From Rheinheimera sp. EpRS3 (GTDB lineage Bacteria; Pseudomonadota; Gammaproteobacteria; Enterobacterales; Alteromonadaceae): DNA of 64,000 bases. Location: assembly GCF_001513785.1 (NCBI RefSeq), contig NZ_LNQS01000010.1, positions 124,001-188,000 on the forward strand, read 5' to 3'. A program made the translations under genes and the position numbers. This document shows positions 1 to 64,000 of this stretch, one piece after another; position 1 is the first letter of the stretch; each line of letters opens with the position of its first letter. The notes under the pieces are model-generated. The model did not search any database. It was not told the origin of the DNA and saw only the letters and a list, made by a program, of their open reading frames with translations.

Positions 1-859
1 CCGCTGAAAATGCGCTTTTAAAGGCGGTATAATTTTTTTCGGTCACAATAAAGCGTTTTGCCGCCACGCACGTTTGGCCATTATTAACAATGCGGCCTTT
101 CACGCAGGTCTTTACCGCTAACTCAATATCGGCATCGTCCAGGATAAGATAAGCATCGTTGCTGCCCAGCTCCAGTACAGTTTTTTTCGCCAGTTTCGCT
201 GCGGCTCCGGCTACCGCCTTCCCTACTTCGTCGCTACCGGTAAAGCTAACGCCTTGCACTTTAGGGTGGCTGATTAAGCTGGAGGCGGTATCGCCGTCAA
301 TTAATAACGACTGGTAGCAGTGCGTTGGAAAACCGGCTTCAATAAACATGGCCTCAATTTTTTCTGCCATACCAAACACGTTGGAAGCATGCTTTAATAC
401 GGTGGTGTTACCCGCCACCAGGTTAGCAATGCTATAGCGGATCACCTGATATAAGGGGAAATTCCACGGCTGAATGCCTAAAATTACGCCAATTGGCTGG
501 TAGCTGATAATTGCCCTGCCGTTATCCATATCCCGCTCTTCATCGGCTAATACTTTACTGGCCTGCTGAGCGGTGTAACGACAAATTTCGGCGCAAAGCT
601 GCACTTCGTCTAAGCCTTGGGCGCGCACTTTACCCATTTCATCTGTCATTAGTTGCGCCAGTTGCTGCTGATGGCTTTCCAGTACCTGCGCCAGTTTCAG
701 CGCGTATTCGGCACGTTCCCCGATACTGGTAAGCTTCCAGGTTTGGAAGCGTTTATCGGCATTGTCTACCGCCTGCTGCGCGGCCTCTTTATCCAGTAAC
801 TGATATTCTTTAATCGGTTGTTCGGTGTATGGGTTAATAGTAGTAACGGTGCTAGTCAT
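1..859 (-). CDS. NAD(P)-dependent aldehyde dehydrogenase, succinate-semialdehyde type (3' end cut by window)
   Basis: The reading frame begins at an ATG at 857-859 and stays open to the left edge, so only the first 286 or so residues of a protein normally about 450-460 long are present. It is an ALDH-superfamily member: it has the cofactor-region segment IQPWNFPLYQ, the catalytic glutamate in LELGSND and the nucleophilic cysteine in NNGQTCVAAKRF near residue 263. The LELG-S-ND variant and the short N-terminus resemble the YneI/Sad group that oxidises succinate semialdehyde to succinate, a cytosolic step of GABA or lysine catabolism. Substrate is inferred only. The gene is monocistronic here, oriented like the leu operon but separated from it by a terminator hairpin. 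Confidence 0.85.
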   Translation of the reverse strand, partial: MTSTVTTINPYTEQPIKEYQLLDKEAAQQAVDNADKRFQTWKLTSIGERAEYALKLAQVLESHQQQLAQLMTDEMGKVRAQGLDEVQLCAEICRYTAQQASKVLADEERDMDNGRAIISYQPIGVILGIQPWNFPLYQVIRYSIANLVAGNTTVLKHASNVFGMAEKIEAMFIEAGFPTHCYQSLLIDGDTASSLISHPKVQGVSFTGSDEVGKAVAGAAAKLAKKTVLELGSNDAYLILDDADIELAVKTCVKGRIVNNGQTCVAAKRFIVTEKNYTAFKSAFSA

Positions 860-1022
860 GGTTTACCCCTTTAACTTATGCAAATAGGGGTAAAGGACGC
901 AAAGGCAGTGCCAAGTCTGAAGTTACGCTACAGATTCATTTAACAATATGATTATATTAATTTTTAATTAAAGATGATCATGGTTGGAGTCAGCTCGCCA
1001 GCAATGCCGTGTGAAAATTTTG

Positions 1023-1060
1023 CAGAACACCGGCACCTTATTTACAGTGCCGGTGTTCTG
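1023..1060 (-). terminator. Terminator hairpin after leuD
   Basis: A perfect 14-bp inverted repeat (CAGAACACCGGCAC and its complement) with a 10-nt loop lies 12 bp beyond the leuD stop codon. Reading leftward it is followed by a short mixed A/T stretch (CAAAATTTT), so it is a plausible, weakly U-tracted end of the leu operon transcript. Confidence 0.65.
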
Positions 1061-1071
1061 TAGCCAGCGTC

Positions 1072-1674
1072 TTACCCCAGCCAGGGTTGGCTGGCTTTTC
1101 GGCTTTGCTCGTAATCGGCAATTTGCGAGTTTAGCTGCTCGCTTGAGCCGATAAAATCCAGCCCGGATAACAGCCGCTGTTTAATATCGGCGTCGATATT
1201 AAAGCCCATAGCGGCATTGTTACCGAACATAATCTCCTGGCTGGCTAAGTCAATTTGCCACTGCTGCGGGCCTTGCTGGCAGCGGTTAAACAGTAAGTCG
1301 ATATTGGTTTTGCTTAGCTGAATTAACAACATGGCGTTATTAACACTGTTATTAAAGAAAATATCGGCAAAGCTTTCAGCAATGATCACGGTAAAACCGT
1401 ACTGTTTAATCGCCCAGGGCGCGTGTTCGCGGCTGGAGCCACAGCCAAAGTTAGCGCGGGTCAGCAATATACTGGCACCTTTATACTCCGGCCGGTTAAC
1501 CACAAAGTCCGGGTTTGGGCTGCCATCGGCTAAGTAACGCCAGTCAAAAAACATCGCCTCGGCAAAACCATCGCGGCTCACGCTGGTTAAAAACTGCTTC
1601 GGGATAATCTGGTCGGTATCAACGTTGTTTTTATCCAGCGGGCATACCAGGCCCTGTGCAAATATCTTACTCAT
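1072..1674 (-). CDS. leuD: 3-isopropylmalate dehydratase small subunit
   Basis: LeuD is the swivel-domain subunit of isopropylmalate isomerase, which with LeuC converts 2-isopropylmalate to 3-isopropylmalate in leucine synthesis. At 200 residues it has the usual length for the proteobacterial form. The conserved segments [11 protein letters not shown] near residue 20 and the [11 protein letters not shown] signature near residue 77 are present. Translation starts at an ATG preceded by AAGGAG at 7 nt, and the start overlaps the leuC stop by 4 bp (ATGA), which indicates translational coupling. It is the last gene of leuABCD. Confidence 0.97.
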
Positions 1675-3091
1675 GCCCGATCTCCTTTTTCATTGGCAAC
1701 AGCGGCAATATTAACAAACTTACCGGCAATAGCAGCCGCAGCGGCCATGGCCGGGCTAACCAAATGGGTGCGCGCGCCGCGGCCCTGGCGGCCTTCAAAG
1801 TTACGGTTTGACGTAGAAGCGCAGCGCTGGCCGGCTTCCACTCTGTCGTCATTCATACCCAGGCACATACTGCAGCCCGGTTCCCGCCATTCAAAACCAG
1901 CGTCTTTAAAAATACTGGCTAGGCCCTCTGCCTCAGCCTGGCGTTTTACCACGCCTGAGCCCGGCACCACTAAGGCGCGCACGCCGGCAGCGACTTTTTT
2001 ACCCTGCACCACACTGGCGGCAGCGCGTAAGTCTTCTATCCGGCTGTTGGTGCAACTACCGATAAACACCACATCTACTTTACAGTCGGTCAGCTTTTGC
2101 CCGGGCTCAAGCCCCATATAGGCCAGAGCACGCTCGGCAGCGTCGCGTTTGGTAGCATCAGTAAAACTATCTGGTGAGGGTACGCTTTGATCCACTGCCA
2201 TTACCTGCTCAGGGTTAGTGCCCCAGGTAATTTGCGGTGTAATAGCGGCGGCATCAATCTCCACCACAGTGTCAAACACGGCATCGGCGTCAGAATACAA
2301 GCTTTGCCAATAGGCTACTGCGCCGTCCCAATGCTCTGCTTTGGGCGCATGCGCCTTGCCTTTTATGTAATCGAAGGTGATTTGATCCGGGGCAATCAGC
2401 CCGGCCTTGGCGCCCATTTCAATGCTCATATTGCACAACGTCATGCGCCCTTCCATGCTCATAGCACGGATAGCCCTGCCGCTAAATTCAGCGACATAAC
2501 CATTACCACCGGCAGTACCCAGCTTGCCTATTACCGCCATGATCACGTCTTTTGGCGTAACATGGCCGCTTAACTCGCCATTAATCTCCACTTTTAACGT
2601 TTTTGCCTGCTGCTGCGGCAGGGTTTGCGTGGCCAGTACGTGCTCGACCTCTGAAGTACCAATACCAAAAGCCAGCGCACCAAAGGCACCGTGGGTAGAA
2701 GTGTGTGAATCACCACAAACGATAATCATGCCGGGCTGGGTTAAGCCCTGCTCCGGGCCAATCACATGCACTATGCCCTGATCCGGGTGGGTTAAATCCA
2801 GCAGTGGAATGCGGTTTTCGTCACAGTTGGCCGCTAAGGCTTCCAACTGTTTGCGTGAGGTTTCACCGGCAGCGTCGATACTGCGGCGCTGGGTAGAAAC
2901 GTTATGGTCCATAGTGGCAAAGGTTAAATCCGGCCGGCGCACGCTGCGGTTGGCCAGCTTTAAGCCGGAGAATGCCTGAGGGGAGGTGACCTCGTGAATT
3001 AAATGCCGGTCGACATATAACAAGTCGGTGCTGGGGTTTAACTTACCCACTACGTGGCTGGCGTAGATTTTTTGATAAAGCGTTTTAGCCA

Positions 3092-3092
<1 letters not shown>
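1671..3092 (-). CDS. leuC: 3-isopropylmalate dehydratase large subunit
   Basis: LeuC is the aconitase-family [4Fe-4S] subunit of isopropylmalate isomerase. The three cluster-ligand cysteines are visible in FIGSCTNSR and in [13 protein letters not shown], and the [13 protein letters not shown] segment is intact. Length is 473 residues, a few more than the usual 466 or so, because of a short C-terminal tail (VANEKGDRA). The ATG shares one base with the leuB TGA stop (TGATG) and has AGGAG 8 nt upstream inside leuB. This is third in the operon leuA-leuB-leuC-leuD. Confidence 0.97.
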
Positions 3093-5760
<2,668 letters not shown>

Positions 5761-5821
5761 CTTGTGTTTCCTGTTCCGTTATCTCGGTTTAGGTTGCAAC
5801 CTGTGGCGGGGTTTAAAATGC

Positions 5822-5851
5822 AAAAAACCCCGGCCAGTGGCACGGGGTTTT
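5822..5851 (-). terminator. leu operon attenuator (intrinsic terminator in the leader)
   Basis: Read leftward, AAAACCCCG pairs with CGGGGTTTT around a loop of about 10 nt, and the 3' arm runs into TTTTTTG. It sits 23 bp downstream of the leuL stop codon and about 60 bp before leuA. This is the position expected for a transcription attenuator governed by ribosome stalling in the leader peptide. Confidence 0.85.
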
Positions 5852-5874
5852 AGCTTTATCGGTTCGTTACGTTT

Positions 5875-5952
5875 TTACCAATAAGCAGCACCCCGCGCGC
5901 CGGTGAGGAGCACGAGGAGGCTAATTGTAGAAACGCGACGGTTAAAATTCAT
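5875..5952 (-). CDS. leuL: leu operon leader peptide
   Basis: This is a 25-codon open frame starting at ATG 5952 and ending at TAA 5875, upstream of leuA. Residues 11-17 read SLLVLLT, with the four leucines all encoded by CTC and a GTG valine between them. The peptide ends GARGAAYW. In leucine attenuation the ribosome stalls at a cluster of leucine codons when charged tRNA-Leu is scarce, which prevents formation of the downstream terminator. The CTC cluster, the terminator at 5822-5851 and the following leuABCD fit that mechanism. The ribosome site is weak (AGAG about 7 nt upstream). Confidence 0.82.
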   Translation of the reverse strand: MNFNRRVSTISLLVLLTGARGAAYW

Positions 5953-5993
5953 TAATTGCTCTGTTGGTTACATTGATTAGCAAAACGCCAATA

Positions 5994-6022
5994 GTAATAG
6001 CATGGTTATTTTTTAACTGCAA
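5994..6022 (-). promoter_or_regulatory. Putative leu operon promoter
   Basis: On the minus strand TTGCAG (6022-6017) and TATTAC (5999-5994) are separated by 17 bp, each matching the sigma-70 hexamers at four of six positions. Transcription would begin about 35 bp before the leader-peptide ATG. This is a pattern match only. Confidence 0.4.
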
Positions 6023-6071
6023 CAGTATAGATGGCTAAACGGCAAAAAACTTTATCGGTGGTGAAAAGCAC

Positions 6072-6100
6072 TTGCATATTACTGCCAGGTTACATAAGAT
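6072..6100 (+). promoter_or_regulatory. Putative tRNA-Leu promoter
   Basis: TTGCAT and TAAGAT are separated by exactly 17 bp and lie about 40 bp upstream of the tRNA. They are followed by a GC-rich discriminator (GCGCGCCG), the feature typical of stringently controlled stable-RNA promoters. Confidence 0.55.
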
Positions 6101-6139
6101 GCGCGCCGTCTTACCAAGCGCTTTGCCGCAAACGACTCT

Positions 6140-6226
6140 GCCCGGGTGGTGAAATCGGTAGACACAAGGGATTTAAAATCCCTCGCTCGAAAGGGCGTGC
6201 CGGTTCAAGTCCGGCCCCGGGCACCA
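6140..6226 (+). tRNA. tRNA-Leu (anticodon UAA)
   Basis: This is an 87-nt class II tRNA with an encoded CCA end. The acceptor arms GCCCGGG and CCCGGGC pair, the anticodon stem GGGAT/ATCCC encloses the TAA anticodon, a long variable arm (CGCTCGAAAGGGCG region) is present, and the T arm reads CCGGTTCAAGTCCGG. It decodes UUA and UUG. It lies divergently next to the leu operon and has its own promoter. Confidence 0.97.
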
Positions 6227-6323
6227 TTTACTCTTCTGTTTCCATTGTGCTTTTCCCGAAACACTCAATTTAGGCCACAATAGCTCATAATCTTTATGTG
6301 CTGCCGCTTTTGGATTTTAGCTC

Positions 6324-6581
6324 CTATAGAAAGGATTTTAACGCCTTTGCCAAAGCTGCAGCTTGCTGAATTTGCAATATAACTTCATCAAAGGTATTGC
6401 GGGCGAGATCAATATGAGGGGCCTGTGCTGCCACGGTTACTGATTTACCAGATCTTTTTACAGTCAGTTGCATGCCACTGACTTCATCAAATCTAGTAGC
6501 AATCTCATCAAAACGCTCATGCTGGCCATGATAAATAATTTTTACTTTCTGCCCTCGTATTTGATGGACGATAACAACAGA
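6324..6581 (-). pseudogene. Coding-like stretch without a usable start; possible remnant of a small gene
   Basis: The minus strand is open from 6581 to a TAG at 6324-6326, about 85 codons. The translation looks protein-like (for example RGQKVKIIYHGQHERFDE and a C-terminal amphipathic QIQQAAALAKALKSFL), but an in-frame TAA lies immediately upstream and no ATG, GTG or TTG with a ribosome site occurs near the beginning. The first in-frame ATG would leave only about 45 residues. I do not recognise the family. A small gene broken by a 5' mutation, or a non-standard start, are the options. The surrounding sequence (6227-6323 and 6582-6792) shows no other gene. Confidence 0.3.
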
Positions 6582-6792
6582 TTAATACTGTTATCAGGTA
6601 ATGGCTGCGCACTATAACCCAACCATTAGCAAAATAATTAGCGTTGTTAGCCTAACTGATCAGTTGTAGGCAGTCAGCAGATTTACACCAGCTACAACAT
6701 GGCCAACGCATGGTAATCTGACCATAGGTTTGATTAAATGCTATGCTGCATGCTGAGATGAATGCTGTTTACCCTGCTTTTGTATTGGCGAT

Positions 6793-8400
6793 ATGATAAA
6801 TATGACTTTTCGCAAGCAACTCTTTGTTTTTGTTCAGTTAGCACTGCTGGCATTATTGCTAACTTTTTACACTCCAAGCCAGGCAGCTGCAGCAGATTTC
6901 TGCGCACTTGAGCGTGTTGAGCACAATACCAATCACGATGCAATTGTGTTGGTAGAGGCAGAAAAATCGGACATCAGGCTTAATCGTGGCACCAATCAAT
7001 TTAAGCTTAGTTGTAACCTGAGCAGAGGCGGAGTGTTTTCATTTCAACGCCATGGTTTAAACAGCTATAGCTGGCAGCAGGCAGGTATAGCAAAGCCGCC
7101 ACTGCCATCGAGTGATGTCACGTTTATAATTGACCAGGGCGACTCCTCTGCTCTGATTGCGCTAAACTCTAAATTTGAATACAACCCGCGATTTCAATGG
7201 CAAACAACGATGGATTTTATGCTTTCAAGCCAGAAGCATAACCTTATCATCGGCTTGTTTTATGGGTTGAGCTTTACGCTTATGCTGTATGTCTTTATCT
7301 TAAATCTGGAGGTCAAAGATAAAGCACTAACACTATACAGCGTATATATTTTTTGTATCAGCGGCTTTATCTTACTACAAGAAGGCCAGTTGTACCTGTA
7401 TTTACCAAGCAACTTACTGCCACAAATACATACCGCGTATTTAATGAGTATTGGCCTGACTGTTGTTAGCGCCACGTGGTTTATGTGCGAAATATTGAAA
7501 ATTAATACCGACTTCCCCCGCACCAGCCAGTTATTTAAACTTACTTCATTGCTGGTGCTGCTGGCGTGCATGTGCAGACTAGTTGTCAATGAAAACCCAT
7601 GGTTAGCCGTCTGCTCCATTATGATGGGATATGGCACTTTAATATTGGTTGCTGCAATATTTTTCACGGCGCTTTTGCAAGTATTCCGGCGGGTAAATGA
7701 AGCCAGTTTAGTGTTTAGCGCGTTGAGTATTGTGTTGTTTAGTATGGTGTTTAGGATAGTGCTATTAGACAGCATTCCTTTTGTTCAACGTTATGGCTTC
7801 ATTATCGCCTTTGCAGTAGAAAGCTTTATGCTGGCCATTGCCGTTTCACGCCGTATAGGTCGCATTGCGGTAGCAAAAGAGCGGGCCGAGAACGACGCTA
7901 ACATGGATATATTATGTAATATTCTGAACCGACGGGGTTTTACCTTAAAAGCGCAGCAGCTACTTAGTATGCAACGCCAATCAGATACGTTACTGGCCGT
8001 GTTTTATGTTGACATGGACAAATTCAAGCAGCTTAACGACACCTATGGCCATAACGCTGGTGATGCGGCACTGAAAACCGTTGCCAGTTATCTTAGTAAA
8101 AAAATGCGCATGACAGATGCCGTGGCTCGCATTGGTGGCGATGAATTTGTCACGCTGGCGAGTTTTAAAAACCAGGCAGAAATTACGGCGAAATTAGCCG
8201 AGCTGCAAAACCACTTTCAGCAATTTACTATTGAGCTGAACGGCAAAAGCATTTCAGCGTCAGCCAGCATAGGTTATGCAGTATTCAGTACACCTCCGGA
8301 TACACTCGATACCGTTTTAGCCGCTGGTGATGCCGCAATGTATCAGGCGAAATTGCAACGTAAAAGCCTAGCATCAGCTGAAGTTAATACTTTAGGGTAG
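6793..8400 (+). CDS. Membrane diguanylate cyclase with 7TM (7TMR-DISM type) sensor
   Basis: The 535-residue protein is predicted to make cyclic di-GMP at the inner membrane. It opens with a signal peptide or first membrane segment (to about residue 33), followed by a periplasmic region of about 110 residues with two or three cysteines. Next come about seven hydrophobic helices (residues about 150-350) like the 7TMR-DISM module, and a C-terminal GGDEF domain with an intact RIGGDEF near residue 447. An RMTD motif five residues upstream matches the RxxD inhibitory site, so product inhibition is likely. The ligand is unknown. The first ATG (MINM) or the one 9 bp later could be the start. The gene stands alone. 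Confidence 0.88.
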   Translation: MINMTFRKQLFVFVQLALLALLLTFYTPSQAAAADFCALERVEHNTNHDAIVLVEAEKSDIRLNRGTNQFKLSCNLSRGGVFSFQRHGLNSYSWQQAGIAKPPLPSSDVTFIIDQGDSSALIALNSKFEYNPRFQWQTTMDFMLSSQKHNLIIGLFYGLSFTLMLYVFILNLEVKDKALTLYSVYIFCISGFILLQEGQLYLYLPSNLLPQIHTAYLMSIGLTVVSATWFMCEILKINTDFPRTSQLFKLTSLLVLLACMCRLVVNENPWLAVCSIMMGYGTLILVAAIFFTALLQVFRRVNEASLVFSALSIVLFSMVFRIVLLDSIPFVQRYGFIIAFAVESFMLAIAVSRRIGRIAVAKERAENDANMDILCNILNRRGFTLKAQQLLSMQRQSDTLLAVFYVDMDKFKQLNDTYGHNAGDAALKTVASYLSKKMRMTDAVARIGGDEFVTLASFKNQAEITAKLAELQNHFQQFTIELNGKSISASASIGYAVFSTPPDTLDTVLAAGDAAMYQAKLQRKSLASAEVNTLG

Positions 8401-8485
8401 CGAACTGACGAACAACTCCCCTAATACTCTGAACACCAAGGATCAGATCCAATTGCTACATACTACAACCTAGCAGTTAGTTAAT

Positions 8486-8923
8486 TCACTCAGGCAAAAC
8501 AGTTATCACCTGCCAATTGGCTTCGCTTTTTACTAAATACACTGTGCGATCTGACAGACAAAAACGGATGGCGCGGCCATTACTTGTAACGTTCATCTTG
8601 CTGTCAAACGGAGTTATTGCCACTAGAGTGCCGTCAAACAGGGCATCGGTAATATCGTAATCGGTATAGCTGCCATCTGGCTGATACTTACTAATAAACT
8701 GCTGTAAGTCAGCAAAGCTGCGGTCACTGTCTATCTTGGTAGCAATAATACTGTCGATGTCATCAGCACAATCAGAATAGACAACCGAAGCACCACCAAA
8801 CATCGCCTCGTTGCTACCGCAAACAGACGCCGGATTGGGTGCAGTAAATTTGCTCTGTTTTACATCAAAAGCTGCTACTGACATGCTGAAAACCAGCAAG
8901 GCCAATGGTAAAAACCTCTTCAT
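8486..8923 (-). CDS. Exported protein of unknown function
   Basis: The start chosen is the ATG at 8923, which is preceded by GGGGAG and opens a clear signal peptide (MKRFLPLALLVFSMSVAAF). An in-frame ATG 66 bp upstream would bury that signal. The mature part of about 125 residues is acidic with three cysteines (SVCGSN, YSDCADD, RFCLSD) and a central region rich in Asp and Tyr. I recognise no family. It follows the toxin gene on the same strand, with 62 bp between the toxin stop and this start, so it may be cotranscribed with the toxin-antitoxin pair but need not be related. Confidence 0.65.
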   Translation of the reverse strand: MKRFLPLALLVFSMSVAAFDVKQSKFTAPNPASVCGSNEAMFGGASVVYSDCADDIDSIIATKIDSDRSFADLQQFISKYQPDGSYTDYDITDALFDGTLVAITPFDSKMNVTSNGRAIRFCLSDRTVYLVKSEANWQVITVLPE

Positions 8924-8985
8924 AAACTCCCCGTTTTTTTCAGCCTGGAAATCTTGACGGCTAAATCCTATTTTTACCATTGGTG

Positions 8986-9330
8986 TCAAACAAGCAGCAT
9001 CAACTCAAACAACAGCTTTTGCAGATTCTGTCGACTATCCATCAGTAACAATAATTCGATACGCTGCTTTTGTTCATCGAGCCGGTAAAACAACAGATTA
9101 TGCTGATCTACCTGCCACTGCCGGTAATCTGCAATACCCAGCGCCAGCAAACGTTCGCTGATAGGTGCCAAGGTGGGATGCGTTGCCAGATCCTGCTTAA
9201 TGCGCTGTTTAATATTCATTAGCGTATTTTGCGTCAGAGTGGCGGAGTATTTTTCGGTTAAAAATGCAGCAAGCCGCTGCTGTGATAGTTTAAACAGCGG
9301 CGACGCAACAACGGTATAAGTGCTACTCAA
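8986..9330 (-). CDS. RelE/ParE-superfamily toxin
   Basis: The 114-residue basic protein has the ParE/RelE fold pattern: an N-terminal helical region with FLTEKYSATLTQN, a middle strand-rich part (ADYRQWQVDQHNLLFYRL) and a final strand plus hydrophobic tail (RIELLLLMDSRQNLQKLLFEL). Such toxins target either the ribosome or DNA gyrase, and the target cannot be told here. Its start overlaps the antitoxin end by 8 bp, the usual antitoxin-first arrangement. Confidence 0.72.
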   Translation of the reverse strand: MSSTYTVVASPLFKLSQQRLAAFLTEKYSATLTQNTLMNIKQRIKQDLATHPTLAPISERLLALGIADYRQWQVDQHNLLFYRLDEQKQRIELLLLMDSRQNLQKLLFELMLLV

Positions 9331-9541
9331 ATGCCTGATCCAGACTTAGCTCCGCCACTTGCAATGATTTTTCAGACAGCTTCAGCATTTTTAGCAATGC
9401 TAACGTGTCTTGCTGAAACTGATAATCCTGATAAGACTGCACCACAAAGGCCGGTTTGCCATTTTTAGTGATCAGTAGCTCTTCGCGCAGTTCCAGCGTG
9501 TTGGCGTGCTCTTTTAAGTAGGTAATTGTTTCAGTTTGCAT
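9323..9541 (-). CDS. Phd/YefM-type antitoxin
   Basis: The 72-residue protein has the Phd/YefM pattern: an N-terminal strand and helix (TITYLKEHANTLELREE), then the hallmark LLITKNGKPAFVVQSYQDYQ, then a C-terminal helical tail that in this family wraps the toxin. It is expected to neutralise the downstream toxin and to repress its own promoter. It overlaps the toxin gene by 8 bp. Confidence 0.75.
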   Translation of the reverse strand: MQTETITYLKEHANTLELREELLITKNGKPAFVVQSYQDYQFQQDTLALLKMLKLSEKSLQVAELSLDQAFE

Positions 9542-9693
9542 AACCGACCTTAAAAAGGTTTTATTCAGACTGATTTAGCCTAGCAGATAATTGACCACTG
9601 CACCAACCTAAGTCAGTTAAACACGCGATTGCTGTTTATCAGGCTTACTGCAACGCTGACGGCTGGAGTGGCTGATGTTGAATTTCAGCCAAC

Positions 9694-9725
9694 AAAAAAG
9701 GCTAGCGCAGTAGCGTAGCCTTTTT
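9694..9725. terminator. Bidirectional terminator between the cold-shock gene and the toxin-antitoxin operon
   Basis: AAAAAAGGCTA pairs with TAGCCTTTTT around a short GC-containing loop. It has A-runs on one side and T-runs on the other, so it can end the leftward cold-shock transcript. Confidence 0.75.
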
Positions 9726-9780
9726 AGTGTTTAACCTAAACGCACAACAAAGGTGCTGTTTCAGGTTATGCAATGCAACT

Positions 9781-9990
9781 TTACATTACAGAGATTTGTG
9801 ACGCTTGCGGACCTTTTTGACCGGCGCTAACAGTAAATTGTACGCGTTGGCCTTCCTGAAGCGTTTTAAAACCAGTGCTTGCGATTTCGCTGAAATGAGC
9901 AAAAACGTCCGGGCCTGAGGCCTGTTCAATGAAACCAAAACCTTTAGCTTCGTTAAACCATTTTACTGTGCCAGTAGTTGTATTAGACAT
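9781..9990 (-). CDS. Cold-shock domain protein
   Basis: The 69-residue single cold-shock domain protein binds single-stranded RNA and DNA and acts as an RNA chaperone. Both ribonucleoprotein motifs are present: RNP1 as KGFGFI near residue 16 and RNP2 as VFAHF near residue 29, with the C-terminal [10 protein letters not shown] typical of CspA-like proteins. The leader is about 145 nt long, which resembles cold-inducible csp genes. Which paralogue it is cannot be said. Confidence 0.95.
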
Positions 9991-10143
9991 AATATGTACC
10001 TGTATTAAATATATTAAATGTGCCTGATGTCAGGCGAGAGTGCTACAAGAGATGTTTTAACTTATGAATACAGGAGGAGGTACTAAATGGCAGTAACATT
10101 CGAGACTTCGCATAAATATTTAACAAACTGATAAAGCGTTGCC

Positions 10144-10171
10144 AGTGTATAGGCTTTCAAGTCAGTGTCAA
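10144..10171 (-). promoter_or_regulatory. Putative promoter of the cold-shock gene, giving a long leader
   Basis: On the minus strand TTGACA (10171-10166) and TACACT (10149-10144) are 16 bp apart. Transcription starting near 10137 would give a 5' leader of roughly 145 nt containing a GCCTGA/TCAGGC hairpin at 10022-10035. Long structured leaders are the temperature-responsive element of cspA-type mRNAs. Confidence 0.5.
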
Positions 10172-10224
10172 ATTTTATTCCTAAAAGTTATAAAAATAGA
10201 AAATTTTATCCCAAAATAGAGAGC

Positions 10225-11250
10225 CTACTCTGCCTCGGCACGCAGTTTAACGGCCGCCCGATTAACAACATCGAGCCTGCATTGCGATACGGTATCAGCC
10301 CCAGCTTGCTGTGCCGTCAGGATTTGCTGTTGGCTATCCAGCAGGTTATTGTCCTGCGGCTGCAGTTTCAACGCACTATTGATCAGCTTCGTCGCTTTGC
10401 TATAGCAGCCAAGCTCACTTAACAGCACGGCATAATTGTTCAGATACGATACTTCTTGCTGTGCATTCGCCAGGCCTTTAGCAAACCAGGCCGCAGCAAC
10501 TAACGGCTCTGCAGAGAAATAATGATTACCCAGTAAAAAATACGGTAGCCAGTAATCCGGCCACTGCCGGGTGGCGCTTTTAAGCGCAGCAAGGCCGGCA
10601 CCAGGCTGGCCGGTGTTAAGTAAATCCTGGCTGGCTCTGGTGTATAAAAACGGCTCTAACTGCGTACTGGTTTTATCCGGCGGCAACATGGCTAACAACC
10701 AATAATTACCGCGCTGCCAGGTGCGCTCAAAGGTGGCGAAGTTAAGCCGGTGCGCTTGTGTTACACCGGTATGCAGAACCACCTCGGCTGCGTCAAGGTC
10801 GTAGCCAATTACTACGGCATAGTGCCACTGCGGCAACCAAGCAATGGAGTTGTTTTGCAGCACGATCACCGGAATGTCTTCTTCTACCAGGCTGAGTAAC
10901 TGCGCCATAGTGGCACGCGGCTGTGCATAAGCCACCAGACCCAGTTGCCGGGTTGCGGCTGCCATCTCAATTTGTAAGGTGCCATCCAGACCGGGGATAA
11001 AGGTGGCTGGCGCAATATCGTCAGGGCTTTTACTCAGACCATAAAAACCCGCTACTTCAGCTAAGGTTGTCGGGCCACAGAAAAACTGTTGCTGCGGATA
11101 AAACGGTACCTGGGCAATAACATGCTGGCGGGCAATATCAGGCGGCGCAGCTAATAATTGTTTAGTTTGCGGTGGGGTCTGACAGGCCGTTAGTACAACT
11201 AACAGACCAGCAAACAGGCTGGCCTGCAACACTGAGCGGATAAAAAACAT
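10225..11250 (-). CDS. PA2778-family C39-like cysteine peptidase lipoprotein with TPR region
   Basis: The 341-residue protein begins with a lipoprotein signal peptide ending in the lipobox LTAC near residue 23, so it is a membrane-anchored periplasmic protein. A C39-like papain fold follows: the catalytic cysteine lies in QQFFCGPTTLAEV (about residue 58) and the histidine in WLPQWHYAVVIGYD (about residue 143). The C-terminal half (from about residue 205) is helical with TPR-like repeats. The pairing with the small upstream protein matches the Pseudomonas PA2778-PA2779 gene pair. The substrate is unknown in any organism I am aware of. The gene starts 3 bp after its partner stops. Confidence 0.82.
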   Translation of the reverse strand: MFFIRSVLQASLFAGLLVVLTACQTPPQTKQLLAAPPDIARQHVIAQVPFYPQQQFFCGPTTLAEVAGFYGLSKSPDDIAPATFIPGLDGTLQIEMAAATRQLGLVAYAQPRATMAQLLSLVEEDIPVIVLQNNSIAWLPQWHYAVVIGYDLDAAEVVLHTGVTQAHRLNFATFERTWQRGNYWLLAMLPPDKTSTQLEPFLYTRASQDLLNTGQPGAGLAALKSATRQWPDYWLPYFLLGNHYFSAEPLVAAAWFAKGLANAQQEVSYLNNYAVLLSELGCYSKATKLINSALKLQPQDNNLLDSQQQILTAQQAGADTVSQCRLDVVNRAAVKLRAEAE

Positions 11251-11253
11251 TTA

Positions 11254-11628
11254 TCAGATGGGGCGGATAAACGGATAAACGTCTGTAATACCCATCAGGT
11301 CCAGCACGGCTACGACTACCAGCACCGTTACGATAACACCGACGATGCCACCTGCAGGCATATCGTTAAGTTCGTTATTTAACGCATCCAGTTCTGCCGT
11401 AGTCATGGCGGCAATACGTTGTTTGGCATCATCAGGGTTTACGCCCAGTTCAATCAGCTTGTTCTGTACTTCGGCACTGTCGACAAAAGACAAAACCTGC
11501 TGTTTATTGTATTGGTGCTGTTGATTGGCGATAACCTGCTCTGAACTGTACACCCCGGCTGTTGCCTGGCCCATACCGAAGATTAAAATCGCAGTGGCGA
11601 TGCTGGCTGTTATAAATTTATTCATCAT
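11254..11628 (-). CDS. PA2779-family small membrane protein
   Basis: The start used is the ATG at 11628, which has AAGGA 7 nt upstream. A TTG 15 bp earlier overlaps that ribosome site and is unlikely. The protein of about 124 residues has a signal peptide ending near AGQATA, a central helical part with repeated NQQHQ and MTTAELDALNNEL segments, and a C-terminal membrane helix (GGIVGVIVTVLVVVAVLDLMG). It fits the PA2779 family that accompanies PA2778-type peptidases and may be the substrate or membrane partner of the peptidase; that role is inference. Confidence 0.8.
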   Translation of the reverse strand: MMNKFITASIATAILIFGMGQATAGVYSSEQVIANQQHQYNKQQVLSFVDSAEVQNKLIELGVNPDDAKQRIAAMTTAELDALNNELNDMPAGGIVGVIVTVLVVVAVLDLMGITDVYPFIRPI

Positions 11629-11840
11629 GCATGTATCCTTCAACTTATTGTTTTTAGGGAAAATTTAATTTTTATAGATAAGATTTACAACGCTGACTGT
11701 TAAATATGCGGAGTTTCACAGAGTAGACCATATACCGGCCCTATGCAACTGAGCTAAGGGCAACCGGCGCTAACGCATCAACTTCGCTGGTTGCGCCGAC
11801 AACAGCAAGAAAATTGGCCGTTTAATTACGGGTTAACTGT

Positions 11841-12725
11841 TCATAGCCTTATTCGGGCAATATCCCGTGCTGGCGGGCAACCAAACATACGGGCATATTC
11901 GCGGCTAAACTGGGATGGGCTCTCATAGCCGACTTTATACGCCGTACTTGCAGCATCCATATGCTGGGAAATCATTAAAGTTCGCGCTTCCACCAACCTT
12001 ACTGATTTTTGGAACTGCAACGGGCTCATATTGGTAACCGATTTAAAATGCACATGAAAAGAGGACACACTCATACCGGCAAGGCCCGCCAGTTCTTCTA
12101 TCGTTACTGTTTGATCATAATCACGCCGCAGCTTTTGAATGGCGACAGAGATGCGTTGTGTCGGTGTACCTTTTAACGAAATTTGCGCGATTTCTTTGCC
12201 GTAGCTGCTACGCAGCATGCGATAGTGCATCTCGCGAATAAAAGCTTCACTTAACACGGCAATATCCTCAGGTTCTTCCAGCAGTTTAAATAAGCGCAGC
12301 AGGCTGTCACCCATTTGCCGGTCAACCTGGCCGATAAATAAGCCGCTTTTCGCCGTTTTGTTGGCTACAGCCAGATGATCCATTTGCAGCAATAACTCAG
12401 ACAGCAGCCGGACATCAATATTTATCTGAATAACAAAATATGGCCGCTGCTCTGACGCTTCGACAACAGTGCCCAGAATAGGCAAATCCACCGACGCGAT
12501 AAGAAACTCCAGTTCGCCATAAGACAGCATTTCCGTGCCAAGCAGCACGTTCTTGCGGCCTTGCACAATAATGCACAGGCAAGGCTGATACACCGCAGGC
12601 ATGGTGACCTGGGGGCGGCAGATTTTGTAGCAGAATACGTTGGGGATGGCGGTTGTGTTGAACCCCTCATCAACAGCCACCCGCTTAACCAAACGCAAAA
12701 GTTTTTGCCGCAAGTTGTCGTCCAT
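11841..12725 (-). CDS. AraC-family transcriptional regulator, YqhC-like
   Basis: The start chosen is the ATG at 12725 (MDDNLRQ), which has AGAGG upstream; a longer in-frame reading adds 25 residues without a ribosome site. The 294-residue protein has an N-terminal AraC_N (PF06719-type) sensing domain and a C-terminal double HTH (TIEELAGLAGMSVSSFHVHFK and VGYESPSQFSREYARMFG). The pattern closely resembles E. coli YqhC, which activates the aldehyde reductase gene yqhD. Here yqhD lies about 1 kb away and an SDR gene is divergent, so aldehyde-responsive control of this block is a reasonable inference. Confidence 0.88.
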   Translation of the reverse strand: MDDNLRQKLLRLVKRVAVDEGFNTTAIPNVFCYKICRPQVTMPAVYQPCLCIIVQGRKNVLLGTEMLSYGELEFLIASVDLPILGTVVEASEQRPYFVIQINIDVRLLSELLLQMDHLAVANKTAKSGLFIGQVDRQMGDSLLRLFKLLEEPEDIAVLSEAFIREMHYRMLRSSYGKEIAQISLKGTPTQRISVAIQKLRRDYDQTVTIEELAGLAGMSVSSFHVHFKSVTNMSPLQFQKSVRLVEARTLMISQHMDAASTAYKVGYESPSQFSREYARMFGCPPARDIARIRL

Positions 12726-12878
12726 ATTCTGGTTTACCTCTGTCGGTTGGATAATCAGGCAATCATACCGTATCTTTGTGTATCCATAACAGCGCTTCAT
12801 ACCGTTAGCATAACAGGCATCGGGGCAACCCGTATTTAACCAGCAGTATGTCTTGTTTATCTATGAAGGAGTCTTGTT

Positions 12879-13610
12879 ATGACAACTAATAAAGCCAAAG
12901 TTATTCTGATTACCGGCGCCAGCAGTGGCATCGGTGAAACGACAGCAAAAGTATTAGCAAAAGCCGGGCATACGGTTATTGTTGCCGCCCGGCGCACCGA
13001 CCGGCTTGAAGCCCTTGTTCAGACAATTAAGCAAGATGGCGGCATTGCCAAAGCCTATGCGCTTGATGTGACATTGCGTGACAATTTCAAAGCCGTGGTT
13101 GCAGCAGCTACTGATGAGTTCGGCCCGATTGATGTACTGGTTAACAACGCTGGCTTAATGCCGCTATCACCGATGGCAGCGCTTAAATCAGACGAGTGGG
13201 AGCAGATGATCGACGTTAACATTAAAGGTGTGCTAAATGGCATTGAGTCTGTTTTAACTTCGATGGAACAGCGTGGCGGCCACATTATTAACGTGGCGTC
13301 TATCGCAGCCCATAATGTATTTCCCACCGCAGCGGTGTATTGCGCCACTAAGTTTGCCGTGCGCGCTATTTCAAACGGCCTGCGCTTAGAAACGAAAAAA
13401 GTGCGGGTTACCACCGTTTCACCTGGCGTAGTGGAGAGCGAGCTGGCTCACACCACAACAGATACCGCAACCAAAGCCTGGTTGGAGGATTTTCGTAAAG
13501 TGGCGTTAAAACCAGAGGCCATAGCCAACGCTATTGCTTATGCCATTGCCCAGCCCGACGATGTGAATGTGGATGAGTTGATAGTTCAGCCCACTCAGTC
13601 CAGCTACTAA
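12879..13610 (+). CDS. Short-chain dehydrogenase/reductase
   Basis: The 243-residue classical SDR has the cofactor motif TGASSGIG at residues 12-19, the NNAG motif near residue 88, the catalytic serine in INVASIAAH and the YCATK pair near residue 155. The RRTDR segment after the second strand suggests NADP(H) preference. The ATG follows AAGGAG at 7 nt. It is divergent from the YqhC-like regulator, the usual arrangement of a regulator and its target. Substrate is not determinable; an aldehyde or ketone is likely from context. Confidence 0.88.
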   Translation: MTTNKAKVILITGASSGIGETTAKVLAKAGHTVIVAARRTDRLEALVQTIKQDGGIAKAYALDVTLRDNFKAVVAAATDEFGPIDVLVNNAGLMPLSPMAALKSDEWEQMIDVNIKGVLNGIESVLTSMEQRGGHIINVASIAAHNVFPTAAVYCATKFAVRAISNGLRLETKKVRVTTVSPGVVESELAHTTTDTATKAWLEDFRKVALKPEAIANAIAYAIAQPDDVNVDELIVQPTQSSY

Positions 13611-13617
13611 ACTGACT

Positions 13618-13649
13618 AAAGCCCGGCGGCAATGCGCTGCCAGGGCTTT
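13618..13649. terminator. Bidirectional terminator between convergent SDR and yqhD genes
   Basis: AAAGCCC pairs with GGGCTTT, enclosing a further GGCAGC/GCTGCC-type GC-rich stem. It lies in the 57-bp gap between two converging genes. Confidence 0.7.
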
Positions 13650-13667
13650 CTGTCCAGCAAACCGGTG

Positions 13668-14822
13668 TTATAGCGCCAGCGTAAGAATTTGCCGCGCTTT
13701 GTCCAAATCGATGTCGCTGTGCTCACCCAGCGCTGTCATGCCGTTACGTTCCAGGTTGGCAATAAGCTTATCAATATCGGCTGCTGCCAGGTTGTAATCC
13801 GACAAGCGGGTTTTTACCCCCATATGCTCGAAAAAGTCCTGGGTGGCTTTAATAGTTTTATCGATAATCTCATCCTCAGTACCGTTATTGATATCAAACA
13901 CCCGCTGACCAAACTGCAGCAGCTTTTGCCGCTTAGTCTCGCGCTGCACGTACATTAACGGCGGTAGCACTATGGCTAAGGTTTGTGCGTGATCCAGGCC
14001 AAACAATGCCGTTAGCTCGTGGCCTATCATATGGGTAGCCCAGTCTTGCGGCACGCCTTTACCAATTAAACCATTAAGCGCCATAGTGGCAGACCACATA
14101 ACATTAGCGCGCACGTCGTAATCTTGTGGCGTGGTCAGCGCTTTGGGGCCTTCGCTAATCAGGGTTTGTAAAATGCCCTCGGCAAAGCGGTCTTGCAACG
14201 GCGCGTTTACCGGATATGTCAGGTACTGCTCTATCACATGCACAAAAGCATCTACCACGCCATTGCCCACTTGTTTTAACGGCAGTGAATAGGTGTATAC
14301 CGGGTCGAGCACGGCAAATACCGGCTGCACTAAATCTGAGGCAAAAGCGCGCTTTTGTGCCGTCGCTTTGTTGGTCACCACAGAGTTACCGTTGCTTTCT
14401 GAGCCTGTAGCGGGCAGGGTTAGCACCGCACCGATCGGTAATGCCGAAGTAAAAGCAGCACCTTTGGCCAGGATATCCCAGGGCTCGCCGTCAAAGTTTG
14501 CCGCCACAGCGACAAACTTAGCGCCGTCGATTACGCTACCGCCGCCGACAGCCATAATAAAATTAATACCTTTAGCACGCACCAGTTCAACTGCCTGCAT
14601 CAGGGTTTCCAGTGTCGGGTTGGGCTCAACACCGCCAAACTCGTGGTAACTAACGCCTTCCAGTAGCGTTACCACATCGTCGTACACGCCGTTATGTTTA
14701 ATCGAGCCACCACCGTATAACAGCAATACTTTGGCGTCTTTGGGTAAACGGCTTTTCGCTTCTTTAATCTGGCCTTTGCCAAATAAAATTTCGGTTTGAT
14801 TTTTAAAGTTAAAATTTAACAT
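13668..14822 (-). CDS. yqhD: NADP-dependent iron-family alcohol dehydrogenase (aldehyde reductase)
   Basis: The 384-residue protein follows E. coli YqhD along its whole length: N-terminal LNFNFKNQTEILFGKG, the cofactor segment AVGGGSVIDGAKF, the ATGSESNGNSVVT segment, and the metal-binding region DAFVHVIEQY plus GHELTALFGLDHAQTLAIVLPP. YqhD reduces short and medium-chain aldehydes, including lipid-peroxidation products, with NADPH. The start used is the ATG at 14822, which has GGAG 5 nt upstream; the frame can be read 18 bp further to a GTG without a ribosome site. It lies next to an exported DJ-1-like gene, 27 bp downstream of it. Confidence 0.93.
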   Translation of the reverse strand: MLNFNFKNQTEILFGKGQIKEAKSRLPKDAKVLLLYGGGSIKHNGVYDDVVTLLEGVSYHEFGGVEPNPTLETLMQAVELVRAKGINFIMAVGGGSVIDGAKFVAVAANFDGEPWDILAKGAAFTSALPIGAVLTLPATGSESNGNSVVTNKATAQKRAFASDLVQPVFAVLDPVYTYSLPLKQVGNGVVDAFVHVIEQYLTYPVNAPLQDRFAEGILQTLISEGPKALTTPQDYDVRANVMWSATMALNGLIGKGVPQDWATHMIGHELTALFGLDHAQTLAIVLPPLMYVQRETKRQKLLQFGQRVFDINNGTEDEIIDKTIKATQDFFEHMGVKTRLSDYNLAAADIDKLIANLERNGMTALGEHSDIDLDKARQILTLAL

Positions 14823-14849
14823 AGCTACTCCGGTATTCACTTAAGACAA

Positions 14850-15692
14850 TTAACGCTGCTCTTGCAGTTGCTCTAACACAGCTTGCGCCAGCGCTTTATC
14901 TGAAAACGGGTTTTGCCCGGTGATCAGCTCACGATCCACCACTACATTCGGTGTCCAGGCTTCGCTGTATTGCATAGCACCACCGGCTTGTTGCATGGCC
15001 TTGCCCGGGTAATATTGCAACTTATCGCCGTTTAATGAGCCTTCAAATACGGTTTCTTCGGCGTCTGAAAAAATGGTCATTTTGTAACCGGCATAAATCC
15101 AGTTGGTTGCAGTGGCCGGATTTTGCTGTACCAGCGCCTGCTGATACTGTTGCGGGTTTTGCTGTGCCGACAACAGCGCTATAGGGCCATGACAGATGGC
15201 GGCGGTAGGCTTAGCCTCGGCATTAAAATGGGTAAGAATGGTGCCGACTTCGGCGTTATTGGCTAAATCAATTAACGGCGCATGGCCACCTGGAATAAAC
15301 ACTGCGTCGTATTGCGCCAAACCGCCGTCAATAACTTCTTTTAACGACAATGTATCGTCAATCCCCGGAATAGCCGCAACAACCTGGCTGATACGCTGCA
15401 TTTCAGCTTCACTGCCACCGAAATACTGTACCGTCACCGATTTTTGATCGACCACCGGTGCGTTACCCTTGGGAGTGGCCAGTACTAACTCGTAGCCAGC
15501 ATTGATAAACGCATCGGCCGGCACACCAAATTCATTCAGGTAGTAGCCTGTACTGAGTGTTTTGCCATCCTGCAGTTGCATCTGGCTTTCGCTGGATAAC
15601 AACACCAAAATCTGGCCTTTGCTGTCGGCCGCCAGTGCCGTTTGGCTAAAGCTGCTCAGCAGGGCCACTGCTAAAATAGTACGCTTAAACAT
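14850..15692 (-). CDS. Exported DJ-1/PfpI-family protein (class I glutamine-amidotransferase fold)
   Basis: The 280-residue protein begins with a signal peptide (MFKRTILAVALLSSFSQTALA), unusual for this mostly cytosolic family. The DJ-1/PfpI core follows, with the conserved glutamate region NEFGVPADAF, the strand FIPGGHAPLIDL and the nucleophile elbow TAAICHGPIALL with cysteine near residue 166. The layout is Hsp31/glyoxalase III-like, acting on reactive carbonyls or misfolded proteins, but the reaction is inferred. It precedes yqhD on the same strand and is divergent from a LysR regulator. Confidence 0.85.
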   Translation of the reverse strand: MFKRTILAVALLSSFSQTALAADSKGQILVLLSSESQMQLQDGKTLSTGYYLNEFGVPADAFINAGYELVLATPKGNAPVVDQKSVTVQYFGGSEAEMQRISQVVAAIPGIDDTLSLKEVIDGGLAQYDAVFIPGGHAPLIDLANNAEVGTILTHFNAEAKPTAAICHGPIALLSAQQNPQQYQQALVQQNPATATNWIYAGYKMTIFSDAEETVFEGSLNGDKLQYYPGKAMQQAGGAMQYSEAWTPNVVVDRELITGQNPFSDKALAQAVLEQLQEQR

Positions 15693-15839
15693 AATTGTTC
15701 CTCATTAAGGTGAACACTGAGGTGAGCATTAAAGCAATCTCAGAGCTGTTTCAGGTGGCACCAGCTTAGGCGGTTTAGCTTGCGATGAGAATTCAGTGCT
15801 TTTATTATCAGCCATCATATTTCTGATGGCTGATAGGTT

Positions 15840-16742
15840 ATGTCGTATTTTGTGCAGTTACGTACCTTTGTTGAAGTGTACCGCTGCGGCACTATTACCC
15901 GCGCCGCCGCTAACCTGGGTTTATCGCAACCGGCGGCGACGGCGCATATTCAAAGCATAGAATCGCTGGTTGGCTTTGCGTTATTTGAGCGCAAAGCACG
16001 CGGCGTAATACCCACCGCTGCCGCGCACGATTTGGCCTTGCAGGTATCAGCACATTTAGACGCTGTTGAGCAAAAACTAGCCTCGGTGCGTAACCGCAGC
16101 AATGCCGTATACGGCACGCTGAACATTGCCGGCCCGGCCGAGTACGTCAGCCATATTGCCGGTGCACAGTTTGCCAATTTGTTACAGGCGGGTGAGGTGA
16201 ATCTGGTGGTGCATATCGGTAATAAAGACCGCATTTACCAGCTGTTGGCCGATGGCACTGCTGAGCTTGCCATTACTGCTTCAACGCCGGATCCGGCAGT
16301 TTATGATTACCAGATTATTGATAGTGAACGGCTGATGCTGGTAGCCAACCGCTTTACCGGCGCACATTTATTGCAACAACCGCTAAGTGCAGAGCGGCTG
16401 CGGCTATATCCGGTGGTCAGTTATGACCCAACTCTGCCGCTGATCCGACATTACTTTAATGCCGTGTTTAACGATAACTGCCAATCACCCATTGCCGCTA
16501 TTTGCCCGGATATCCGCGCTATTGCCGGTATTGTAAAAGCCGGTGTCGGTTACAGTGTGCTGCCGGATTATTTATGCCGCGATGCAATAAGTGGCGGCGA
16601 GCTGGCGCAACTGGGTGAAGCCGGGCCAGAGAATTTTATTTATCTGGTATGGCGTAAAGGGGCGCTAAAGCACCCCAGAGTCAGTTATGCCAAAGATATT
16701 CTACTGGCGTTTGCCAATATCAATAAATATGCCGGTAATTAA
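15840..16742 (+). CDS. LysR-family transcriptional regulator
   Basis: The 300-residue LTTR has an N-terminal winged HTH (residues about 1-60; ITRAAANLGLSQPAATAHIQSIE followed by LFERKARG) and a C-terminal periplasmic-binding-protein-like effector domain. It is transcribed divergently from the exported DJ-1-like protein and yqhD across a 147-bp gap, so it probably controls those genes; the effector is unknown. The ribosome site is weak. The stop abuts the convergent M24 peptidase gene with essentially no intergenic space. Confidence 0.9.
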   Translation: MSYFVQLRTFVEVYRCGTITRAAANLGLSQPAATAHIQSIESLVGFALFERKARGVIPTAAAHDLALQVSAHLDAVEQKLASVRNRSNAVYGTLNIAGPAEYVSHIAGAQFANLLQAGEVNLVVHIGNKDRIYQLLADGTAELAITASTPDPAVYDYQIIDSERLMLVANRFTGAHLLQQPLSAERLRLYPVVSYDPTLPLIRHYFNAVFNDNCQSPIAAICPDIRAIAGIVKAGVGYSVLPDYLCRDAISGGELAQLGEAGPENFIYLVWRKGALKHPRVSYAKDILLAFANINKYAGN

Positions 16743-16743
16743 A

Positions 16744-18117
16744 CTAGCGGATTAGATGCCACTGCGTTTGCCTGCCCGCCAGATACATTACCTGCTTACC
16801 GTTAAAATAAGCGCTTTGCTCCAGCTTTATTTGTATCAGTTGCTTTTGCCACTCAGGCAGCGCCTGCTTAATGTTGCCTTCAATAGCGTAAGCGGTGTTG
16901 GCATATAACGGCCAGTCGCCCTGCACTGCGGTTGGCCCCTGATTATCCCACATGCCAATGGTTGGCCCCGGCGCATGGCCAACAAAGCCCAGTGCATGAG
17001 TGTAAGTGCTGTGCATAATATTGGCTTTTGCCGTCGCTTTATGGGTTGCGGCTAATACCTCGTTGCCGCTGCGGCCGGTTTTAAATTCGGCGGTTAACAA
17101 ATCCTGCCAGCGGTTACCAGTGGCCAGTGCTGCTTTCAATCCGGCGGGGGCATCTGTTTCAGTGTTTTTCAGTACATAGGCCATTTCCTGGGTGTCGGTA
17201 CAAAGCTTTAAATAACAAATGCCAACATCGGTGTGTAATACATCGCCACGCTGAATAACACCGCTGGCGCCACAAGATGGGTTGTCGGCTTCGCATGCCA
17301 TACCGGCGCGCTGCAAATTGACGTATGGCATAAACCACACCGGCAAGCCCAGCTGTTCAAAACGCTCGCGGATATACCAGGCCACATCATCAGTGCTGGT
17401 GACACCGGGCGTAATCACTTTATTACTAAAGGCCTCGGCAATAACCGCCCGGGCCAGGCTGACAACTTGTGGATATAGCTCCAGCTCTGCCTCTGTGCGT
17501 TGCTCCATCCAGCGTACTACCAGCTTTTCGGCCGGTACCAAACGGTTGTGATATTCCTTTGGCAGCACCTTCAGCAACTGCTGATGCAGGCCAGAGGTTA
17601 AGCCATCAGCTACCGGCCAATTCTCAGATACATTAATACCAATTTGTTTAGGTGTCCGTTTAACAATTTCAGCAGATAGCGCCTGCCATTGTGCGGTTAA
17701 ATCGCCCCCAGCCCAGGCTGATTCGTAAGGCGCACCCAGCGGATAACGGTTAACTGACAGTTTATCCACGCTGCCATCGACATTGCGGCTAAACAGCAAC
17801 ATGGTGGTGCGCCGTGCTGCGAACGTAGGTTGTGGTACCAGCGTAAAGTACACAGGATCTTCGGCGTATTCGCGATTAATCACCAGCCACATATCCAGGC
17901 CAGATTCAGCCATCAGCTGTGGTAATAAGGTATCCAGTCGCTCAATTAAAATCTGGTTTTCCGGCGCTATGCGCGCGCGTGGTGTCAGGATCTGATAATC
18001 GTCTGCGCTAACCAGTTGCCGCCCTTGAGTAAAGCCTGTCGGGTTTGCCTGCGTATTGGCCGCTAAACCTAACGCCAGCATGGCCGACAGAGCCACTGTT
18101 AAAACACGTATTTTCAT
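16744..18117 (-). CDS. Exported M24-family (Xaa-Pro aminopeptidase-like) metallopeptidase
   Basis: The start chosen is the ATG at 18117, which has CAGGA upstream and opens a signal peptide (MKIRVLTVALSAMLALGLAANTQA); the open frame extends 120 bp further but reads unlike protein. The mature protein is about 435 residues with a pita-bread M24 domain in the C-terminal half. Likely metal ligands are in HTDVGICYLKLCTDTQ, HALGFVGHAPGPTIG, AIEGNI and KLEQSAYF. Members cleave N-terminal Xaa-Pro bonds in the cytosol; this one is predicted periplasmic. It is divergent from the adenosine deaminase-like gene. Confidence 0.86.
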   Translation of the reverse strand: MKIRVLTVALSAMLALGLAANTQANPTGFTQGRQLVSADDYQILTPRARIAPENQILIERLDTLLPQLMAESGLDMWLVINREYAEDPVYFTLVPQPTFAARRTTMLLFSRNVDGSVDKLSVNRYPLGAPYESAWAGGDLTAQWQALSAEIVKRTPKQIGINVSENWPVADGLTSGLHQQLLKVLPKEYHNRLVPAEKLVVRWMEQRTEAELELYPQVVSLARAVIAEAFSNKVITPGVTSTDDVAWYIRERFEQLGLPVWFMPYVNLQRAGMACEADNPSCGASGVIQRGDVLHTDVGICYLKLCTDTQEMAYVLKNTETDAPAGLKAALATGNRWQDLLTAEFKTGRSGNEVLAATHKATAKANIMHSTYTHALGFVGHAPGPTIGMWDNQGPTAVQGDWPLYANTAYAIEGNIKQALPEWQKQLIQIKLEQSAYFNGKQVMYLAGRQTQWHLIR

Positions 18118-18282
18118 CCGGGTATCCTGTTTTAATTGTTGTTTTGCCTGTTTTAAGCCAGATAACCCGGCGGTGCAAGTAAACTTCGCTGTGAATATGC
18201 CGCTTTGCCAACGAAAACCACGGAAATTGCGATACACTTAGCGCAATTATTTGTTGCAGTAAGTGTTTGTTGAGGAGCCGCT

Positions 18283-19509
18283 ATGCCACGTTATTCTGCT
18301 GAGTTTATTAAAGAGATGCCCAAATCTGATTTACACCTGCATCTGGATGGCAGCCTGCGGCTTGATAGTCTGATTGAAATGGCCAAACGCACCGGTACCA
18401 AACTACCTGCCGATAGCGTAGAAGGTTTAAAGCAGCTGGTATTTAAAGAAAAGTACAATAACCTGGGCGAATACCTGCATTGTTTTCAGTACACCTGTGC
18501 GGTACTGCGCGATATGGAAAACTTAGAGCGCGCAGCTTACGAACTGGCCATAGATAACCAGCTTGAAGGCGTAAACTATATTGAAGTGCGCTTTGCGCCG
18601 CAGCTGTTAATAGACTTACCTAACGGTATCGATTTTGACCGCGTGATGCATGCTGTTAATAACGGCTTAAAACGGGCGATGCAGGAATACAACCGCAGCG
18701 AAGTTGTGATGAGCGGCCAGAAGCCGCCATTTGCCTACGGCATTATTAACTGCGCCATGCGGATGTTTGGCGATAAAGGCTTTTCACCCTACTACACCAA
18801 CCTGTTTCAGCTGATGCGTGATTTTGCGCCAATCGATGTCATTAAGCTGGCGGCGATGGAGCTGGTGCGCGCCAGTGTGCGATTACGCGATGAAGAAGGT
18901 ATTCCTATTGTCGGGCTGGACTTAGCCGGCCAGGAATCCGGTTATCCGGCCAGTAAATTTAAAGAAGTGTACGAATATGCCCATCAGCACTTTTTGCTAA
19001 AAACGCTGCATGCCGGTGAAGCTTACGGCGCAGAAAGCGTATTTGAAGCGATAACCGAATGTTATGCCGACCGTATCGGCCACGGTTACTCTATGTTTAT
19101 CCCGGAGATGATCACCGACACCGACATCAGTGATAAAACCGCCTATATCCGTAACCTGGCGTCTTATATTGCTGATAAGCGTATCGCGATAGAAGTTTGC
19201 TTAACCAGCAACCTGCAAACCAACCCGGCTATTACCGATATAAAGCAGCATAAGTTTAAAAATATGCTGGAAAGCCGCATTGCCACCGTTATTTGTACCG
19301 ACAACCGTTTAGTGTCTAACACCACTGTAAGCAAAGAATACCAATTGGCGCTGGATAACTTTGATATTCCGTTAAAGCGGCTAAAAGACATCGTAGCCTA
19401 TGGCTTTAAAAAGAGCTTTTTTCCGGGCACTTATGTGGAAAAACGCGAATATGCCAAACAATGTCTGGAGTATTTTGACCACGTAGCAAAGCGATACGGA
19501 TTTATTTGA
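18283..19509 (+). CDS. Adenosine deaminase-family protein
   Basis: The 408-residue metal-dependent deaminase has HLHLDGS near residue 18 (two zinc histidines), HAGEAYG with the third histidine and catalytic glutamate near residue 246, DRIGHG near residue 265 and a zinc aspartate in ICTDN. It is about 70 residues longer than E. coli Add, and the last motif reads TDNRLVSN rather than the usual TDDP form. Adenosine to inosine is therefore the best guess, but another purine or adenine-containing substrate is possible. The start has GAGGAG 5 nt upstream. It is monocistronic. Confidence 0.85.
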   Translation: MPRYSAEFIKEMPKSDLHLHLDGSLRLDSLIEMAKRTGTKLPADSVEGLKQLVFKEKYNNLGEYLHCFQYTCAVLRDMENLERAAYELAIDNQLEGVNYIEVRFAPQLLIDLPNGIDFDRVMHAVNNGLKRAMQEYNRSEVVMSGQKPPFAYGIINCAMRMFGDKGFSPYYTNLFQLMRDFAPIDVIKLAAMELVRASVRLRDEEGIPIVGLDLAGQESGYPASKFKEVYEYAHQHFLLKTLHAGEAYGAESVFEAITECYADRIGHGYSMFIPEMITDTDISDKTAYIRNLASYIADKRIAIEVCLTSNLQTNPAITDIKQHKFKNMLESRIATVICTDNRLVSNTTVSKEYQLALDNFDIPLKRLKDIVAYGFKKSFFPGTYVEKREYAKQCLEYFDHVAKRYGFI

Positions 19510-19533
19510 TTAAAATCAATAATATAGATGCCA

Positions 19534-19616
19534 TGTCGCAAAAAGCATACACACTAAATCATTGAAAAATAACACTTTTAAAATTGCACCCTATTAACTG
19601 TTGCTAAACAGCGACA
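19534..19616 (+). promoter_or_regulatory. Two GlrR-like upstream activating sites
   Basis: Two matches to the enterobacterial GlrR motif TGTC-N10-GACA lie upstream of a sigma-54 promoter. TGTC-N10-TACA is at 19534-19551 and TGTT-N10-GACA is at 19599-19616. The second sits inside a larger palindrome with TTAACTGT and ACAGTTAA arms (19595-19621). They are centred about 160 and 95 bp before the promoter, a normal distance for an enhancer-binding activator, and a glrR homologue lies 3 kb downstream. Confidence 0.5.
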
Positions 19617-19700
19617 GTTAATTCCCCCACCTTGTTAGCCTCGCCCACAAGACAAAAGCAAACTACTGATTTATAAAGAGAATAAAATAATTTTCAAAGT

Positions 19701-19716
19701 TGGCACAAGGCTTGTA
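19701..19716 (+). promoter_or_regulatory. Sigma-54 (RpoN) promoter
   Basis: TGGCAC-N5-TTGTA matches the RpoN consensus TGGCAC-N5-TTGCA with one change (GC to GT at -12). The GG and GT elements have the correct 10-bp separation. Transcription would begin near 19727, about 127 nt before the 66-codon gene. Confidence 0.7.
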
Positions 19717-19731
19717 TTAGTTATGGCAAGC

Positions 19732-19807
19732 GACGATTCAGGAGAATGTCGCAAGCGCAACCAGATACACCGGAAGCTGCCTTTGCAACATTCTCCTTCA
19801 AAACGTC
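19732..19807 (+). ncRNA. Structured RNA leader downstream of the sigma-54 promoter
   Basis: The predicted transcript folds into a long hairpin. A perfect 10-bp stem AGGAGAATGT (19740-19749) with ACATTCTCCT (19788-19797) is extended inward by GCAAG with CTTTGC and outward by GACG with CGTC. It lies between the promoter and the ribosome site of the small protein. It could be a regulatory leader or the 5' part of a small RNA. I see no sequence proof that it is GlmY. Confidence 0.5.
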
Positions 19808-19853
19808 TTAACGCAGCCAAATCGAAATAGACGCTGCACTTACGGAGGTTGTT

Positions 19854-20054
19854 ATGGACTTTTTCTTACTTGGTACAGTGTTGTTTTTAATGGCTAATGT
19901 AGCTGTAGCAGTATCCATGTTACGCCGTGTTAATTTAAACAATGATAGCGTACTGGCTTGGGAGCAGGCTCAGGTTGTAGCAACACCAGCAGTTGCAGCA
20001 CCTCAGGTTCCAGCTACTCAGTATCAACCGGTTTATATGGCAAAGGCCGCTTAA
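19854..20054 (+). CDS. Small single-pass membrane protein of unknown function
   Basis: This 66-residue protein has one hydrophobic N-terminal helix (MDFFLLGTVLFLMANVAVAV), a short polar segment and an Ala/Pro/Gln-rich tail (ATPAVAAPQVPATQ). The ribosome site is excellent (GGAGG, 5 nt spacing) and a strong terminator follows, so the gene forms its own transcription unit behind the sigma-54 promoter. No family is recognised. Its position between a GlrR-type promoter and glrK suggests it belongs to the envelope-stress output of that system, but this is inference. Confidence 0.65.
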   Translation: MDFFLLGTVLFLMANVAVAVSMLRRVNLNNDSVLAWEQAQVVATPAVAAPQVPATQYQPVYMAKAA

Positions 20055-20101
20055 CAGCGCTTTGCATGATCCCATGAGTTCAGCACTTGCTGAATTTTTG
20101 T

Positions 20102-20132
20102 AAGGCCAGCACCCCACTGGCCTTTTTTTTTT
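20102..20132 (+). terminator. Intrinsic terminator after the small membrane protein gene
   Basis: AAGGCCAG pairs with CTGGCCTT around a 7-nt loop and is followed by about ten T residues. It closes the predicted sigma-54 transcript (about 405 nt) before glrK. Confidence 0.9.
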
Positions 20133-20182
20133 GCCGCTAAAATAGGGTATGCTTAACAGCCCTGTGATTAAGACAAACAATT

Positions 20183-21601
20183 ATGCGTTTTTCGATTCAG
20201 ACCGCGTCTTTACGCCAGTTAGTGCTGCTGAGTTTTTTCCTGGCCCTGATCCCCGTGGCGGTGCTGCTATGGCAAAGCCATAAAGCACTAAGCGGTGTTA
20301 GCCAGAATGCCGTAGCTGAAGCCGAAACCTCGGTGGCCAGTGTGCGCCGGGCAGAAAACATGCAAAATCTGGTGGTAGATATAGAGCGTGCAGTGCGCCA
20401 GCATGCCGTAGTCAAAACTGATGCGCTGGCCCGGGTGGCGCGCACCCACTTGAACAGCTATCAGCAATTACTGCGCCAGGTATGTGACAATGTAGGCCAG
20501 TCACAACTGTGCCAGCAGCAGCAACTTCAGCTAGACATACTACTGGATAACTTCATTGAGCTTAGCAGCACAGAACTTGAACCACTGATGCAGCAGTTCC
20601 GTCAGCAACAGCAACAGCTTACACAACAAATCTGGCTGCTGCTGGAGCAAAACCTGCAGCAACAACAACGCTTTGTGGTAGAAAGCCAGCAGCAACTGGC
20701 CTGGCAAACGGTAGCACTGGTGCTGTTAACCCTGCTGTTAGTGCTGTGGGCATCGGGCCGAATTACCGCACCGGTACGCAAACTGGATAAAATGATCCGC
20801 GCTATTGGCCAGCAACATCAGTTCCCTGATGAAAAACTGACCGGCCCGCGTGAGCTGGCAGAATTGGGTGAGCAACTGCGCTGGCTCAGCTCACGCCTGC
20901 AACAACTGGAAGCCTTACGGTTGATTTTACTGCGCCATGCTTCGCATGAGTTAAAAACGCCGTTGTCCAGCATTCGTGAAGGCTGCGCTTTGCTAAGTGA
21001 ACAATTGGTGGGGCCATTGAACAAACAACAACTGGAAGTGGTTGGCCTGCTCAACGGCAGTGCCGATCGGCTAAGCCAGTTAACCGAGCAACTACTGGAT
21101 TACAACCGCTTATTGCAACAAGCCAAACCCGAGCCCGACTGGCATTCGCCCCAGCAATTATTTACCGACTGCTTTAACGACCATGCGCTATCGTTGCAGC
21201 AACGCGGCCAGACTGTCGAACTCAGTTGCCAGCTAAGCGCAATTTATACCGATATTACGCTGTTCCGGCGTATACTCGACAATCTGATTAACAACGCGCA
21301 AGCGTATGGCAGCCAGGACAGCCCGGTGTGGGTAAAATTGTATCAGCAGGAACATCAGCTGATTTTAGATGTCGCAAATAACGGCAATCCTATTCCGACA
21401 TCATTAAGGGAAAAACTGTTTGAGCCATTTCAGCGCGGCACTACACCGCGCTTTGACTCAGTACAGGGTTCTGGCCTGGGGCTGTCTATCGTTGCCGACT
21501 GCGCCCGCCTGCTAGGCGGCCACGCTGATATTGTTGATGTAATTTATGCCGACGTCTGTATCCGGGTGCGGCTACCGCTATTAGAGGAAAAACTGGGATG
21601 A
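20183..21601 (+). CDS. glrK: Sensor histidine kinase, GlrK/QseE-like
   Basis: The 472-residue inner-membrane kinase has two transmembrane helices (about residues 11-29 and 172-192) around a periplasmic domain very rich in glutamine and predicted helical. HAMP follows, then a HisKA helix with the phospho-acceptor in HASHELKTPLSS near residue 253, and an HATPase domain with NLINNAQAYG, a GSGLGLSIV G-box and an ordinary C-terminus. The gene overlaps the next gene by 4 bp (ATGA). The order kinase, lipoprotein, sigma-54 regulator is that of glrK-qseG-glrR in Enterobacteria. Confidence 0.88.
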   Translation: MRFSIQTASLRQLVLLSFFLALIPVAVLLWQSHKALSGVSQNAVAEAETSVASVRRAENMQNLVVDIERAVRQHAVVKTDALARVARTHLNSYQQLLRQVCDNVGQSQLCQQQQLQLDILLDNFIELSSTELEPLMQQFRQQQQQLTQQIWLLLEQNLQQQQRFVVESQQQLAWQTVALVLLTLLLVLWASGRITAPVRKLDKMIRAIGQQHQFPDEKLTGPRELAELGEQLRWLSSRLQQLEALRLILLRHASHELKTPLSSIREGCALLSEQLVGPLNKQQLEVVGLLNGSADRLSQLTEQLLDYNRLLQQAKPEPDWHSPQQLFTDCFNDHALSLQQRGQTVELSCQLSAIYTDITLFRRILDNLINNAQAYGSQDSPVWVKLYQQEHQLILDVANNGNPIPTSLREKLFEPFQRGTTPRFDSVQGSGLGLSIVADCARLLGGHADIVDVIYADVCIRVRLPLLEEKLG

Positions 21602-22209
21602 AAACTGGGTTAATTTTTGTGGCCATACTGGCACTTAGCGGCTGCCAGCTTGCACCACAACCGGTAGCGCCTGAACCAACGCCTGAACCGTTACTGGAGG
21701 CTGAACCCGAACCGGTAGTACTGCCAGAGCCTGAGCCGGTAAAAACACCTTTGGCCATTACCGACGACGCCGCCACCTTACAGGCCTGGGTAAATTACCG
21801 CGCAGCCATGCTAAACCGCATTAATGAAGAGCGCGATTTACTTAACAGCGAAACGGCTCAGGATGATGTCTGGCTACTAAAGCGCACCATTTTACAACTA
21901 CACCCCGATACGCCTTACCTTACCCGCTTGCGGGTGCAAATGCAGTCGGCTGATCAACTCGCCGCTTTACCTGCGCCTTTGGCTGCACTACTAAGCTGGG
22001 ATCTGGTGTTTAATCAAAAACTGCTCGAAGCCGAATCAGCGGTAAGTGCCTTAACCCGGCTTAATGCGCAGCAGCACGATAATATTGAGCGGCTGCAAAA
22101 AACCAATAAAGAACTGCAGAAAAAAATTGATGCGCTAACCCAGATAGAAGCGCAGCTGAATCAGCCCACGCCGGTTAAAGAGGACGACAATGGCCAGCCC
22201 CAGCCCTAA
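21598..22209 (+). CDS. QseG-like outer-membrane lipoprotein
   Basis: The 203-residue lipoprotein has a signal peptide ending in the lipobox LSGC near residue 16. A Pro/Glu-rich linker (residues about 20-50) follows, then a helical domain with a terminal coiled coil (ERLQKTNKELQKKIDALTQIEAQL). In E. coli the protein encoded at this position, QseG, is an outer-membrane lipoprotein that binds and activates the GlrK/QseE kinase; the same role is inferred from gene order. The frame overlaps glrK by 4 bp and glrR by 20 bp. Confidence 0.72.
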   Translation: MKTGLIFVAILALSGCQLAPQPVAPEPTPEPLLEAEPEPVVLPEPEPVKTPLAITDDAATLQAWVNYRAAMLNRINEERDLLNSETAQDDVWLLKRTILQLHPDTPYLTRLRVQMQSADQLAALPAPLAALLSWDLVFNQKLLEAESAVSALTRLNAQQHDNIERLQKTNKELQKKIDALTQIEAQLNQPTPVKEDDNGQPQP

Positions 22210-23545
22210 GCCTAAGTTACTGCTTGTAGACGATGATCCAAGCTTACTGCGCTTATTAACCCTGCGCCTTGAAGGCGAAGGTTATCAGGTGATCAGCGCG
22301 GATTCAGCTGAAGCGGCTTTACCTTTGCTGATGAAAAACAGCGTTGATGTGGTATTAAGCGATTTGCGGATGCCAGGCCTGGACGGTATGAGCCTGTTTG
22401 ATGAAATTGCCAAACGTTACCCTGGCTTGCCGGTAGTGCTGATGACAGCGCATGGCTCTATTCCCGAAGCAGTCGCCGCTACCCAACGTGGTGTATTTGG
22501 CTTTTTAACCAAACCGCTTAACACTAATGAGCTGCGTGATATCTTGCAAAATGCGGTGCATCAGTCAGTACCTGAGCAAGCCGAATGGCGCGCCGAAATT
22601 ATCACCCGCTCGCGCCTGATGGAAGAGCTGCTGGAACAAAGCTACCGCGTAGCACAGCGCGATGTCAGCGTGTTGATCACCGGCGCCAGCGGTACTGGTA
22701 AAGAGCTGCTGGCAAAAGCGATCCATAAAGCCAGCCCACGCGGAAGTAAGCCATTTGTCGCCATTAACTGTGGCGCCCTGCCAGAGCATTTGCTGGAATC
22801 GGAATTATTTGGCCACACTAAAGGCGCTTTTACCGGTGCCGTTACCGAGCACGGCGGCCTGTTTCGTGAAGCCGATGGCGGCACCCTGTTTTTAGACGAA
22901 ATTGGCGATATGCCGGTGTCGTTACAGGTAAAACTGCTGCGCGCACTGCAAGAGCGGCAAATACGCCCGGTAGGCAGCAGTAAAACCGTCCCGATCAACG
23001 TGCGGGTGCTGTCGGCGACTCACCGTGATTTACAGCAGGCGATGGGCGATGGCAGTTTTCGTGAAGATTTATACTACCGCTTAAACGTGGTTAACCTGCA
23101 ACTGCCCAGCCTGGAACAGCGGCCAGAGGATATTCCGCTGCTGGCGCGCCATGTGCTGCAACAAAGTGTTGAACGCCACCAGGTAGATGTAACCCGTTTT
23201 TCTGATGATGCGCTGCAGCTGTTAGCCACCGCCAAATGGCCCGGTAATGTGCGCCAGCTGGTAAACGTGGTAGAGCAATGCGTAGCGTTAACGCACAGCC
23301 CGGTTATTGGTGCGGCCCAGGTAGAGCAAGCGCTGTCGCATGACAGCAGCTACTGGCCAACATTAACCGAAGCGCGTGACCAGTTTGAGCGCCAGTACCT
23401 TATTCGCGTATTGCAGATGACAGAAGGCAATGTTACCCGCGCCGCAGAGCTGGCCGGGCGTAACCGTACCGACTTTTATAAATTACTGAAAAAACATGAA
23501 CTCAGCGCTGCCCAGATCACTGAGCAAAGCGATGAAACTGAATAG
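22190..23545 (+). CDS. glrR: Sigma-54-dependent response regulator, GlrR/QseF-like
   Basis: The 451-residue activator has an N-terminal receiver domain with the phospho-acceptor aspartate in VVLSDLRMPG (near residue 57) and an AAA+ domain. The AAA+ part carries Walker A GASGTGKE (near residue 166), the sigma-54-contacting GAFTGA loop (near residue 208) and Walker B GGTLFLDEIGDM. A C-terminal Fis-type HTH (NVTRAAELAGRNRTDFYKLLKKH) completes it. It needs RpoN to activate transcription. In E. coli GlrR drives glmY and rpoE; a matching sigma-54 promoter lies upstream of this cassette. Confidence 0.9.
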   Translation: MASPSPKPKLLLVDDDPSLLRLLTLRLEGEGYQVISADSAEAALPLLMKNSVDVVLSDLRMPGLDGMSLFDEIAKRYPGLPVVLMTAHGSIPEAVAATQRGVFGFLTKPLNTNELRDILQNAVHQSVPEQAEWRAEIITRSRLMEELLEQSYRVAQRDVSVLITGASGTGKELLAKAIHKASPRGSKPFVAINCGALPEHLLESELFGHTKGAFTGAVTEHGGLFREADGGTLFLDEIGDMPVSLQVKLLRALQERQIRPVGSSKTVPINVRVLSATHRDLQQAMGDGSFREDLYYRLNVVNLQLPSLEQRPEDIPLLARHVLQQSVERHQVDVTRFSDDALQLLATAKWPGNVRQLVNVVEQCVALTHSPVIGAAQVEQALSHDSSYWPTLTEARDQFERQYLIRVLQMTEGNVTRAAELAGRNRTDFYKLLKKHELSAAQITEQSDETE

Positions 23546-23554
23546 CGAGCAGGT

Positions 23555-23911
23555 ATGACAGCAATAACGCCACCCGATGCTTATCTGGCTGACGAAGCAG
23601 AAAGTCCCGAGCTGATTAAAGCCAAAATTATCAGTGAAACTGCCCGTATTAACTGGCTGGAGCTACAGAAGTTTTACGCAGCCGGTGCTGTTATTACGGT
23701 GGCGTCTGAGCTGGATTTAGTCGAGGTAGCCTTTGCCTTTAGCCTGGACGATAAAGCCACAGTCGCTGGCTTACTGGCAAATGGTACCGTAGGGCGCACC
23801 AGCGAGCAGCAGGCACAACAGTGGTTTGATAACCAAACTGAGCTATGGGCAGTGGTGATTTCACCCTGGGTGCTGGTACAGCATAAACCATTGCAGCAAG
23901 AGCTGAATTAA
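23555..23911 (+). CDS. DUF2288 family protein
   Basis: The 118-residue acidic cytosolic protein has the DUF2288 pattern: ETARINWLELQKFYAAGAV near residue 28, LDLVEVAFAFSLDDK in the middle and LWAVVISPWVLVQ at the end. Function is unknown in this family. It follows glrR by 9 bp on the same strand and is probably cotranscribed, though a functional link is not shown. Confidence 0.8.
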   Translation: MTAITPPDAYLADEAESPELIKAKIISETARINWLELQKFYAAGAVITVASELDLVEVAFAFSLDDKATVAGLLANGTVGRTSEQQAQQWFDNQTELWAVVISPWVLVQHKPLQQELN

Positions 23912-23955
23912 GCTTTGCTACACTTAGCACGGCATAAACCTAAAACAGGCTTGTT

Positions 23956-24507
23956 ATGACTGATCTCTTCAAAAAAAGCAGCAGTTCCCGCGTGACACTG
24001 TCGCAGCTGATGCTGCCGTCGCATTCTAATTTCAGCGGTAAAATTCACGGTGGTTACCTGCTGTCGCTGATGGACCAGATTGCTTTTGCCTGCGGCTCAA
24101 AATTCAGTGGCCGTTATTGTGTGACAGCCTCGGTAGACAGAGTCGATTTTCTTAACCCGATTGAAGTAGGCGAGCTGGTAACGTTAAAAGCGTCGGTTAT
24201 TTTTGTTGGTAACAGTTCGATGGTGGTAGGTATTCGCGTTGAAGCGCAGAATATTCAAACCAGTAAAGTAAAGCACTGTAATTCATCGTACTTTACCATG
24301 ATTGCTAAAGATGAGCAGGGCAACAATGTGCGGGTACCCCGGCTGATTTTAACCAGCAAAGAAGAAGTACTACGCTTTGTAAAAACCACTCAACGCCTGA
24401 AACTACGGCACAGCTACGCCGAGCTGTGCGCCGATTTTGACGGTGATATGCAGCAGGCCATTGAGCAAATCACCGCCAATTATCAGGTGCAGGTGCAACT
24501 GGCGTAA
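23956..24507 (+). CDS. Acyl-CoA thioesterase, hotdog fold (YciA-like)
   Basis: The 183-residue protein has the hotdog acyl-CoA hydrolase signature: SNFSGKIHGGYLLSLMDQIAFACGSKFSG near residues 24-52, with the catalytic-loop aspartate in LMDQIAF and the conserved VDRVDFLNPIEVGELV segment. It hydrolyses acyl-CoA to free fatty acid and CoA. The C-terminal 50 or so residues form an extra helical tail. The start has ACAGG upstream. The downstream 200 bp is occupied by the palindromic repeat described separately. Confidence 0.85.
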   Translation: MTDLFKKSSSSRVTLSQLMLPSHSNFSGKIHGGYLLSLMDQIAFACGSKFSGRYCVTASVDRVDFLNPIEVGELVTLKASVIFVGNSSMVVGIRVEAQNIQTSKVKHCNSSYFTMIAKDEQGNNVRVPRLILTSKEEVLRFVKTTQRLKLRHSYAELCADFDGDMQQAIEQITANYQVQVQLA

Positions 24508-24517
24508 AACTACAACC

Positions 24518-24705
24518 TTAGTGAATGGTATCGAACCGGATTGCCCACACTGACGCGCCGTGAATACATCCATATAGGCTCGACTATAAACTTCATCCAT
24601 GAAGTTTATCCTGCGGACCAGCACAGCTGTTCAAATTCGCTCCTGGCGAATTTGTCAGCATCCATGCCTTCAACGGTCAGTTTAGAGCAATCCGGTTCTC
24701 ACTAA
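24518..24705. repeat. Palindromic intergenic element with nested hairpins
   Basis: The gap between two converging genes is one structured unit. The outer arms TTAGTGA and GAACCGGATTGC on the left (24518-24544) are the complement of GCAATCCGGTTC and TCACTAA on the right (24687-24705). Inside are two more perfect palindromes: ATAAACTTCAT/ATGAAGTTTAT at 24586-24609 and AAATTCGC/GCGAATTT at 24633-24653. There is no open frame. It looks like a REP- or ERIC-class dispersed element; no second copy is seen in this window. Confidence 0.7.
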
Positions 24706-24715
24706 TGCTAAATGT

Positions 24716-26440
24716 TCAGTACCCTGCCGCCTGGCCGTCTTTACGTGATTCAGATGCCCCCACCCAAACACCGTTGGCGTGATCACGCATAATGGCCTGA
24801 TAACCGCCGTAGCCGCCTAAACCGTAGCGTACATCATGGCCCTTTTTCATCAGCTCGCGGGCGGTTTCGTAAGGTATACCGCGCTCTACTTCAATGTAGC
24901 CGCCGTTTTGCAGATACATGTCGCTGCCATCGGTTGGCTCGGTGCTGCCCAGATGCTGCCAGCGTGCGGCGTCTCCGGCTTCTTGCAGGTTCATGCCGTA
25001 ATCCACCATATTGATCAAAATCTGCACATGGCCCTGTGGCTGCATAGCACCACCCATTACGCCAAAGCTAACCAGCGGTTTATTATCTTTAGTAATAAAG
25101 GCCGGGATAATGGTATTAAACGGCCGTTTGCCCGGCTGATAAACATTGGCGTGTTTTTTATCCATCGAAAACAGCTGGCCACGGTCCTGAAATACAAAGC
25201 CTAAGCCCGGCACCACCACGCCCGACCCCATGCCCCGGTAATTGCTTTGAATTAACGACACCATATTGCCGTCTTTGTCGGCAGTGGTCATATAAATGGT
25301 ATCGCCTTCATACAAATTCGGGTTACCGGCATCCACCCGCTTTGCGGCTTTGTCGCCAATCAGTTTGGCACGCTCGCGGCCATATTCTGCTGAAATTAAC
25401 GCTGCTACCGGCGCCTTATTAAAATCTTCATCAGCGTAGAATTTAGCTCTGTCTTCAAAGGCCAGTTTTTTCGCTTCAACCAGCAGATGCAAACTTTCCG
25501 GCGTGTTAAAACCGGCGGCTTTTAAATCGAAGTTTTTCAGAATTTGCAGCATCTGTAGGGCGGCTATGCCCTGGCCATTAGGCGGCAGTTCCCACAGGGT
25601 ATAACCTTTGTAGTCTACACCCACCGGCTCTACCCAGCTTGAACGGTGATTGGCAAAATCGGCATAACGCAGATAACCGCCATTGGCGCGCATAAAACGG
25701 TCAATTTCTACAGCTATATCGCCTTTATAAAAGGCGTCACGGCCGTCTTTCGCCAGCGCTTTAAAGGTATTGGCCAGCGCCGGGTTTTTAAACATTTCGC
25801 CTTTGGCCGGGGCTTTACCGTTAATGGTAAAAGTGCCGCTGAAATCACCCGGTTGCTGGCTTAACACCGGCACACTGCGATCCCAGTAATACGCAATTAA
25901 CTCGCTTACCGGAAAGCCGTTTTCAGCATAACCGATAGCGGGCTGCAGAATTTGGGGCATTGGCATGCTGCCAAATTTCTGGTGCAGCTCAAACCAGCCG
26001 TCAACCGCGCCGGGAACGCTTATCGGCAACATACCATGCGGCGGTAAATCGGTGCGGCCAAGCTTTTCTAACTCATGCGCCAGCATTTCATAACTTAAAC
26101 TCAGCGGCGAACGGCCTGAGGCGTTTAAGCCATGCAGCTTTTGTGTTTTGGCATCCCAGACAATGGCATATAAATCGCCGCCGATACCATTGCCGGTAGG
26201 CTCCATCAGCCCCAGCGCAGCATTGGCCGCAATGGCGGCGTCAATCGCATTGCCACCACGGTGCATAATATCCAGTGCAATTTGCGTTGCTAACGGCTGG
26301 CTGGTAGCCGCCATAACATTTGGAGCGATCACTTCAGAGCGACTGGCAAACTCCGCGCCGGTAATGCGGTCGTAGCCCTGGGCATTACCTGCCAAAACCA
26401 GGCTTACGCCAACAGCCACACCCATCAACAAGCTTTTCAT
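24716..26440 (-). CDS. ggt: Gamma-glutamyltranspeptidase
   Basis: The 574-residue secreted Ntn hydrolase is made as a proenzyme that cleaves itself into large and small subunits. A signal peptide covers about residues 1-22. The substrate-binding arginine region is in LNASGRSPLS, and the self-cleavage site lies before the threonine of EGDTIYMTTADKDGNMVS near residue 380. The small subunit carries GSGVVVPGLGFVFQDRG and MGGAMQPQGHVQ. In Ggt the cleavage-site motif is often TTH; here the context is DTIYMTTAD, as in a divergent branch, so whether glutathione is the real substrate is not certain. Confidence 0.9.
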   Translation of the reverse strand: MKSLLMGVAVGVSLVLAGNAQGYDRITGAEFASRSEVIAPNVMAATSQPLATQIALDIMHRGGNAIDAAIAANAALGLMEPTGNGIGGDLYAIVWDAKTQKLHGLNASGRSPLSLSYEMLAHELEKLGRTDLPPHGMLPISVPGAVDGWFELHQKFGSMPMPQILQPAIGYAENGFPVSELIAYYWDRSVPVLSQQPGDFSGTFTINGKAPAKGEMFKNPALANTFKALAKDGRDAFYKGDIAVEIDRFMRANGGYLRYADFANHRSSWVEPVGVDYKGYTLWELPPNGQGIAALQMLQILKNFDLKAAGFNTPESLHLLVEAKKLAFEDRAKFYADEDFNKAPVAALISAEYGRERAKLIGDKAAKRVDAGNPNLYEGDTIYMTTADKDGNMVSLIQSNYRGMGSGVVVPGLGFVFQDRGQLFSMDKKHANVYQPGKRPFNTIIPAFITKDNKPLVSFGVMGGAMQPQGHVQILINMVDYGMNLQEAGDAARWQHLGSTEPTDGSDMYLQNGGYIEVERGIPYETARELMKKGHDVRYGLGGYGGYQAIMRDHANGVWVGASESRKDGQAAGY

Positions 26441-26533
26441 AGCACACTCCGCAAAATTATTATTGTTCGACCTTACTCAGCCTGTGGCCACCATACCAGA
26501 GCTTTACGACCAGTGAAACGTAGCCTGCGATGT

Positions 26534-26929
26534 TTACGCTTTATACAGGTGTTGATTAAGCTGTTGTTTTTGTTCTGCACTAATTGCAACCGCTTTATTG
26601 GCTGCATAATCAAACTGCACCAATACTGCCGTACCCGACACTGTTTTTACACCGTGCTGCCAGGCTTCCTGATACACATCAAAAGAGCTGCCGCCAATAC
26701 GGCTGATATAAGTGCGGATTTCAACATCAGCGCCGTAATGCGTTTGGGCATGGTAATCCAGCTTTACGCTGGCAATAATCAGCGGCCACTGGCGTAAATT
26801 AAGCTCTGGTGTAAAAATTTTGAAAACATCTTGTCTTGCGCCTTCAAACCAGACCGCAAACACAGTATTGTTGATATGCCCCAGCGCATCCGTGTCAGAG
26901 AAACGCGGAGAAATAATGTCTTGCCACAT
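26534..26929 (-). CDS. Acyl-CoA thioesterase, 4HBT/YbgC-like
   Basis: The 131-residue hotdog protein has the 4HBT signature RFSDTDALGHINNTVFAVWFEGAR at residues 9-32, containing the active-site aspartate and the usual HxNN segment. It hydrolyses short to medium acyl-CoA or 4-hydroxybenzoyl-CoA type thioesters; the substrate is unknown. It is divergent from the oxygenase gene with only 12 bp between start codons, so the promoters must lie inside the opposite genes. Confidence 0.85.
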   Translation of the reverse strand: MWQDIISPRFSDTDALGHINNTVFAVWFEGARQDVFKIFTPELNLRQWPLIIASVKLDYHAQTHYGADVEIRTYISRIGGSSFDVYQEAWQHGVKTVSGTAVLVQFDYAANKAVAISAEQKQQLNQHLYKA

Positions 26930-26941
26930 AAAGGTAACCCG

Positions 26942-27646
26942 ATGACCGATTTTATAGAGGTGTACGATAATGCGTTAAGCAGCGAGTTTTGCCAACAGCT
27001 GATTAAGGTGTTTGACCACAGCCCGCACACCACGGCTGGCCGCACCGGCGCCGGTGTTGATACCAGCAAAAAAATCAGTACAGATTTATATCTGTATCAA
27101 CATGCCGAGTACCAGCCGCTACTAAAAGTGATCTGGGAAGCGACAACACGCTACGCCTGTGAATATTTTAAAAAATACCACTTCGCCCTGATTGGCCCTA
27201 TGGGTTTAACCATAGCGCACCCGAAAACCGGCCAGCCCACCGCCATTACGCATGACAATTTTGCCGAACTGGGTGAGCCCAAAACACTGGATTTTATGCG
27301 CGCGCTGTTTCGTCTGGGTAATATTCAGGCACAGAAATATCAGGCTGGCATCGGCAATTACGGTTACTGGCACAGTGAAGTGTATCCCCAGCAAGGCAGC
27401 ATCGAGCCATTACACCGTACCTTATTATTTATGTTTTATTTAAATGATGTGGCCGAGGGCGGCCAGACCGAGTTTTATTACCAGAACAGAAGTATTTCAC
27501 CCAAAGCCGGCAGTATGGTAATAGCGCCGGCGTACTTTACCCATACCCACCGCGGCTGTGTGCCGGTATCAAACGACAAGTATATTTTAACCAGTTGGAT
27601 CCTGTTTAACAGCGCCGAGCAAATATACGGCCCGCCGCAGCGTTAA
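26942..27646 (+). CDS. 2-oxoglutarate/Fe(II)-dependent oxygenase (prolyl 4-hydroxylase-like)
   Basis: The start used is the ATG at 26942, with AAAGG upstream; an in-frame ATG 111 bp earlier lies within the opposite gene. The 234-residue protein has the double-stranded beta-helix pattern of the 2OG-FeII_Oxy_3 family. The iron-binding region reads YWHSEVYPQ (H-x-E where H-x-D is usual) and the distal histidine is in FTHTHRG; the 2-oxoglutarate-binding basic residue is probably in NDKYILTSW. It probably hydroxylates a protein or small molecule; nothing in the sequence identifies the substrate. Confidence 0.75.
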   Translation: MTDFIEVYDNALSSEFCQQLIKVFDHSPHTTAGRTGAGVDTSKKISTDLYLYQHAEYQPLLKVIWEATTRYACEYFKKYHFALIGPMGLTIAHPKTGQPTAITHDNFAELGEPKTLDFMRALFRLGNIQAQKYQAGIGNYGYWHSEVYPQQGSIEPLHRTLLFMFYLNDVAEGGQTEFYYQNRSISPKAGSMVIAPAYFTHTHRGCVPVSNDKYILTSWILFNSAEQIYGPPQR

Positions 27647-27670
27647 AAAAAGCCCTTACGGGCTTTTTTT
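27645..27670. terminator. Bidirectional terminator
   Basis: AAAAAAAGCCC pairs with GGGCTTTTTTT around TTAC, directly at the oxygenase stop and 11 bp from the converging TonB receptor gene. Confidence 0.92.
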
Positions 27671-27681
27671 ACTCAACCGGT

Positions 27682-29805
27682 TTAAAAATCTAACCGGTAA
27701 CCTACTGATAAAGTGCGGGGTTTACCTGGCTGAATGCCACCGTTGCCACGGTTGGCAACATAGGTTTTATCCAACAGGTTGTCGACATTGAAGTACAGCT
27801 GCTGTTTTTCAGCCAACTGGTATTTTGCCGATAAATCTACCACAGTGCGGCCATCTATCGCGTTCAGATCCTGGGCTTCCAGGCTGGCATGTGCGGCAGA
27901 TACATAGCTTATGCGGCTGTGTAGTGCAAACAACTCGCCTTCCAGCCCCAGCTGCAGACTAAACTGATTTTGTGGCACATAAGGCATCTTGTCGCCGCGG
28001 CTTACTTCGCCCCAGATCCCGCTGTTAAAATCAGAGCGGAATTCGCTGTCAGTATAGGTGTAGCTAACCTTTACCGGTAATTTAAAGCCGTTTTGCATTG
28101 CAAAATCACGCTGGCTGCTTAGTTCAATACCGCTAACTTTTACTTCACCAAAATTGTACTGATCGCCAATATTGTCGGGGTTGCACCCTATGCTGGCAGC
28201 ACAGTTACCGTGCATATTGTCGTAGCCCGACTGAAATAAAATAACCTCGTTGCGGCTTTGGGCGAAGTTAAACCGCGCACCTACTTCAACGTTGATACTC
28301 TCTTCTTCTTTTTGTTCGGCGTTGGCTGGCGCGGCCGGTGCAAAGCCTTTTTGCACACCTGCCAGCAATACCACTGCATCAGTTAACCGGTAGGTTGCCC
28401 CCAATGATGGCAGCACAATAGAGCCGCTGGCTTTGCTTACCGTTGAGGCACCAGCGCGATCCGGTGCCCGGTTCCAGTTTTCATTTTTAGTGTCAATATC
28501 TTCATAGCGTAAACCACCGCTTAGTACCAAATCGCCCAACGTCCATTCGTCATGCACAAACAAAGCTATGGCTTCTGCAGAAGCCTCCCGGTTATCCTGC
28601 GTGCCCGGTACACCAGCGCTGGTTAGTGCCATACTCAGGTCTTGCTGCAAGCGGTATATATCATCCCACTGAAAGCGGCTTTCTTCATCCTGGTGAAAAC
28701 GGCCACCAAATGTCAGCTGATGCGCAGCTAAAGGCAGAGTGTATTCCGCCTGAATGCCCTTGGACTCATAATCGCGGTTATTCGCGCGCACACTGACATT
28801 AATGCCTTCCGCTGTCGGGTTGGCTTCAAATGCTGAGTACGCGGCTAAGTTAGCCGGGCTTACCTGATTGGCTTTATACCAGTTGCGGCTGAATTCATTT
28901 AAATACACCGTGGTGCTGAATTTTGCGCCATTAGCCAGATCATATTGGTAGCTTAACTGATAACCTTTATGCTCGGTGTCCATCACATCTTTTTGTGACG
29001 CAGCATAACGGCGATAAGGTGAAGCACGGTAATCTGCATCAGTTAGCCCGGCGTAGGTTTCATCTGAAGTTTCATCGGCATAACTTAGCTTTAACTGCAG
29101 TTTGTGCGCATTATTAGCACCAAAACGACCGGCAAATTTAACCAGCAAGTCGGTTTTTTCAAAACCGGTGTCGGCACCATTAGGTAAGTCTTTAAAACCA
29201 TCAGCACCGTAGTGATAACCTTCAATTACCGCGCCTAAGTTTTCCCGCTCGCCGCCGACAAAACCGTGCAGCTTACGAAAGCCATCTTCGCCCAGTGCGG
29301 CGTCAATGCGCCCGGCCAGCTCTGCCTGCGGAATACTGCGGGATACCAGGTTGAGCACGCCACCGGTGGTGCGCGGGCCAGACTTTACCGAAGACGAACC
29401 TTTGATAATTTCTACCGCTTCCAACCGGCCGGTAGTCGGAAAATAATAAGCGGCGGGCGCAACATAAGGTGCCGGGGCAATTAGCACACCGTCTTCCATC
29501 ACCGTTATTTTGTCATTACGGCCGGTGCCGGTGCCGCGCATACCTATGTTAGGGCGCAAACCGTAGCCGTCTTCTTCCTGTACATAAACCCCTGGTGTGC
29601 TGCCCAGCACGCGGGAAATATCGGTGTAGCTAAATACATCCAGTTCCTGTTGCGAGATATAGCTGGCCGAACCGGGAATATCATTTACTGCCTGCGCAGA
29701 ACCAATAATGCTGACGCGTTCAATGGTGTTCAGCGTGGTTTCTGCCGCTGCAGAGAACGCTGATACCACCGCTACCGAGAGCAGGCTCAGTGATAATTTG
29801 TGCAT
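27682..29805 (-). CDS. TonB-dependent outer-membrane receptor (FecA/siderophore type)
   Basis: The start used is the ATG at 29805, preceded by ACGGAG, which opens a signal peptide (MHKLSLSLLSVAVVSAFSAAA); an upstream in-frame ATG has no such signal. The 707-residue receptor has a plug domain (about residues 35-150) with GMRGTGTGRNDKITVMEDGVLIAPAPY and a 22-strand barrel, and ends LSVGYRLDF with the terminal Phe used for outer-membrane insertion. The plug resembles ferric-citrate type receptors. The divergent region contains a strong Fur box, so iron uptake is the likely role. Confidence 0.85.
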   Translation of the reverse strand: MHKLSLSLLSVAVVSAFSAAAETTLNTIERVSIIGSAQAVNDIPGSASYISQQELDVFSYTDISRVLGSTPGVYVQEEDGYGLRPNIGMRGTGTGRNDKITVMEDGVLIAPAPYVAPAAYYFPTTGRLEAVEIIKGSSSVKSGPRTTGGVLNLVSRSIPQAELAGRIDAALGEDGFRKLHGFVGGERENLGAVIEGYHYGADGFKDLPNGADTGFEKTDLLVKFAGRFGANNAHKLQLKLSYADETSDETYAGLTDADYRASPYRRYAASQKDVMDTEHKGYQLSYQYDLANGAKFSTTVYLNEFSRNWYKANQVSPANLAAYSAFEANPTAEGINVSVRANNRDYESKGIQAEYTLPLAAHQLTFGGRFHQDEESRFQWDDIYRLQQDLSMALTSAGVPGTQDNREASAEAIALFVHDEWTLGDLVLSGGLRYEDIDTKNENWNRAPDRAGASTVSKASGSIVLPSLGATYRLTDAVVLLAGVQKGFAPAAPANAEQKEEESINVEVGARFNFAQSRNEVILFQSGYDNMHGNCAASIGCNPDNIGDQYNFGEVKVSGIELSSQRDFAMQNGFKLPVKVSYTYTDSEFRSDFNSGIWGEVSRGDKMPYVPQNQFSLQLGLEGELFALHSRISYVSAAHASLEAQDLNAIDGRTVVDLSAKYQLAEKQQLYFNVDNLLDKTYVANRGNGGIQPGKPRTLSVGYRLDF

Positions 29806-30016
29806 AAAAACTCCGTTTATTAACAAATAAGCTTGAATGCGCGCAATTAGAACACAGTAAAAAACACGAATCAATCTCATTTGATCTACGGTTTTAAAGG
29901 CGTTGCAGCCTGTTTCCTTAATCAATTTTTAAGTTAATTAATGGTAAACAAAACAACCTTCGATATAACGGCAGGCCCTCAACCACACAAAGGGGAATAT
30001 AATGATTGATCTTACT

Positions 30017-30035
30017 AATGATAATAATTATCATT
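30017..30035. promoter_or_regulatory. Fur box between two TonB receptor genes
   Basis: AATGATAATAATTATCATT is a perfect 19-bp palindrome with high agreement to the Fur consensus (GATAATGATAATCATTATC). It lies 74 bp before the rightward receptor and about 210 bp from the leftward receptor start. The remainder of the 303-bp gap is A/T-rich and shows no gene. Confidence 0.85.
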
Positions 30036-30108
30036 CGCCACACTATTTACATAGATTTACATTTCAACTGGCAACAATGCCCGAATAATACTGTTAAAGG
30101 AGTTAAAA

Positions 30109-32532
30109 ATGTTATTTCGCCGTACCTGCCTGGCTGCTGCTATAAGTGCTGCTTGTGCTGTAACACCAGTGTGGGCTGATGCCAATGCAGAAGCTGTCGA
30201 CAGCAATATTGAAGTTATTGTAGTAACCGCGTCGGGCTTTGAGCAAAAGCTGGTAGATGCGCCAGCCAGTATTTCGGTGATAACACAAGAAGAACTGTCA
30301 AAACGGCCTTATACCACTCTGCTGGACGCAGTACGGGATTTAGAAGGTGTGGATATCGGCGAAACCCGCGATAAAACCGGCCAGGGCAGTATTAGTATGC
30401 GCGGTATGGGCTCGGACTACACGTTAATTCTGGTAGACGGTAAGCGGCAGAATAACCATGGCAACATTTACCCGAATAGTTTTGGCGGCAACCAGTTTGG
30501 CCATATTCCGCCGCTGGATGCAGTAGATCGTATTGAAGTTATTCGTGGCCCGGCATCAACCTTATACGGTGCTGATGCTTTAGGTGGTGTAATCAATATT
30601 ATTACAAAAAAAGTAACGGATGAGTGGGTTGGTTCAATCAGCCACAGCCGCACCAAACAAACAGACGATGCATTTGGTGAAGATATCACCACCGATTTCA
30701 ACGTAATGGGCCCTTTAATCCCGGGTGTTCTTGGTATGTCTGTTCGGGGCAGTGTCTACAATCGTATGGCCTCCACACCTGAATATGCGCCTATTAACTA
30801 TCCTAATGGTGAAACGCGCACCCGCTCGCTGGGGTTTGGCGGTGGTGGTAAAACAGTGGATAACCAAAATGAGGTATTAGGCGGCCGTTTAAGCTGGACA
30901 CCAACTGATAATCAATCTATCTGGTTCGATATTGAAACATCCAGCCAGGACTACGATAACACACCGTTAATCAACGAAGATGGTGTCAGGGAGTACCCAC
31001 TCGGTACGGTAGACAATATTGATAGTATCTGGGCAGCTGGCAACTTCTGCTTAGGTGGCACCGGTACACGGCAAGCTGCCTGCGAAGAAAGTGGCGGTGA
31101 ATGGGCGCGTCGGGCCAACCCCAGAGCAGGCTACAGTGCAACACAAGAATTTACCCGCGATACCTGGTCATTAACTCACGACGGTAAATGGGATTTTGGT
31201 AACAGCTTTGTATCGTTATCTTATGTTGACACACAAAATCACGGCCGTACTTTGCCGTTTACAACATCTGAACGTGAACTACTGATACAAATGTTCGATG
31301 CTACAGGCGCTTATGCTGGTTTAACTGAAGATGAGCGCAGAAACATAGCTGATGGAACCTTTCTGCCCCGGCCAAAACGTGTAATGGCCAGCAACCAATA
31401 TACGCTGGACATCAAGCTGGACATCCCTTACGAGCTTGCTGGTCAGCATGTGTTGGTTACCGGCGCTCAGATAATCAGTGGCGAGTTAGAAGATGGCGTT
31501 TTCGGTATGGAGGATGGCACACCGGGAGGTATTCAGGAAAACAATATGTGGTCGGTATTCGCTGAAGATAGCTGGGATATTATTCAGGATTTCACCATAA
31601 CTGCGGGCTTACGCCATGATGACCACGAAGTATTTGGCAGTCAGTTAAGCCCTCGTCTGTATGGTGTTTATACGCTTAACGACCAGTGGACTATTAAAGG
31701 CGGTGTCAGCACCGGCTTTAAAACACCACAGACAACTCAGCTATATGACGGCGTAGTGGGTTTTGGCGGTCAGGGCACTTCGCCACAATTTGGTAACCCG
31801 GATCTGCAACCGGAAACCAGTGTATCAAGCGAAATAGCGGTGTACTGGAATCACCCTAACGGTCACAACTTCAACGCCACCATTTTTAAAAATGACTTTG
31901 AAGACAAAATAGCGTCTCAACCTTGTGGTGCAGGAACCTCTATCACTTGTGCTGACACGGGAGAATATGCGGATCTTGGTTACACTGTTGGCACAAAAAC
32001 CGTCAACATCGACAAAGTGACCATTCAGGGTGCAGAAATCGCCGGCCGCTGGGAAGTACTTGATACTTTAGCAGTCCGGGCTAACTACACCTTTACTGAC
32101 AGTGAGCAGAAAAGCGGCGCTGAAAGAGGCCAACCTCTTGGCAATAGCGCCAAACATATGGCTAACCTGACGGTTAATTGGGAAGCAACTGACGTACTAA
32201 ACGTGTTCCTGACGTCAGAATATCGCACTAAACGTTTCCGTTCATGGGATGCTGTAGCAGACAAAGCACTGTACTACAAAGGCTACAACGTATTCCATTT
32301 AGGTGCGTCTTTCGCGGCCAGTGAATCAGTTACTTTTAACGCACGCATTAACAATCTGTTTGATAAAGACTTTACGTCATACAATATGATGTTCACTGAA
32401 TGTAATGACACTTCAGCCAGCTGTATCGTCGACGCAGGTGGTCAGAATGGTTATGCCGCAACATTTGTTGATGATTACAACAACAAGGATAAAGCACGTA
32501 ACTTCTGGGTGGGCGTAAACGTACGCTTCTAA
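30109..32532 (+). CDS. TonB-dependent receptor (catecholate siderophore/CirA-like)
   Basis: The 807-residue outer-membrane receptor has a signal peptide (about residues 1-23) and a TonB-box-like IEVIVVTASG. The plug carries SISMRGMGSDYTLILVDGKRQN and DRIEVIRGPASTLYGADALGGVINI, and the barrel ends in GVNVRF with terminal Phe. This plug pattern is that of the BfrA/CirA/FepA group of ferric-siderophore receptors. The ATG follows AAAGGAG. The Fur box upstream predicts expression under iron limitation. Confidence 0.88.
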   Translation: MLFRRTCLAAAISAACAVTPVWADANAEAVDSNIEVIVVTASGFEQKLVDAPASISVITQEELSKRPYTTLLDAVRDLEGVDIGETRDKTGQGSISMRGMGSDYTLILVDGKRQNNHGNIYPNSFGGNQFGHIPPLDAVDRIEVIRGPASTLYGADALGGVINIITKKVTDEWVGSISHSRTKQTDDAFGEDITTDFNVMGPLIPGVLGMSVRGSVYNRMASTPEYAPINYPNGETRTRSLGFGGGGKTVDNQNEVLGGRLSWTPTDNQSIWFDIETSSQDYDNTPLINEDGVREYPLGTVDNIDSIWAAGNFCLGGTGTRQAACEESGGEWARRANPRAGYSATQEFTRDTWSLTHDGKWDFGNSFVSLSYVDTQNHGRTLPFTTSERELLIQMFDATGAYAGLTEDERRNIADGTFLPRPKRVMASNQYTLDIKLDIPYELAGQHVLVTGAQIISGELEDGVFGMEDGTPGGIQENNMWSVFAEDSWDIIQDFTITAGLRHDDHEVFGSQLSPRLYGVYTLNDQWTIKGGVSTGFKTPQTTQLYDGVVGFGGQGTSPQFGNPDLQPETSVSSEIAVYWNHPNGHNFNATIFKNDFEDKIASQPCGAGTSITCADTGEYADLGYTVGTKTVNIDKVTIQGAEIAGRWEVLDTLAVRANYTFTDSEQKSGAERGQPLGNSAKHMANLTVNWEATDVLNVFLTSEYRTKRFRSWDAVADKALYYKGYNVFHLGASFAASESVTFNARINNLFDKDFTSYNMMFTECNDTSASCIVDAGGQNGYAATFVDDYNNKDKARNFWVGVNVRF

Positions 32533-32540
32533 CCCTTTGC

Positions 32541-32581
32541 AATAGTAAAAAAGCCGCATTCGTTGCGGCTTTTTTACTATT
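32541..32581. terminator. Strong bidirectional terminator
   Basis: A nearly perfect stem (AATAGTAAAAAAGCCGCA and its complement, loop TTCGT) with A- and T-runs on both sides serves the converging receptor and elaA genes. It touches the elaA stop codon. Confidence 0.93.
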
Positions 32582-33035
32582 ACTGTACTGGCTTTATCAT
32601 CTTCAGGTGCGGAATATCGTCTTCTAAGTAAGGCTCACTGGCCGGTTTAAAGCCCAGGTCCTGATAAAACTGTTGCAGGTAACACTGGGCAGAGATATGA
32701 ATATCGGTATCCGGCCACAACTCTGTTGCCACGCTGAGAGTTTTCTCTACCAATACCTGGCCCAAGCCTAAACGGCGAGCCGTTTGTGACACGCATACCC
32801 GGCCAATGCCCGGAAACCCATCAAAACTGACGCCCGGCGCCAGTACCCGTGAATAGGCTATTACCTTATCGCCTTTTTTTAAAATAATGTGGCGGGTTTG
32901 CGTATGTAAGTCTTTGTCATCCAACTCCGGGTAAGGGCAATTTTGCTCTACCACAAACACATCTACCCTTAACTGCAACAAGCTATATAGCGTGTATGTG
33001 TCCAATTCACCGAAGGTTAGTACCTGCCACTGCAT
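32580..33035 (-). CDS. elaA: GNAT-family N-acetyltransferase, ElaA-like
   Basis: The 151-residue protein matches the ElaA branch of GNAT enzymes: LYSLLQLRVDVFVVEQNCPYPELDDKD near residue 17, the acetyl-CoA-binding VCVSQTARRLGLGQVLVEKTL near residue 80, and a C-terminal FYQDLGFKPASEPYLEDDIPH. GNAT enzymes transfer acetyl from acetyl-CoA to an amine; the substrate of ElaA is not established. The ATG follows GGGAGCGGG. It is monocistronic. Confidence 0.9.
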   Translation of the reverse strand: MQWQVLTFGELDTYTLYSLLQLRVDVFVVEQNCPYPELDDKDLHTQTRHIILKKGDKVIAYSRVLAPGVSFDGFPGIGRVCVSQTARRLGLGQVLVEKTLSVATELWPDTDIHISAQCYLQQFYQDLGFKPASEPYLEDDIPHLKMIKPVQ

Positions 33036-33145
33036 TTATTCCCGCTCCCTGACGACGTAAAACCGTACTATACCAGAGGAAAAAGCCTTACGCCCACACA
33101 GAAACCACAACGCTGACATCGCCTTGTAATAACAGCATCATAAAA

Positions 33146-33174
33146 CTGCTATTTAACTGTAACAACACTGACAT
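33146..33174 (+). promoter_or_regulatory. Pho box (PhoB site) of phoX with three 11-bp repeats
   Basis: CTGCTAT (33146), CTGTAAC (33157) and CTGACAT (33168) recur at exact 11-bp spacing, the direct-repeat architecture of PhoB sites (consensus CTGTCAT). A TTTAAT -10-like element follows at 33185-33190, 10 bp after the last repeat, so PhoB would take the place of a -35 element. Confidence 0.72.
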
Positions 33175-33231
33175 TAAGCATGGCTTTAATAGCACAAACC
33201 TCTAAAGCGCTTATTTATGGAGCCTACAACA

Positions 33232-35235
33232 ATGTCAGACAGTAAAACCGTCGTATCGATCGATAACTCGGGCGTTGACCCGCAAACTAACTTTTCGCTT
33301 AACCCTACTTTTGCTGCCATTGTTGACAGCCGTATGGCGCGACGCAAATTTCTTAAAGGCAGTGTCGGTGCTGCTGTTGCCGCTTTTATTGGCGGCTCAC
33401 TGGTAGGCTGTAGTAGCAATGACGGTGACCCGGTAGCAGTGCCGCCGGAAACCGCAGTGCCACTGCTGGGCTTTACTGCTATTGCCACCAGCCGTGCTGA
33501 TGCGATTACCGTACCGCAAGGTTATAGTGCTCAGGCATTTTTGCCCTGGGGTACGCCGCTAAATGGCAGCTATCCGGAATATCTGGATGATGGCAGCAAC
33601 AGTGGCAGTGATCAGGAACAACAGGTTGGTATGCACCATGACGGTATGCATTTCTTTCCTATTGATGAGCGTAGCGCCGGCGAAAACTCAACAGAGGGTT
33701 TGCTGGTATTTAACCATGAATATATCGACAACAACCTGATCCACACCAACGGCATTACCACAGTACCGCGGCTGGCCGACGAAGTGCGTAAAGAAGTGGC
33801 GGCTCACGGTGTATCTGTAGCACATATTCAGCAGCAGGCTGATGGCAGCTGGGCATTGGTAAATAACAGCCCGTTTAACCGCCGTATTACCGGTGCCACC
33901 CCGATGGAACTGGCAGGCCCGGTGCGCGGCAGTGCTAAAGTGGTAACCAAATACAGCCCCGACGGCAGCCGCACCCGCGGCACACTGAATAACTGCGGCA
34001 ACGGTTTTACGCCCTGGGGCACTTATTTAACCTGTGAAGAAAACTGGGCTGGTTACTTTGTTAATACCGATGCCCAACAGCCGCGTGAACATAGCCGTTA
34101 TGGCGTGTCGTCATCTAATGGTCGTTATTTTTGGGAAACTGCCACGCCAGCGGCCGATGTGTATCAGCGTTTCAATGCCAGCACCATCGGTGCTGAAGCG
34201 AAAGACGATTACCGCAATGAGCCAAACACTTTTGGCTGGATAGTAGAAATAGATCCGTTTAACCCCGACAGCGCACCGCAAAAACGCACTGCACTGGGTC
34301 GCTTTGGCCATGAAGGTGTAATTTTCGGCAAACTGGAAGAAGGCCAGCCGGTGGTAGTTTACTCCGGTGACGACTCTACCTTTGAATATATCTACAAATT
34401 TGTCTCTACAGCGCCTTATTACAAAAACACCGCCGGTGGCCATTTACTTAATGACGGTATTTTATATGTAGCCCGTTTTAATGAAGATGGCAGCGGTGAA
34501 TGGTTGCCACTGGATGTCAACAACGCTGACTTTATTACTAAAGCCACAGCCGCCGGCGTTACTTTTGCCGATCAGGCTGATGTGCTGCTAAATACCCGCC
34601 TGGCTGCTGATATTGCCGGCGCGACCAAAATGGACCGGCCAGAATGGGGCGCAGTACACCCAGAAACCGGCGAAGTATATTTTACCCTGACCAACAATAC
34701 CCGCCGCACTGATGAGCAGGTCGACGCGGCTAACCCACGGGCTAACAATGCCACCGGCCACATTATCCGCTGGAATGAGCGCGAAACGCAGGCAGCTACG
34801 GCTTTTGACTGGGATATTTTCCTGCTGGCCGGCGATGTAGGCACCCAAACGCCAGATACCGAACTGGAGCTTACTGCAGACAACCATCTGGCCAGCCCGG
34901 ATGGCTTGTGGTTCGATCCTAACGGCGTCCTGTGGATCCAAACCGATATGAGCGGTTCCCAGCAAGGTGAAGGCCCTTACGGCAATAACCAGATGCTGGC
35001 CGCCGATCCGGTTACCCGCGAAGTAAAACGCTTTCTAGTTGGCCCGACAGACTGTGAAGTTACCGGCGTGACTATGACACCGGATTTGAAAACCATGTTT
35101 GTGAATATTCAGCACCCCGGCGATCGTTCAGCTCCGGGTGAATTTACCAGCCACTGGCCAGATGGCGGCAGCAGCCGGCCACGCTCGGCTACCGTTATTA
35201 TTACTAAAGACGATGGCGGCACAATAGGCAGTTAA
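33232..35235 (+). CDS. phoX: PhoX-family alkaline phosphatase, Tat-exported
   Basis: The start used is the ATG at 33232, which has GGAG 9 nt upstream; an in-frame ATG 15 bp earlier sits on that site. The 667-residue protein carries a twin-arginine signal (ARRKFLKGS near residue 37) followed by a hydrophobic stretch ending in LVGC, so it may be a Tat-exported lipoprotein. The rest is the calcium/iron-dependent PhoX fold, with LVFNHEYID, GTYLTCEENWAGYF, RFGHEGVIF, YSGDDSTFEYIYKF and DGLWFDPNGVLWIQTD as landmarks. It releases phosphate from organic phosphoesters; the Pho box supports phosphate-starvation control. Confidence 0.93.
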   Translation: MSDSKTVVSIDNSGVDPQTNFSLNPTFAAIVDSRMARRKFLKGSVGAAVAAFIGGSLVGCSSNDGDPVAVPPETAVPLLGFTAIATSRADAITVPQGYSAQAFLPWGTPLNGSYPEYLDDGSNSGSDQEQQVGMHHDGMHFFPIDERSAGENSTEGLLVFNHEYIDNNLIHTNGITTVPRLADEVRKEVAAHGVSVAHIQQQADGSWALVNNSPFNRRITGATPMELAGPVRGSAKVVTKYSPDGSRTRGTLNNCGNGFTPWGTYLTCEENWAGYFVNTDAQQPREHSRYGVSSSNGRYFWETATPAADVYQRFNASTIGAEAKDDYRNEPNTFGWIVEIDPFNPDSAPQKRTALGRFGHEGVIFGKLEEGQPVVVYSGDDSTFEYIYKFVSTAPYYKNTAGGHLLNDGILYVARFNEDGSGEWLPLDVNNADFITKATAAGVTFADQADVLLNTRLAADIAGATKMDRPEWGAVHPETGEVYFTLTNNTRRTDEQVDAANPRANNATGHIIRWNERETQAATAFDWDIFLLAGDVGTQTPDTELELTADNHLASPDGLWFDPNGVLWIQTDMSGSQQGEGPYGNNQMLAADPVTREVKRFLVGPTDCEVTGVTMTPDLKTMFVNIQHPGDRSAPGEFTSHWPDGGSSRPRSATVIITKDDGGTIGS

Positions 35236-35250
35236 TGTGGCATTACACGG

Positions 35251-37677
35251 TCAGCGCAGTAACTGCGCTGGCCATTTATGTTGTGTAACCTCTTGGACAA
35301 ACGCTTTGAGCTGCGCCTGTGAAAGCGGCCTTGAGAAGTAAAAACCCTGCACCAAATCACAGTGATGCTGCTGCAATAGCTGCAGTTGCTGGTAGTTTTC
35401 CACGCCTTCTGCCACTACCTGCAGGCCCAGCTTTTGCACCATGGCAATGGTAGACGCAATAATCTGATAGTCTGACGGGTTATCCAGCATACCCAGCACA
35501 AAACTCTTATCAATTTTAATAGTGTCTACCGGCATACGTTTGAGGTAATTCAACGATGAATAACCCGTACCAAAATCGTCGATAGCAAAACTAAACCCCA
35601 GCGCTTTTAGCTGATGCATAATATCCAGCGTCTGGCTGACATGGCTAACTAAGGTACTTTCGGTCAGTTCCAGCTCAAACTGCTGCCCGCTAACGTTATA
35701 TTGCCGCATTAACTGGCGAAACCGCTCTGGTAACCCTGGCTGCAAAAACTGATCAGCAGACAGGTTAAGCGCAATAACCACATGCGGCAGCCCCATGTCA
35801 GCCAGTTCATTGCTTAGCTGGCAGCAACGTTCAAACACCCAGTAACCCACATCTACAATTAGCTGCGCTTGCTCCAGCACACTGATAAACTCATCCGGCG
35901 CTACCTGGCCACGTACCGGATGATGCCAGCGCAGCAAAGCCTCAAAACCGGCCAGTTGGCCGTTGCGTAAATTTACTTTTGGCTGCAGGCTTAACGAAAA
36001 CTGCTGCAGAGTTATGGCCTGGCGCAGTTCAGCCTCAAGCAGCAGCCGGTTAGCCAGATCGCTCGACATTTGCTCATTAAATACATAGTAGCAATTGCGG
36101 CCATTACTTTTAGCCTGATACATCGCCAGGTCAGCCCGGCGAATTAATTCTTCCTCTGCCAGCTCAGGTTCGGCAGTAAAGCTAATACCAATACTGGCAC
36201 TAAGCGACACCGCGCCCTGCCCTTGTAAAAACGGCTGATCAAACACCGCCAGCACCCGCCAGGCCATAAGCTCGGCCTGTTGCGGATCACTAATATGCGG
36301 CATAACCAGCGCAAACTCATCGCCACCAAAACGGCATACCACTTCACCATTGACGCACAGGCTTTGCAGCCGCTGTGCGGTTTCAATTAACAATAAGTCA
36401 CCGGTAGCGTGGCTACGGCTATTGTTAATGGTTTTAAATTTATCCAGATCCAGAAACAGCAAACCAACATAACCGCTCTGCAACGGCAAACCGGCCAGTG
36501 CCACCCGCAGTTGTTGTTGTAGCAGGTTGCGGTTAGCCAAACCGGTAAGCGGATCAAACATGGCAACCTGTTGCAGTGCCGTGGTTTTGTCGGCCAGCCG
36601 CTGATCCAGATGTTCCAGCTCATAGCTCAGGTTAAGCACAGACTGGCTAAACGTACTCAGCTCATCCTGTAGCAACCCTACGGGCAATTGGCTGGCATGG
36701 CGAAATTCGTGATACCGCCGCTGGGCTAGCAAGGGTAAAGCACTTGCCAGCTGTAAAATACGGCTGCTGATACGGCGGGTAATAAATAAAATCAGTACCA
36801 GCACAGCAAAAAAGCATCCCGCCGCCACCGATAAAATTTGCTGCTGATAGCGCTTTTTATCCTGCATCGCGCTGCTGACATCCTCAACCATTAGCAGTTG
36901 ATACGACATAGCGTTGTCAGGGTCCAGCGGGATTAAATGCAGGTAATAACTTAAATCACCTACCGCAATAATAATGCCGTCGCTACGTACTGAGCCTACT
37001 TCAACATCATCTGGCAACTGCTGATATAGCGTGCGTATCAGCTGCCGGTTAGATGCCTGCAGCAGGCGGAATTGCTGCCTTATGGTCTGGCCGGGCTGGT
37101 AACTGAGCAAAGCCACTTCAGTACCCAGTGTCTGGTGCAGGTTAAACAGCACCTCTGTCAGCTCGGTAACCATTAGCACTACTGCCACCTCACCATCGGC
37201 ATTTAGCAATGGCAAGGTCAGTAGCTTGTAGCATTGTTCGTCACAGCGGATCATAGCTTGCGGGCTTTGCTGGAGCAAAGTCTGTTGTAAAATATCATCG
37301 CTGTGTTCAGATAACTGCGGACTGCTTTGATACAACACCTGTTGTGCAGGGCCAAACAACACCAGTTGGCGTAGCGCAAAGTTAAGCTGTAGTGACTCAA
37401 TCTGGCCTGGCAACATAGCCGCAAATGGCGCGAAGCTGTCACGGCCGGTTACCTGCTGTAACTCGGCAAAGCTTTGCATCCAGGTTAATAATTGCTGGTC
37501 TACCGAGCGGTTATACAGCTGAAAATACTGCTGGCCCTGCACCTTACGCAGCGCCTGCTGCCGGTTAAACTGATCATTCATATGCAGCAGCGACAAGCTG
37601 GTAAACCAGGCCAGTAACAGTAGCAACATGCTTAGCATCAACAGCAGTATCTTCCATGACAGGCTCATGTAACGCAT
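35251..37677 (-). CDS. Membrane-bound GGDEF-EAL protein (c-di-GMP turnover)
   Basis: The 808-residue inner-membrane protein has an N-terminal helix, a periplasmic sensing region of about 240 residues, a second helix near residues 280-300 and a HAMP-like linker. A GGDEF domain with intact CRFGGDEF lies near residue 455 but has no RxxD inhibitory site. An EAL domain follows with FEALLRWHHP, NLS, ELTES, DDFGTGYSSL and AEGVEN all present. Both cyclase and phosphodiesterase activities look possible; which dominates cannot be told. It lies 4 bp after the beta-barrel gene and is last in a three-gene operon. The stop converges with phoX, 15 bp apart. Confidence 0.9.
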   Translation of the reverse strand: MRYMSLSWKILLLMLSMLLLLLAWFTSLSLLHMNDQFNRQQALRKVQGQQYFQLYNRSVDQQLLTWMQSFAELQQVTGRDSFAPFAAMLPGQIESLQLNFALRQLVLFGPAQQVLYQSSPQLSEHSDDILQQTLLQQSPQAMIRCDEQCYKLLTLPLLNADGEVAVVLMVTELTEVLFNLHQTLGTEVALLSYQPGQTIRQQFRLLQASNRQLIRTLYQQLPDDVEVGSVRSDGIIIAVGDLSYYLHLIPLDPDNAMSYQLLMVEDVSSAMQDKKRYQQQILSVAAGCFFAVLVLILFITRRISSRILQLASALPLLAQRRYHEFRHASQLPVGLLQDELSTFSQSVLNLSYELEHLDQRLADKTTALQQVAMFDPLTGLANRNLLQQQLRVALAGLPLQSGYVGLLFLDLDKFKTINNSRSHATGDLLLIETAQRLQSLCVNGEVVCRFGGDEFALVMPHISDPQQAELMAWRVLAVFDQPFLQGQGAVSLSASIGISFTAEPELAEEELIRRADLAMYQAKSNGRNCYYVFNEQMSSDLANRLLLEAELRQAITLQQFSLSLQPKVNLRNGQLAGFEALLRWHHPVRGQVAPDEFISVLEQAQLIVDVGYWVFERCCQLSNELADMGLPHVVIALNLSADQFLQPGLPERFRQLMRQYNVSGQQFELELTESTLVSHVSQTLDIMHQLKALGFSFAIDDFGTGYSSLNYLKRMPVDTIKIDKSFVLGMLDNPSDYQIIASTIAMVQKLGLQVVAEGVENYQQLQLLQQHHCDLVQGFYFSRPLSQAQLKAFVQEVTQHKWPAQLLR

Positions 37678-37681
37678 CGGA

Positions 37682-38860
37682 TCAGAACCTGTACGTCAGC
37701 TGTAAAGCATACAGCTGCCAGTATTTATGCCGGTTTGTAACCACATCAGGCAATATCACCGGCGATAACCGGCCAGCGCCCTCAACCCAGTGAATTTCTG
37801 CACTTAGCCTTAAGCTGCGGCTAATATCATAACTTAGCCCACCTGCCACCGATTGCTGATAGCCAAAATAGGCCGGTACAGTGCCACCGCTATTTTCACT
37901 TAACTGTTGCCCACGCCGGTCGTCTTTATTTGCCACGGAATAATCCAGCATGGCAAACCAGCGCAACTGCGGTGACTGGCGGTACTGTGCCATGATATAG
38001 CCGCCTTGCCCCAGTTGGTCCTGGCGGAATACTGGTGAGAAAAAACCGTCAACCTGCAACCGCTCTTGTTGTATTTCGCTGGAGAACTCCCATTTCTCCA
38101 GTTGATAGCGCATATTCAGCATCACCCGGCTTACGCTAAAGTCTGACGCAAAGAAAGGCTCGGTTTCACTGGCGCGGTAGCTGAACTTAGAATCCAGCAA
38201 CACCATGCCAAAACTAAAACGGCTAAGATCTGGCTGCCAGTAAAGGCTGGCCTGATGGTCAAAATCCATTTTCAGCTTGCCGCTAATCGCATTACCCAGC
38301 AACAGCTCACTTTGCTGCGTTGATACCGGCGTTGTGCCGATACTCCAGTTAAAGGTGAAATCGCCCAGGCTATTGTAATGCCGCGCTTGCAACGCCACAC
38401 CGTCACTGCCTACTGCAATATCGCGAAAGGCATCAAAATATACTGACTGCGGCAACACAATAGAAGGCCGGGTAAAAGGCACATCACGGGTGCTGGAATA
38501 CAGCCAATGCTGGTTCTTTATCCGCCCCAGATACAGGTTTGCCTGCAGGTCGGCACTATTATGGAAATACCAGTCCAGAAACAAATAGTCCAGCCGCAGG
38601 CCAGACGGATAGCGGTTACCACCATCCAGATAGACCACTTGCCCGGAGATATGCCAGGCAGGTGCAACACGTAAGCGGCTATTCAGGCCAAGCTCGGTCA
38701 ACTCAGCGGATGTATCACCACTGTTATTCACAAACCCACTGCCTGGCGCCTTAATAAGGCCCTGGGCAATAAAGCCGTTCCAATCAATATCGGCAGCTGA
38801 TGCCGGTGAAAACCACAAGGCAAGCAAAGCTGCTGCTACGGCGTTAGCGGTATTATTCAA
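37682..38860 (-). CDS. Porin-like outer-membrane beta-barrel protein
   Basis: The start is a TTG at 38860 with GGAGG 6 nt upstream, overlapping the stop of the preceding gene by 8 bp (TTGAATAA). The 392-residue protein has a signal peptide (to about residue 23), alternating beta-strands rich in aromatic residues throughout, and a terminal QLTYRF ending in Phe, all typical of outer-membrane barrels. I do not recognise a named porin family. Its operon partners are a small periplasmic binding-protein domain and a GGDEF-EAL enzyme. Confidence 0.75.
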   Translation of the reverse strand: MNNTANAVAAALLALWFSPASAADIDWNGFIAQGLIKAPGSGFVNNSGDTSAELTELGLNSRLRVAPAWHISGQVVYLDGGNRYPSGLRLDYLFLDWYFHNSADLQANLYLGRIKNQHWLYSSTRDVPFTRPSIVLPQSVYFDAFRDIAVGSDGVALQARHYNSLGDFTFNWSIGTTPVSTQQSELLLGNAISGKLKMDFDHQASLYWQPDLSRFSFGMVLLDSKFSYRASETEPFFASDFSVSRVMLNMRYQLEKWEFSSEIQQERLQVDGFFSPVFRQDQLGQGGYIMAQYRQSPQLRWFAMLDYSVANKDDRRGQQLSENSGGTVPAYFGYQQSVAGGLSYDISRSLRLSAEIHWVEGAGRLSPVILPDVVTNRHKYWQLYALQLTYRF

Positions 38861-39269
38861 TGCGCACCTCCTTTACTGCCGGGTCGGCCTGATACTGCTC
38901 AACATAGCCAATACTGCCAGGCGTAGTGCGTAATAACTGCAGCATATGTGCTTGATCTGCAGCTAGTTGTGGCCGGCTGGCGGTGCCGGAAAAACTTTGT
39001 CTGTCCCAGATATTTGCTAGCTGATATGGAAACAGCCGCAGCTGTTCACGGCTAAAACGTTGATGCTCAGGGCTGTTGTCAGGTAACACCACAACATAAA
39101 TAGGAGAGCCATCCGGCCATTGAATTTGCCGCATGGTAAAAATACTGCGCAGTTGTGCCTGGGTCAGTTTATCCAGTGCCACACTGTTATTGACCACGAC
39201 AGTACTTGCGGCTGCACTTTTAAAGGCGCAACACGACAATACTATTGCCAACAAGGCCAACCACCTCAT
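38853..39269 (-). CDS. Small periplasmic PstS-like substrate-binding domain protein
   Basis: The 138-residue exported protein has a signal peptide of about 20 residues and one lobe of a type II periplasmic binding fold like PstS (LDKLTQAQLRSIFTMRQIQWPDGSPIYVVVLPDN, then TPGSIGYVEQY). At half the length of transport-type PstS proteins it is probably a sensor or ligand-delivery protein rather than a transporter subunit. No ABC transporter genes are nearby. It is the first gene of the operon with the porin-like protein and the GGDEF-EAL enzyme. Confidence 0.78.
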   Translation of the reverse strand: MRWLALLAIVLSCCAFKSAAASTVVVNNSVALDKLTQAQLRSIFTMRQIQWPDGSPIYVVVLPDNSPEHQRFSREQLRLFPYQLANIWDRQSFSGTASRPQLAADQAHMLQLLRTTPGSIGYVEQYQADPAVKEVRIE

Positions 39270-39393
39270 TGCCTAACCACACTGAAAATAGCTATAAACC
39301 GGGTATATGCTCTGATCACTGCAATCTGCTTTTAATAGAAAAGTGCCGGTTAAAATAACAAGCACTCAGGGAAATATCATTCTAGCACAGCAG

Positions 39394-39422
39394 GTTACAC
39401 CTTGCCGCGGGCAAAATGTAAC
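39394..39422 (-). terminator. Hairpin downstream of rhlE, possible terminator
   Basis: GTTACA and GCC arms pair with GGC and TGTAAC with small internal loops. The hairpin starts 10 bp beyond the rhlE stop. There is no clear U-tract, so termination is uncertain. Confidence 0.35.
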
Positions 39423-39431
39423 TGTTTAGTA

Positions 39432-40685
39432 TTATTTTGCTCTGTTGGCTGGCCGGGCTGGTGGGCGCTGGCCATCGCGGTGCTCTGGCCTGGGCGCTTT
39501 AGGTTTCTTTGGCGAATAAGGCTTGGCATTAAGTTTAGACTGCGGCAATGCATTTACCGGCGCAAAACCTTCCAGCACCTGGCGCGGTAACTCCTGCTTA
39601 ATTAAACGCTCAATACCGGCCAGCTCCTTGCTTTCATCCGCGCATACCAGCGATACAGCATGGCCTGCGGCACCGGCACGGCCCGTGCGGCCAATACGGT
39701 GCACATAATCTTCAGCAACATTAGGCAGTTCAAAGTTAACAACCTGTGGTAGCTGGTCAATGTCCAGGCCACGGGCCGCAATATCGGTCGCCACCAAAGC
39801 GCGGATCTCGCCCTTTTTAAAATCGGCTAATGCTTTGGTGCGGGCATTCTGGCTTTTATTGCCATGAATAGGCGCAGCATTAATACCGGCGTTTTCCAGA
39901 TGCAGGCTGAGTTTATTCGCCATATGCTTGGTTTTAGTAAAAATAAGTACTTGCTGCCAGTTATTGTCGTTAATCAGCTTGGTGACTAAAGCCGCTTTAC
40001 GGTTTTTATCTACCGGGTAAATAACCTGTTCAACCCGCTCGGCAGTGGTATTAGCCGGGCTGACAGAAACCTCCAGCGGGTCATTTACCAGGCCTTTGGC
40101 CAGTTTACGGATATCATCCGAAAAGGTAGCTGAGAACAGCAGGTTCTGGCGTTTTTTTGGCAGCAGCGCCAGCACTTTTTTGATGTCATTAATAAAGCCC
40201 ATGTCCAGCATGCGGTCGGCCTCGTCCAGTACCAGCACTTCCAGTTGGGTAAAACGCACGGCATTTTGCTGATATAAATCCAGCAGACGGCCAGGTGTCG
40301 CCACCAGAATATCTACGCCGCGGCGCAGCGCCATCATTTGCGGGTTAATTTTTACCCCACCAAATACCACAGTGCTGCGCAGTGGCAGGTACTTGCCATA
40401 CACCGCTACGCTTTCTGCTACCTGGGCTGCCAGTTCGCGCGTTGGCGTTAAAATAAGTGCCCGCACCTGGTTAGGTTGCACTTTAGGGCCGTCGGTCAGT
40501 AATTGCAGCAATGGCAGGGTAAAACCGGCGGTTTTACCGGTACCGGTTTGTGCCGCAGCCATTAGGTCACGGCCGCCAAGCACCGCAGGAATAGCCTGCA
40601 GCTGAATAGGAGAAGGAGTGGTATAGCCCTTGTCGGCAATGGCTTTAAGCAGCGCTGCCGACAGGTTTAAATCAGTAAATTGCAT
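39432..40685 (-). CDS. rhlE: DEAD-box ATP-dependent RNA helicase RhlE
   Basis: The start used is the ATG at 40685, where the family sequence begins ([16 protein letters not shown]); the open frame runs 135 bp further without homologous-looking sequence. The 417-residue helicase has the Q motif, [11 protein letters not shown] (Walker A), [36 protein letters not shown], and the second RecA domain with [13 protein letters not shown] and [13 protein letters not shown] basic proline/lysine-rich tail follows. RhlE remodels RNA in ribosome assembly and decay. The 256-bp upstream region forms hairpins (CCTCC/GGGAGG), giving a long leader. Confidence 0.92.
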
Positions 40686-40941
40686 GCGATATCCCGCAGT
40701 TAATGCTGCGAAAAAAGTCTGCCGCAGCTGCAGTTGCCTCCCAAACGGAGGGGCGCGCAGCTTACAGCAAAAGCCCTGCCAGCGCGAGGAGTATCCGTTA
40801 TTCATTTGCCGTAGCGACAACTAGCTGTTCCGGTTTTGCCACTGGCGCAACCGGTATAGCTTGGTTAAGCTGACTATATAATAGTTAACAAATGTCAGGT
40901 GCTAAACCTGTGGGTTTAACACTTGCAACGCCGGAGAAGGC

Positions 40942-41667
40942 ATGAGGTTATGGACAACAGTTATTCTGCTCTACTGCTGCCCGGCACTGTCATGCCAATG
41001 GCCTGAACTGACATTTTTAGTTGGCGTAAACAAACCGCCTTATATCGAGGTAGCAACACAAACCGGCTATGAGTTGGAGTTATTGCAACAGGTTAGCCAA
41101 AAAATGCACCGCTGCGCCGTATTTCTGCATACACCTAATGGCCGGTTACTGGAGTTGTTTAAGCAAGGCCAGGCCGATTTTGTTTCGCTACAGCGCACTG
41201 TGCCGGATGGCTTTAGCGCAACGCTGCCTTATACTCATTACGAAAATGTGCTGATTACCCGCACAGATCTGCAGCCTCCGGTCAATACGCTGGCCGATTT
41301 AGCCGGTAAGCGAGTATTAGCATTTCAGAATGCGCACCTGTTTTTACCGCAAGACTACGCGCAGCTGATCCCCCGCTTTGCCAGTTATCAGGAAGTAGTC
41401 GATCAACAACAGCTACCGGCTATGCTGCTAAAAAATCGGGTTGATGTACTGGTAATGGATAAAAATATTTTTGCATACTACTACCAGCAAACCGCCCCCG
41501 GCGATACCCGCCTGCAGCAACTGCCGCTGTTTGGCATTAATAGCTATCACCTGCTGGGGCGTGACACCTGGCTGGTGCAGCGTTTTAATCAGGCCTTGCT
41601 GGCATTTCAGCAAAGCCCGCAATACCGGCAGCTGCAGCTCAAGTACTTTCAGCAGGCGGATCAATAA
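40942..41667 (+). CDS. Exported amino-acid-type solute-binding protein (SBP_bac_3)
   Basis: The 241-residue exported protein starts at an ATG after GGAGAAGG. A short signal peptide (to about residue 18) is followed by a family 3 solute-binding domain: VGVNKPPYIEV, GYELELLQQVSQKM, DFVSLQRTVPDG and the hinge-like NTLADLAGKRVLAFQ. There is no ABC permease near it, so it may be a stand-alone sensor-type protein. It is convergent with the pullulanase operon. Confidence 0.8.
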   Translation: MRLWTTVILLYCCPALSCQWPELTFLVGVNKPPYIEVATQTGYELELLQQVSQKMHRCAVFLHTPNGRLLELFKQGQADFVSLQRTVPDGFSATLPYTHYENVLITRTDLQPPVNTLADLAGKRVLAFQNAHLFLPQDYAQLIPRFASYQEVVDQQQLPAMLLKNRVDVLVMDKNIFAYYYQQTAPGDTRLQQLPLFGINSYHLLGRDTWLVQRFNQALLAFQQSPQYRQLQLKYFQQADQ

Positions 41668-41689
41668 AGCGGTTATGCTTGCAAGCGCA

Positions 41690-41716
41690 TAAAAAAGCCG
41701 CAGCAAGCTGCGGCTA
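41690..41716 (-). terminator. Terminator of the receptor-pullulanase operon
   Basis: AGCCGCAG pairs with CTGCGGCT around CAAG; on the minus strand it is followed by TTTTTT. A second GC-rich stem (CCCGGC/GCCGGG, 41729-41746) precedes it, 11 bp after the pullulanase stop. Confidence 0.85.
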
Positions 41717-41756
41717 AACACCAGGGGAACCCGGCTAAAGCCGGGGTAAAACACCG

Positions 41757-44700
41757 TTAAAGTTTAGTAATAGTCATTACCGGTGCCTCCGAATTTGTGG
41801 CATTTACGCTAAAGCGGTAAGTGCCCACTTCGGTTACATCCAGCGATAGGTTGCCGCCGTTGGATTCAAGTGTTTTGCCCTGCCCCAGAACAAAAGCACC
41901 ATTTTGCGCACCGTAGTTCACCGCAGCCCAGTTCGCATCAGCAAACTTAAACTCGTAGGTTTTTATCGCATTCAGTGTCACATCGATACTGTAAACATCA
42001 CTGCCTATATAGGTCATAGGGTCGTTATTTGACCACGTCGGTGTGTTCATATCGCCTTTGAGGTACACCGTAACCCCCACACCATAAGGCGGTAACTCCT
42101 GCACGGTTAATACCGGCGCATCTTTATTAGTGGCATCCACTACAAACACATAGGTTGCAGTATTTGCGATAGTAATCTGCAAATTAGCCCCACCGCGATT
42201 CAACGTTTTTGCCTGCCCCAGCGTTACGCTCTGGCCATCTACGCCGGCGCCAAAATCTACTGTCGACCAATCCCCGGAGGCCAGTTTAAACTCGTAGCTG
42301 CCAGCGGCAATATCAATGGTTGCCATATAGATACCGTCACCTTCGTAGTTAAAGGCATCTACTTCACCCCAACCATTCATACCACCGCGAACATAGATGG
42401 TGGTGGCTTCGTAGGGTGGAATATCCGGTGCGCCCGTGGTGGCATCGGCAGCCAGGCCTGTACCCTGTGCGCCTTGCTGTTGTTTTACAAATACCGCCAT
42501 GGTTTGTGCCGGTACGGTAAAGGTGCCCTCATCTGCCCCCTGGCTAAAACTTGCGGTGTGCACCCGGGTATCTGCAGAAGCCTGCTGGATGGGGTGTAAG
42601 TCAAAACCTGCTGCCGTGCGCACGGTATGCGATTGCTCTTCGGGCGTGCCGTTAATAACCACAACTAAGGCATCCAGCATTGGATCCAGATCGGTTAAAC
42701 CCGCGCCGTCGTCAATGCTCATCACTATTAAACCCTGCGTTTGGCTTTTACCGATATTATGAAAACCTACCCGGGCTATAACATCATCAGCGCTAACCAG
42801 CCGGAACAAGTTACTACCAGTACGGATACTTAAAAACTCTTTAAATACATCGCTGGCAAAACGGATATCCTCTGCTGCCGGTTTGGCATTCGGGTTAGTC
42901 AGTATATTGCTGATGCGCTGCCAGTTAGCTTCGTTCTTTTCAAGTGGTGGTAAACCAATCGCAAAATTGTTGGTTTGCATGCTGAAATCAACAAAGTTAA
43001 ACCAGTCGCCGGAGTCGTAGCTATCACGGTCCATTGATTTTGAACGCAGGAAATCATCACCCATTTGCAAGAATGGAATACCCTGACTCATCAGCGGGAT
43101 GGCAATAGCGATATTATGTACCCGCACCCGCTCGTCGATGCTAACACTTGCGGCTAAACCATACTGCAACTGATCCCACAGGGTTTCGTTATCGTGTTTG
43201 GATACGTAGTTAATAATATCGGCTGGTTTTTCGGCATAGCCTGCCGCCTGACCATCCCAGTTATAACTGGATGCCGGAGCTGCGATGCCCTGATAACTTT
43301 GTAACACATAGTCTTTTAACGTACCGGCCAGACCAATGCGGATAAGATCCTGTTTACGCAGGTTCTCCTCTGTTGCTGCATTGCTAAACAGTACGGCATC
43401 ACGTACTTCATCACGTAGCCTGTCGTTAAAGGTGCCGACGCCTGAGCCTGCCATATCCTGTTGCTTAGCTTGTACAAACAAGCGGTTGTTGGCTACTTCG
43501 CCAAAGTTCCAGCCTTCACCGTAAAAGTACACATCAGGTGCCACGCTGCGTACTATGTCACGGGTCGCCAGAATGCTATCTTTCGGGTGGTGGCCCATTA
43601 CGTCATAACGGAAGTCGTTAAAGCCAAAATCCCGTGCCAGAATCACCATTGAATCCTGCATAAATTTTTCGAACATTCGATGCTCAGTCGCGGTGTTCTC
43701 GCAGCAGGTTGAACGCTCCATGGCGCCGCTAACTGGGTTATAGCGGTGATAGTAACCGGGCACTATTTTGTCGAACACTGAGTTGGTGCTCACGCCGGAA
43801 GTACTGGTATGGTTGTACACCACATCCAGCACGGTACGCAGGCCAAGATCGTTTAAGGCTTTGTTCATCGCCCGCACTTCGGTAACACGCGCCACGCCAT
43901 CCGGGTTAGAAGCATAGCTGCCCTCCGGGGCAATAAAGTGCTGTGGATCATAACCCCAGTTAAAACCATCAATACCGCGAATGGCCTGTACCAGTTCCTG
44001 TGCTTTCTCGCCAAAAGGTGAATAGCTCTCCAATACCGACAGTAAACTCTCATCGGCGCTGGTATTACCGCATACCGGCGCAGCAGCGTTTAACTGACAT
44101 AAACGGCCAACGGTGTCAGTTAGCTCAATACGGCGGCTGGCATCTTCATTAATATTGGCCTGATCGTTTAACGGCAGTATGTGGAAGTGTGTTAAGCCAT
44201 TATCCGCTAATGATTTTAAGTGTTTTACCGGTTCAGAGTTTGTTTCGGTAAAAGCCAGATACTTACCACGGTTAGCCGCAGTGACACTTTGATCACGGAT
44301 TGAAAAATCGCGTACATGGCCTTCATAAATCACAATATCTTCTGGTTTGGCAACAGTAGGAACCGTGCGGTCATCCCAGCCGGTTGGCTTTAAGTCGTCG
44401 TCGTCCAGGTTAACAAACTGACTGTAACGGCCGTTGGTAGATACACTAACCGAATACGGATCGGTAGCTTCGGTTGTTTCTACCTTACGGGTTTGCGGAT
44501 GATAAACCGTGACCTCATAGCGGTAAAACTGACGATCCAGCGCACTACTGCCAGCATAGCTCCAGATACCTGTTTCGCTATCGGCTGTCATCGCATGAGT
44601 AGCAGTAAGGGTTTTGGTGGCATCGTATACTTTCAGGTTAACACTGCGCGCAGTTGGAGCCCACACTTTAGCGGTAATATTACCGCCCTCGTAGATCACC

Positions 44701-45743
44701 CCTAAGCTGGCTTCATCGGCGTCGTTATCCGCTTTAGTGTATAAATCATCCAGTACTTTTGCTGCCTGCACCCAGGTGGCATCCAGCAGCACGTTTTCAC
44801 TGTCGTAAGCCGCCAGCACCAGCTGGTTTTTCAGCATAGCTTTGGTTTCATCAGCACCAAGGTCAAGGCTAAATGCACTTTGCTCTGCCAGATGCGGCAC
44901 TAATGCTTTTTGCTCGTCAGTTAAAGGTACCGGCGTTAACGACAAGGCGCTACCGGGTATTTTTTCATCAAAGTCTACTTCCAGGCTGGCATCTGCAGCG
45001 TGGTGCAGTTTTACCTCAGCCGCTGTTGCAGCTATCGCTGAGCTCCAGACAAAAGTATGCTGATCTATCCAGTGTGCTGCCGCACCGGCAATGCTGACAC
45101 CTAAAGACACCACCGGGTACTGGTACACATCAGGCTTAGCGGAAAAGGTCCAGTTCATACGGGAGAAGTCTGGTTCACCTTCTGGCTGCTGTTGCGTCAG
45201 CGGCATTTTCATGTCGGCGTCGCTTAAATCTTTTTCATCACCCTTGTGCACAATAAAGTTACCGCAGGCGCCCTCGGTACCGGCATAACCCGGTTTTATA
45301 TTAAGTACCCAATAAGCACCATAGTTAACATCTACACCGTTGTGCACCAGACCGCCTTCCCACGACGGCGCTACAGAAGATGCCTCATAGGCATCGCAGC
45401 TTTCATTATTCCAGGTGTGTAAAATCCAGTCAGTATAATTACCATCAGAGCGTTTGTAATACAGCACCGCCTGATTTGCACCTGCCATTACTACAGGATC
45501 CGGGGCGTCAGGGTCATAACCAATAATACAGGACTCATTATTGGCACTGGGAAATGACGGCTTTTTACATTTGATCGGTGGTGGATCAATACAGGCTGTG
45601 CCAGCAGCATCGGGAATTTGCGGCACATTGCAGGTTAGTAATACTTCACCGGGTTTAGTTGAATCACCGCCGCCACAGGCGGCCAGCATATGAGCAGCCA
45701 GCGCCAGCGCGCTGAGCTTTAGCAGTTTTATTGTTGTAGTCAT
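41757..45743 (-). CDS. pulA: Lipoprotein pullulanase-type alpha-1,6-glucosidase with two extra C-terminal modules
   Basis: The 1328-residue surface or periplasmic lipoprotein (lipobox LAACGG near residue 23) debranches alpha-1,6 links of pullulan and limit dextrins. It has an N-terminal starch-binding-like region with a cysteine-rich linker and a CBM48-like module (about residue 350). The GH13 catalytic barrel follows with VLDVVYNHTS, FRYDVMGHH (nucleophile), FYGEGWNF (acid/base) and SKHDNETLWD, then an all-beta domain. After that come two tandem modules of about 100 residues, each beginning TIYVRGGMNGW or TVYLKGDMNTPTW and ending in a PVLTV/PVMTI strand. It lies 21 bp after the TonB receptor gene. 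Confidence 0.92.
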   Translation of the reverse strand: MTTTIKLLKLSALALAAHMLAACGGGDSTKPGEVLLTCNVPQIPDAAGTACIDPPPIKCKKPSFPSANNESCIIGYDPDAPDPVVMAGANQAVLYYKRSDGNYTDWILHTWNNESCDAYEASSVAPSWEGGLVHNGVDVNYGAYWVLNIKPGYAGTEGACGNFIVHKGDEKDLSDADMKMPLTQQQPEGEPDFSRMNWTFSAKPDVYQYPVVSLGVSIAGAAAHWIDQHTFVWSSAIAATAAEVKLHHAADASLEVDFDEKIPGSALSLTPVPLTDEQKALVPHLAEQSAFSLDLGADETKAMLKNQLVLAAYDSENVLLDATWVQAAKVLDDLYTKADNDADEASLGVIYEGGNITAKVWAPTARSVNLKVYDATKTLTATHAMTADSETGIWSYAGSSALDRQFYRYEVTVYHPQTRKVETTEATDPYSVSVSTNGRYSQFVNLDDDDLKPTGWDDRTVPTVAKPEDIVIYEGHVRDFSIRDQSVTAANRGKYLAFTETNSEPVKHLKSLADNGLTHFHILPLNDQANINEDASRRIELTDTVGRLCQLNAAAPVCGNTSADESLLSVLESYSPFGEKAQELVQAIRGIDGFNWGYDPQHFIAPEGSYASNPDGVARVTEVRAMNKALNDLGLRTVLDVVYNHTSTSGVSTNSVFDKIVPGYYHRYNPVSGAMERSTCCENTATEHRMFEKFMQDSMVILARDFGFNDFRYDVMGHHPKDSILATRDIVRSVAPDVYFYGEGWNFGEVANNRLFVQAKQQDMAGSGVGTFNDRLRDEVRDAVLFSNAATEENLRKQDLIRIGLAGTLKDYVLQSYQGIAAPASSYNWDGQAAGYAEKPADIINYVSKHDNETLWDQLQYGLAASVSIDERVRVHNIAIAIPLMSQGIPFLQMGDDFLRSKSMDRDSYDSGDWFNFVDFSMQTNNFAIGLPPLEKNEANWQRISNILTNPNAKPAAEDIRFASDVFKEFLSIRTGSNLFRLVSADDVIARVGFHNIGKSQTQGLIVMSIDDGAGLTDLDPMLDALVVVINGTPEEQSHTVRTAAGFDLHPIQQASADTRVHTASFSQGADEGTFTVPAQTMAVFVKQQQGAQGTGLAADATTGAPDIPPYEATTIYVRGGMNGWGEVDAFNYEGDGIYMATIDIAAGSYEFKLASGDWSTVDFGAGVDGQSVTLGQAKTLNRGGANLQITIANTATYVFVVDATNKDAPVLTVQELPPYGVGVTVYLKGDMNTPTWSNNDPMTYIGSDVYSIDVTLNAIKTYEFKFADANWAAVNYGAQNGAFVLGQGKTLESNGGNLSLDVTEVGTYRFSVNATNSEAPVMTITKL

Positions 45744-45764
45744 TATTATTGCTCCAAAATCCGG

Positions 45765-48653
45765 TTAAAAGGTGTACACCGCGCCAAGGTAGAACTGGCG
45801 GCCAAAAAACTGGATAGTGCCGGTTTGCGCTTTGTCACCGAAGTAGCTTTTTGTCGGCTCGTCGGTCAGGTTATTCACCTGGAACAACACCTTGAAATTG
45901 TCGTTAATGTCGTATGACGTTTGCATATCGATCACCGTTTCACTGTCAAAGTTGGTGATTTGCTCATCTATACCTACCTGAGACGACACAAAAGGCGAGC
46001 GGTAGCGGGCGCTGACCCGGGCGTCAAAGCCCTGATAGTTCCAGAATACCGTGCCGCTGAATACATCCTGCGACAGACCTTCAAAGGTGGTTTCTATCGC
46101 GGCGCCACCCAGGCTGTTAATCAGGCTGACTTCGCTTTCGGTGTAGGAGTAACTGCCCTGTACGCCAAGGCCAGACCACAGCTCTGGCAGAAAGTCGAAC
46201 ACCTTGGTAAAGGCCAGTTCGGCGCCACGGATATAACCGCCCTCGCCGTTATTTACAGCAGTAGAGAAAGCGCCGTTAAAGGTTTCACGCGGAATGCCAT
46301 CTTCGTCAACAATAACGTCTGGTACAGCAAAACCTGCAGCGGCGAAATCAAACTCCTGAATGGTGAAATCGTTTACAAATGACTTAATGTCCTTGTAAAA
46401 CAACGCAAAAGCGATGGCACCGGATGGAATATAGTATTCATACGACAAATCGTACTGGGTCGCCTCAAACGGCCGTAAAAACGGGCTGTTGGAACTGTTA
46501 CCATTGATCTCACCATCATCGCTGATGGTAATAGAGGTGTTAGACGCCAACCGGTTAATCGGCGGGCGTGACATCACTTTGGCAGCGGCAAAACGAATTT
46601 GTGAGTTGTCGGTAATGGCAAAGTTCAGGTTAAGCTGCGGCAACACATCGGTGTATTTTTCGCCCAGCACGCCGGGCGCATAGCGGGTGTTTACCAGGCC
46701 GGCGTCATCGGTAATATTTTGCGCACCGCGCAGCGGGTCACCATTTACATCGGCTAAGTCGGTAGCGCTTTGGTCGGTTTGCACTACACGCACACCAATA
46801 TTACCGCTTAGCCCAATGCCAAAAATTTCCGCATCCAGGTTCGCCATCACATAACCAGCCAGTACATCTTCGTATACTTCGCCGCTTTCCAGCATGGTCC
46901 AACCCGTATCGGGGCCATTAGCCACTTGCTGCGACGGCAGGATACCGGCATTACCGGTGCCCCAGGTTTGTACCGGCTGCGGTATCCCTTGCGGGAACCA
47001 GGCATTGAGGGCTTTATCCAGATCAACCGCCAGGTAACTGGGGTAAGTAGCAAAATCACCTTTAAAATTCACCACCTCAACCATATCGGCTGTTAAACGC
47101 AGCGGTGGCTGCGACGCTAAAAAGGCACCGTCGCTACCATATTCAAATACCGAGCGGTCATTTTTGTAGGTGCGCTCTGAGTAACGCACGCCGGCTTCCA
47201 GCGAGGCAATAACCGGCATATCCAGCACCCAGTTGGCATCAAAGCGGTAAGCGGTGACTTCATCTTCGTTCACATACGGGTAAATGCCGTATTTGCTTAC
47301 CATTACCTTGTCAATGTCAGAAAACGCAGCCGCCTGGTTAAAGCCCACGCTTGGCAGGTTAAGGCCATTTAACAGGTAAGAAATTGACACGTTGGTATCC
47401 AGCTCCGGCACTTCTGCGTTGGCATCTTCGGCTACCAGGCCCCACAACAAACCATTGCGAAAATCGCTTTTAGCGCTGGAGTGCGAAACGTCAACTGACA
47501 GGTTTACTGTATCGGTAACATCCCAGTCGGCATTAATACCAAAGCTGCGTACTTCATCGCTATCGCGGTTGTCATCGTTAACCAGCTCAACCCGGGTAAA
47601 GCTGCTGGAGGTGCGGTTAAAGGTGCCGCCAATAACCGAACTGCCGTTTAATACCGGGTTGCCCAACGCCGCTGTCGGGCCGCCAAACTTAACGCGAAAA
47701 CCACGGGCAAAGGCTTCTTTTTCAAACTTCGATAAAAACGCATCCGCTTTTAGCGTAAAGGCATCATGTGGTGTCCATTCCAGCGCGGCCATATAGCCAT
47801 CGCGGGTTTCTTCACCGCCGCGGTGCTGCAGCTCAAACCCTTCGCTGATATATTCATTTACGCCATCATCGTTGGTGTCTTTCTGGCCGTTATAGGCCAG
47901 ACCGGCAAACTGTGTGGCTACACTGGGCTGGTACAGCCGGGCATAACCGGCAGCAAAACCCAGCGTGTCGCCCAGAAATTTACCCTGATACGACATACTG
48001 AAACGGTGGCCAAAATCGACGCCGTCCGGCACTTCGTTGGCACGATCGTTATACATGCCACGGGCATTTACGGTAAAAGTATGTTGTTTTTCATTGCGCA
48101 GCGGGCTGGCGGTTTGCAGCTCCACCGTACCGGCCACACCGCCTTCAATCAAAGAGGCTTTCGGCGATTTATACACCGCCGCTGAATTAATCAGTTCAGA
48201 CGGATACTGATCAAACTCGATATTACGTTTGCCACTGGTGGACACCTGCTCGCGGCCATTCAGGGTAGAAAACACAAAACCACCCGACATACCGCGAATA
48301 TTAATCTCTGCTGCCTGGCCCCCGGTACGCACCGCTGAAATACCCGGCAAGCGGGTCAGTGCATCGGCCATCGACACATCCGGCAATGCGCCTAAATCAT
48401 CGGCTGAGATAGTTTCTGACACGGTATCGCCAAAACGTTTGGCATCCAGTGAACGGAACAGGCTGCTGGCAAAGCCACGCACCTGAATAACCTCAACCGC
48501 ATCTTCCGGTGCTGGCTGAGTACTGTTTTGCAACGTTGCCTGTTGATTTGCTGATTGCTGCGCCTGATCTGCTGTTTGTGCTACAGCAGAACACGCCAGA
48601 CTCCCCACCCCTGCCATAGCAAATGTGAGCAGACTAAGCTTGAAGTTATTCAT
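45765..48653 (-). CDS. TonB-dependent receptor, oligosaccharide (maltodextrin) type
   Basis: The start used is the ATG at 48653, which opens a signal peptide (MNNFKLSLLTFAMAGVGSLACSAVAQ) and has GGGG 9 nt upstream, the same context as the second receptor of this locus. The 962-residue receptor belongs to the Xanthomonas/Caulobacter carbohydrate-receptor group: VIQVRGFASSLFRSL, AEINIRGMSGGFVFSTLNGREQVS and the ending GAVYTF. Its partner downstream is the pullulanase, so transport of branched maltodextrins is likely. MalR-like operators lie upstream. Confidence 0.87.
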   Translation of the reverse strand: MNNFKLSLLTFAMAGVGSLACSAVAQTADQAQQSANQQATLQNSTQPAPEDAVEVIQVRGFASSLFRSLDAKRFGDTVSETISADDLGALPDVSMADALTRLPGISAVRTGGQAAEINIRGMSGGFVFSTLNGREQVSTSGKRNIEFDQYPSELINSAAVYKSPKASLIEGGVAGTVELQTASPLRNEKQHTFTVNARGMYNDRANEVPDGVDFGHRFSMSYQGKFLGDTLGFAAGYARLYQPSVATQFAGLAYNGQKDTNDDGVNEYISEGFELQHRGGEETRDGYMAALEWTPHDAFTLKADAFLSKFEKEAFARGFRVKFGGPTAALGNPVLNGSSVIGGTFNRTSSSFTRVELVNDDNRDSDEVRSFGINADWDVTDTVNLSVDVSHSSAKSDFRNGLLWGLVAEDANAEVPELDTNVSISYLLNGLNLPSVGFNQAAAFSDIDKVMVSKYGIYPYVNEDEVTAYRFDANWVLDMPVIASLEAGVRYSERTYKNDRSVFEYGSDGAFLASQPPLRLTADMVEVVNFKGDFATYPSYLAVDLDKALNAWFPQGIPQPVQTWGTGNAGILPSQQVANGPDTGWTMLESGEVYEDVLAGYVMANLDAEIFGIGLSGNIGVRVVQTDQSATDLADVNGDPLRGAQNITDDAGLVNTRYAPGVLGEKYTDVLPQLNLNFAITDNSQIRFAAAKVMSRPPINRLASNTSITISDDGEINGNSSNSPFLRPFEATQYDLSYEYYIPSGAIAFALFYKDIKSFVNDFTIQEFDFAAAGFAVPDVIVDEDGIPRETFNGAFSTAVNNGEGGYIRGAELAFTKVFDFLPELWSGLGVQGSYSYTESEVSLINSLGGAAIETTFEGLSQDVFSGTVFWNYQGFDARVSARYRSPFVSSQVGIDEQITNFDSETVIDMQTSYDINDNFKVLFQVNNLTDEPTKSYFGDKAQTGTIQFFGRQFYLGAVYTF

Positions 48654-48786
48654 GCCCTGTATCCCCGTTTTATTTTTATAGCGTTTATTTTTATAAAGGG
48701 TTGCGCGCTCCATGCGACCGGCATGAAAACCTGCAGCCTGTTGTTTCAGTGTTTATTTATTAACCGTTAAACAGTAACCCGCAATA

Positions 48787-48937
48787 TGAATACGTATTCA
48801 GTCGTCCATCACGGTGCAAAAAGGCTAATGCTGTTCCCGCAGCCGCACCAAACTGGTATATAAAACACCACACAGGGCACTATCGATGTGCAGGCAAAAC
48901 CACGAAAGCACAGCTTTGGTGCACGAATACGTATGCA
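48787..48937. promoter_or_regulatory. MalR-like operators in the receptor/amylase divergent promoter region
   Basis: A perfect palindrome TGAATACGTATTCA lies at 48787-48800. A related imperfect site, CGAATACGTATGCA, lies at 48924-48937. They are 137 bp apart in the 397-bp gap between divergent genes, which holds no other gene. This 14-bp palindrome with a central TACGTA is LacI-family-like. The same palindrome recurs at 56990 in this window. Confidence 0.7.
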
Positions 48938-49050
48938 TAAAGTTGTATGCCGCCAGCTAAACGTTTACACATTGAACAGCTGGATAATTGCCCCATAAGA
49001 CAAATTAACAGGCACCCGGCAGGCCACCTGCCACATAAAAGAGAGACAAC

Positions 49051-50949
49051 ATGCTCAATATTAAACTGACACCGGTAATGGCCGGCATGCTGGCGGCAGG
49101 TACACTGTTTTATGCCACTGCGGCAGCGGCTTTTTGTCCGCAAACTTCAGATGCCGCACCGAAGGGCCCGATTGCCCTGAATGAACAGGGCGAATTTGTG
49201 CCCGGCTGGGCTAAAAGTGCGGTCTGGTATCAGGTATTTCCTGAGCGCTTCCGCGATGGCGACTCGTCGAATAACCCTACAGTCGTCGACATTGCCGGTG
49301 CAGATCCGGTAGAAGAACCTAAGGTGTGGCAGGTTCACCCCTGGGGCAGCGACTGGTATAAGTTACAACCTTACGAAGTTGCCAATGGCGAACCGGAGCT
49401 GTGGAAACATCTGCTGCGCCGCCGCTATGGCGGTGACTTGCAAGGGGTGATCAGCAAGCTTGATTACATTAAAGATATGGGCTTTAACGCCATTTACCTG
49501 AACCCAGTATTTGATGCGCCTTCGCTGCATAAATACGACGGCGCCAGCTTTCACCATATCGACCCTAACTTTGGCCCGGACCCGGACGGCGACCGCGCGC
49601 TAATGGCGAAAGAAAACCCGCTGGATCCTTCTAGCTGGGTATGGACCAAAGCCGACGAACTGGCATTGGAACTGATTAAACAGGCCAAACAGCGCGGCAT
49701 CAGAGTCATTTTTGACGGCGTATTTAACCATATGGGTGCCAACAGTTTTGCTTTTCAACACCTGAAGCAGCATCAGCAAAACTCGCCTTATAAAGATTGG
49801 TTTACCGTAAACAGCTTTAAAGACGAAAAAGCCGGCACTGAATTTAGCTATGAAGGCTGGTTTGGTGTGCCATCGCTGCCTGAATTTAAAGAAGATAAAA
49901 ACGGCCTGGTGCAGGGCCCGCGCGATTATGTATTTGCCGCTACCGAGCGCTGGATGAACCCCAAAGGCAAAGGTGCAGAATATGGTATCGATGGCTGGCG
50001 GCTGGATGTAGCCTTTTGTGTGGCGCACGGTTTCTGGAAAGACTGGCGCGGCCATGTAAAAACCCTTAACCCAGAGGCCTATATCACCGCAGAGATTGTT
50101 ATGGCGCCGGAACTGGTAAAACCCTACCTGCAAGGTGATGAATTTGATGGCGAAATGAACTACAACTTCGCCTTTACCGCCGCTGAGTTTATGTTTAACC
50201 CGCCGCCACATAACATCAGCGCCACAGAGTTTGATGCCAAGCTGCGTGAGATGCGCGGTTTGTATCCTAAAGGCGTGGCGTATGTAACGCAAAACCTGTT
50301 TGGCAGCCATGACTCCAACCGGATTGGCTCGCACATTGTTAACCGCGGCATTGGTAACTTCCGGGACTGGGGCGACTACTTTCAGTTATCACAGGTTGGC
50401 AGTAACCCGGATTACAAAGTACGTAAACCCAATGCAGAAGAACTACGCCTGCAAAAGCTGTTTGTTATTTTTCAGATGACCTACGTCGGCGCGCCTATGG
50501 TGTATTACGGTGATGAAGTAGGCATGTGGGGCGCCAATGACCCGGATGATCGCAAACCGATGATCTGGAACGATATTAACTATGAAGACGAAGTAACCAA
50601 CCCGGACGGCAGCAAACGCCCGGCTGACAAGGTTACCGTGAATAAAACGCTGCAACAGCATTACCGCAAGATGATTCAGTTACGTAACCGTCTGCCGGCA
50701 TTACAACTGGGTGATTTCAGTACCCTGCTTACCGATAACGACAAAGCGCTGTATGGCTTTGAGCGCCGTTATCAGCAGCAACGGGTACGAATTATTCTGA
50801 ATAACAGCGATAAACCGCAGCAAGTGACACTAAACCGCGACCAGCTAAACTGGCAGGAGCAGATTGACCAACTGCCTGTAACGGTAAACGGCGATAAAAT
50901 CCGCCTGACCATACCTGCAAAATGGGGCGCGGTGCTGCTGGCGCAGTAA
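49051..50949 (+). CDS. Exported GH13 alpha-amylase/maltodextrin hydrolase
   Basis: The 632-residue exported enzyme (signal peptide to about residue 27) hydrolyses alpha-1,4-glucans. GH13 motifs are intact: FDGVFNHMG, GWRLDVAF (nucleophile aspartate), ITAEIVMAP (acid/base glutamate) and FGSHDSNR. The N-terminal part (AVWYQVFPERFRDGD) is similar to cyclomaltodextrinase/neopullulanase-type enzymes. A C-terminal beta domain completes it. The ATG follows AGAGAG. It is transcribed divergently from the receptor-pullulanase operon. Confidence 0.9.
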   Translation: MLNIKLTPVMAGMLAAGTLFYATAAAAFCPQTSDAAPKGPIALNEQGEFVPGWAKSAVWYQVFPERFRDGDSSNNPTVVDIAGADPVEEPKVWQVHPWGSDWYKLQPYEVANGEPELWKHLLRRRYGGDLQGVISKLDYIKDMGFNAIYLNPVFDAPSLHKYDGASFHHIDPNFGPDPDGDRALMAKENPLDPSSWVWTKADELALELIKQAKQRGIRVIFDGVFNHMGANSFAFQHLKQHQQNSPYKDWFTVNSFKDEKAGTEFSYEGWFGVPSLPEFKEDKNGLVQGPRDYVFAATERWMNPKGKGAEYGIDGWRLDVAFCVAHGFWKDWRGHVKTLNPEAYITAEIVMAPELVKPYLQGDEFDGEMNYNFAFTAAEFMFNPPPHNISATEFDAKLREMRGLYPKGVAYVTQNLFGSHDSNRIGSHIVNRGIGNFRDWGDYFQLSQVGSNPDYKVRKPNAEELRLQKLFVIFQMTYVGAPMVYYGDEVGMWGANDPDDRKPMIWNDINYEDEVTNPDGSKRPADKVTVNKTLQQHYRKMIQLRNRLPALQLGDFSTLLTDNDKALYGFERRYQQQRVRIILNNSDKPQQVTLNRDQLNWQEQIDQLPVTVNGDKIRLTIPAKWGAVLLAQ

Positions 50950-50957
50950 CCGAAAAA

Positions 50958-50985
50958 CAACAGCCACCTGCGAGGGTGGCTGTTG
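50958..50985. terminator. Terminator hairpin between amylase and halogenase genes
   Basis: CAACAGCCACC pairs with GGTGGCTGTTG, an 11-bp stem with a short loop, in the gap between converging genes. It has no long T-run. Confidence 0.65.
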
Positions 50986-51003
50986 CTAACACAACTATCT
51001 GTT

Positions 51004-52506
51004 TTAGCGCTGTTTATTTAACGGATAGTGCTGGCTGCACATGCGGTTAAAGTGGCCAACGTCATCAATACGGCGTAAAAACGACTGAACCTCAGGTTTG
51101 GTGCTATCTGCCGGCACTAATTGAGACGGGTAAATACCGTAGCCAGAAAATAAACAGTGCCATGAGTTGATACTGTAGTAACTGTCCAGCTTATTGGCTG
51201 TCAGGTAAGGGCCAATATCCTCCCTGCTTAGCCAGGCCCGGGTTAAGCCTTTCAAGTGCAGCGGTAAGTCTTCATTGGCGGCATTATCACGCCAGTATTG
51301 GCTATCAGTTCTGTTATTTAAACGATAATGCCCGACAATATAATCGCGTATGCCCTCAAAGCGGCTGTTAATGCGCTGATTAAACTCTGGCTGCAGGGCG
51401 TCACTGTAATTGCCTTTGACCAAACAATCCGCAAACATCTCTACGGTGGTTTGTACCAGATGCAAAGCCGTTGCCTCCAGCGGCTCAATAAAGCCCTGCG
51501 ACAACCCCACCGCCAGGCAGTTTTTGTACCAGTGCTGTTCCAGCCTGCCAACTTTCATTTTCAAATGTCTTGCCGCAACACTGTCATCAACGCCAAGGTG
51601 TGCTCTTAGTTCCTGTTCTGCCTGTTCAGCGCTACAGTATTTCGAGCTGTATACATAGCCATTACCAACACGACTGGTCAGTGGAATACGCCATGCCCAG
51701 CCATTACGCAGTGCGGTGGATTGCGTCATCAGTTTTTCATCAGGCAGACAAGGCGTTTGCATAACCACGGCAGCATCATTAAACAAGTTTGCGCTGTAAC
51801 TTATAAACTTAACCCCTAGTGCCTGGCTGATTAAGCGGGCAGAAAAGCCGGTACAGTCGACAAAAAAGTCTGCTTCAAGCACACCATGTTGCGCCGACAC
51901 TAGGGCATTGATAGAGCCATCTTCAGCTATAACAACGTCACTAACACTAAACTCGCGGTAAGTTACCCCCTGGCTTTTAGCATAAGTTGCCAGAAACTGG
52001 CCTAATAACGTGGAGTCGAAATGGTAGCCATACTCCACACTAAACGGGAAAGACGCATCAGCTAAAGGCTGGCGGCCTTGCTGTGCCAGGGCAGCATTAA
52101 GGAAATAGTGATCCGGGTTTGCATCGACATCCAGCCCCAGCCGACGGTAATAACAACTATGAATAAACACATCCTGGGTGTGTAAATCTGTCTGGGCGAC
52201 AAAGGGATGAAAATAACGGCTGTATCCCGCTGTGTCTGTCCAGCCAGTAAACTCAATACCCAGTTTGTAAGTGGCATTGCAGGCACTCATCCACTCTGCT
52301 TCAGGGATACCTAAGGTATTAAATAACCCACGCAGTTGTGGCGTTGAGCCCTCACCCACGCCGATAGTGGCTATTTCGGGTGCGCCGACTAGCTCTATGG
52401 TGATATCAGCTGCAAGTTGTTTTCTTAACAAACAAGCCGTTATCCAACCGGCTGAACCGCCGCCTACAATCACGACTTTATTCATTTTTTTTAGCGCTGA
52501 TACCAT
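51004..52506 (-). CDS. Flavin-dependent tryptophan-halogenase homologue (second of pair)
   Basis: The start used is the ATG at 52506, with AGGAAAG upstream; an ATG 21 bp later (MNKVVIVGGG) is the alternative. The 500-residue protein has the FAD site VVIVGGGSAGW, the halogenase motif GWAWRIP (WxWxIP) and the catalytic-lysine context TYKLGIEFTGW. The rest resembles the PrnA/RebH superfamily of FADH2-dependent halogenases. It overlaps the upstream halogenase by 29 bp and shares its architecture. The substrate is unknown; this subfamily is common beside TonB receptors in carbohydrate loci. Confidence 0.87.
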   Translation of the reverse strand: MVSALKKMNKVVIVGGGSAGWITACLLRKQLAADITIELVGAPEIATIGVGEGSTPQLRGLFNTLGIPEAEWMSACNATYKLGIEFTGWTDTAGYSRYFHPFVAQTDLHTQDVFIHSCYYRRLGLDVDANPDHYFLNAALAQQGRQPLADASFPFSVEYGYHFDSTLLGQFLATYAKSQGVTYREFSVSDVVIAEDGSINALVSAQHGVLEADFFVDCTGFSARLISQALGVKFISYSANLFNDAAVVMQTPCLPDEKLMTQSTALRNGWAWRIPLTSRVGNGYVYSSKYCSAEQAEQELRAHLGVDDSVAARHLKMKVGRLEQHWYKNCLAVGLSQGFIEPLEATALHLVQTTVEMFADCLVKGNYSDALQPEFNQRINSRFEGIRDYIVGHYRLNNRTDSQYWRDNAANEDLPLHLKGLTRAWLSREDIGPYLTANKLDSYYSINSWHCLFSGYGIYPSQLVPADSTKPEVQSFLRRIDDVGHFNRMCSQHYPLNKQR

Positions 52507-53980
52507 GCAGATAGCTTTCCTGTGTGGGTAATTGACTAACATAACCTGAGAATACAGCACTGATATTACTCATAAAATCACTGCATTCTGCCTCAGGCAA
52601 CGTATTGGCTAACGGGCTGTAACTGTGCGGCATAATACCCTGCCCCAATAACACCTGATACCAGCCCATTTCTGAGAACAGCTCATCACTGCGGCGAAAA
52701 ACCCGGCCTGAGTCAGCAAAGAGCGCAATCCGTTCGGTCAGTGTGTCAGGTACTGCCATCTCCCGGCACCTTTTCCAGAACGGCTCACTGCGCTGGTTAA
52801 GATGATAGTGCAGAATAATAAAGTCGCGGATAGCTTCCATTTCTGCATCGGCCTGGCGGTTAAATTCATCTGCCAGACAGGTATCTGCCGGGTTTTGAGG
52901 AAATAATTTAAGAAAACGCCCTATACCCGATTGAATCAAATGCAAACTGGTAGACTCCAGCGGCTCTAAAAACCCGCTGGACAAGCCCAACGCCAGACAG
53001 TTTTTATGCCACTGTTTTTTACGTCGGCCTGTGGTAAACCGCAAAAATTTGGGGTCAGACCTTTCGCCTTCAGGTAAATGTTGCAGCAAGGTGTCAAGTG
53101 CCTGCTCCTGCTGCATAAAAGTACTACTGTACACCATGCCATTGCCTGTGCGGCTTTGCAGCGGTATATGCCACTGCCAGCCCGCAGCGTGCGCTATCGA
53201 ACGTGTGTAAGGTTGTGTGGTATTACCCTGTCTGGTTTGTATTGCAATTGCACTGTCAGCCGGTAGCCAATGCTGCCAGCTCTCGTATCCTGTATTAAGC
53301 GCCTCTTCAATCAACAAGCCGCGAAAGCCGCTACAGTCGATAAAAAAGTCGGCTGCCACAACCTGATTATCATCAAGTATCAGATCGCGGATGTTGCCGC
53401 TTGCCGGGCAGATATTAACCCGGGAAATTTTCGCATCAATGCGGTGTACGCCTAACTTGACCGCGTAATCACGCAGTACGCGGGCATAAGCAGAGGCGTC
53501 AAAGTGATAGGCATAACTTAGCCCCGGAATAGTGGTTCCGGGCAATGTTTTAGCAGGCGAAAACTTATTCGCTTTTGCCGCCAGAAAATTTAACGAATAG
53601 CGCCAATAGTCTGAGGCGTTTTTTGGTGATTGCCTGAGCCAATAATTAATAAAATGGGTTAAGCCAACATTGCTGCCAACATCACCAAAAGCATGCATAT
53701 ACTGGCTGGACGCCTGCCCCCAGCCTGCAAACTCAATACCCAGCTTGATAGTTGCATCCGTCTGCTGAATAAAATACCGCTCGTCAATGCCTAGCAACTG
53801 ATTGAAACTCTGAATGGGTGGAATAGTGGCTTCGCCTACCCCGACAGTGCCAATATCAGTAGACTCAACCAGAGTTAACCTGATCTTGTCTTTAAACACT
53901 TTGGCAAGGGCTGACGCTGCCATCCAGCCAGCACTGCCGCCGCCTGCGATCACTATATGACGAATACCATTCTGGTGCAT
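52478..53980 (-). CDS. Flavin-dependent tryptophan-halogenase homologue (first of pair)
   Basis: The 500-residue protein has the N-terminal FAD motif IVIAGGGSAGW, the GEATIPPI segment, the catalytic-lysine context DATIKLGIEFAGW, and the WxWxIP motif as GWQWHIPLQSRTGNG. It is paralogous to the next gene and probably arose by tandem duplication. It begins 63 bp after the stop of the TonB receptor, with a hairpin terminator between, so it is expressed by readthrough or from its own promoter. No reductase partner is encoded in the window. Confidence 0.9.
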   Translation of the reverse strand: MHQNGIRHIVIAGGGSAGWMAASALAKVFKDKIRLTLVESTDIGTVGVGEATIPPIQSFNQLLGIDERYFIQQTDATIKLGIEFAGWGQASSQYMHAFGDVGSNVGLTHFINYWLRQSPKNASDYWRYSLNFLAAKANKFSPAKTLPGTTIPGLSYAYHFDASAYARVLRDYAVKLGVHRIDAKISRVNICPASGNIRDLILDDNQVVAADFFIDCSGFRGLLIEEALNTGYESWQHWLPADSAIAIQTRQGNTTQPYTRSIAHAAGWQWHIPLQSRTGNGMVYSSTFMQQEQALDTLLQHLPEGERSDPKFLRFTTGRRKKQWHKNCLALGLSSGFLEPLESTSLHLIQSGIGRFLKLFPQNPADTCLADEFNRQADAEMEAIRDFIILHYHLNQRSEPFWKRCREMAVPDTLTERIALFADSGRVFRRSDELFSEMGWYQVLLGQGIMPHSYSPLANTLPEAECSDFMSNISAVFSGYVSQLPTQESYLHGISAKKNE

Positions 53981-53993
53981 ATTTTGTCCCTAT

Positions 53994-54020
53994 AAAAAAG
54001 CCCCAGACAACAGGGGCTTT
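53994..54020 (-). terminator. Terminator between the TonB receptor and halogenase genes
   Basis: AAAGCCCC pairs with GGGGCTTT around an 8-nt loop; on the minus strand it is followed by TTTTTT. It could limit expression of the halogenases relative to the receptor. Confidence 0.85.
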
Positions 54021-54042
54021 GTAATGTCAGACAATATTAAGG

Positions 54043-56871
54043 TTAGAACTTATAACCAAAGCCAAGCATAAAGTTACGGCCATATCTTTGATAGTCTTGC
54101 GCGCCAATAACTTGGCCGGTTTCACCATCAACAAAGTTGGTAACAAAAGGTTCGTCGGTAATATTCTGTACCTGGAATGTCACGCTCAGGCCTTTCAGAG
54201 CATCGATAGACGATTCTGAAAAATCGTAGCCCAGTTGTGCGTCCCACAAGGTTTCAGCTGCTGCTGTTCTGGTATCCAGGTTAGCAGTCTGATTACGCAC
54301 TGCGCCCTGATACTCTGAACGGTAGTTCATGCTGGTACGGAATTGAAAACCTGCTTTTTCATAGTACACAGTGAAATTGTATACTTTGTCAGATAAGCCA
54401 GGGATCTCCTGCTGCATACCTTTCACATCTACTTCTGAATCCAGGAAAGTAGCACTTAACACCGCACCAAAACCATCCAGTGCTTCAGTCAGAACATTAA
54501 ATGGCACTACTGCTGTTAACTCAGCACCACTCACTTTGGCATCACCAACGTTGTCCGGTATGGTATTAACACCCAGGTTGGTAATTGGCACATCTTCCGG
54601 GTTAGGCGTGTTAAAGTCTGAGAAGTCAAAAATGGTATCGTTATTGGCAACCCAGTCTTTTATGTCTTTATGGAACACAGCCGCAGCCACATAGCCTTCG
54701 CTGGTGTAGTAGTATTCGTAAGACAGATCAAACTGATCGGCAACGATAGGTTTTAGTGACGGATTACCGCTACCAGAACTCCATGGTGACGTGGTTAAAT
54801 CGTCAGGGTTAAACACGCCAGGGTTGTTGCGTCCGCGATCAAAACCATAGCTAAAGCTTGAGTTCATTTGATCCATACGTGGACGTGCCACAGTGCGTGC
54901 TGCGCCAAAACGCAATTGCTGCTCATCAGTTACTTTTAATACCAGGTTTAAACTTGGTAATACATTGCTGTAGCTGTCACCCTGCGTTGTTGGATCAATA
55001 TTTAACCCACCTTCAGGGCGTGAACTGACCTGAAAACCATCCGAGCTTTGGTCTGTGTACACATATTGCACGCCGACGTTACCGTATAACGGTAAATCAA
55101 ACACATAGCTGCTGATATCCGCTTTTACGTAAGTAGTATAAATATCTTCAAATACTGTCCAGGTACCACGCCATTTGTCAGGCACAGTGTCGCCCTGCAC
55201 TACAGAGTCATATACACCATCGTGATACATTGCCAGTGAGTCATAGGCAATCATGTTACCCATGCCCAGATAACCAAGAGATACGTTACCCAAATAATAT
55301 TTATCGGCAATAGGTAAGGTCGAATTTACGTCACCGGCCACGTAATTAGGCACGCGTAAGTATTCACCGTAGTCTACTTTCGACTTTTCACGTTTGCTGT
55401 AGTTAACACCTACCTCTACAGAACTAAAAAAGTCATTTTCTAATAACCGGTTTGCAGCAAGCTTGAAGGTCGTCATTTCGTCTTTAGTTTCAGGCGTCAG
55501 TAAATTACCGTCCTGACCATCAACGCCCACTTCACCTACGCCCCAGTTCCTTGCCGCACCTAACTCAAATAATGCGCGGTCTGAGTAATCCAGAGAAGGG
55601 GTAAAAGTAGCACCGGTAAGGCTATCGTTCATTTCAACGATAATATCGTCACCCACGCCCTGGCCTGCATTACCACCACGACCGGTTGTGGCATAACTTT
55701 CCATAACCCACAGTTTACGGTCGGCTTTTGAATAGCTTAAATCGGCTTCAAGAGTCCAGTCAGACAACTGGTATTCAACGTTCGCGCCAAACGAGGTCAA
55801 TTCTGCCTGACGGAAGTTCACGTCGTTACGTACTATGCCTTTAACATCATTAGCACGGAAACGTGTTGCCACACCATCACGCTCTTCCAGTATGTCGATA
55901 GTAGAAGAGCCATCATCACGACCATAACCAATTGGTAACTCAACACCACGTAAGATTTGTTTGTCTTCAAAATCCACGTACATGGCATCAAATGTCAGAT
56001 GTAAATCTTTATTTGGCGCAAATTCCAGTACACCAAGCACTGAATCCCGGGTCAGTTCAGAAGAACGAACATATGGCTTAGCGCCACCCAGCCTGCGAAT
56101 GCCATCTTCGTTGCGGTCGTAGTTCCAGGCGTGCCAGCGCTCTTCCTGGTTGGGTGATTGCATATGTGCGTAGGCCAACGCCACACCCACTTTGCCGTCA
56201 TTAAACTGGTTGATATAACCTATAGAGCCACGTTTACCCTGATCATCCATATCTGGATTAACCGCTTCTAAACCGTTTTTCTCAAAACGCACGTTCGCAT
56301 TAATTATGCGTTCGCTTTTGTCTAACGGACGTACTGAGCGTAAATCAACAGTACCACCAATCCCCTGAGTGATAAGTGATGCATCAGGCGTTTTATATAC
56401 TACAACTTCACTGATAACCTCAGATGGGTACAGATCAAATTCAACCCCACGGTTATCACCGATAGAAACCTGCTCGCGGCCGTTAAATGTTGTGGTATTA
56501 AAGTCACCACCCATACCACGAACAGAAATCAGACTGGCACGGCCATCCAAACGCTGTGCTGACAAGCCCGGTAAGCGTGCTATAGATTCAGCAATACTGG
56601 AATCCGGCAGCTTGCCGATATCTTCAGCAGAAACAGAATCTACAATGCTGTTAGAGTATTGTTTGGTGTTAATTGACTCGGCGACAGAGCGCCTAAAGCC
56701 TTTTATTTCAATAACTTCTACGCTTGCAGCAGCCTTTGCTTTCTCTCTGGCTTCTGCTGGCGACTCGCGTTGTTCTGCGTCAGCCAATGTTTCTTGGGCT
56801 GCAATACTGTAGCTGCTCAACCCGACCGTTGCTAAGGCAACCGTCAACATATTGAGTTTAAATTTAGTCAT
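54043..56871 (-). CDS. TonB-dependent receptor, oligosaccharide type, second of the locus
   Basis: The start used is the second ATG at 56871 (MTKFKLNMLTVAL), placed 9 nt after GGGG as in the first receptor; an ATG 9 bp earlier is also possible. The 942-residue protein has a signal peptide, the plug motifs VIEIKGFRRSVAESI and SLISVRGMGGDFNTTTFNGREQVS, and the terminal FMLGFGYKF. It belongs to the same carbohydrate-receptor group as the first receptor but is clearly divergent from it. It heads the leftward unit with the two halogenase genes; its ligand is probably a maltodextrin. Confidence 0.87.
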   Translation of the reverse strand: MTKFKLNMLTVALATVGLSSYSIAAQETLADAEQRESPAEAREKAKAAASVEVIEIKGFRRSVAESINTKQYSNSIVDSVSAEDIGKLPDSSIAESIARLPGLSAQRLDGRASLISVRGMGGDFNTTTFNGREQVSIGDNRGVEFDLYPSEVISEVVVYKTPDASLITQGIGGTVDLRSVRPLDKSERIINANVRFEKNGLEAVNPDMDDQGKRGSIGYINQFNDGKVGVALAYAHMQSPNQEERWHAWNYDRNEDGIRRLGGAKPYVRSSELTRDSVLGVLEFAPNKDLHLTFDAMYVDFEDKQILRGVELPIGYGRDDGSSTIDILEERDGVATRFRANDVKGIVRNDVNFRQAELTSFGANVEYQLSDWTLEADLSYSKADRKLWVMESYATTGRGGNAGQGVGDDIIVEMNDSLTGATFTPSLDYSDRALFELGAARNWGVGEVGVDGQDGNLLTPETKDEMTTFKLAANRLLENDFFSSVEVGVNYSKREKSKVDYGEYLRVPNYVAGDVNSTLPIADKYYLGNVSLGYLGMGNMIAYDSLAMYHDGVYDSVVQGDTVPDKWRGTWTVFEDIYTTYVKADISSYVFDLPLYGNVGVQYVYTDQSSDGFQVSSRPEGGLNIDPTTQGDSYSNVLPSLNLVLKVTDEQQLRFGAARTVARPRMDQMNSSFSYGFDRGRNNPGVFNPDDLTTSPWSSGSGNPSLKPIVADQFDLSYEYYYTSEGYVAAAVFHKDIKDWVANNDTIFDFSDFNTPNPEDVPITNLGVNTIPDNVGDAKVSGAELTAVVPFNVLTEALDGFGAVLSATFLDSEVDVKGMQQEIPGLSDKVYNFTVYYEKAGFQFRTSMNYRSEYQGAVRNQTANLDTRTAAAETLWDAQLGYDFSESSIDALKGLSVTFQVQNITDEPFVTNFVDGETGQVIGAQDYQRYGRNFMLGFGYKF

Positions 56872-56989
56872 GTCCTTCATCCCCGGTGTGTTGTGTGTGC
56901 TGTCTGTCAGCTGTAAGCGCAGCCGTATCAGTACAACCAGACTTTTGTCTAAGGCTATTTATTAAACTTATTAGCGCAACACCTCAACA

Positions 56990-57178
56990 TGAATACGTAT
57001 TCATAATTACTAATTTGCACAAACACAGAGCGACCATCGCAAAAACGCACCAACGGAGTGCACACTGCATTCTGGCTGCATAGGTTTAGACTAACAGCCG
57101 CCTGTGCCGCTTGCCAGAACAGATCTGCGGCCCGGTGCAGGACCTTGCCGCACGATATTTTCAATGCATACGTATGCA
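56990..57178. promoter_or_regulatory. MalR-like operators in the receptor/AraC-malQ divergent promoter region
   Basis: A perfect TGAATACGTATTCA lies at 56990-57003 and a second perfect palindrome TGCATACGTATGCA lies at 57165-57178, 175 bp apart. Both share the TACGTA core with the sites at 48787 and 48924. The 409-bp gap between the start codons contains no other gene. Confidence 0.72.
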
Positions 57179-57280
57179 ACAGGTTTAATAAATACATAAC
57201 CCTGATTTATGCTTGCACCACCATATGGCAGCCCGTAGCAAACTTGTGGATCTTGCTTTGCTGCCAGCGCGGAGCAAAAT

Positions 57281-57733
57281 ATGAAAAATAATATTCTGAC
57301 GGGATATAGCCTGGCGGCGTTTGACAGCAGCCAGAGTACACAGCCACAACCGGTATTAGCGCAGCTGCGCCAGTTTATTCTGCAGCAACTGCCGCAGGCA
57401 CCCAGATTAACGGATGCCGCCAGCAAACTGAATATGAGCAGCCGTACGCTACAACGTGCCCTGCAGCAAGCGGATACCAGCTTTCGCCAGCTGATGTGTC
57501 AGTGCCGGCACCAGCTGGCATATCACTATTTACAAGACGCCAGCCTGAGCCTGCAGCAAATTGCTTTTCAGCTTGGATTTGCAGAACAGAGCAGCTTTCA
57601 AAAAGCATTTAAATGCTGGCAGGGCTGCTCACCGGGCGTGTTTCGCCAGCGTCAGCAGCTCGCGGCAAACAGACGTCGTCATTTATCCGGCTTGCACCAG
57701 CCGGGGTTACAGGTGAATTATGGAATTAATTAA
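57281..57733 (+). CDS. Small AraC-type DNA-binding protein
   Basis: The 150-residue protein is essentially only an AraC/XylS double HTH (RLTDAASKLNMSSRTLQRALQQ and SLQQIAFQLGFAEQSSFQKAFKCWQGCSPGVFRQ), with a short N-terminal helical piece and a basic C-terminus, so it lacks an effector domain. It starts at ATG after CGGAG. Its last 14 bp overlap the start of malQ, implying translational coupling. It may activate the locus or be regulated by maltose through another partner. Confidence 0.82.
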   Translation: MKNNILTGYSLAAFDSSQSTQPQPVLAQLRQFILQQLPQAPRLTDAASKLNMSSRTLQRALQQADTSFRQLMCQCRHQLAYHYLQDASLSLQQIAFQLGFAEQSSFQKAFKCWQGCSPGVFRQRQQLAANRRRHLSGLHQPGLQVNYGIN

Positions 57734-59858
57734 GCAACTCGCCGCACTGGTGGGTTTGCAGGACAACTACGTACACGCGCAGGGCCATACTGAAGTGATT
57801 AGCCTGGATAAACAGCAGGCCATATTGCAGGCAATGGGATACGACTTAACGTCGAATGATGCCTTGCAGGAAAAAATCGTTGAGCTAAGTGAGCAGCCAT
57901 GGCTTGAAGTTATTGCCCCGGTTACTGTGTGTCAGCAAGGCGAGCCACTGCGCATTCGTGTACAACAGTTACAGCAAAACGCCGTCAGCGACTGGCAATG
58001 GCAAATTAACACTGAAGAACAACAGCAGTTCAGCGGCAGCCTTACTATTGCCGCCAAAGACATCACTGAACGCCAGCAAACCCGCCAGGGCGAAGTACTG
58101 GCCGCAGAACTGGTTTTAGATATCAGCTTACCACTGGGATATCACCAGTTAACGCTAAGCAATAGCCGCCAGCACTACAGCCAGCAACTGATTATTACAC
58201 CACAGCGCTGCTTTCAGCTGCATGACAAAGCCGTGCTGCATAAAACTTTTGGCCCGGCTATTCAGCTGTATGCGGTTAAATCGGCGCGCAACTGGGGCAT
58301 TGGCGACTTTGCCGATCTGCAACAGATGGTTGCGACACTGGCAGAGCAAGGTGTTGATTTTATTGGTTTAAACCCGCTACATGCACTGTACCCCGAATTA
58401 CCGCAAGACTGCAGCCCTTACAGCCCGAACAGCCGCTTATGGTTAAATACCGAATATGTCGCGTTAGAGCACACCGCAGAATTTGCTGACTGCACAGCCG
58501 CACAGCAACTGGTTAACTCTGAAAGTTTTCAGCAGCGCTTACAACATTTACGCCAGCAAACTTACGTTGACTATATCGGCGTAGCCGCAGCCAAAAAAGC
58601 GGTGGCGACGTTATTGTTTCAGCAGTTTAAACAGCAACATCTGGCAAAAAACACCGCCCGAGCAGCGCTGTTTCAGCAGTTTGTGGCAGAAGGTGGCGAT
58701 AGCCTGCGCCAGCTGACTATTTATCAGGTGTTGCAGGGGCAGTTATTTCAGCAAGACTGGAATATGGCCGCCTGGCAAAACTTTCCGCAGCAACTGCGCG
58801 ATCCGCACAGCAGTGCCGTAGCCGAATTTGCCAGTGCAAACAGCGACGCCATAAACCAGCAACTGTATTTGCAGTGGCAGGCGCAGTTGCAGCTGGCAGA
58901 GGTAAAGCGTTTGTGTCAGCTGCACGGCATGGCCATTGGCCTGTATTGCGATGTTGCCGTTGGCACCAGCCGCAGCAGTGCAGAAAGCTGGGGCGCACCG
59001 GAAGATTACCTGCTGGATTTAAGCGTAGGTGCACCGGCCGATATTATGGCACCCAAAGGCCAGAATTGGGGCTTGTTAGCCTACAACCCGCAAACCTTAC
59101 GGCAAAAGGCTTATCAGCCTTTTATTGAACTGCTGCAAGCCAATATGCGCTTTGCCGGAGCATTACGGCTGGATCACGTGATGGCGCTGTTACGCTTGTG
59201 GTGTTGTCCGGTAGGTGCCGATGCCACAGCCGGCGCTTATATCCGCTTTCCGGCTGCCGACCTGTTTGCCATTCTGGCGCTGGAAAGCCAGCGCAACAGC
59301 TGCGTGGTAATAGGCGAAGATTTAGGCACAGTGCCGGTAGAGATCAGCCATTTGCTGGCACAGTATCAGGTGTTGTCGTACCGAGTATTTATGCTGGAGC
59401 AAAAAACCGGCAGCTACGATTACTCCGCCCAAACCTATCCGGAACTGGCACTGGCAACGGTCACCACACACGATATGCCAACACTGGTGGGATACTGGCA
59501 GCAAGGTGATCTTGAGCTGCGCCACGAACTGGATTTATTTCCTAACCCGCAGGTAGCCGACAGCCTTTATCAGCTGCGTGCCGATGAAAAACAACTGATG
59601 AGCCAGCGCCTGCAATTACATGAAGGTGACTATCAGCAGTTGATCCGCGCCAGCCATTTGTTTACTGCGCAACAACCTGCGCGCTTATTTGCCTTTCAGC
59701 TGGAAGATTTATTACTGATGTCTACCCCGGTGAATATTCCGGGCACCAGCAATGAATATCCAAACTGGCGCCGGCGCCTGACAGATAACATCGACGCCAT
59801 TTTGCAGCGCCCGGATGTACTTGAACTGATCGCCGACATCAGAACCGCCAGACAATAA
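57720..59858 (+). CDS. malQ: 4-alpha-glucanotransferase (amylomaltase)
   Basis: The 712-residue cytosolic GH77 enzyme transfers maltodextrin segments and releases glucose. The N-terminal 150 residues form the MalQ-specific domain. The catalytic barrel carries NPLHALYPELPQDCSPYSPNSR, the nucleophile region GLYCDVAVGTS, the acid/base glutamate in VIGEDLGTVP and the transition-state aspartate in TTHDMPTLVGYW. Length and motifs are those of gammaproteobacterial MalQ. The start has AGGTG upstream. It completes intracellular processing of the sugars imported by the locus. Confidence 0.95.
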   Translation: MELIKQLAALVGLQDNYVHAQGHTEVISLDKQQAILQAMGYDLTSNDALQEKIVELSEQPWLEVIAPVTVCQQGEPLRIRVQQLQQNAVSDWQWQINTEEQQQFSGSLTIAAKDITERQQTRQGEVLAAELVLDISLPLGYHQLTLSNSRQHYSQQLIITPQRCFQLHDKAVLHKTFGPAIQLYAVKSARNWGIGDFADLQQMVATLAEQGVDFIGLNPLHALYPELPQDCSPYSPNSRLWLNTEYVALEHTAEFADCTAAQQLVNSESFQQRLQHLRQQTYVDYIGVAAAKKAVATLLFQQFKQQHLAKNTARAALFQQFVAEGGDSLRQLTIYQVLQGQLFQQDWNMAAWQNFPQQLRDPHSSAVAEFASANSDAINQQLYLQWQAQLQLAEVKRLCQLHGMAIGLYCDVAVGTSRSSAESWGAPEDYLLDLSVGAPADIMAPKGQNWGLLAYNPQTLRQKAYQPFIELLQANMRFAGALRLDHVMALLRLWCCPVGADATAGAYIRFPAADLFAILALESQRNSCVVIGEDLGTVPVEISHLLAQYQVLSYRVFMLEQKTGSYDYSAQTYPELALATVTTHDMPTLVGYWQQGDLELRHELDLFPNPQVADSLYQLRADEKQLMSQRLQLHEGDYQQLIRASHLFTAQQPARLFAFQLEDLLLMSTPVNIPGTSNEYPNWRRRLTDNIDAILQRPDVLELIADIRTARQ

Positions 59859-59864
59859 CACCTT

Positions 59865-59901
59865 CGCTAAAACCCGGCTGAAATACAGTCGGGTTTTAGC
59901 G
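59865..59901. terminator. Terminator between malQ and the CadC-like regulator
   Basis: CGCTAAAACCCG pairs with CGGGTTTTAGCG, a perfect 12-bp stem with a 13-nt loop, in the gap between converging genes. Confidence 0.75.
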
Positions 59902-59924
59902 AGAAGTCATAAATTATTAATAGG

Positions 59925-61988
59925 CTAGTCGAGCTCACTGATACGAAAAATATCGGCCTCGGGTGCGGCTCTTGTAGTGAAGTAGACCCCTTGTTCACTG
60001 ACACTAAAGCTTTGGCTGCCGCTCAGAGCCATCAGTTTTGTTTGCTCGCCGCTGGTGGTATCCAGTTGCCACAGTGTCATAACACCGCGGTTAGCCTCTG
60101 TATTTTCCCCGGTTGTCGGTTGCATAAAATACAGTTTGCCTTGGCTCAGGCTAAAGTAAAAACGCCGGTGGCGGTCAATCTGCTGCGGCAATTGCAACGC
60201 TAACGGCTGTTGTTGTAAAAATAGCTGTTGCTGCTGATCAATAAAAAGTGCCTGTTGTGACTGCGCATCATAACTGGCATATGCCCAGCTGCCAGGCTGG
60301 ATCTGCAGTTGTTGTGCTGCGACATCGTAATGATGTAACCGCCACTGCTGACCAACTAATAAGCTAAATGCCAAACTGCTATTGGTAACCCAGGATATAC
60401 CGCGGATTTCCTGCGCAGGTAAAGGCAGTGTCAGCACCTGGCCGGTATCAACATTAATCAGCTTTAGCGTATTAATAAGCAGTACCGCCAGTTGGCTGTC
60501 ATCCGGCGACCACTGTACGTCATAGATCCAGTCATTCCGGCCCAATTGGCTTAATTTGCGGTTTTCGCCGCTGCTTAACTGATGTAACCAGATTTCACGG
60601 CTACCGCTGCGCTCGGAAACGAATGCCAGTTGTTGCTGTTGGTTCGACACTCGGGGTAAAGAGTCGCTGACTGATGAGGTTATCAGCGTTAGCGGTTTAT
60701 CGGCTGTAATCGGTTTAACACGGATCTGCTGGTTGCTGCTAGCGCCGGAATATACATAGCTGTGGCCATCCGCTACCCGTTTTAATTTGAAGATGCCATG
60801 ACCGGCACTGTATACCTTGTGCAGTAACTTACCGCTAAGACTCAGCTGTAAAATATTATTCGCCGGATCAGAGTCTGTTTGCAGGATAGCATTGCCCTGT
60901 TGGTTCCAGATAGGGCAACATAACCACTGGTTCTTACTAAATAAATAACTAAGCTTATTCTTTTCTATATCAAGTACATAATAAGCCAGTTGCTGGGCTT
61001 CGTCCGGTGAGGCGATCAGCAGTTGTTCCTTGCTGGGATGTAAATCAAATTCTGCATTACCGGCCAGAAAAACCGCTGGTTGGGCAGGCTGGTAAATTTC
61101 TCCGCTGCCCAGGTCTTTCAGATAAATAAAATACGCCGTGCCCGGGCCGCTATTTTCACTAAAAATCAGTTTGCGGCCATCATGGCTAAAAGCAACATTC
61201 CCATAACTGCCTGCCGGACACTGATGCACCGTATTTTGAGATAGCAGCGTTGGCATACTTTCCGCACTAAACTCCAGCAAAGTAAGCTGACAACTGCCGG
61301 CTGTGGTTTGGTAGTACACAAAACGACGGCCATCTTTCGACCAGCCACCATTACCAGCATGACTTTCGCCGTGACTTAACGGCCAAATCTGGCTGGATTG
61401 CAGATCTTTAATATACAACCTCAGCCACTGGCCCTGATAAGCTGAATAGATAAGCCAGCGGCCATCCGGCGACAAAGCCGGCAGTACTTCTTCTGCTTGC
61501 TCTCTGGTCAGCGGTTCTGACAGCAAATAGACAGCTTGTGGTGTGGCAGAATACCAGTACCAGGCCACTGCTACAGAAGCCGTTAGCACACTCAGCAGCC
61601 AGCCGAGAATGGCCCTATGCCAGCGCGAACGGGAAGTTACCAGCATCGTTGCAACTGGCGGCATCTCATCACCTGCAGCAAGCTGTTTCACCGGTGCGAT
61701 AAAACGGTAGCCTTTGCGTGGCAGAGTAATAATAAATTCGCTGTGTTTAGCTGAGTCGCCCAATGATTTGCGTAATTTGGCAATAATACGGTTGATGGCA
61801 TTGTCGGTGACTATCTGGCCTTGCCAAACCTGTGCAATAAATTCATCCCGGCTAATCATCCGGCCGGGGTTGCGGCAGAAATAAGCTAATACCTCAGCCT
61901 GTTTCGGCTCCAGTTGGATTAACTCAGTACTGCGCCACAGCAGATGCTTATCATCACAAAATTGTATCCCGGCTAACTGCCACCGCAT
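59925..61988 (-). CDS. CadC-type membrane regulator with winged helix and TolB-like sensor
   Basis: The 687-residue protein has an N-terminal OmpR/PhoB-type winged helix (about residues 10-100; RMISRDEFIAQVWQG and ITLPRKGYRFIAPV) and one transmembrane helix near residues 130-150. The large periplasmic part consists of repeated beta-propeller-like segments with SPDGRWLIYS, SKDGRRFVYY and SHDGRKLIF motifs, like TolB/WD40 repeats. It is predicted to sense an envelope signal and regulate transcription directly from the membrane. It is divergent from the CocE-type hydrolase gene, its likely target. Start: ATG after GGGAG. Confidence 0.86.
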   Translation of the reverse strand: MRWQLAGIQFCDDKHLLWRSTELIQLEPKQAEVLAYFCRNPGRMISRDEFIAQVWQGQIVTDNAINRIIAKLRKSLGDSAKHSEFIITLPRKGYRFIAPVKQLAAGDEMPPVATMLVTSRSRWHRAILGWLLSVLTASVAVAWYWYSATPQAVYLLSEPLTREQAEEVLPALSPDGRWLIYSAYQGQWLRLYIKDLQSSQIWPLSHGESHAGNGGWSKDGRRFVYYQTTAGSCQLTLLEFSAESMPTLLSQNTVHQCPAGSYGNVAFSHDGRKLIFSENSGPGTAYFIYLKDLGSGEIYQPAQPAVFLAGNAEFDLHPSKEQLLIASPDEAQQLAYYVLDIEKNKLSYLFSKNQWLCCPIWNQQGNAILQTDSDPANNILQLSLSGKLLHKVYSAGHGIFKLKRVADGHSYVYSGASSNQQIRVKPITADKPLTLITSSVSDSLPRVSNQQQQLAFVSERSGSREIWLHQLSSGENRKLSQLGRNDWIYDVQWSPDDSQLAVLLINTLKLINVDTGQVLTLPLPAQEIRGISWVTNSSLAFSLLVGQQWRLHHYDVAAQQLQIQPGSWAYASYDAQSQQALFIDQQQQLFLQQQPLALQLPQQIDRHRRFYFSLSQGKLYFMQPTTGENTEANRGVMTLWQLDTTSGEQTKLMALSGSQSFSVSEQGVYFTTRAAPEADIFRISELD

Positions 61989-62134
61989 GCAGGTACTCCC
62001 TTATAAACCTGGCCGGATCTTACCCTATTTCGGCGCCAGGTCACTTCTGGTCATAAAAAATCACGTCTTGTACACGACCTTACCGCTGGCCAGCTCTATG
62101 CTGGCGCTGAATATCATCCTGTAAGGAGTTTACT

Positions 62135-64000
62135 GTGTTTACACTGTTATATCGTTTTTATCTGCTGGCGCTGCTTGGCTTACTGACAATACCTGTTGCC
62201 GCACAGCAAAACCTGCCCTGGCAACCTGAACCTTTACCGCCACTTGTGCTATCAGATAGTACCTTACAGCTACCTGAACAGTATCAGGCTATTGCCGGGC
62301 AGTTGCTGCAAGATGCCACCACTTCGCAGCAATTGCGGTTGCTGCTGCTGTTAAACCAGAATGAGGCCGCCTTAACACAACTCTATGCGCTGCGCACAGA
62401 ACACCAGGCTCAGCGCAGCAATGCCAACCCCTATGAGCTGATAGCCTTTGAACTGCTGGCACAGGCCCGGTTAAAGGTAAACGCCACAGAGCAAAAGCTG
62501 GATAATGCCTTCGCCGACGTATTTTCACACTATATTGGCACACTGTCTGATGCCGATGCCCATCTGGCCAGCCGTTTTGCTACCCGCAGTATTGCGGCAG
62601 ATTTCAGCTATCTGCAGTTAATGCGGCAGCGGCTGGCCTCTGCTGCAACAGGCGCTGAGTTGCTATTTAACCGGCAAAACCCGGCGCAACGTGATCTGTG
62701 GCTACAATTCTTCAGTGCCTATGCTGATTACTATTTATATGCACAGGTGCTGCAACTGGCCGCCGTACCACTGCAGCAAGACAGACAGACGCGCTACCAC
62801 ATAAATACCAAAGTAATGATCCGCACCGCCGAAGGCATTGAGCTTTCTGCCATGGTAGTGCGTAGCAAAAAGCACAATACGCCACTACCCGCTATTTTAA
62901 GCGCCAGTATTTACGCCGACGAAGCCGGTAATTTACAGCATGCCATTGCTGCAGCCGCCCGCGGTTATGTCGGCGTGGTATCAGATTCACGCGGCAAAAG
63001 ACACAGCACAGCAGCCATAACGCCGTACGAGAACGAAAGCCAGGATGTTACCGCCGTGATCAACTGGATTAGCCAACAACCATGGTGCGATGGCCAGGTT
63101 GCCATGTATGGTGGCAGCTACCTTGGTTTTACCCAGTGGGCCGCAGCCAAAACACTACCGGCGGCACTGAAAACCATAGTACCAGCAGCGGCGGCGATCC
63201 CCGGTCAGGGCCTGCCAATGGAAAATAATATTTTTCTCAATGCCAATTATGCCTGGCCGTTTTTTGTCAGTAATGGCCGCTATAACGATGATGCGGCCTA
63301 TGAAGCGCAGAACTGGTTTGCCATTAACCAGCAGTGGTACCAAAGTGGCAGGCCTTACCGCGAGTTTGACCAGACTGCCGGCCAGGCTAATCCCTGGTTA
63401 CAAAAATGGCTGCGCCATCCGTCTTTTGACAACTACTGGCAAGATATGATCCCAACCGCTGAGCAATATGCCCGCTTAACTATTCCGGTATTAAGCATTA
63501 CCGGCTACTACGATGATGGCCAGATTTCTGCATTGCAGTATGTGCACGACCACAGCCGGCACCGGCCGCAGGCAGAACATTACCTGGTGATCGGGCCTTA
63601 TGATCACTTCGGTGCCCAGCATGGTTCAACCACGATACTGCGCGACTATAAACTTGATGCAGTAGCTCACTTAGATTTGCTGTCGTTAACTTTCGGCTGG
63701 TTTGACTATGTGCTTAAAGGCAAAACTAAACCGGCGTTACTCAAAGATAAAATAACTTATCAATTGATGGGTGATAACAGCTGGCGCTATGCCGCCTCAT
63801 TAACTGCGCTGGAACAACAAAAGCAACGGTTATATTTTTCGCCGCCAGCCGCTGATGGATCTTATCAATTGCAACCCAAGGCCCCGGACACTGCAGTAAT
63901 AGCAGAGCAACACATCGATCTTAAAGACAGAAGCCAGAGTTACAACCAGCATTATTATCCCAGCCCGATAGTACAGCCGGCCTTTGTGCCAGAGAACGGT
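62135..64000 (+). CDS. Exported CocE/NonD-family hydrolase (X-Pro dipeptidyl-peptidase-like), 3' end cut by window
   Basis: The frame opens with a GTG at 62135 after AAGGAG and continues past the right edge, 622 residues so far. A signal peptide covers about residues 1-22. The middle is an alpha/beta-hydrolase of the S15/CocE type: the nucleophile elbow is GGSYLG near residue 328, with YYDDGQISAL and GPYDHFGAQHG later. The first 200 residues form an extra helical domain. Members cleave acyl esters or X-Pro peptides; the specific reaction is unknown. It is divergent from the CadC-like regulator. Confidence 0.85.
   Translation, partial: MFTLLYRFYLLALLGLLTIPVAAQQNLPWQPEPLPPLVLSDSTLQLPEQYQAIAGQLLQDATTSQQLRLLLLLNQNEAALTQLYALRTEHQAQRSNANPYELIAFELLAQARLKVNATEQKLDNAFADVFSHYIGTLSDADAHLASRFATRSIAADFSYLQLMRQRLASAATGAELLFNRQNPAQRDLWLQFFSAYADYYLYAQVLQLAAVPLQQDRQTRYHINTKVMIRTAEGIELSAMVVRSKKHNTPLPAILSASIYADEAGNLQHAIAAAARGYVGVVSDSRGKRHSTAAITPYENESQDVTAVINWISQQPWCDGQVAMYGGSYLGFTQWAAAKTLPAALKTIVPAAAAIPGQGLPMENNIFLNANYAWPFFVSNGRYNDDAAYEAQNWFAINQQWYQSGRPYREFDQTAGQANPWLQKWLRHPSFDNYWQDMIPTAEQYARLTIPVLSITGYYDDGQISALQYVHDHSRHRPQAEHYLVIGPYDHFGAQHGSTTILRDYKLDAVAHLDLLSLTFGWFDYVLKGKTKPALLKDKITYQLMGDNSWRYAASLTALEQQKQRLYFSPPAADGSYQLQPKAPDTAVIAEQHIDLKDRSQSYNQHYYPSPIVQPAFVPENG

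What the first reader, a model, noticed from the sequence alone, without database searches (positions are those of the whole stretch)
19534..20132. Sigma-54/GlrR-type control of a structured RNA leader and a 66-residue membrane protein beside glrK-lipoprotein-glrR
The sequence directly shows a near-consensus RpoN promoter, two TGTC-N10-GACA-like sites upstream, a long perfect hairpin at the transcript start, a strong ribosome site for a 66-codon membrane protein and a strong terminator, all just before a GlrK/lipoprotein/GlrR cassette. In Enterobacteria GlrR acts at the same relative position to drive the small RNA GlmY. Here the position is filled by a transcript that also encodes a small membrane protein. 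This could be a GlmY-like locus with a coding function, or a different output of the same regulator.
Basis: partly seen in the sequence, partly recalled or inferred. Interest (0 to 1): 0.75.

Follow-up and report, generated by a model that had tools for sequence, protein, structure and literature searches.

The report
Stress-sensor locus driving small membrane protein
Beside a bacterial envelope-sensing gene pair, the spot where gut bacteria keep a regulatory RNA holds instead a gene for a tiny, well-conserved membrane protein with the same kind of switch in front of it, which suggests that the switch was kept while what it turns on was swapped between lineages.

Summary
In 44 loci that carry the small ORF (30 of 31 congeneric genomes plus two other genera), two GlrR-type sites lie 65 bp apart upstream of a sigma-54 box; in 42 of 44 both sites fully match the published TGT-N12-ACA consensus. 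The distance from the second site to the sigma-54 box moves in steps of about one helical turn (80/81, 91/92, 101/102, 112-114), with IHF-like motifs at fixed places. In 31 congeneric genomes the two-site pattern occurs at this locus in 30 and only twice elsewhere.

The 66-codon ORF is a real gene: found in 31 of 31 congeneric genomes, core dN/dS about 0.06, one predicted helix across the membrane.

The leader hairpin is real and covaries, but it is not universal. Arsukibacterium has no leader hairpin, and a sister genus has hairpins of unrelated sequence at the same place. The GlmY model finds nothing in this genome.

Other Alteromonadaceae genera have small EF-hand export proteins, some behind a different conserved RNA, at the equivalent place. 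Best reading: a conserved GlrR/IHF/sigma-54 promoter beside glrK with exchangeable outputs, here a small membrane protein whose action is unknown. No expression data were available.

The parts
19534..19551 (+). Upstream activating site 1 (TGTCGCAAAAAGCATACA; full TGT-N12-ACA)
   Evidence: aligned 65 bp before site 2 in related loci
19555..19567 (-). IHF-like motif (one mismatch), 3 bp after site 1
   Evidence: same place in 39 of 44 loci with at most one mismatch; consensus recalled, not from a call
19599..19616 (+). Upstream activating site 2 (TGTTGCTAAACAGCGACA), inside a 13-bp-arm palindrome 19593-19622
19659..19671 (-). IHF-like motif (one mismatch), starting 42 bp before the TGG of the sigma-54 box
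   Evidence: at -42, -32 or -31 in 33 of 44 loci
19700..19717 (+). Sigma-54 promoter box (TTGGCACAAGGCTTGTAT); predicted +1 about 19727
19740..19797 (+). Leader hairpin 1 (arms 19740-19759 and 19778-19797)
   Evidence: R2 model
19813..19837 (+). Leader hairpin 2 (GCAGC / GCTGC) just before the ribosome site
   Evidence: stem sequence differs but a stem is predicted in Alishewanella loci and L014
19844..19848 (+). Ribosome binding site GGAGG
   Evidence: for the 44 loci
19854..20054 (+). Small membrane protein gene, 66 codons
20079..20133 (+). Double hairpin and intrinsic terminator
20183..21601 (+). glrK/qseE-type histidine kinase
   Evidence: 34-36% identity to the kinase in enterobacterial-type loci
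21598..22209 (+). Lipobox protein in qseG position (no sequence similarity to QseG detected)
22190..23545 (+). GlrR/QseF-type sigma-54 activator
   Evidence: best NCBIfam match NF011695 GlrR, 695 bits, cut-off 763

Best explanation
This is the adjacent target promoter of a GlrK-GlrR (QseE-QseF) two-component system. Shown by comparison: two GlrR-type sites 65 bp apart, IHF-like motifs, a sigma-54 box at a helically phased distance, a hairpin-bearing leader of about 127 nt, a selected 66-codon ORF with one predicted membrane helix, and a terminator before glrK. Inferred: an envelope signal through GlrK, perhaps with the lipoprotein, phosphorylates GlrR; GlrR binds both sites, IHF bends the DNA, and sigma-54 polymerase makes a short one-gene mRNA. 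The mRNA yields a small inner-membrane protein with a conserved cytoplasmic juxtamembrane motif (LRRVxLNNxSVxAWEQ), which is the main output of GlrR in this lineage and acts on the envelope. The leader hairpins are most likely cis elements of the mRNA (5'-end protection or translation), not a GlmY-type trans-acting RNA. Across relatives the promoter beside glrK is kept while the transcribed payload is exchanged: GlmY, small membrane protein, EF-hand export protein, or another structured RNA.
For: Promoter: 65-bp spacing in 43 of 44 loci when free to vary 60-70 (L014 gave 63), both sites full TGT-N12-ACA at 65 in 42 of 44; distance to sigma-54 box 80/81, 91/92, 101/102, 112-114, phase coherence 0.95 at 10.5 bp; IHF-like motifs. 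Consensus TGT-N12-ACA, IHF assistance and three sites at glmY: passages of PMC6075780. Specificity: one locus per genome in 30 of 31 congeneric genomes, two hits elsewhere, four hits of the backward control pattern. Gene: 31 of 31 congeneric genomes; dN/dS medians core 0.05-0.12, tail 0.23-0.37; kinase gene directly downstream in 41 of 44 loci, two of the other three cut by contig ends; single helix 2-43. Not GlmY. Payload exchange.
Against: No expression, binding or phenotype data. The phase and IHF counts come from related loci and are not corrected for descent; the IHF shuffles kept only base composition. Enterobacterial distances (107, 102, 136, and about 219 bp) do not all fall on the same phase. 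GlrR is below the curated GlrR cut-off (695 of 763 bits), as are all 69 matches in 98 family genomes. Hairpin arms are 97% identical among 13 Rheinheimera where third codon positions are 56%: more sequence constraint than a passive stabiliser needs. 'Main output' rests on one strict pattern; single sites or other spacings would be missed.
Confidence: 0.7

Rival explanations
1. The leader, or the whole transcript, acts as a trans-acting small RNA (GlmY-like decoy or base-pairing RNA), alone or as a dual-function RNA that also encodes the small protein.
For: Same position and promoter type as glmY; covarying hairpin; arms conserved in sequence within Rheinheimera; strong terminator.
Against: No GlmY match. 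Hairpin absent in 8 of 30 own-genus loci and of unrelated sequence in g45. Loop varies in length and sequence (40% identity), so no conserved unpaired seed is visible. The ORF is under purifying selection.
Confidence: 0.12
2. The small protein is a feedback partner of GlrK (like MgrB with PhoQ, recalled), binding the kinase in the membrane and tuning it, rather than the effector.
For: Gene adjacent to the kinase in 41 of 44 loci; expressed from the regulator's own target promoter; single membrane helix with an invariant Asn15 in it.
Against: If this is GlrR's main target, a pure feedback device would leave the system without an output. No direct evidence of contact; complexes could not be modelled here. 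Other genera have unrelated proteins in this place.
Confidence: 0.25
3. The leader is a sensing element that controls translation of the ORF (metabolite, temperature or protein bound).
For: Two stems between the start and the ribosome site; arm sequence strongly conserved in Rheinheimera.
Against: Arsukibacterium loci work with a leader of about 19 nt; the ribosome site is unpaired in the predicted fold; no Rfam match at the curated thresholds and only chance-level matches below them.
Confidence: 0.1

Closest known systems
Enterobacterial glmY-glrK(qseE)-qseG-glrR(qseF) locus
   Same: Sigma-54 promoter with TGT-N12-ACA sites (two of them 63 bp apart, here 65), IHF-like motifs, directly upstream of the kinase gene; kinase, lipoprotein, regulator order (passages of PMC6075780).
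   Different: Enterobacteria have three sites in L179, L180 and L182 (two found in L183) and the non-coding RNA GlmY; here two sites and a protein-coding mRNA with unrelated hairpins. No QseG sequence similarity found.
EF-hand protein genes at the glrK promoter of other Alteromonadaceae genera
   Same: TGT-N12-ACA-like site, sigma-54 box at 80-82, 92-93, 104 or 112 bp, IHF-like motif at -31/-32 in 11 of 17 loci; small envelope-directed protein beside glrK.
   Different: Exported EF-hand proteins, co-oriented or divergent, no relation to the 66-residue protein seen; some have a different structured RNA.
5' stem-loop stabilisers of bacterial mRNAs such as ompA (recalled)
   Same: Strong hairpin near the predicted 5' end ahead of an accessible ribosome site.
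   Different: Stability effect untested; arm sequence is conserved within Rheinheimera; absent in some species.
MgrB-type small membrane regulators of histidine kinases (recalled)
   Same: Short bitopic protein made under control of the adjacent kinase-regulator pair.
   Different: No sequence relation tested or seen; predicted orientation and motif differ; regulation of GlrK untested.

Membership tests
GlmY sRNA (Rfam RF00128) | Match to the covariance model | tested here: not met
   No match in window, in 19500-20190 at E<=5 or in own genome at E<=10 (E. coli control rings). Positive loci L179, L180, L182, L183 score 79-127 bits.
GlmY sRNA (Rfam RF00128) | Sigma-54 promoter with GlrR sites directly upstream of the kinase gene | tested here: met
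GlmY sRNA (Rfam RF00128) | Non-coding transcript | tested here: not met
   ORF under purifying selection, present in 31 of 31 congeneric genomes
GlmY sRNA (Rfam RF00128) | Binds RapZ and spares GlmZ | not testable with these tools
   needs biochemistry
GlrR / QseF regulators | Score above the curated NCBIfam cut-off (NF011695, 763 bits) | tested here: not met
   695 bits, but by far the best of the NCBIfam matches shown (next 416); 0 of 98 family genomes exceed the cut-off
GlrR / QseF regulators | Receiver, AAA+ sigma-54 and HTH_8 domains; kinase-lipoprotein-regulator order | tested here: met
GlrR / QseF regulators | TGT-N12-ACA sites at a sigma-54 promoter next to glrK | tested here: met
   consensus from PMC6075780 passages
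QseG lipoproteins | Sequence similarity to enterobacterial QseG | tested here: not met
   tblastn of the lipobox protein against five loci gave only E>=2; no Pfam or NCBIfam match
Sigma-54-dependent promoter | Measured RpoN and activator dependence | not testable with these tools
   needs mutants

The most novel reading that the evidence does not exclude
GlrK-GlrR with its IHF/sigma-54 promoter is an exchangeable-output cassette: the promoter next to glrK is kept, with enhancer-promoter distance moving only by whole helical turns, while the transcribed payload is replaced by unrelated things (GlmY, a small membrane protein, EF-hand export proteins, another structured RNA). In Rheinheimera and relatives this promoter is essentially the regulator's whole two-site regulon, so the 66-residue membrane protein is the effector of a known envelope-sensing system, and GlmY is one late replacement among several.
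Probability: 0.4. Interest if true: 0.8.

Novelty: new variant of a known kind. Interest (0 to 1): 0.6.

Why it matters
GlmY is the standard example of GlrR output in enterobacteria. If the same promoter serves unrelated payloads elsewhere, comparing them should reveal what the sensor is really for. The small protein gives GlrKR a single, deletable candidate effector in a non-pathogenic genus. The natural series of enhancer distances (80, 91, 102, 112 bp) is a ready set of constructs for testing helical phasing at an IHF/sigma-54 promoter.

Tried and rejected
GlmY homology: rejected. Best weak Rfam hit, ncS54 at 25.3 bits against a threshold of 43, covers the end of the ORF and the terminator and is treated as chance. 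Repeat-element origin of the hairpin: rejected; the leader model finds this locus only in the own genome, plus its own antisense reading (strict filters). Short upstream ORF in the hairpin (ATG at 19747): considered by eye, not pursued, frame not kept when the loop length changes. Relatives of the protein in Pfam, NCBIfam, PDB sequences and plasmids: none. A profile search of 394 order genomes added no convincing new genus; six weak hits (E 7e-5 to 0.009) had no add or glrK match within their loci and were left. Seven weak hits (E 0.02-0.095) were not examined. Spread to other orders: 20 loci fetched of 95 GlrR-positive genomes; a kinase ORF was recognised in 18, only one (L159) showed a pair of sites, and Rfam called no GlmY there. 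Stricter site pattern was a poor choice and missed the sites. One search aligned wrong coordinates and is not used. One search failed on a script error and was redone.

Literature: searches were listings; passages were seen of PMC6075780, PMC3162934 and PMC8895600. No listed title treats this locus; GlmY with Alteromonadales gave 0 papers. PMC3045617 is not held, so enterobacterial details come from PMC6075780 and from my own loci.

Full report
WHAT IS THERE. Between an adenosine-deaminase-like gene (18283-19509) and a kinase-lipoprotein-regulator cassette lies a compact transcription unit: two upstream sites, a sigma-54 box, a leader with two stems, a 66-codon ORF with a good ribosome site, and a terminator. 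The regulator matches GlrR best among the NCBIfam families shown (695 bits, below the 763 cut-off). The kinase is 34-36% identical to the kinase of enterobacterial-type loci, and the middle protein shows no detectable similarity to QseG. The genome is a Rheinheimera relative: the protein is 100% identical to that of R. pacifica DSM 17616, and the close relatives are Rheinheimera, Arsukibacterium and Alishewanella.

IS IT MORE THAN CHANCE. Single sites are not; the arrangement is. The UAS plus sigma-54 pattern occurs once in the own genome, here, with no match of the backward control. The two-site pattern occurs at this locus in 30 of 31 congeneric genomes; the miss, G028, has one mismatch in site 1. 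Two matches lie elsewhere, against four for the backward control, so the strays are at background. I analysed 44 loci with the ORF: 30 of 31 own-genus genomes (G002 got no locus), 4 of 4 hits in g42 and 10 of 15 in g45. Spacing between the sites is 65 bp in 43 of 44 when 60-70 is allowed; the script chose 63 for L014. With spacing fixed at 65, both sites are full TGT-N12-ACA in 42 of 44. Distances from site 2 to the sigma-54 box are 80 (3), 81 (1), 91 (6), 92 (7), 101 (1), 102 (14), 112 (9), 113 (2), 114 (1).

HELICAL PHASE AND IHF. Coherence of these 44 distances at 10.5 bp is 0.95, but the loci are related, so this is only a few independent events. In the loci of other genera with an EF-hand or same-genus arrangement, 17 of 22 gave a usable distance: 80-82 (nine loci), 92-93 (six), 104 and 112. 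Five were dropped: L084 and L085 without a site, L089 without a sigma-54 box above threshold, L157 and L158 at 179. Coherence of the 17 is 0.87 at 10.7 bp, reached in 0 of 20000 uniform draws; several picks had to be chosen among candidate sites. IHF-like motifs with at most one mismatch (consensus recalled) lie 3 bp after site 1 in 39 of 44, and at -42, -32 or -31 from the box in 33 of 44. Base-composition shuffles contain one anywhere in the interval in 13% and 23%; perfect motifs occur in 16 and 14 of 44 against about 1%. In the other-genus loci a motif lies at -31/-32 in 11 of 17. Of the four enterobacterial loci with GlmY called, all have two sites 63 bp apart. Three fall in the range tested, each with an IHF-like motif within about 35 bp of the box; their distances of 107, 102 and 136 bp, and about 219 in L183, are not all in the Rheinheimera phase, which counts against a single strict rule.

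THE PROTEIN. It is present in 31 of 31 congeneric genomes and, in a sample of 295 family genomes, in genera g1, g42 and g45 at E below 0.02. Seven weaker hits of that call were not examined. Median dN/dS for the first 41 codons is 0.063 (Rheinheimera), 0.053 (Arsukibacterium), 0.054 (Alishewanella), 0.083 (g45) and 0.122 (g42); for the tail 0.34, 0.37, 0.28, 0.23 and 0.36. Many synonymous distances are near saturation. The core has a hydrophobic helix with an invariant Asn, then LRRVxLNNxSVxAWEQ; in the more distant g45 the motif is looser. AlphaFold gives one helix, residues 2-43, and a disordered tail, mean pLDDT 72. The basic residues after the helix suggest a cytoplasmic C terminus (inference). 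No Pfam, NCBIfam, PDB or plasmid relative was found. The kinase gene follows in 41 of 44 loci; L035 and L039 are cut by contig ends and L043 has none in reach.

THE LEADER. In the 22 own-genus loci with a long leader (Rheinheimera and Alishewanella) hairpin 1 covaries. On 20 sequences (19 of those loci plus L143) 7 of 20 pairs change on both sides; covariation score 0.177, 0 of 500 shuffles as high. One measure, further pair types, was not exceptional (202 of 500). RNAalifold found the same helix unaided. Yet 8 of 30 own-genus loci go from promoter to ribosome site in about 19 nt, and these match the 8 of 8 named Arsukibacterium. In g45, 10 of 10 loci have strong hairpins of unrelated sequence (L036 z -5.9). 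In g42 the one tested is not significant (L031 z -0.95). Among 13 Rheinheimera the arms are 97% identical, the loop 40%, third codon positions 56%, so something reads the arms' sequence there, or the structure tolerates little. The leader model matched 10 of 246 family genomes, all own genus and only at this locus, plus one borderline match at E 0.009 in another genus. I read the leader as a cis element of the mRNA; that is inference.

OTHER PAYLOADS. Of 36 loci from other Alteromonadaceae genera (38 fetched, less L118 and L119), I classed by eye 12 with a co-oriented exported EF-hand gene between promoter and glrK, 17 with a divergent one, 4 with another divergent exported small protein and 3 unclear. 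Pfam confirmed EF hands in 6 of 6 tested and none in the one other type tested. That the divergent genes use sigma-54 was seen by eye only in a few loci. In five genera a conserved RNA of about 175-195 nt lies there: 21 of 246 family genomes, one copy each, a kinase gene beside all 21. 12 of 24 pairs have two-sided changes, 0 of 500 shuffles for every measure, though the alignment is fitted to the model. Rfam gave no match at E<=1 in eight loci of which five carry it.

READING. The promoter grammar beside glrK is kept while the payload differs. Because the two-site pattern is nearly confined to this locus in the genus, the small protein is my candidate for the effector of GlrKR here. Feedback on GlrK remains a serious rival. 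Nothing here shows expression, binding or function.

Noticed in passing
L189-L209, positions about 1501-1690 of each: Unlisted structured RNA (about 175-195 nt) with an invariant TGGTTCCT loop, the motif GGCTGCGATGGCGTTTGCAAC and GGCAAGGATGCC, at the GlrR promoter of five other Alteromonadaceae genera; 21 of 246 genomes, single copy, strong covariation.
   Followed up: partly
L083-L087, L089-L095 (co-oriented); L096-L098, L100-L103, L105-L107, L109-L112, L116, L117, L120 (divergent): Small exported EF-hand proteins beside glrK near GlrR-type sites, sometimes two tandem copies when divergent (Pfam on six).
   Followed up: partly
L104, L108, L113, L115: Instead of EF-hand proteins, other small exported proteins, three of them rich in Lys, Glu and Ala, divergent from glrK.
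   Followed up: no
window 19740-19797 and L001-L017: Hairpin arms almost invariant (97%) in Rheinheimera while loops and synonymous sites have diverged: sequence-specific reading of a double-stranded stem is possible.
   Followed up: partly
window 19974-20051: The small protein's tail evolves fast: L007 is 79% identical to the window protein while its kinase is over 99% identical.
   Followed up: partly
L041, L043, L118: DNA inserted between the small gene and glrK in some g45 genomes; in G074 (L118) the small gene lies about 5 kb from glrR.
   Followed up: no
window 6140-6226: tRNA-Leu (TAA), the only curated RNA family match in the window.
   Followed up: no
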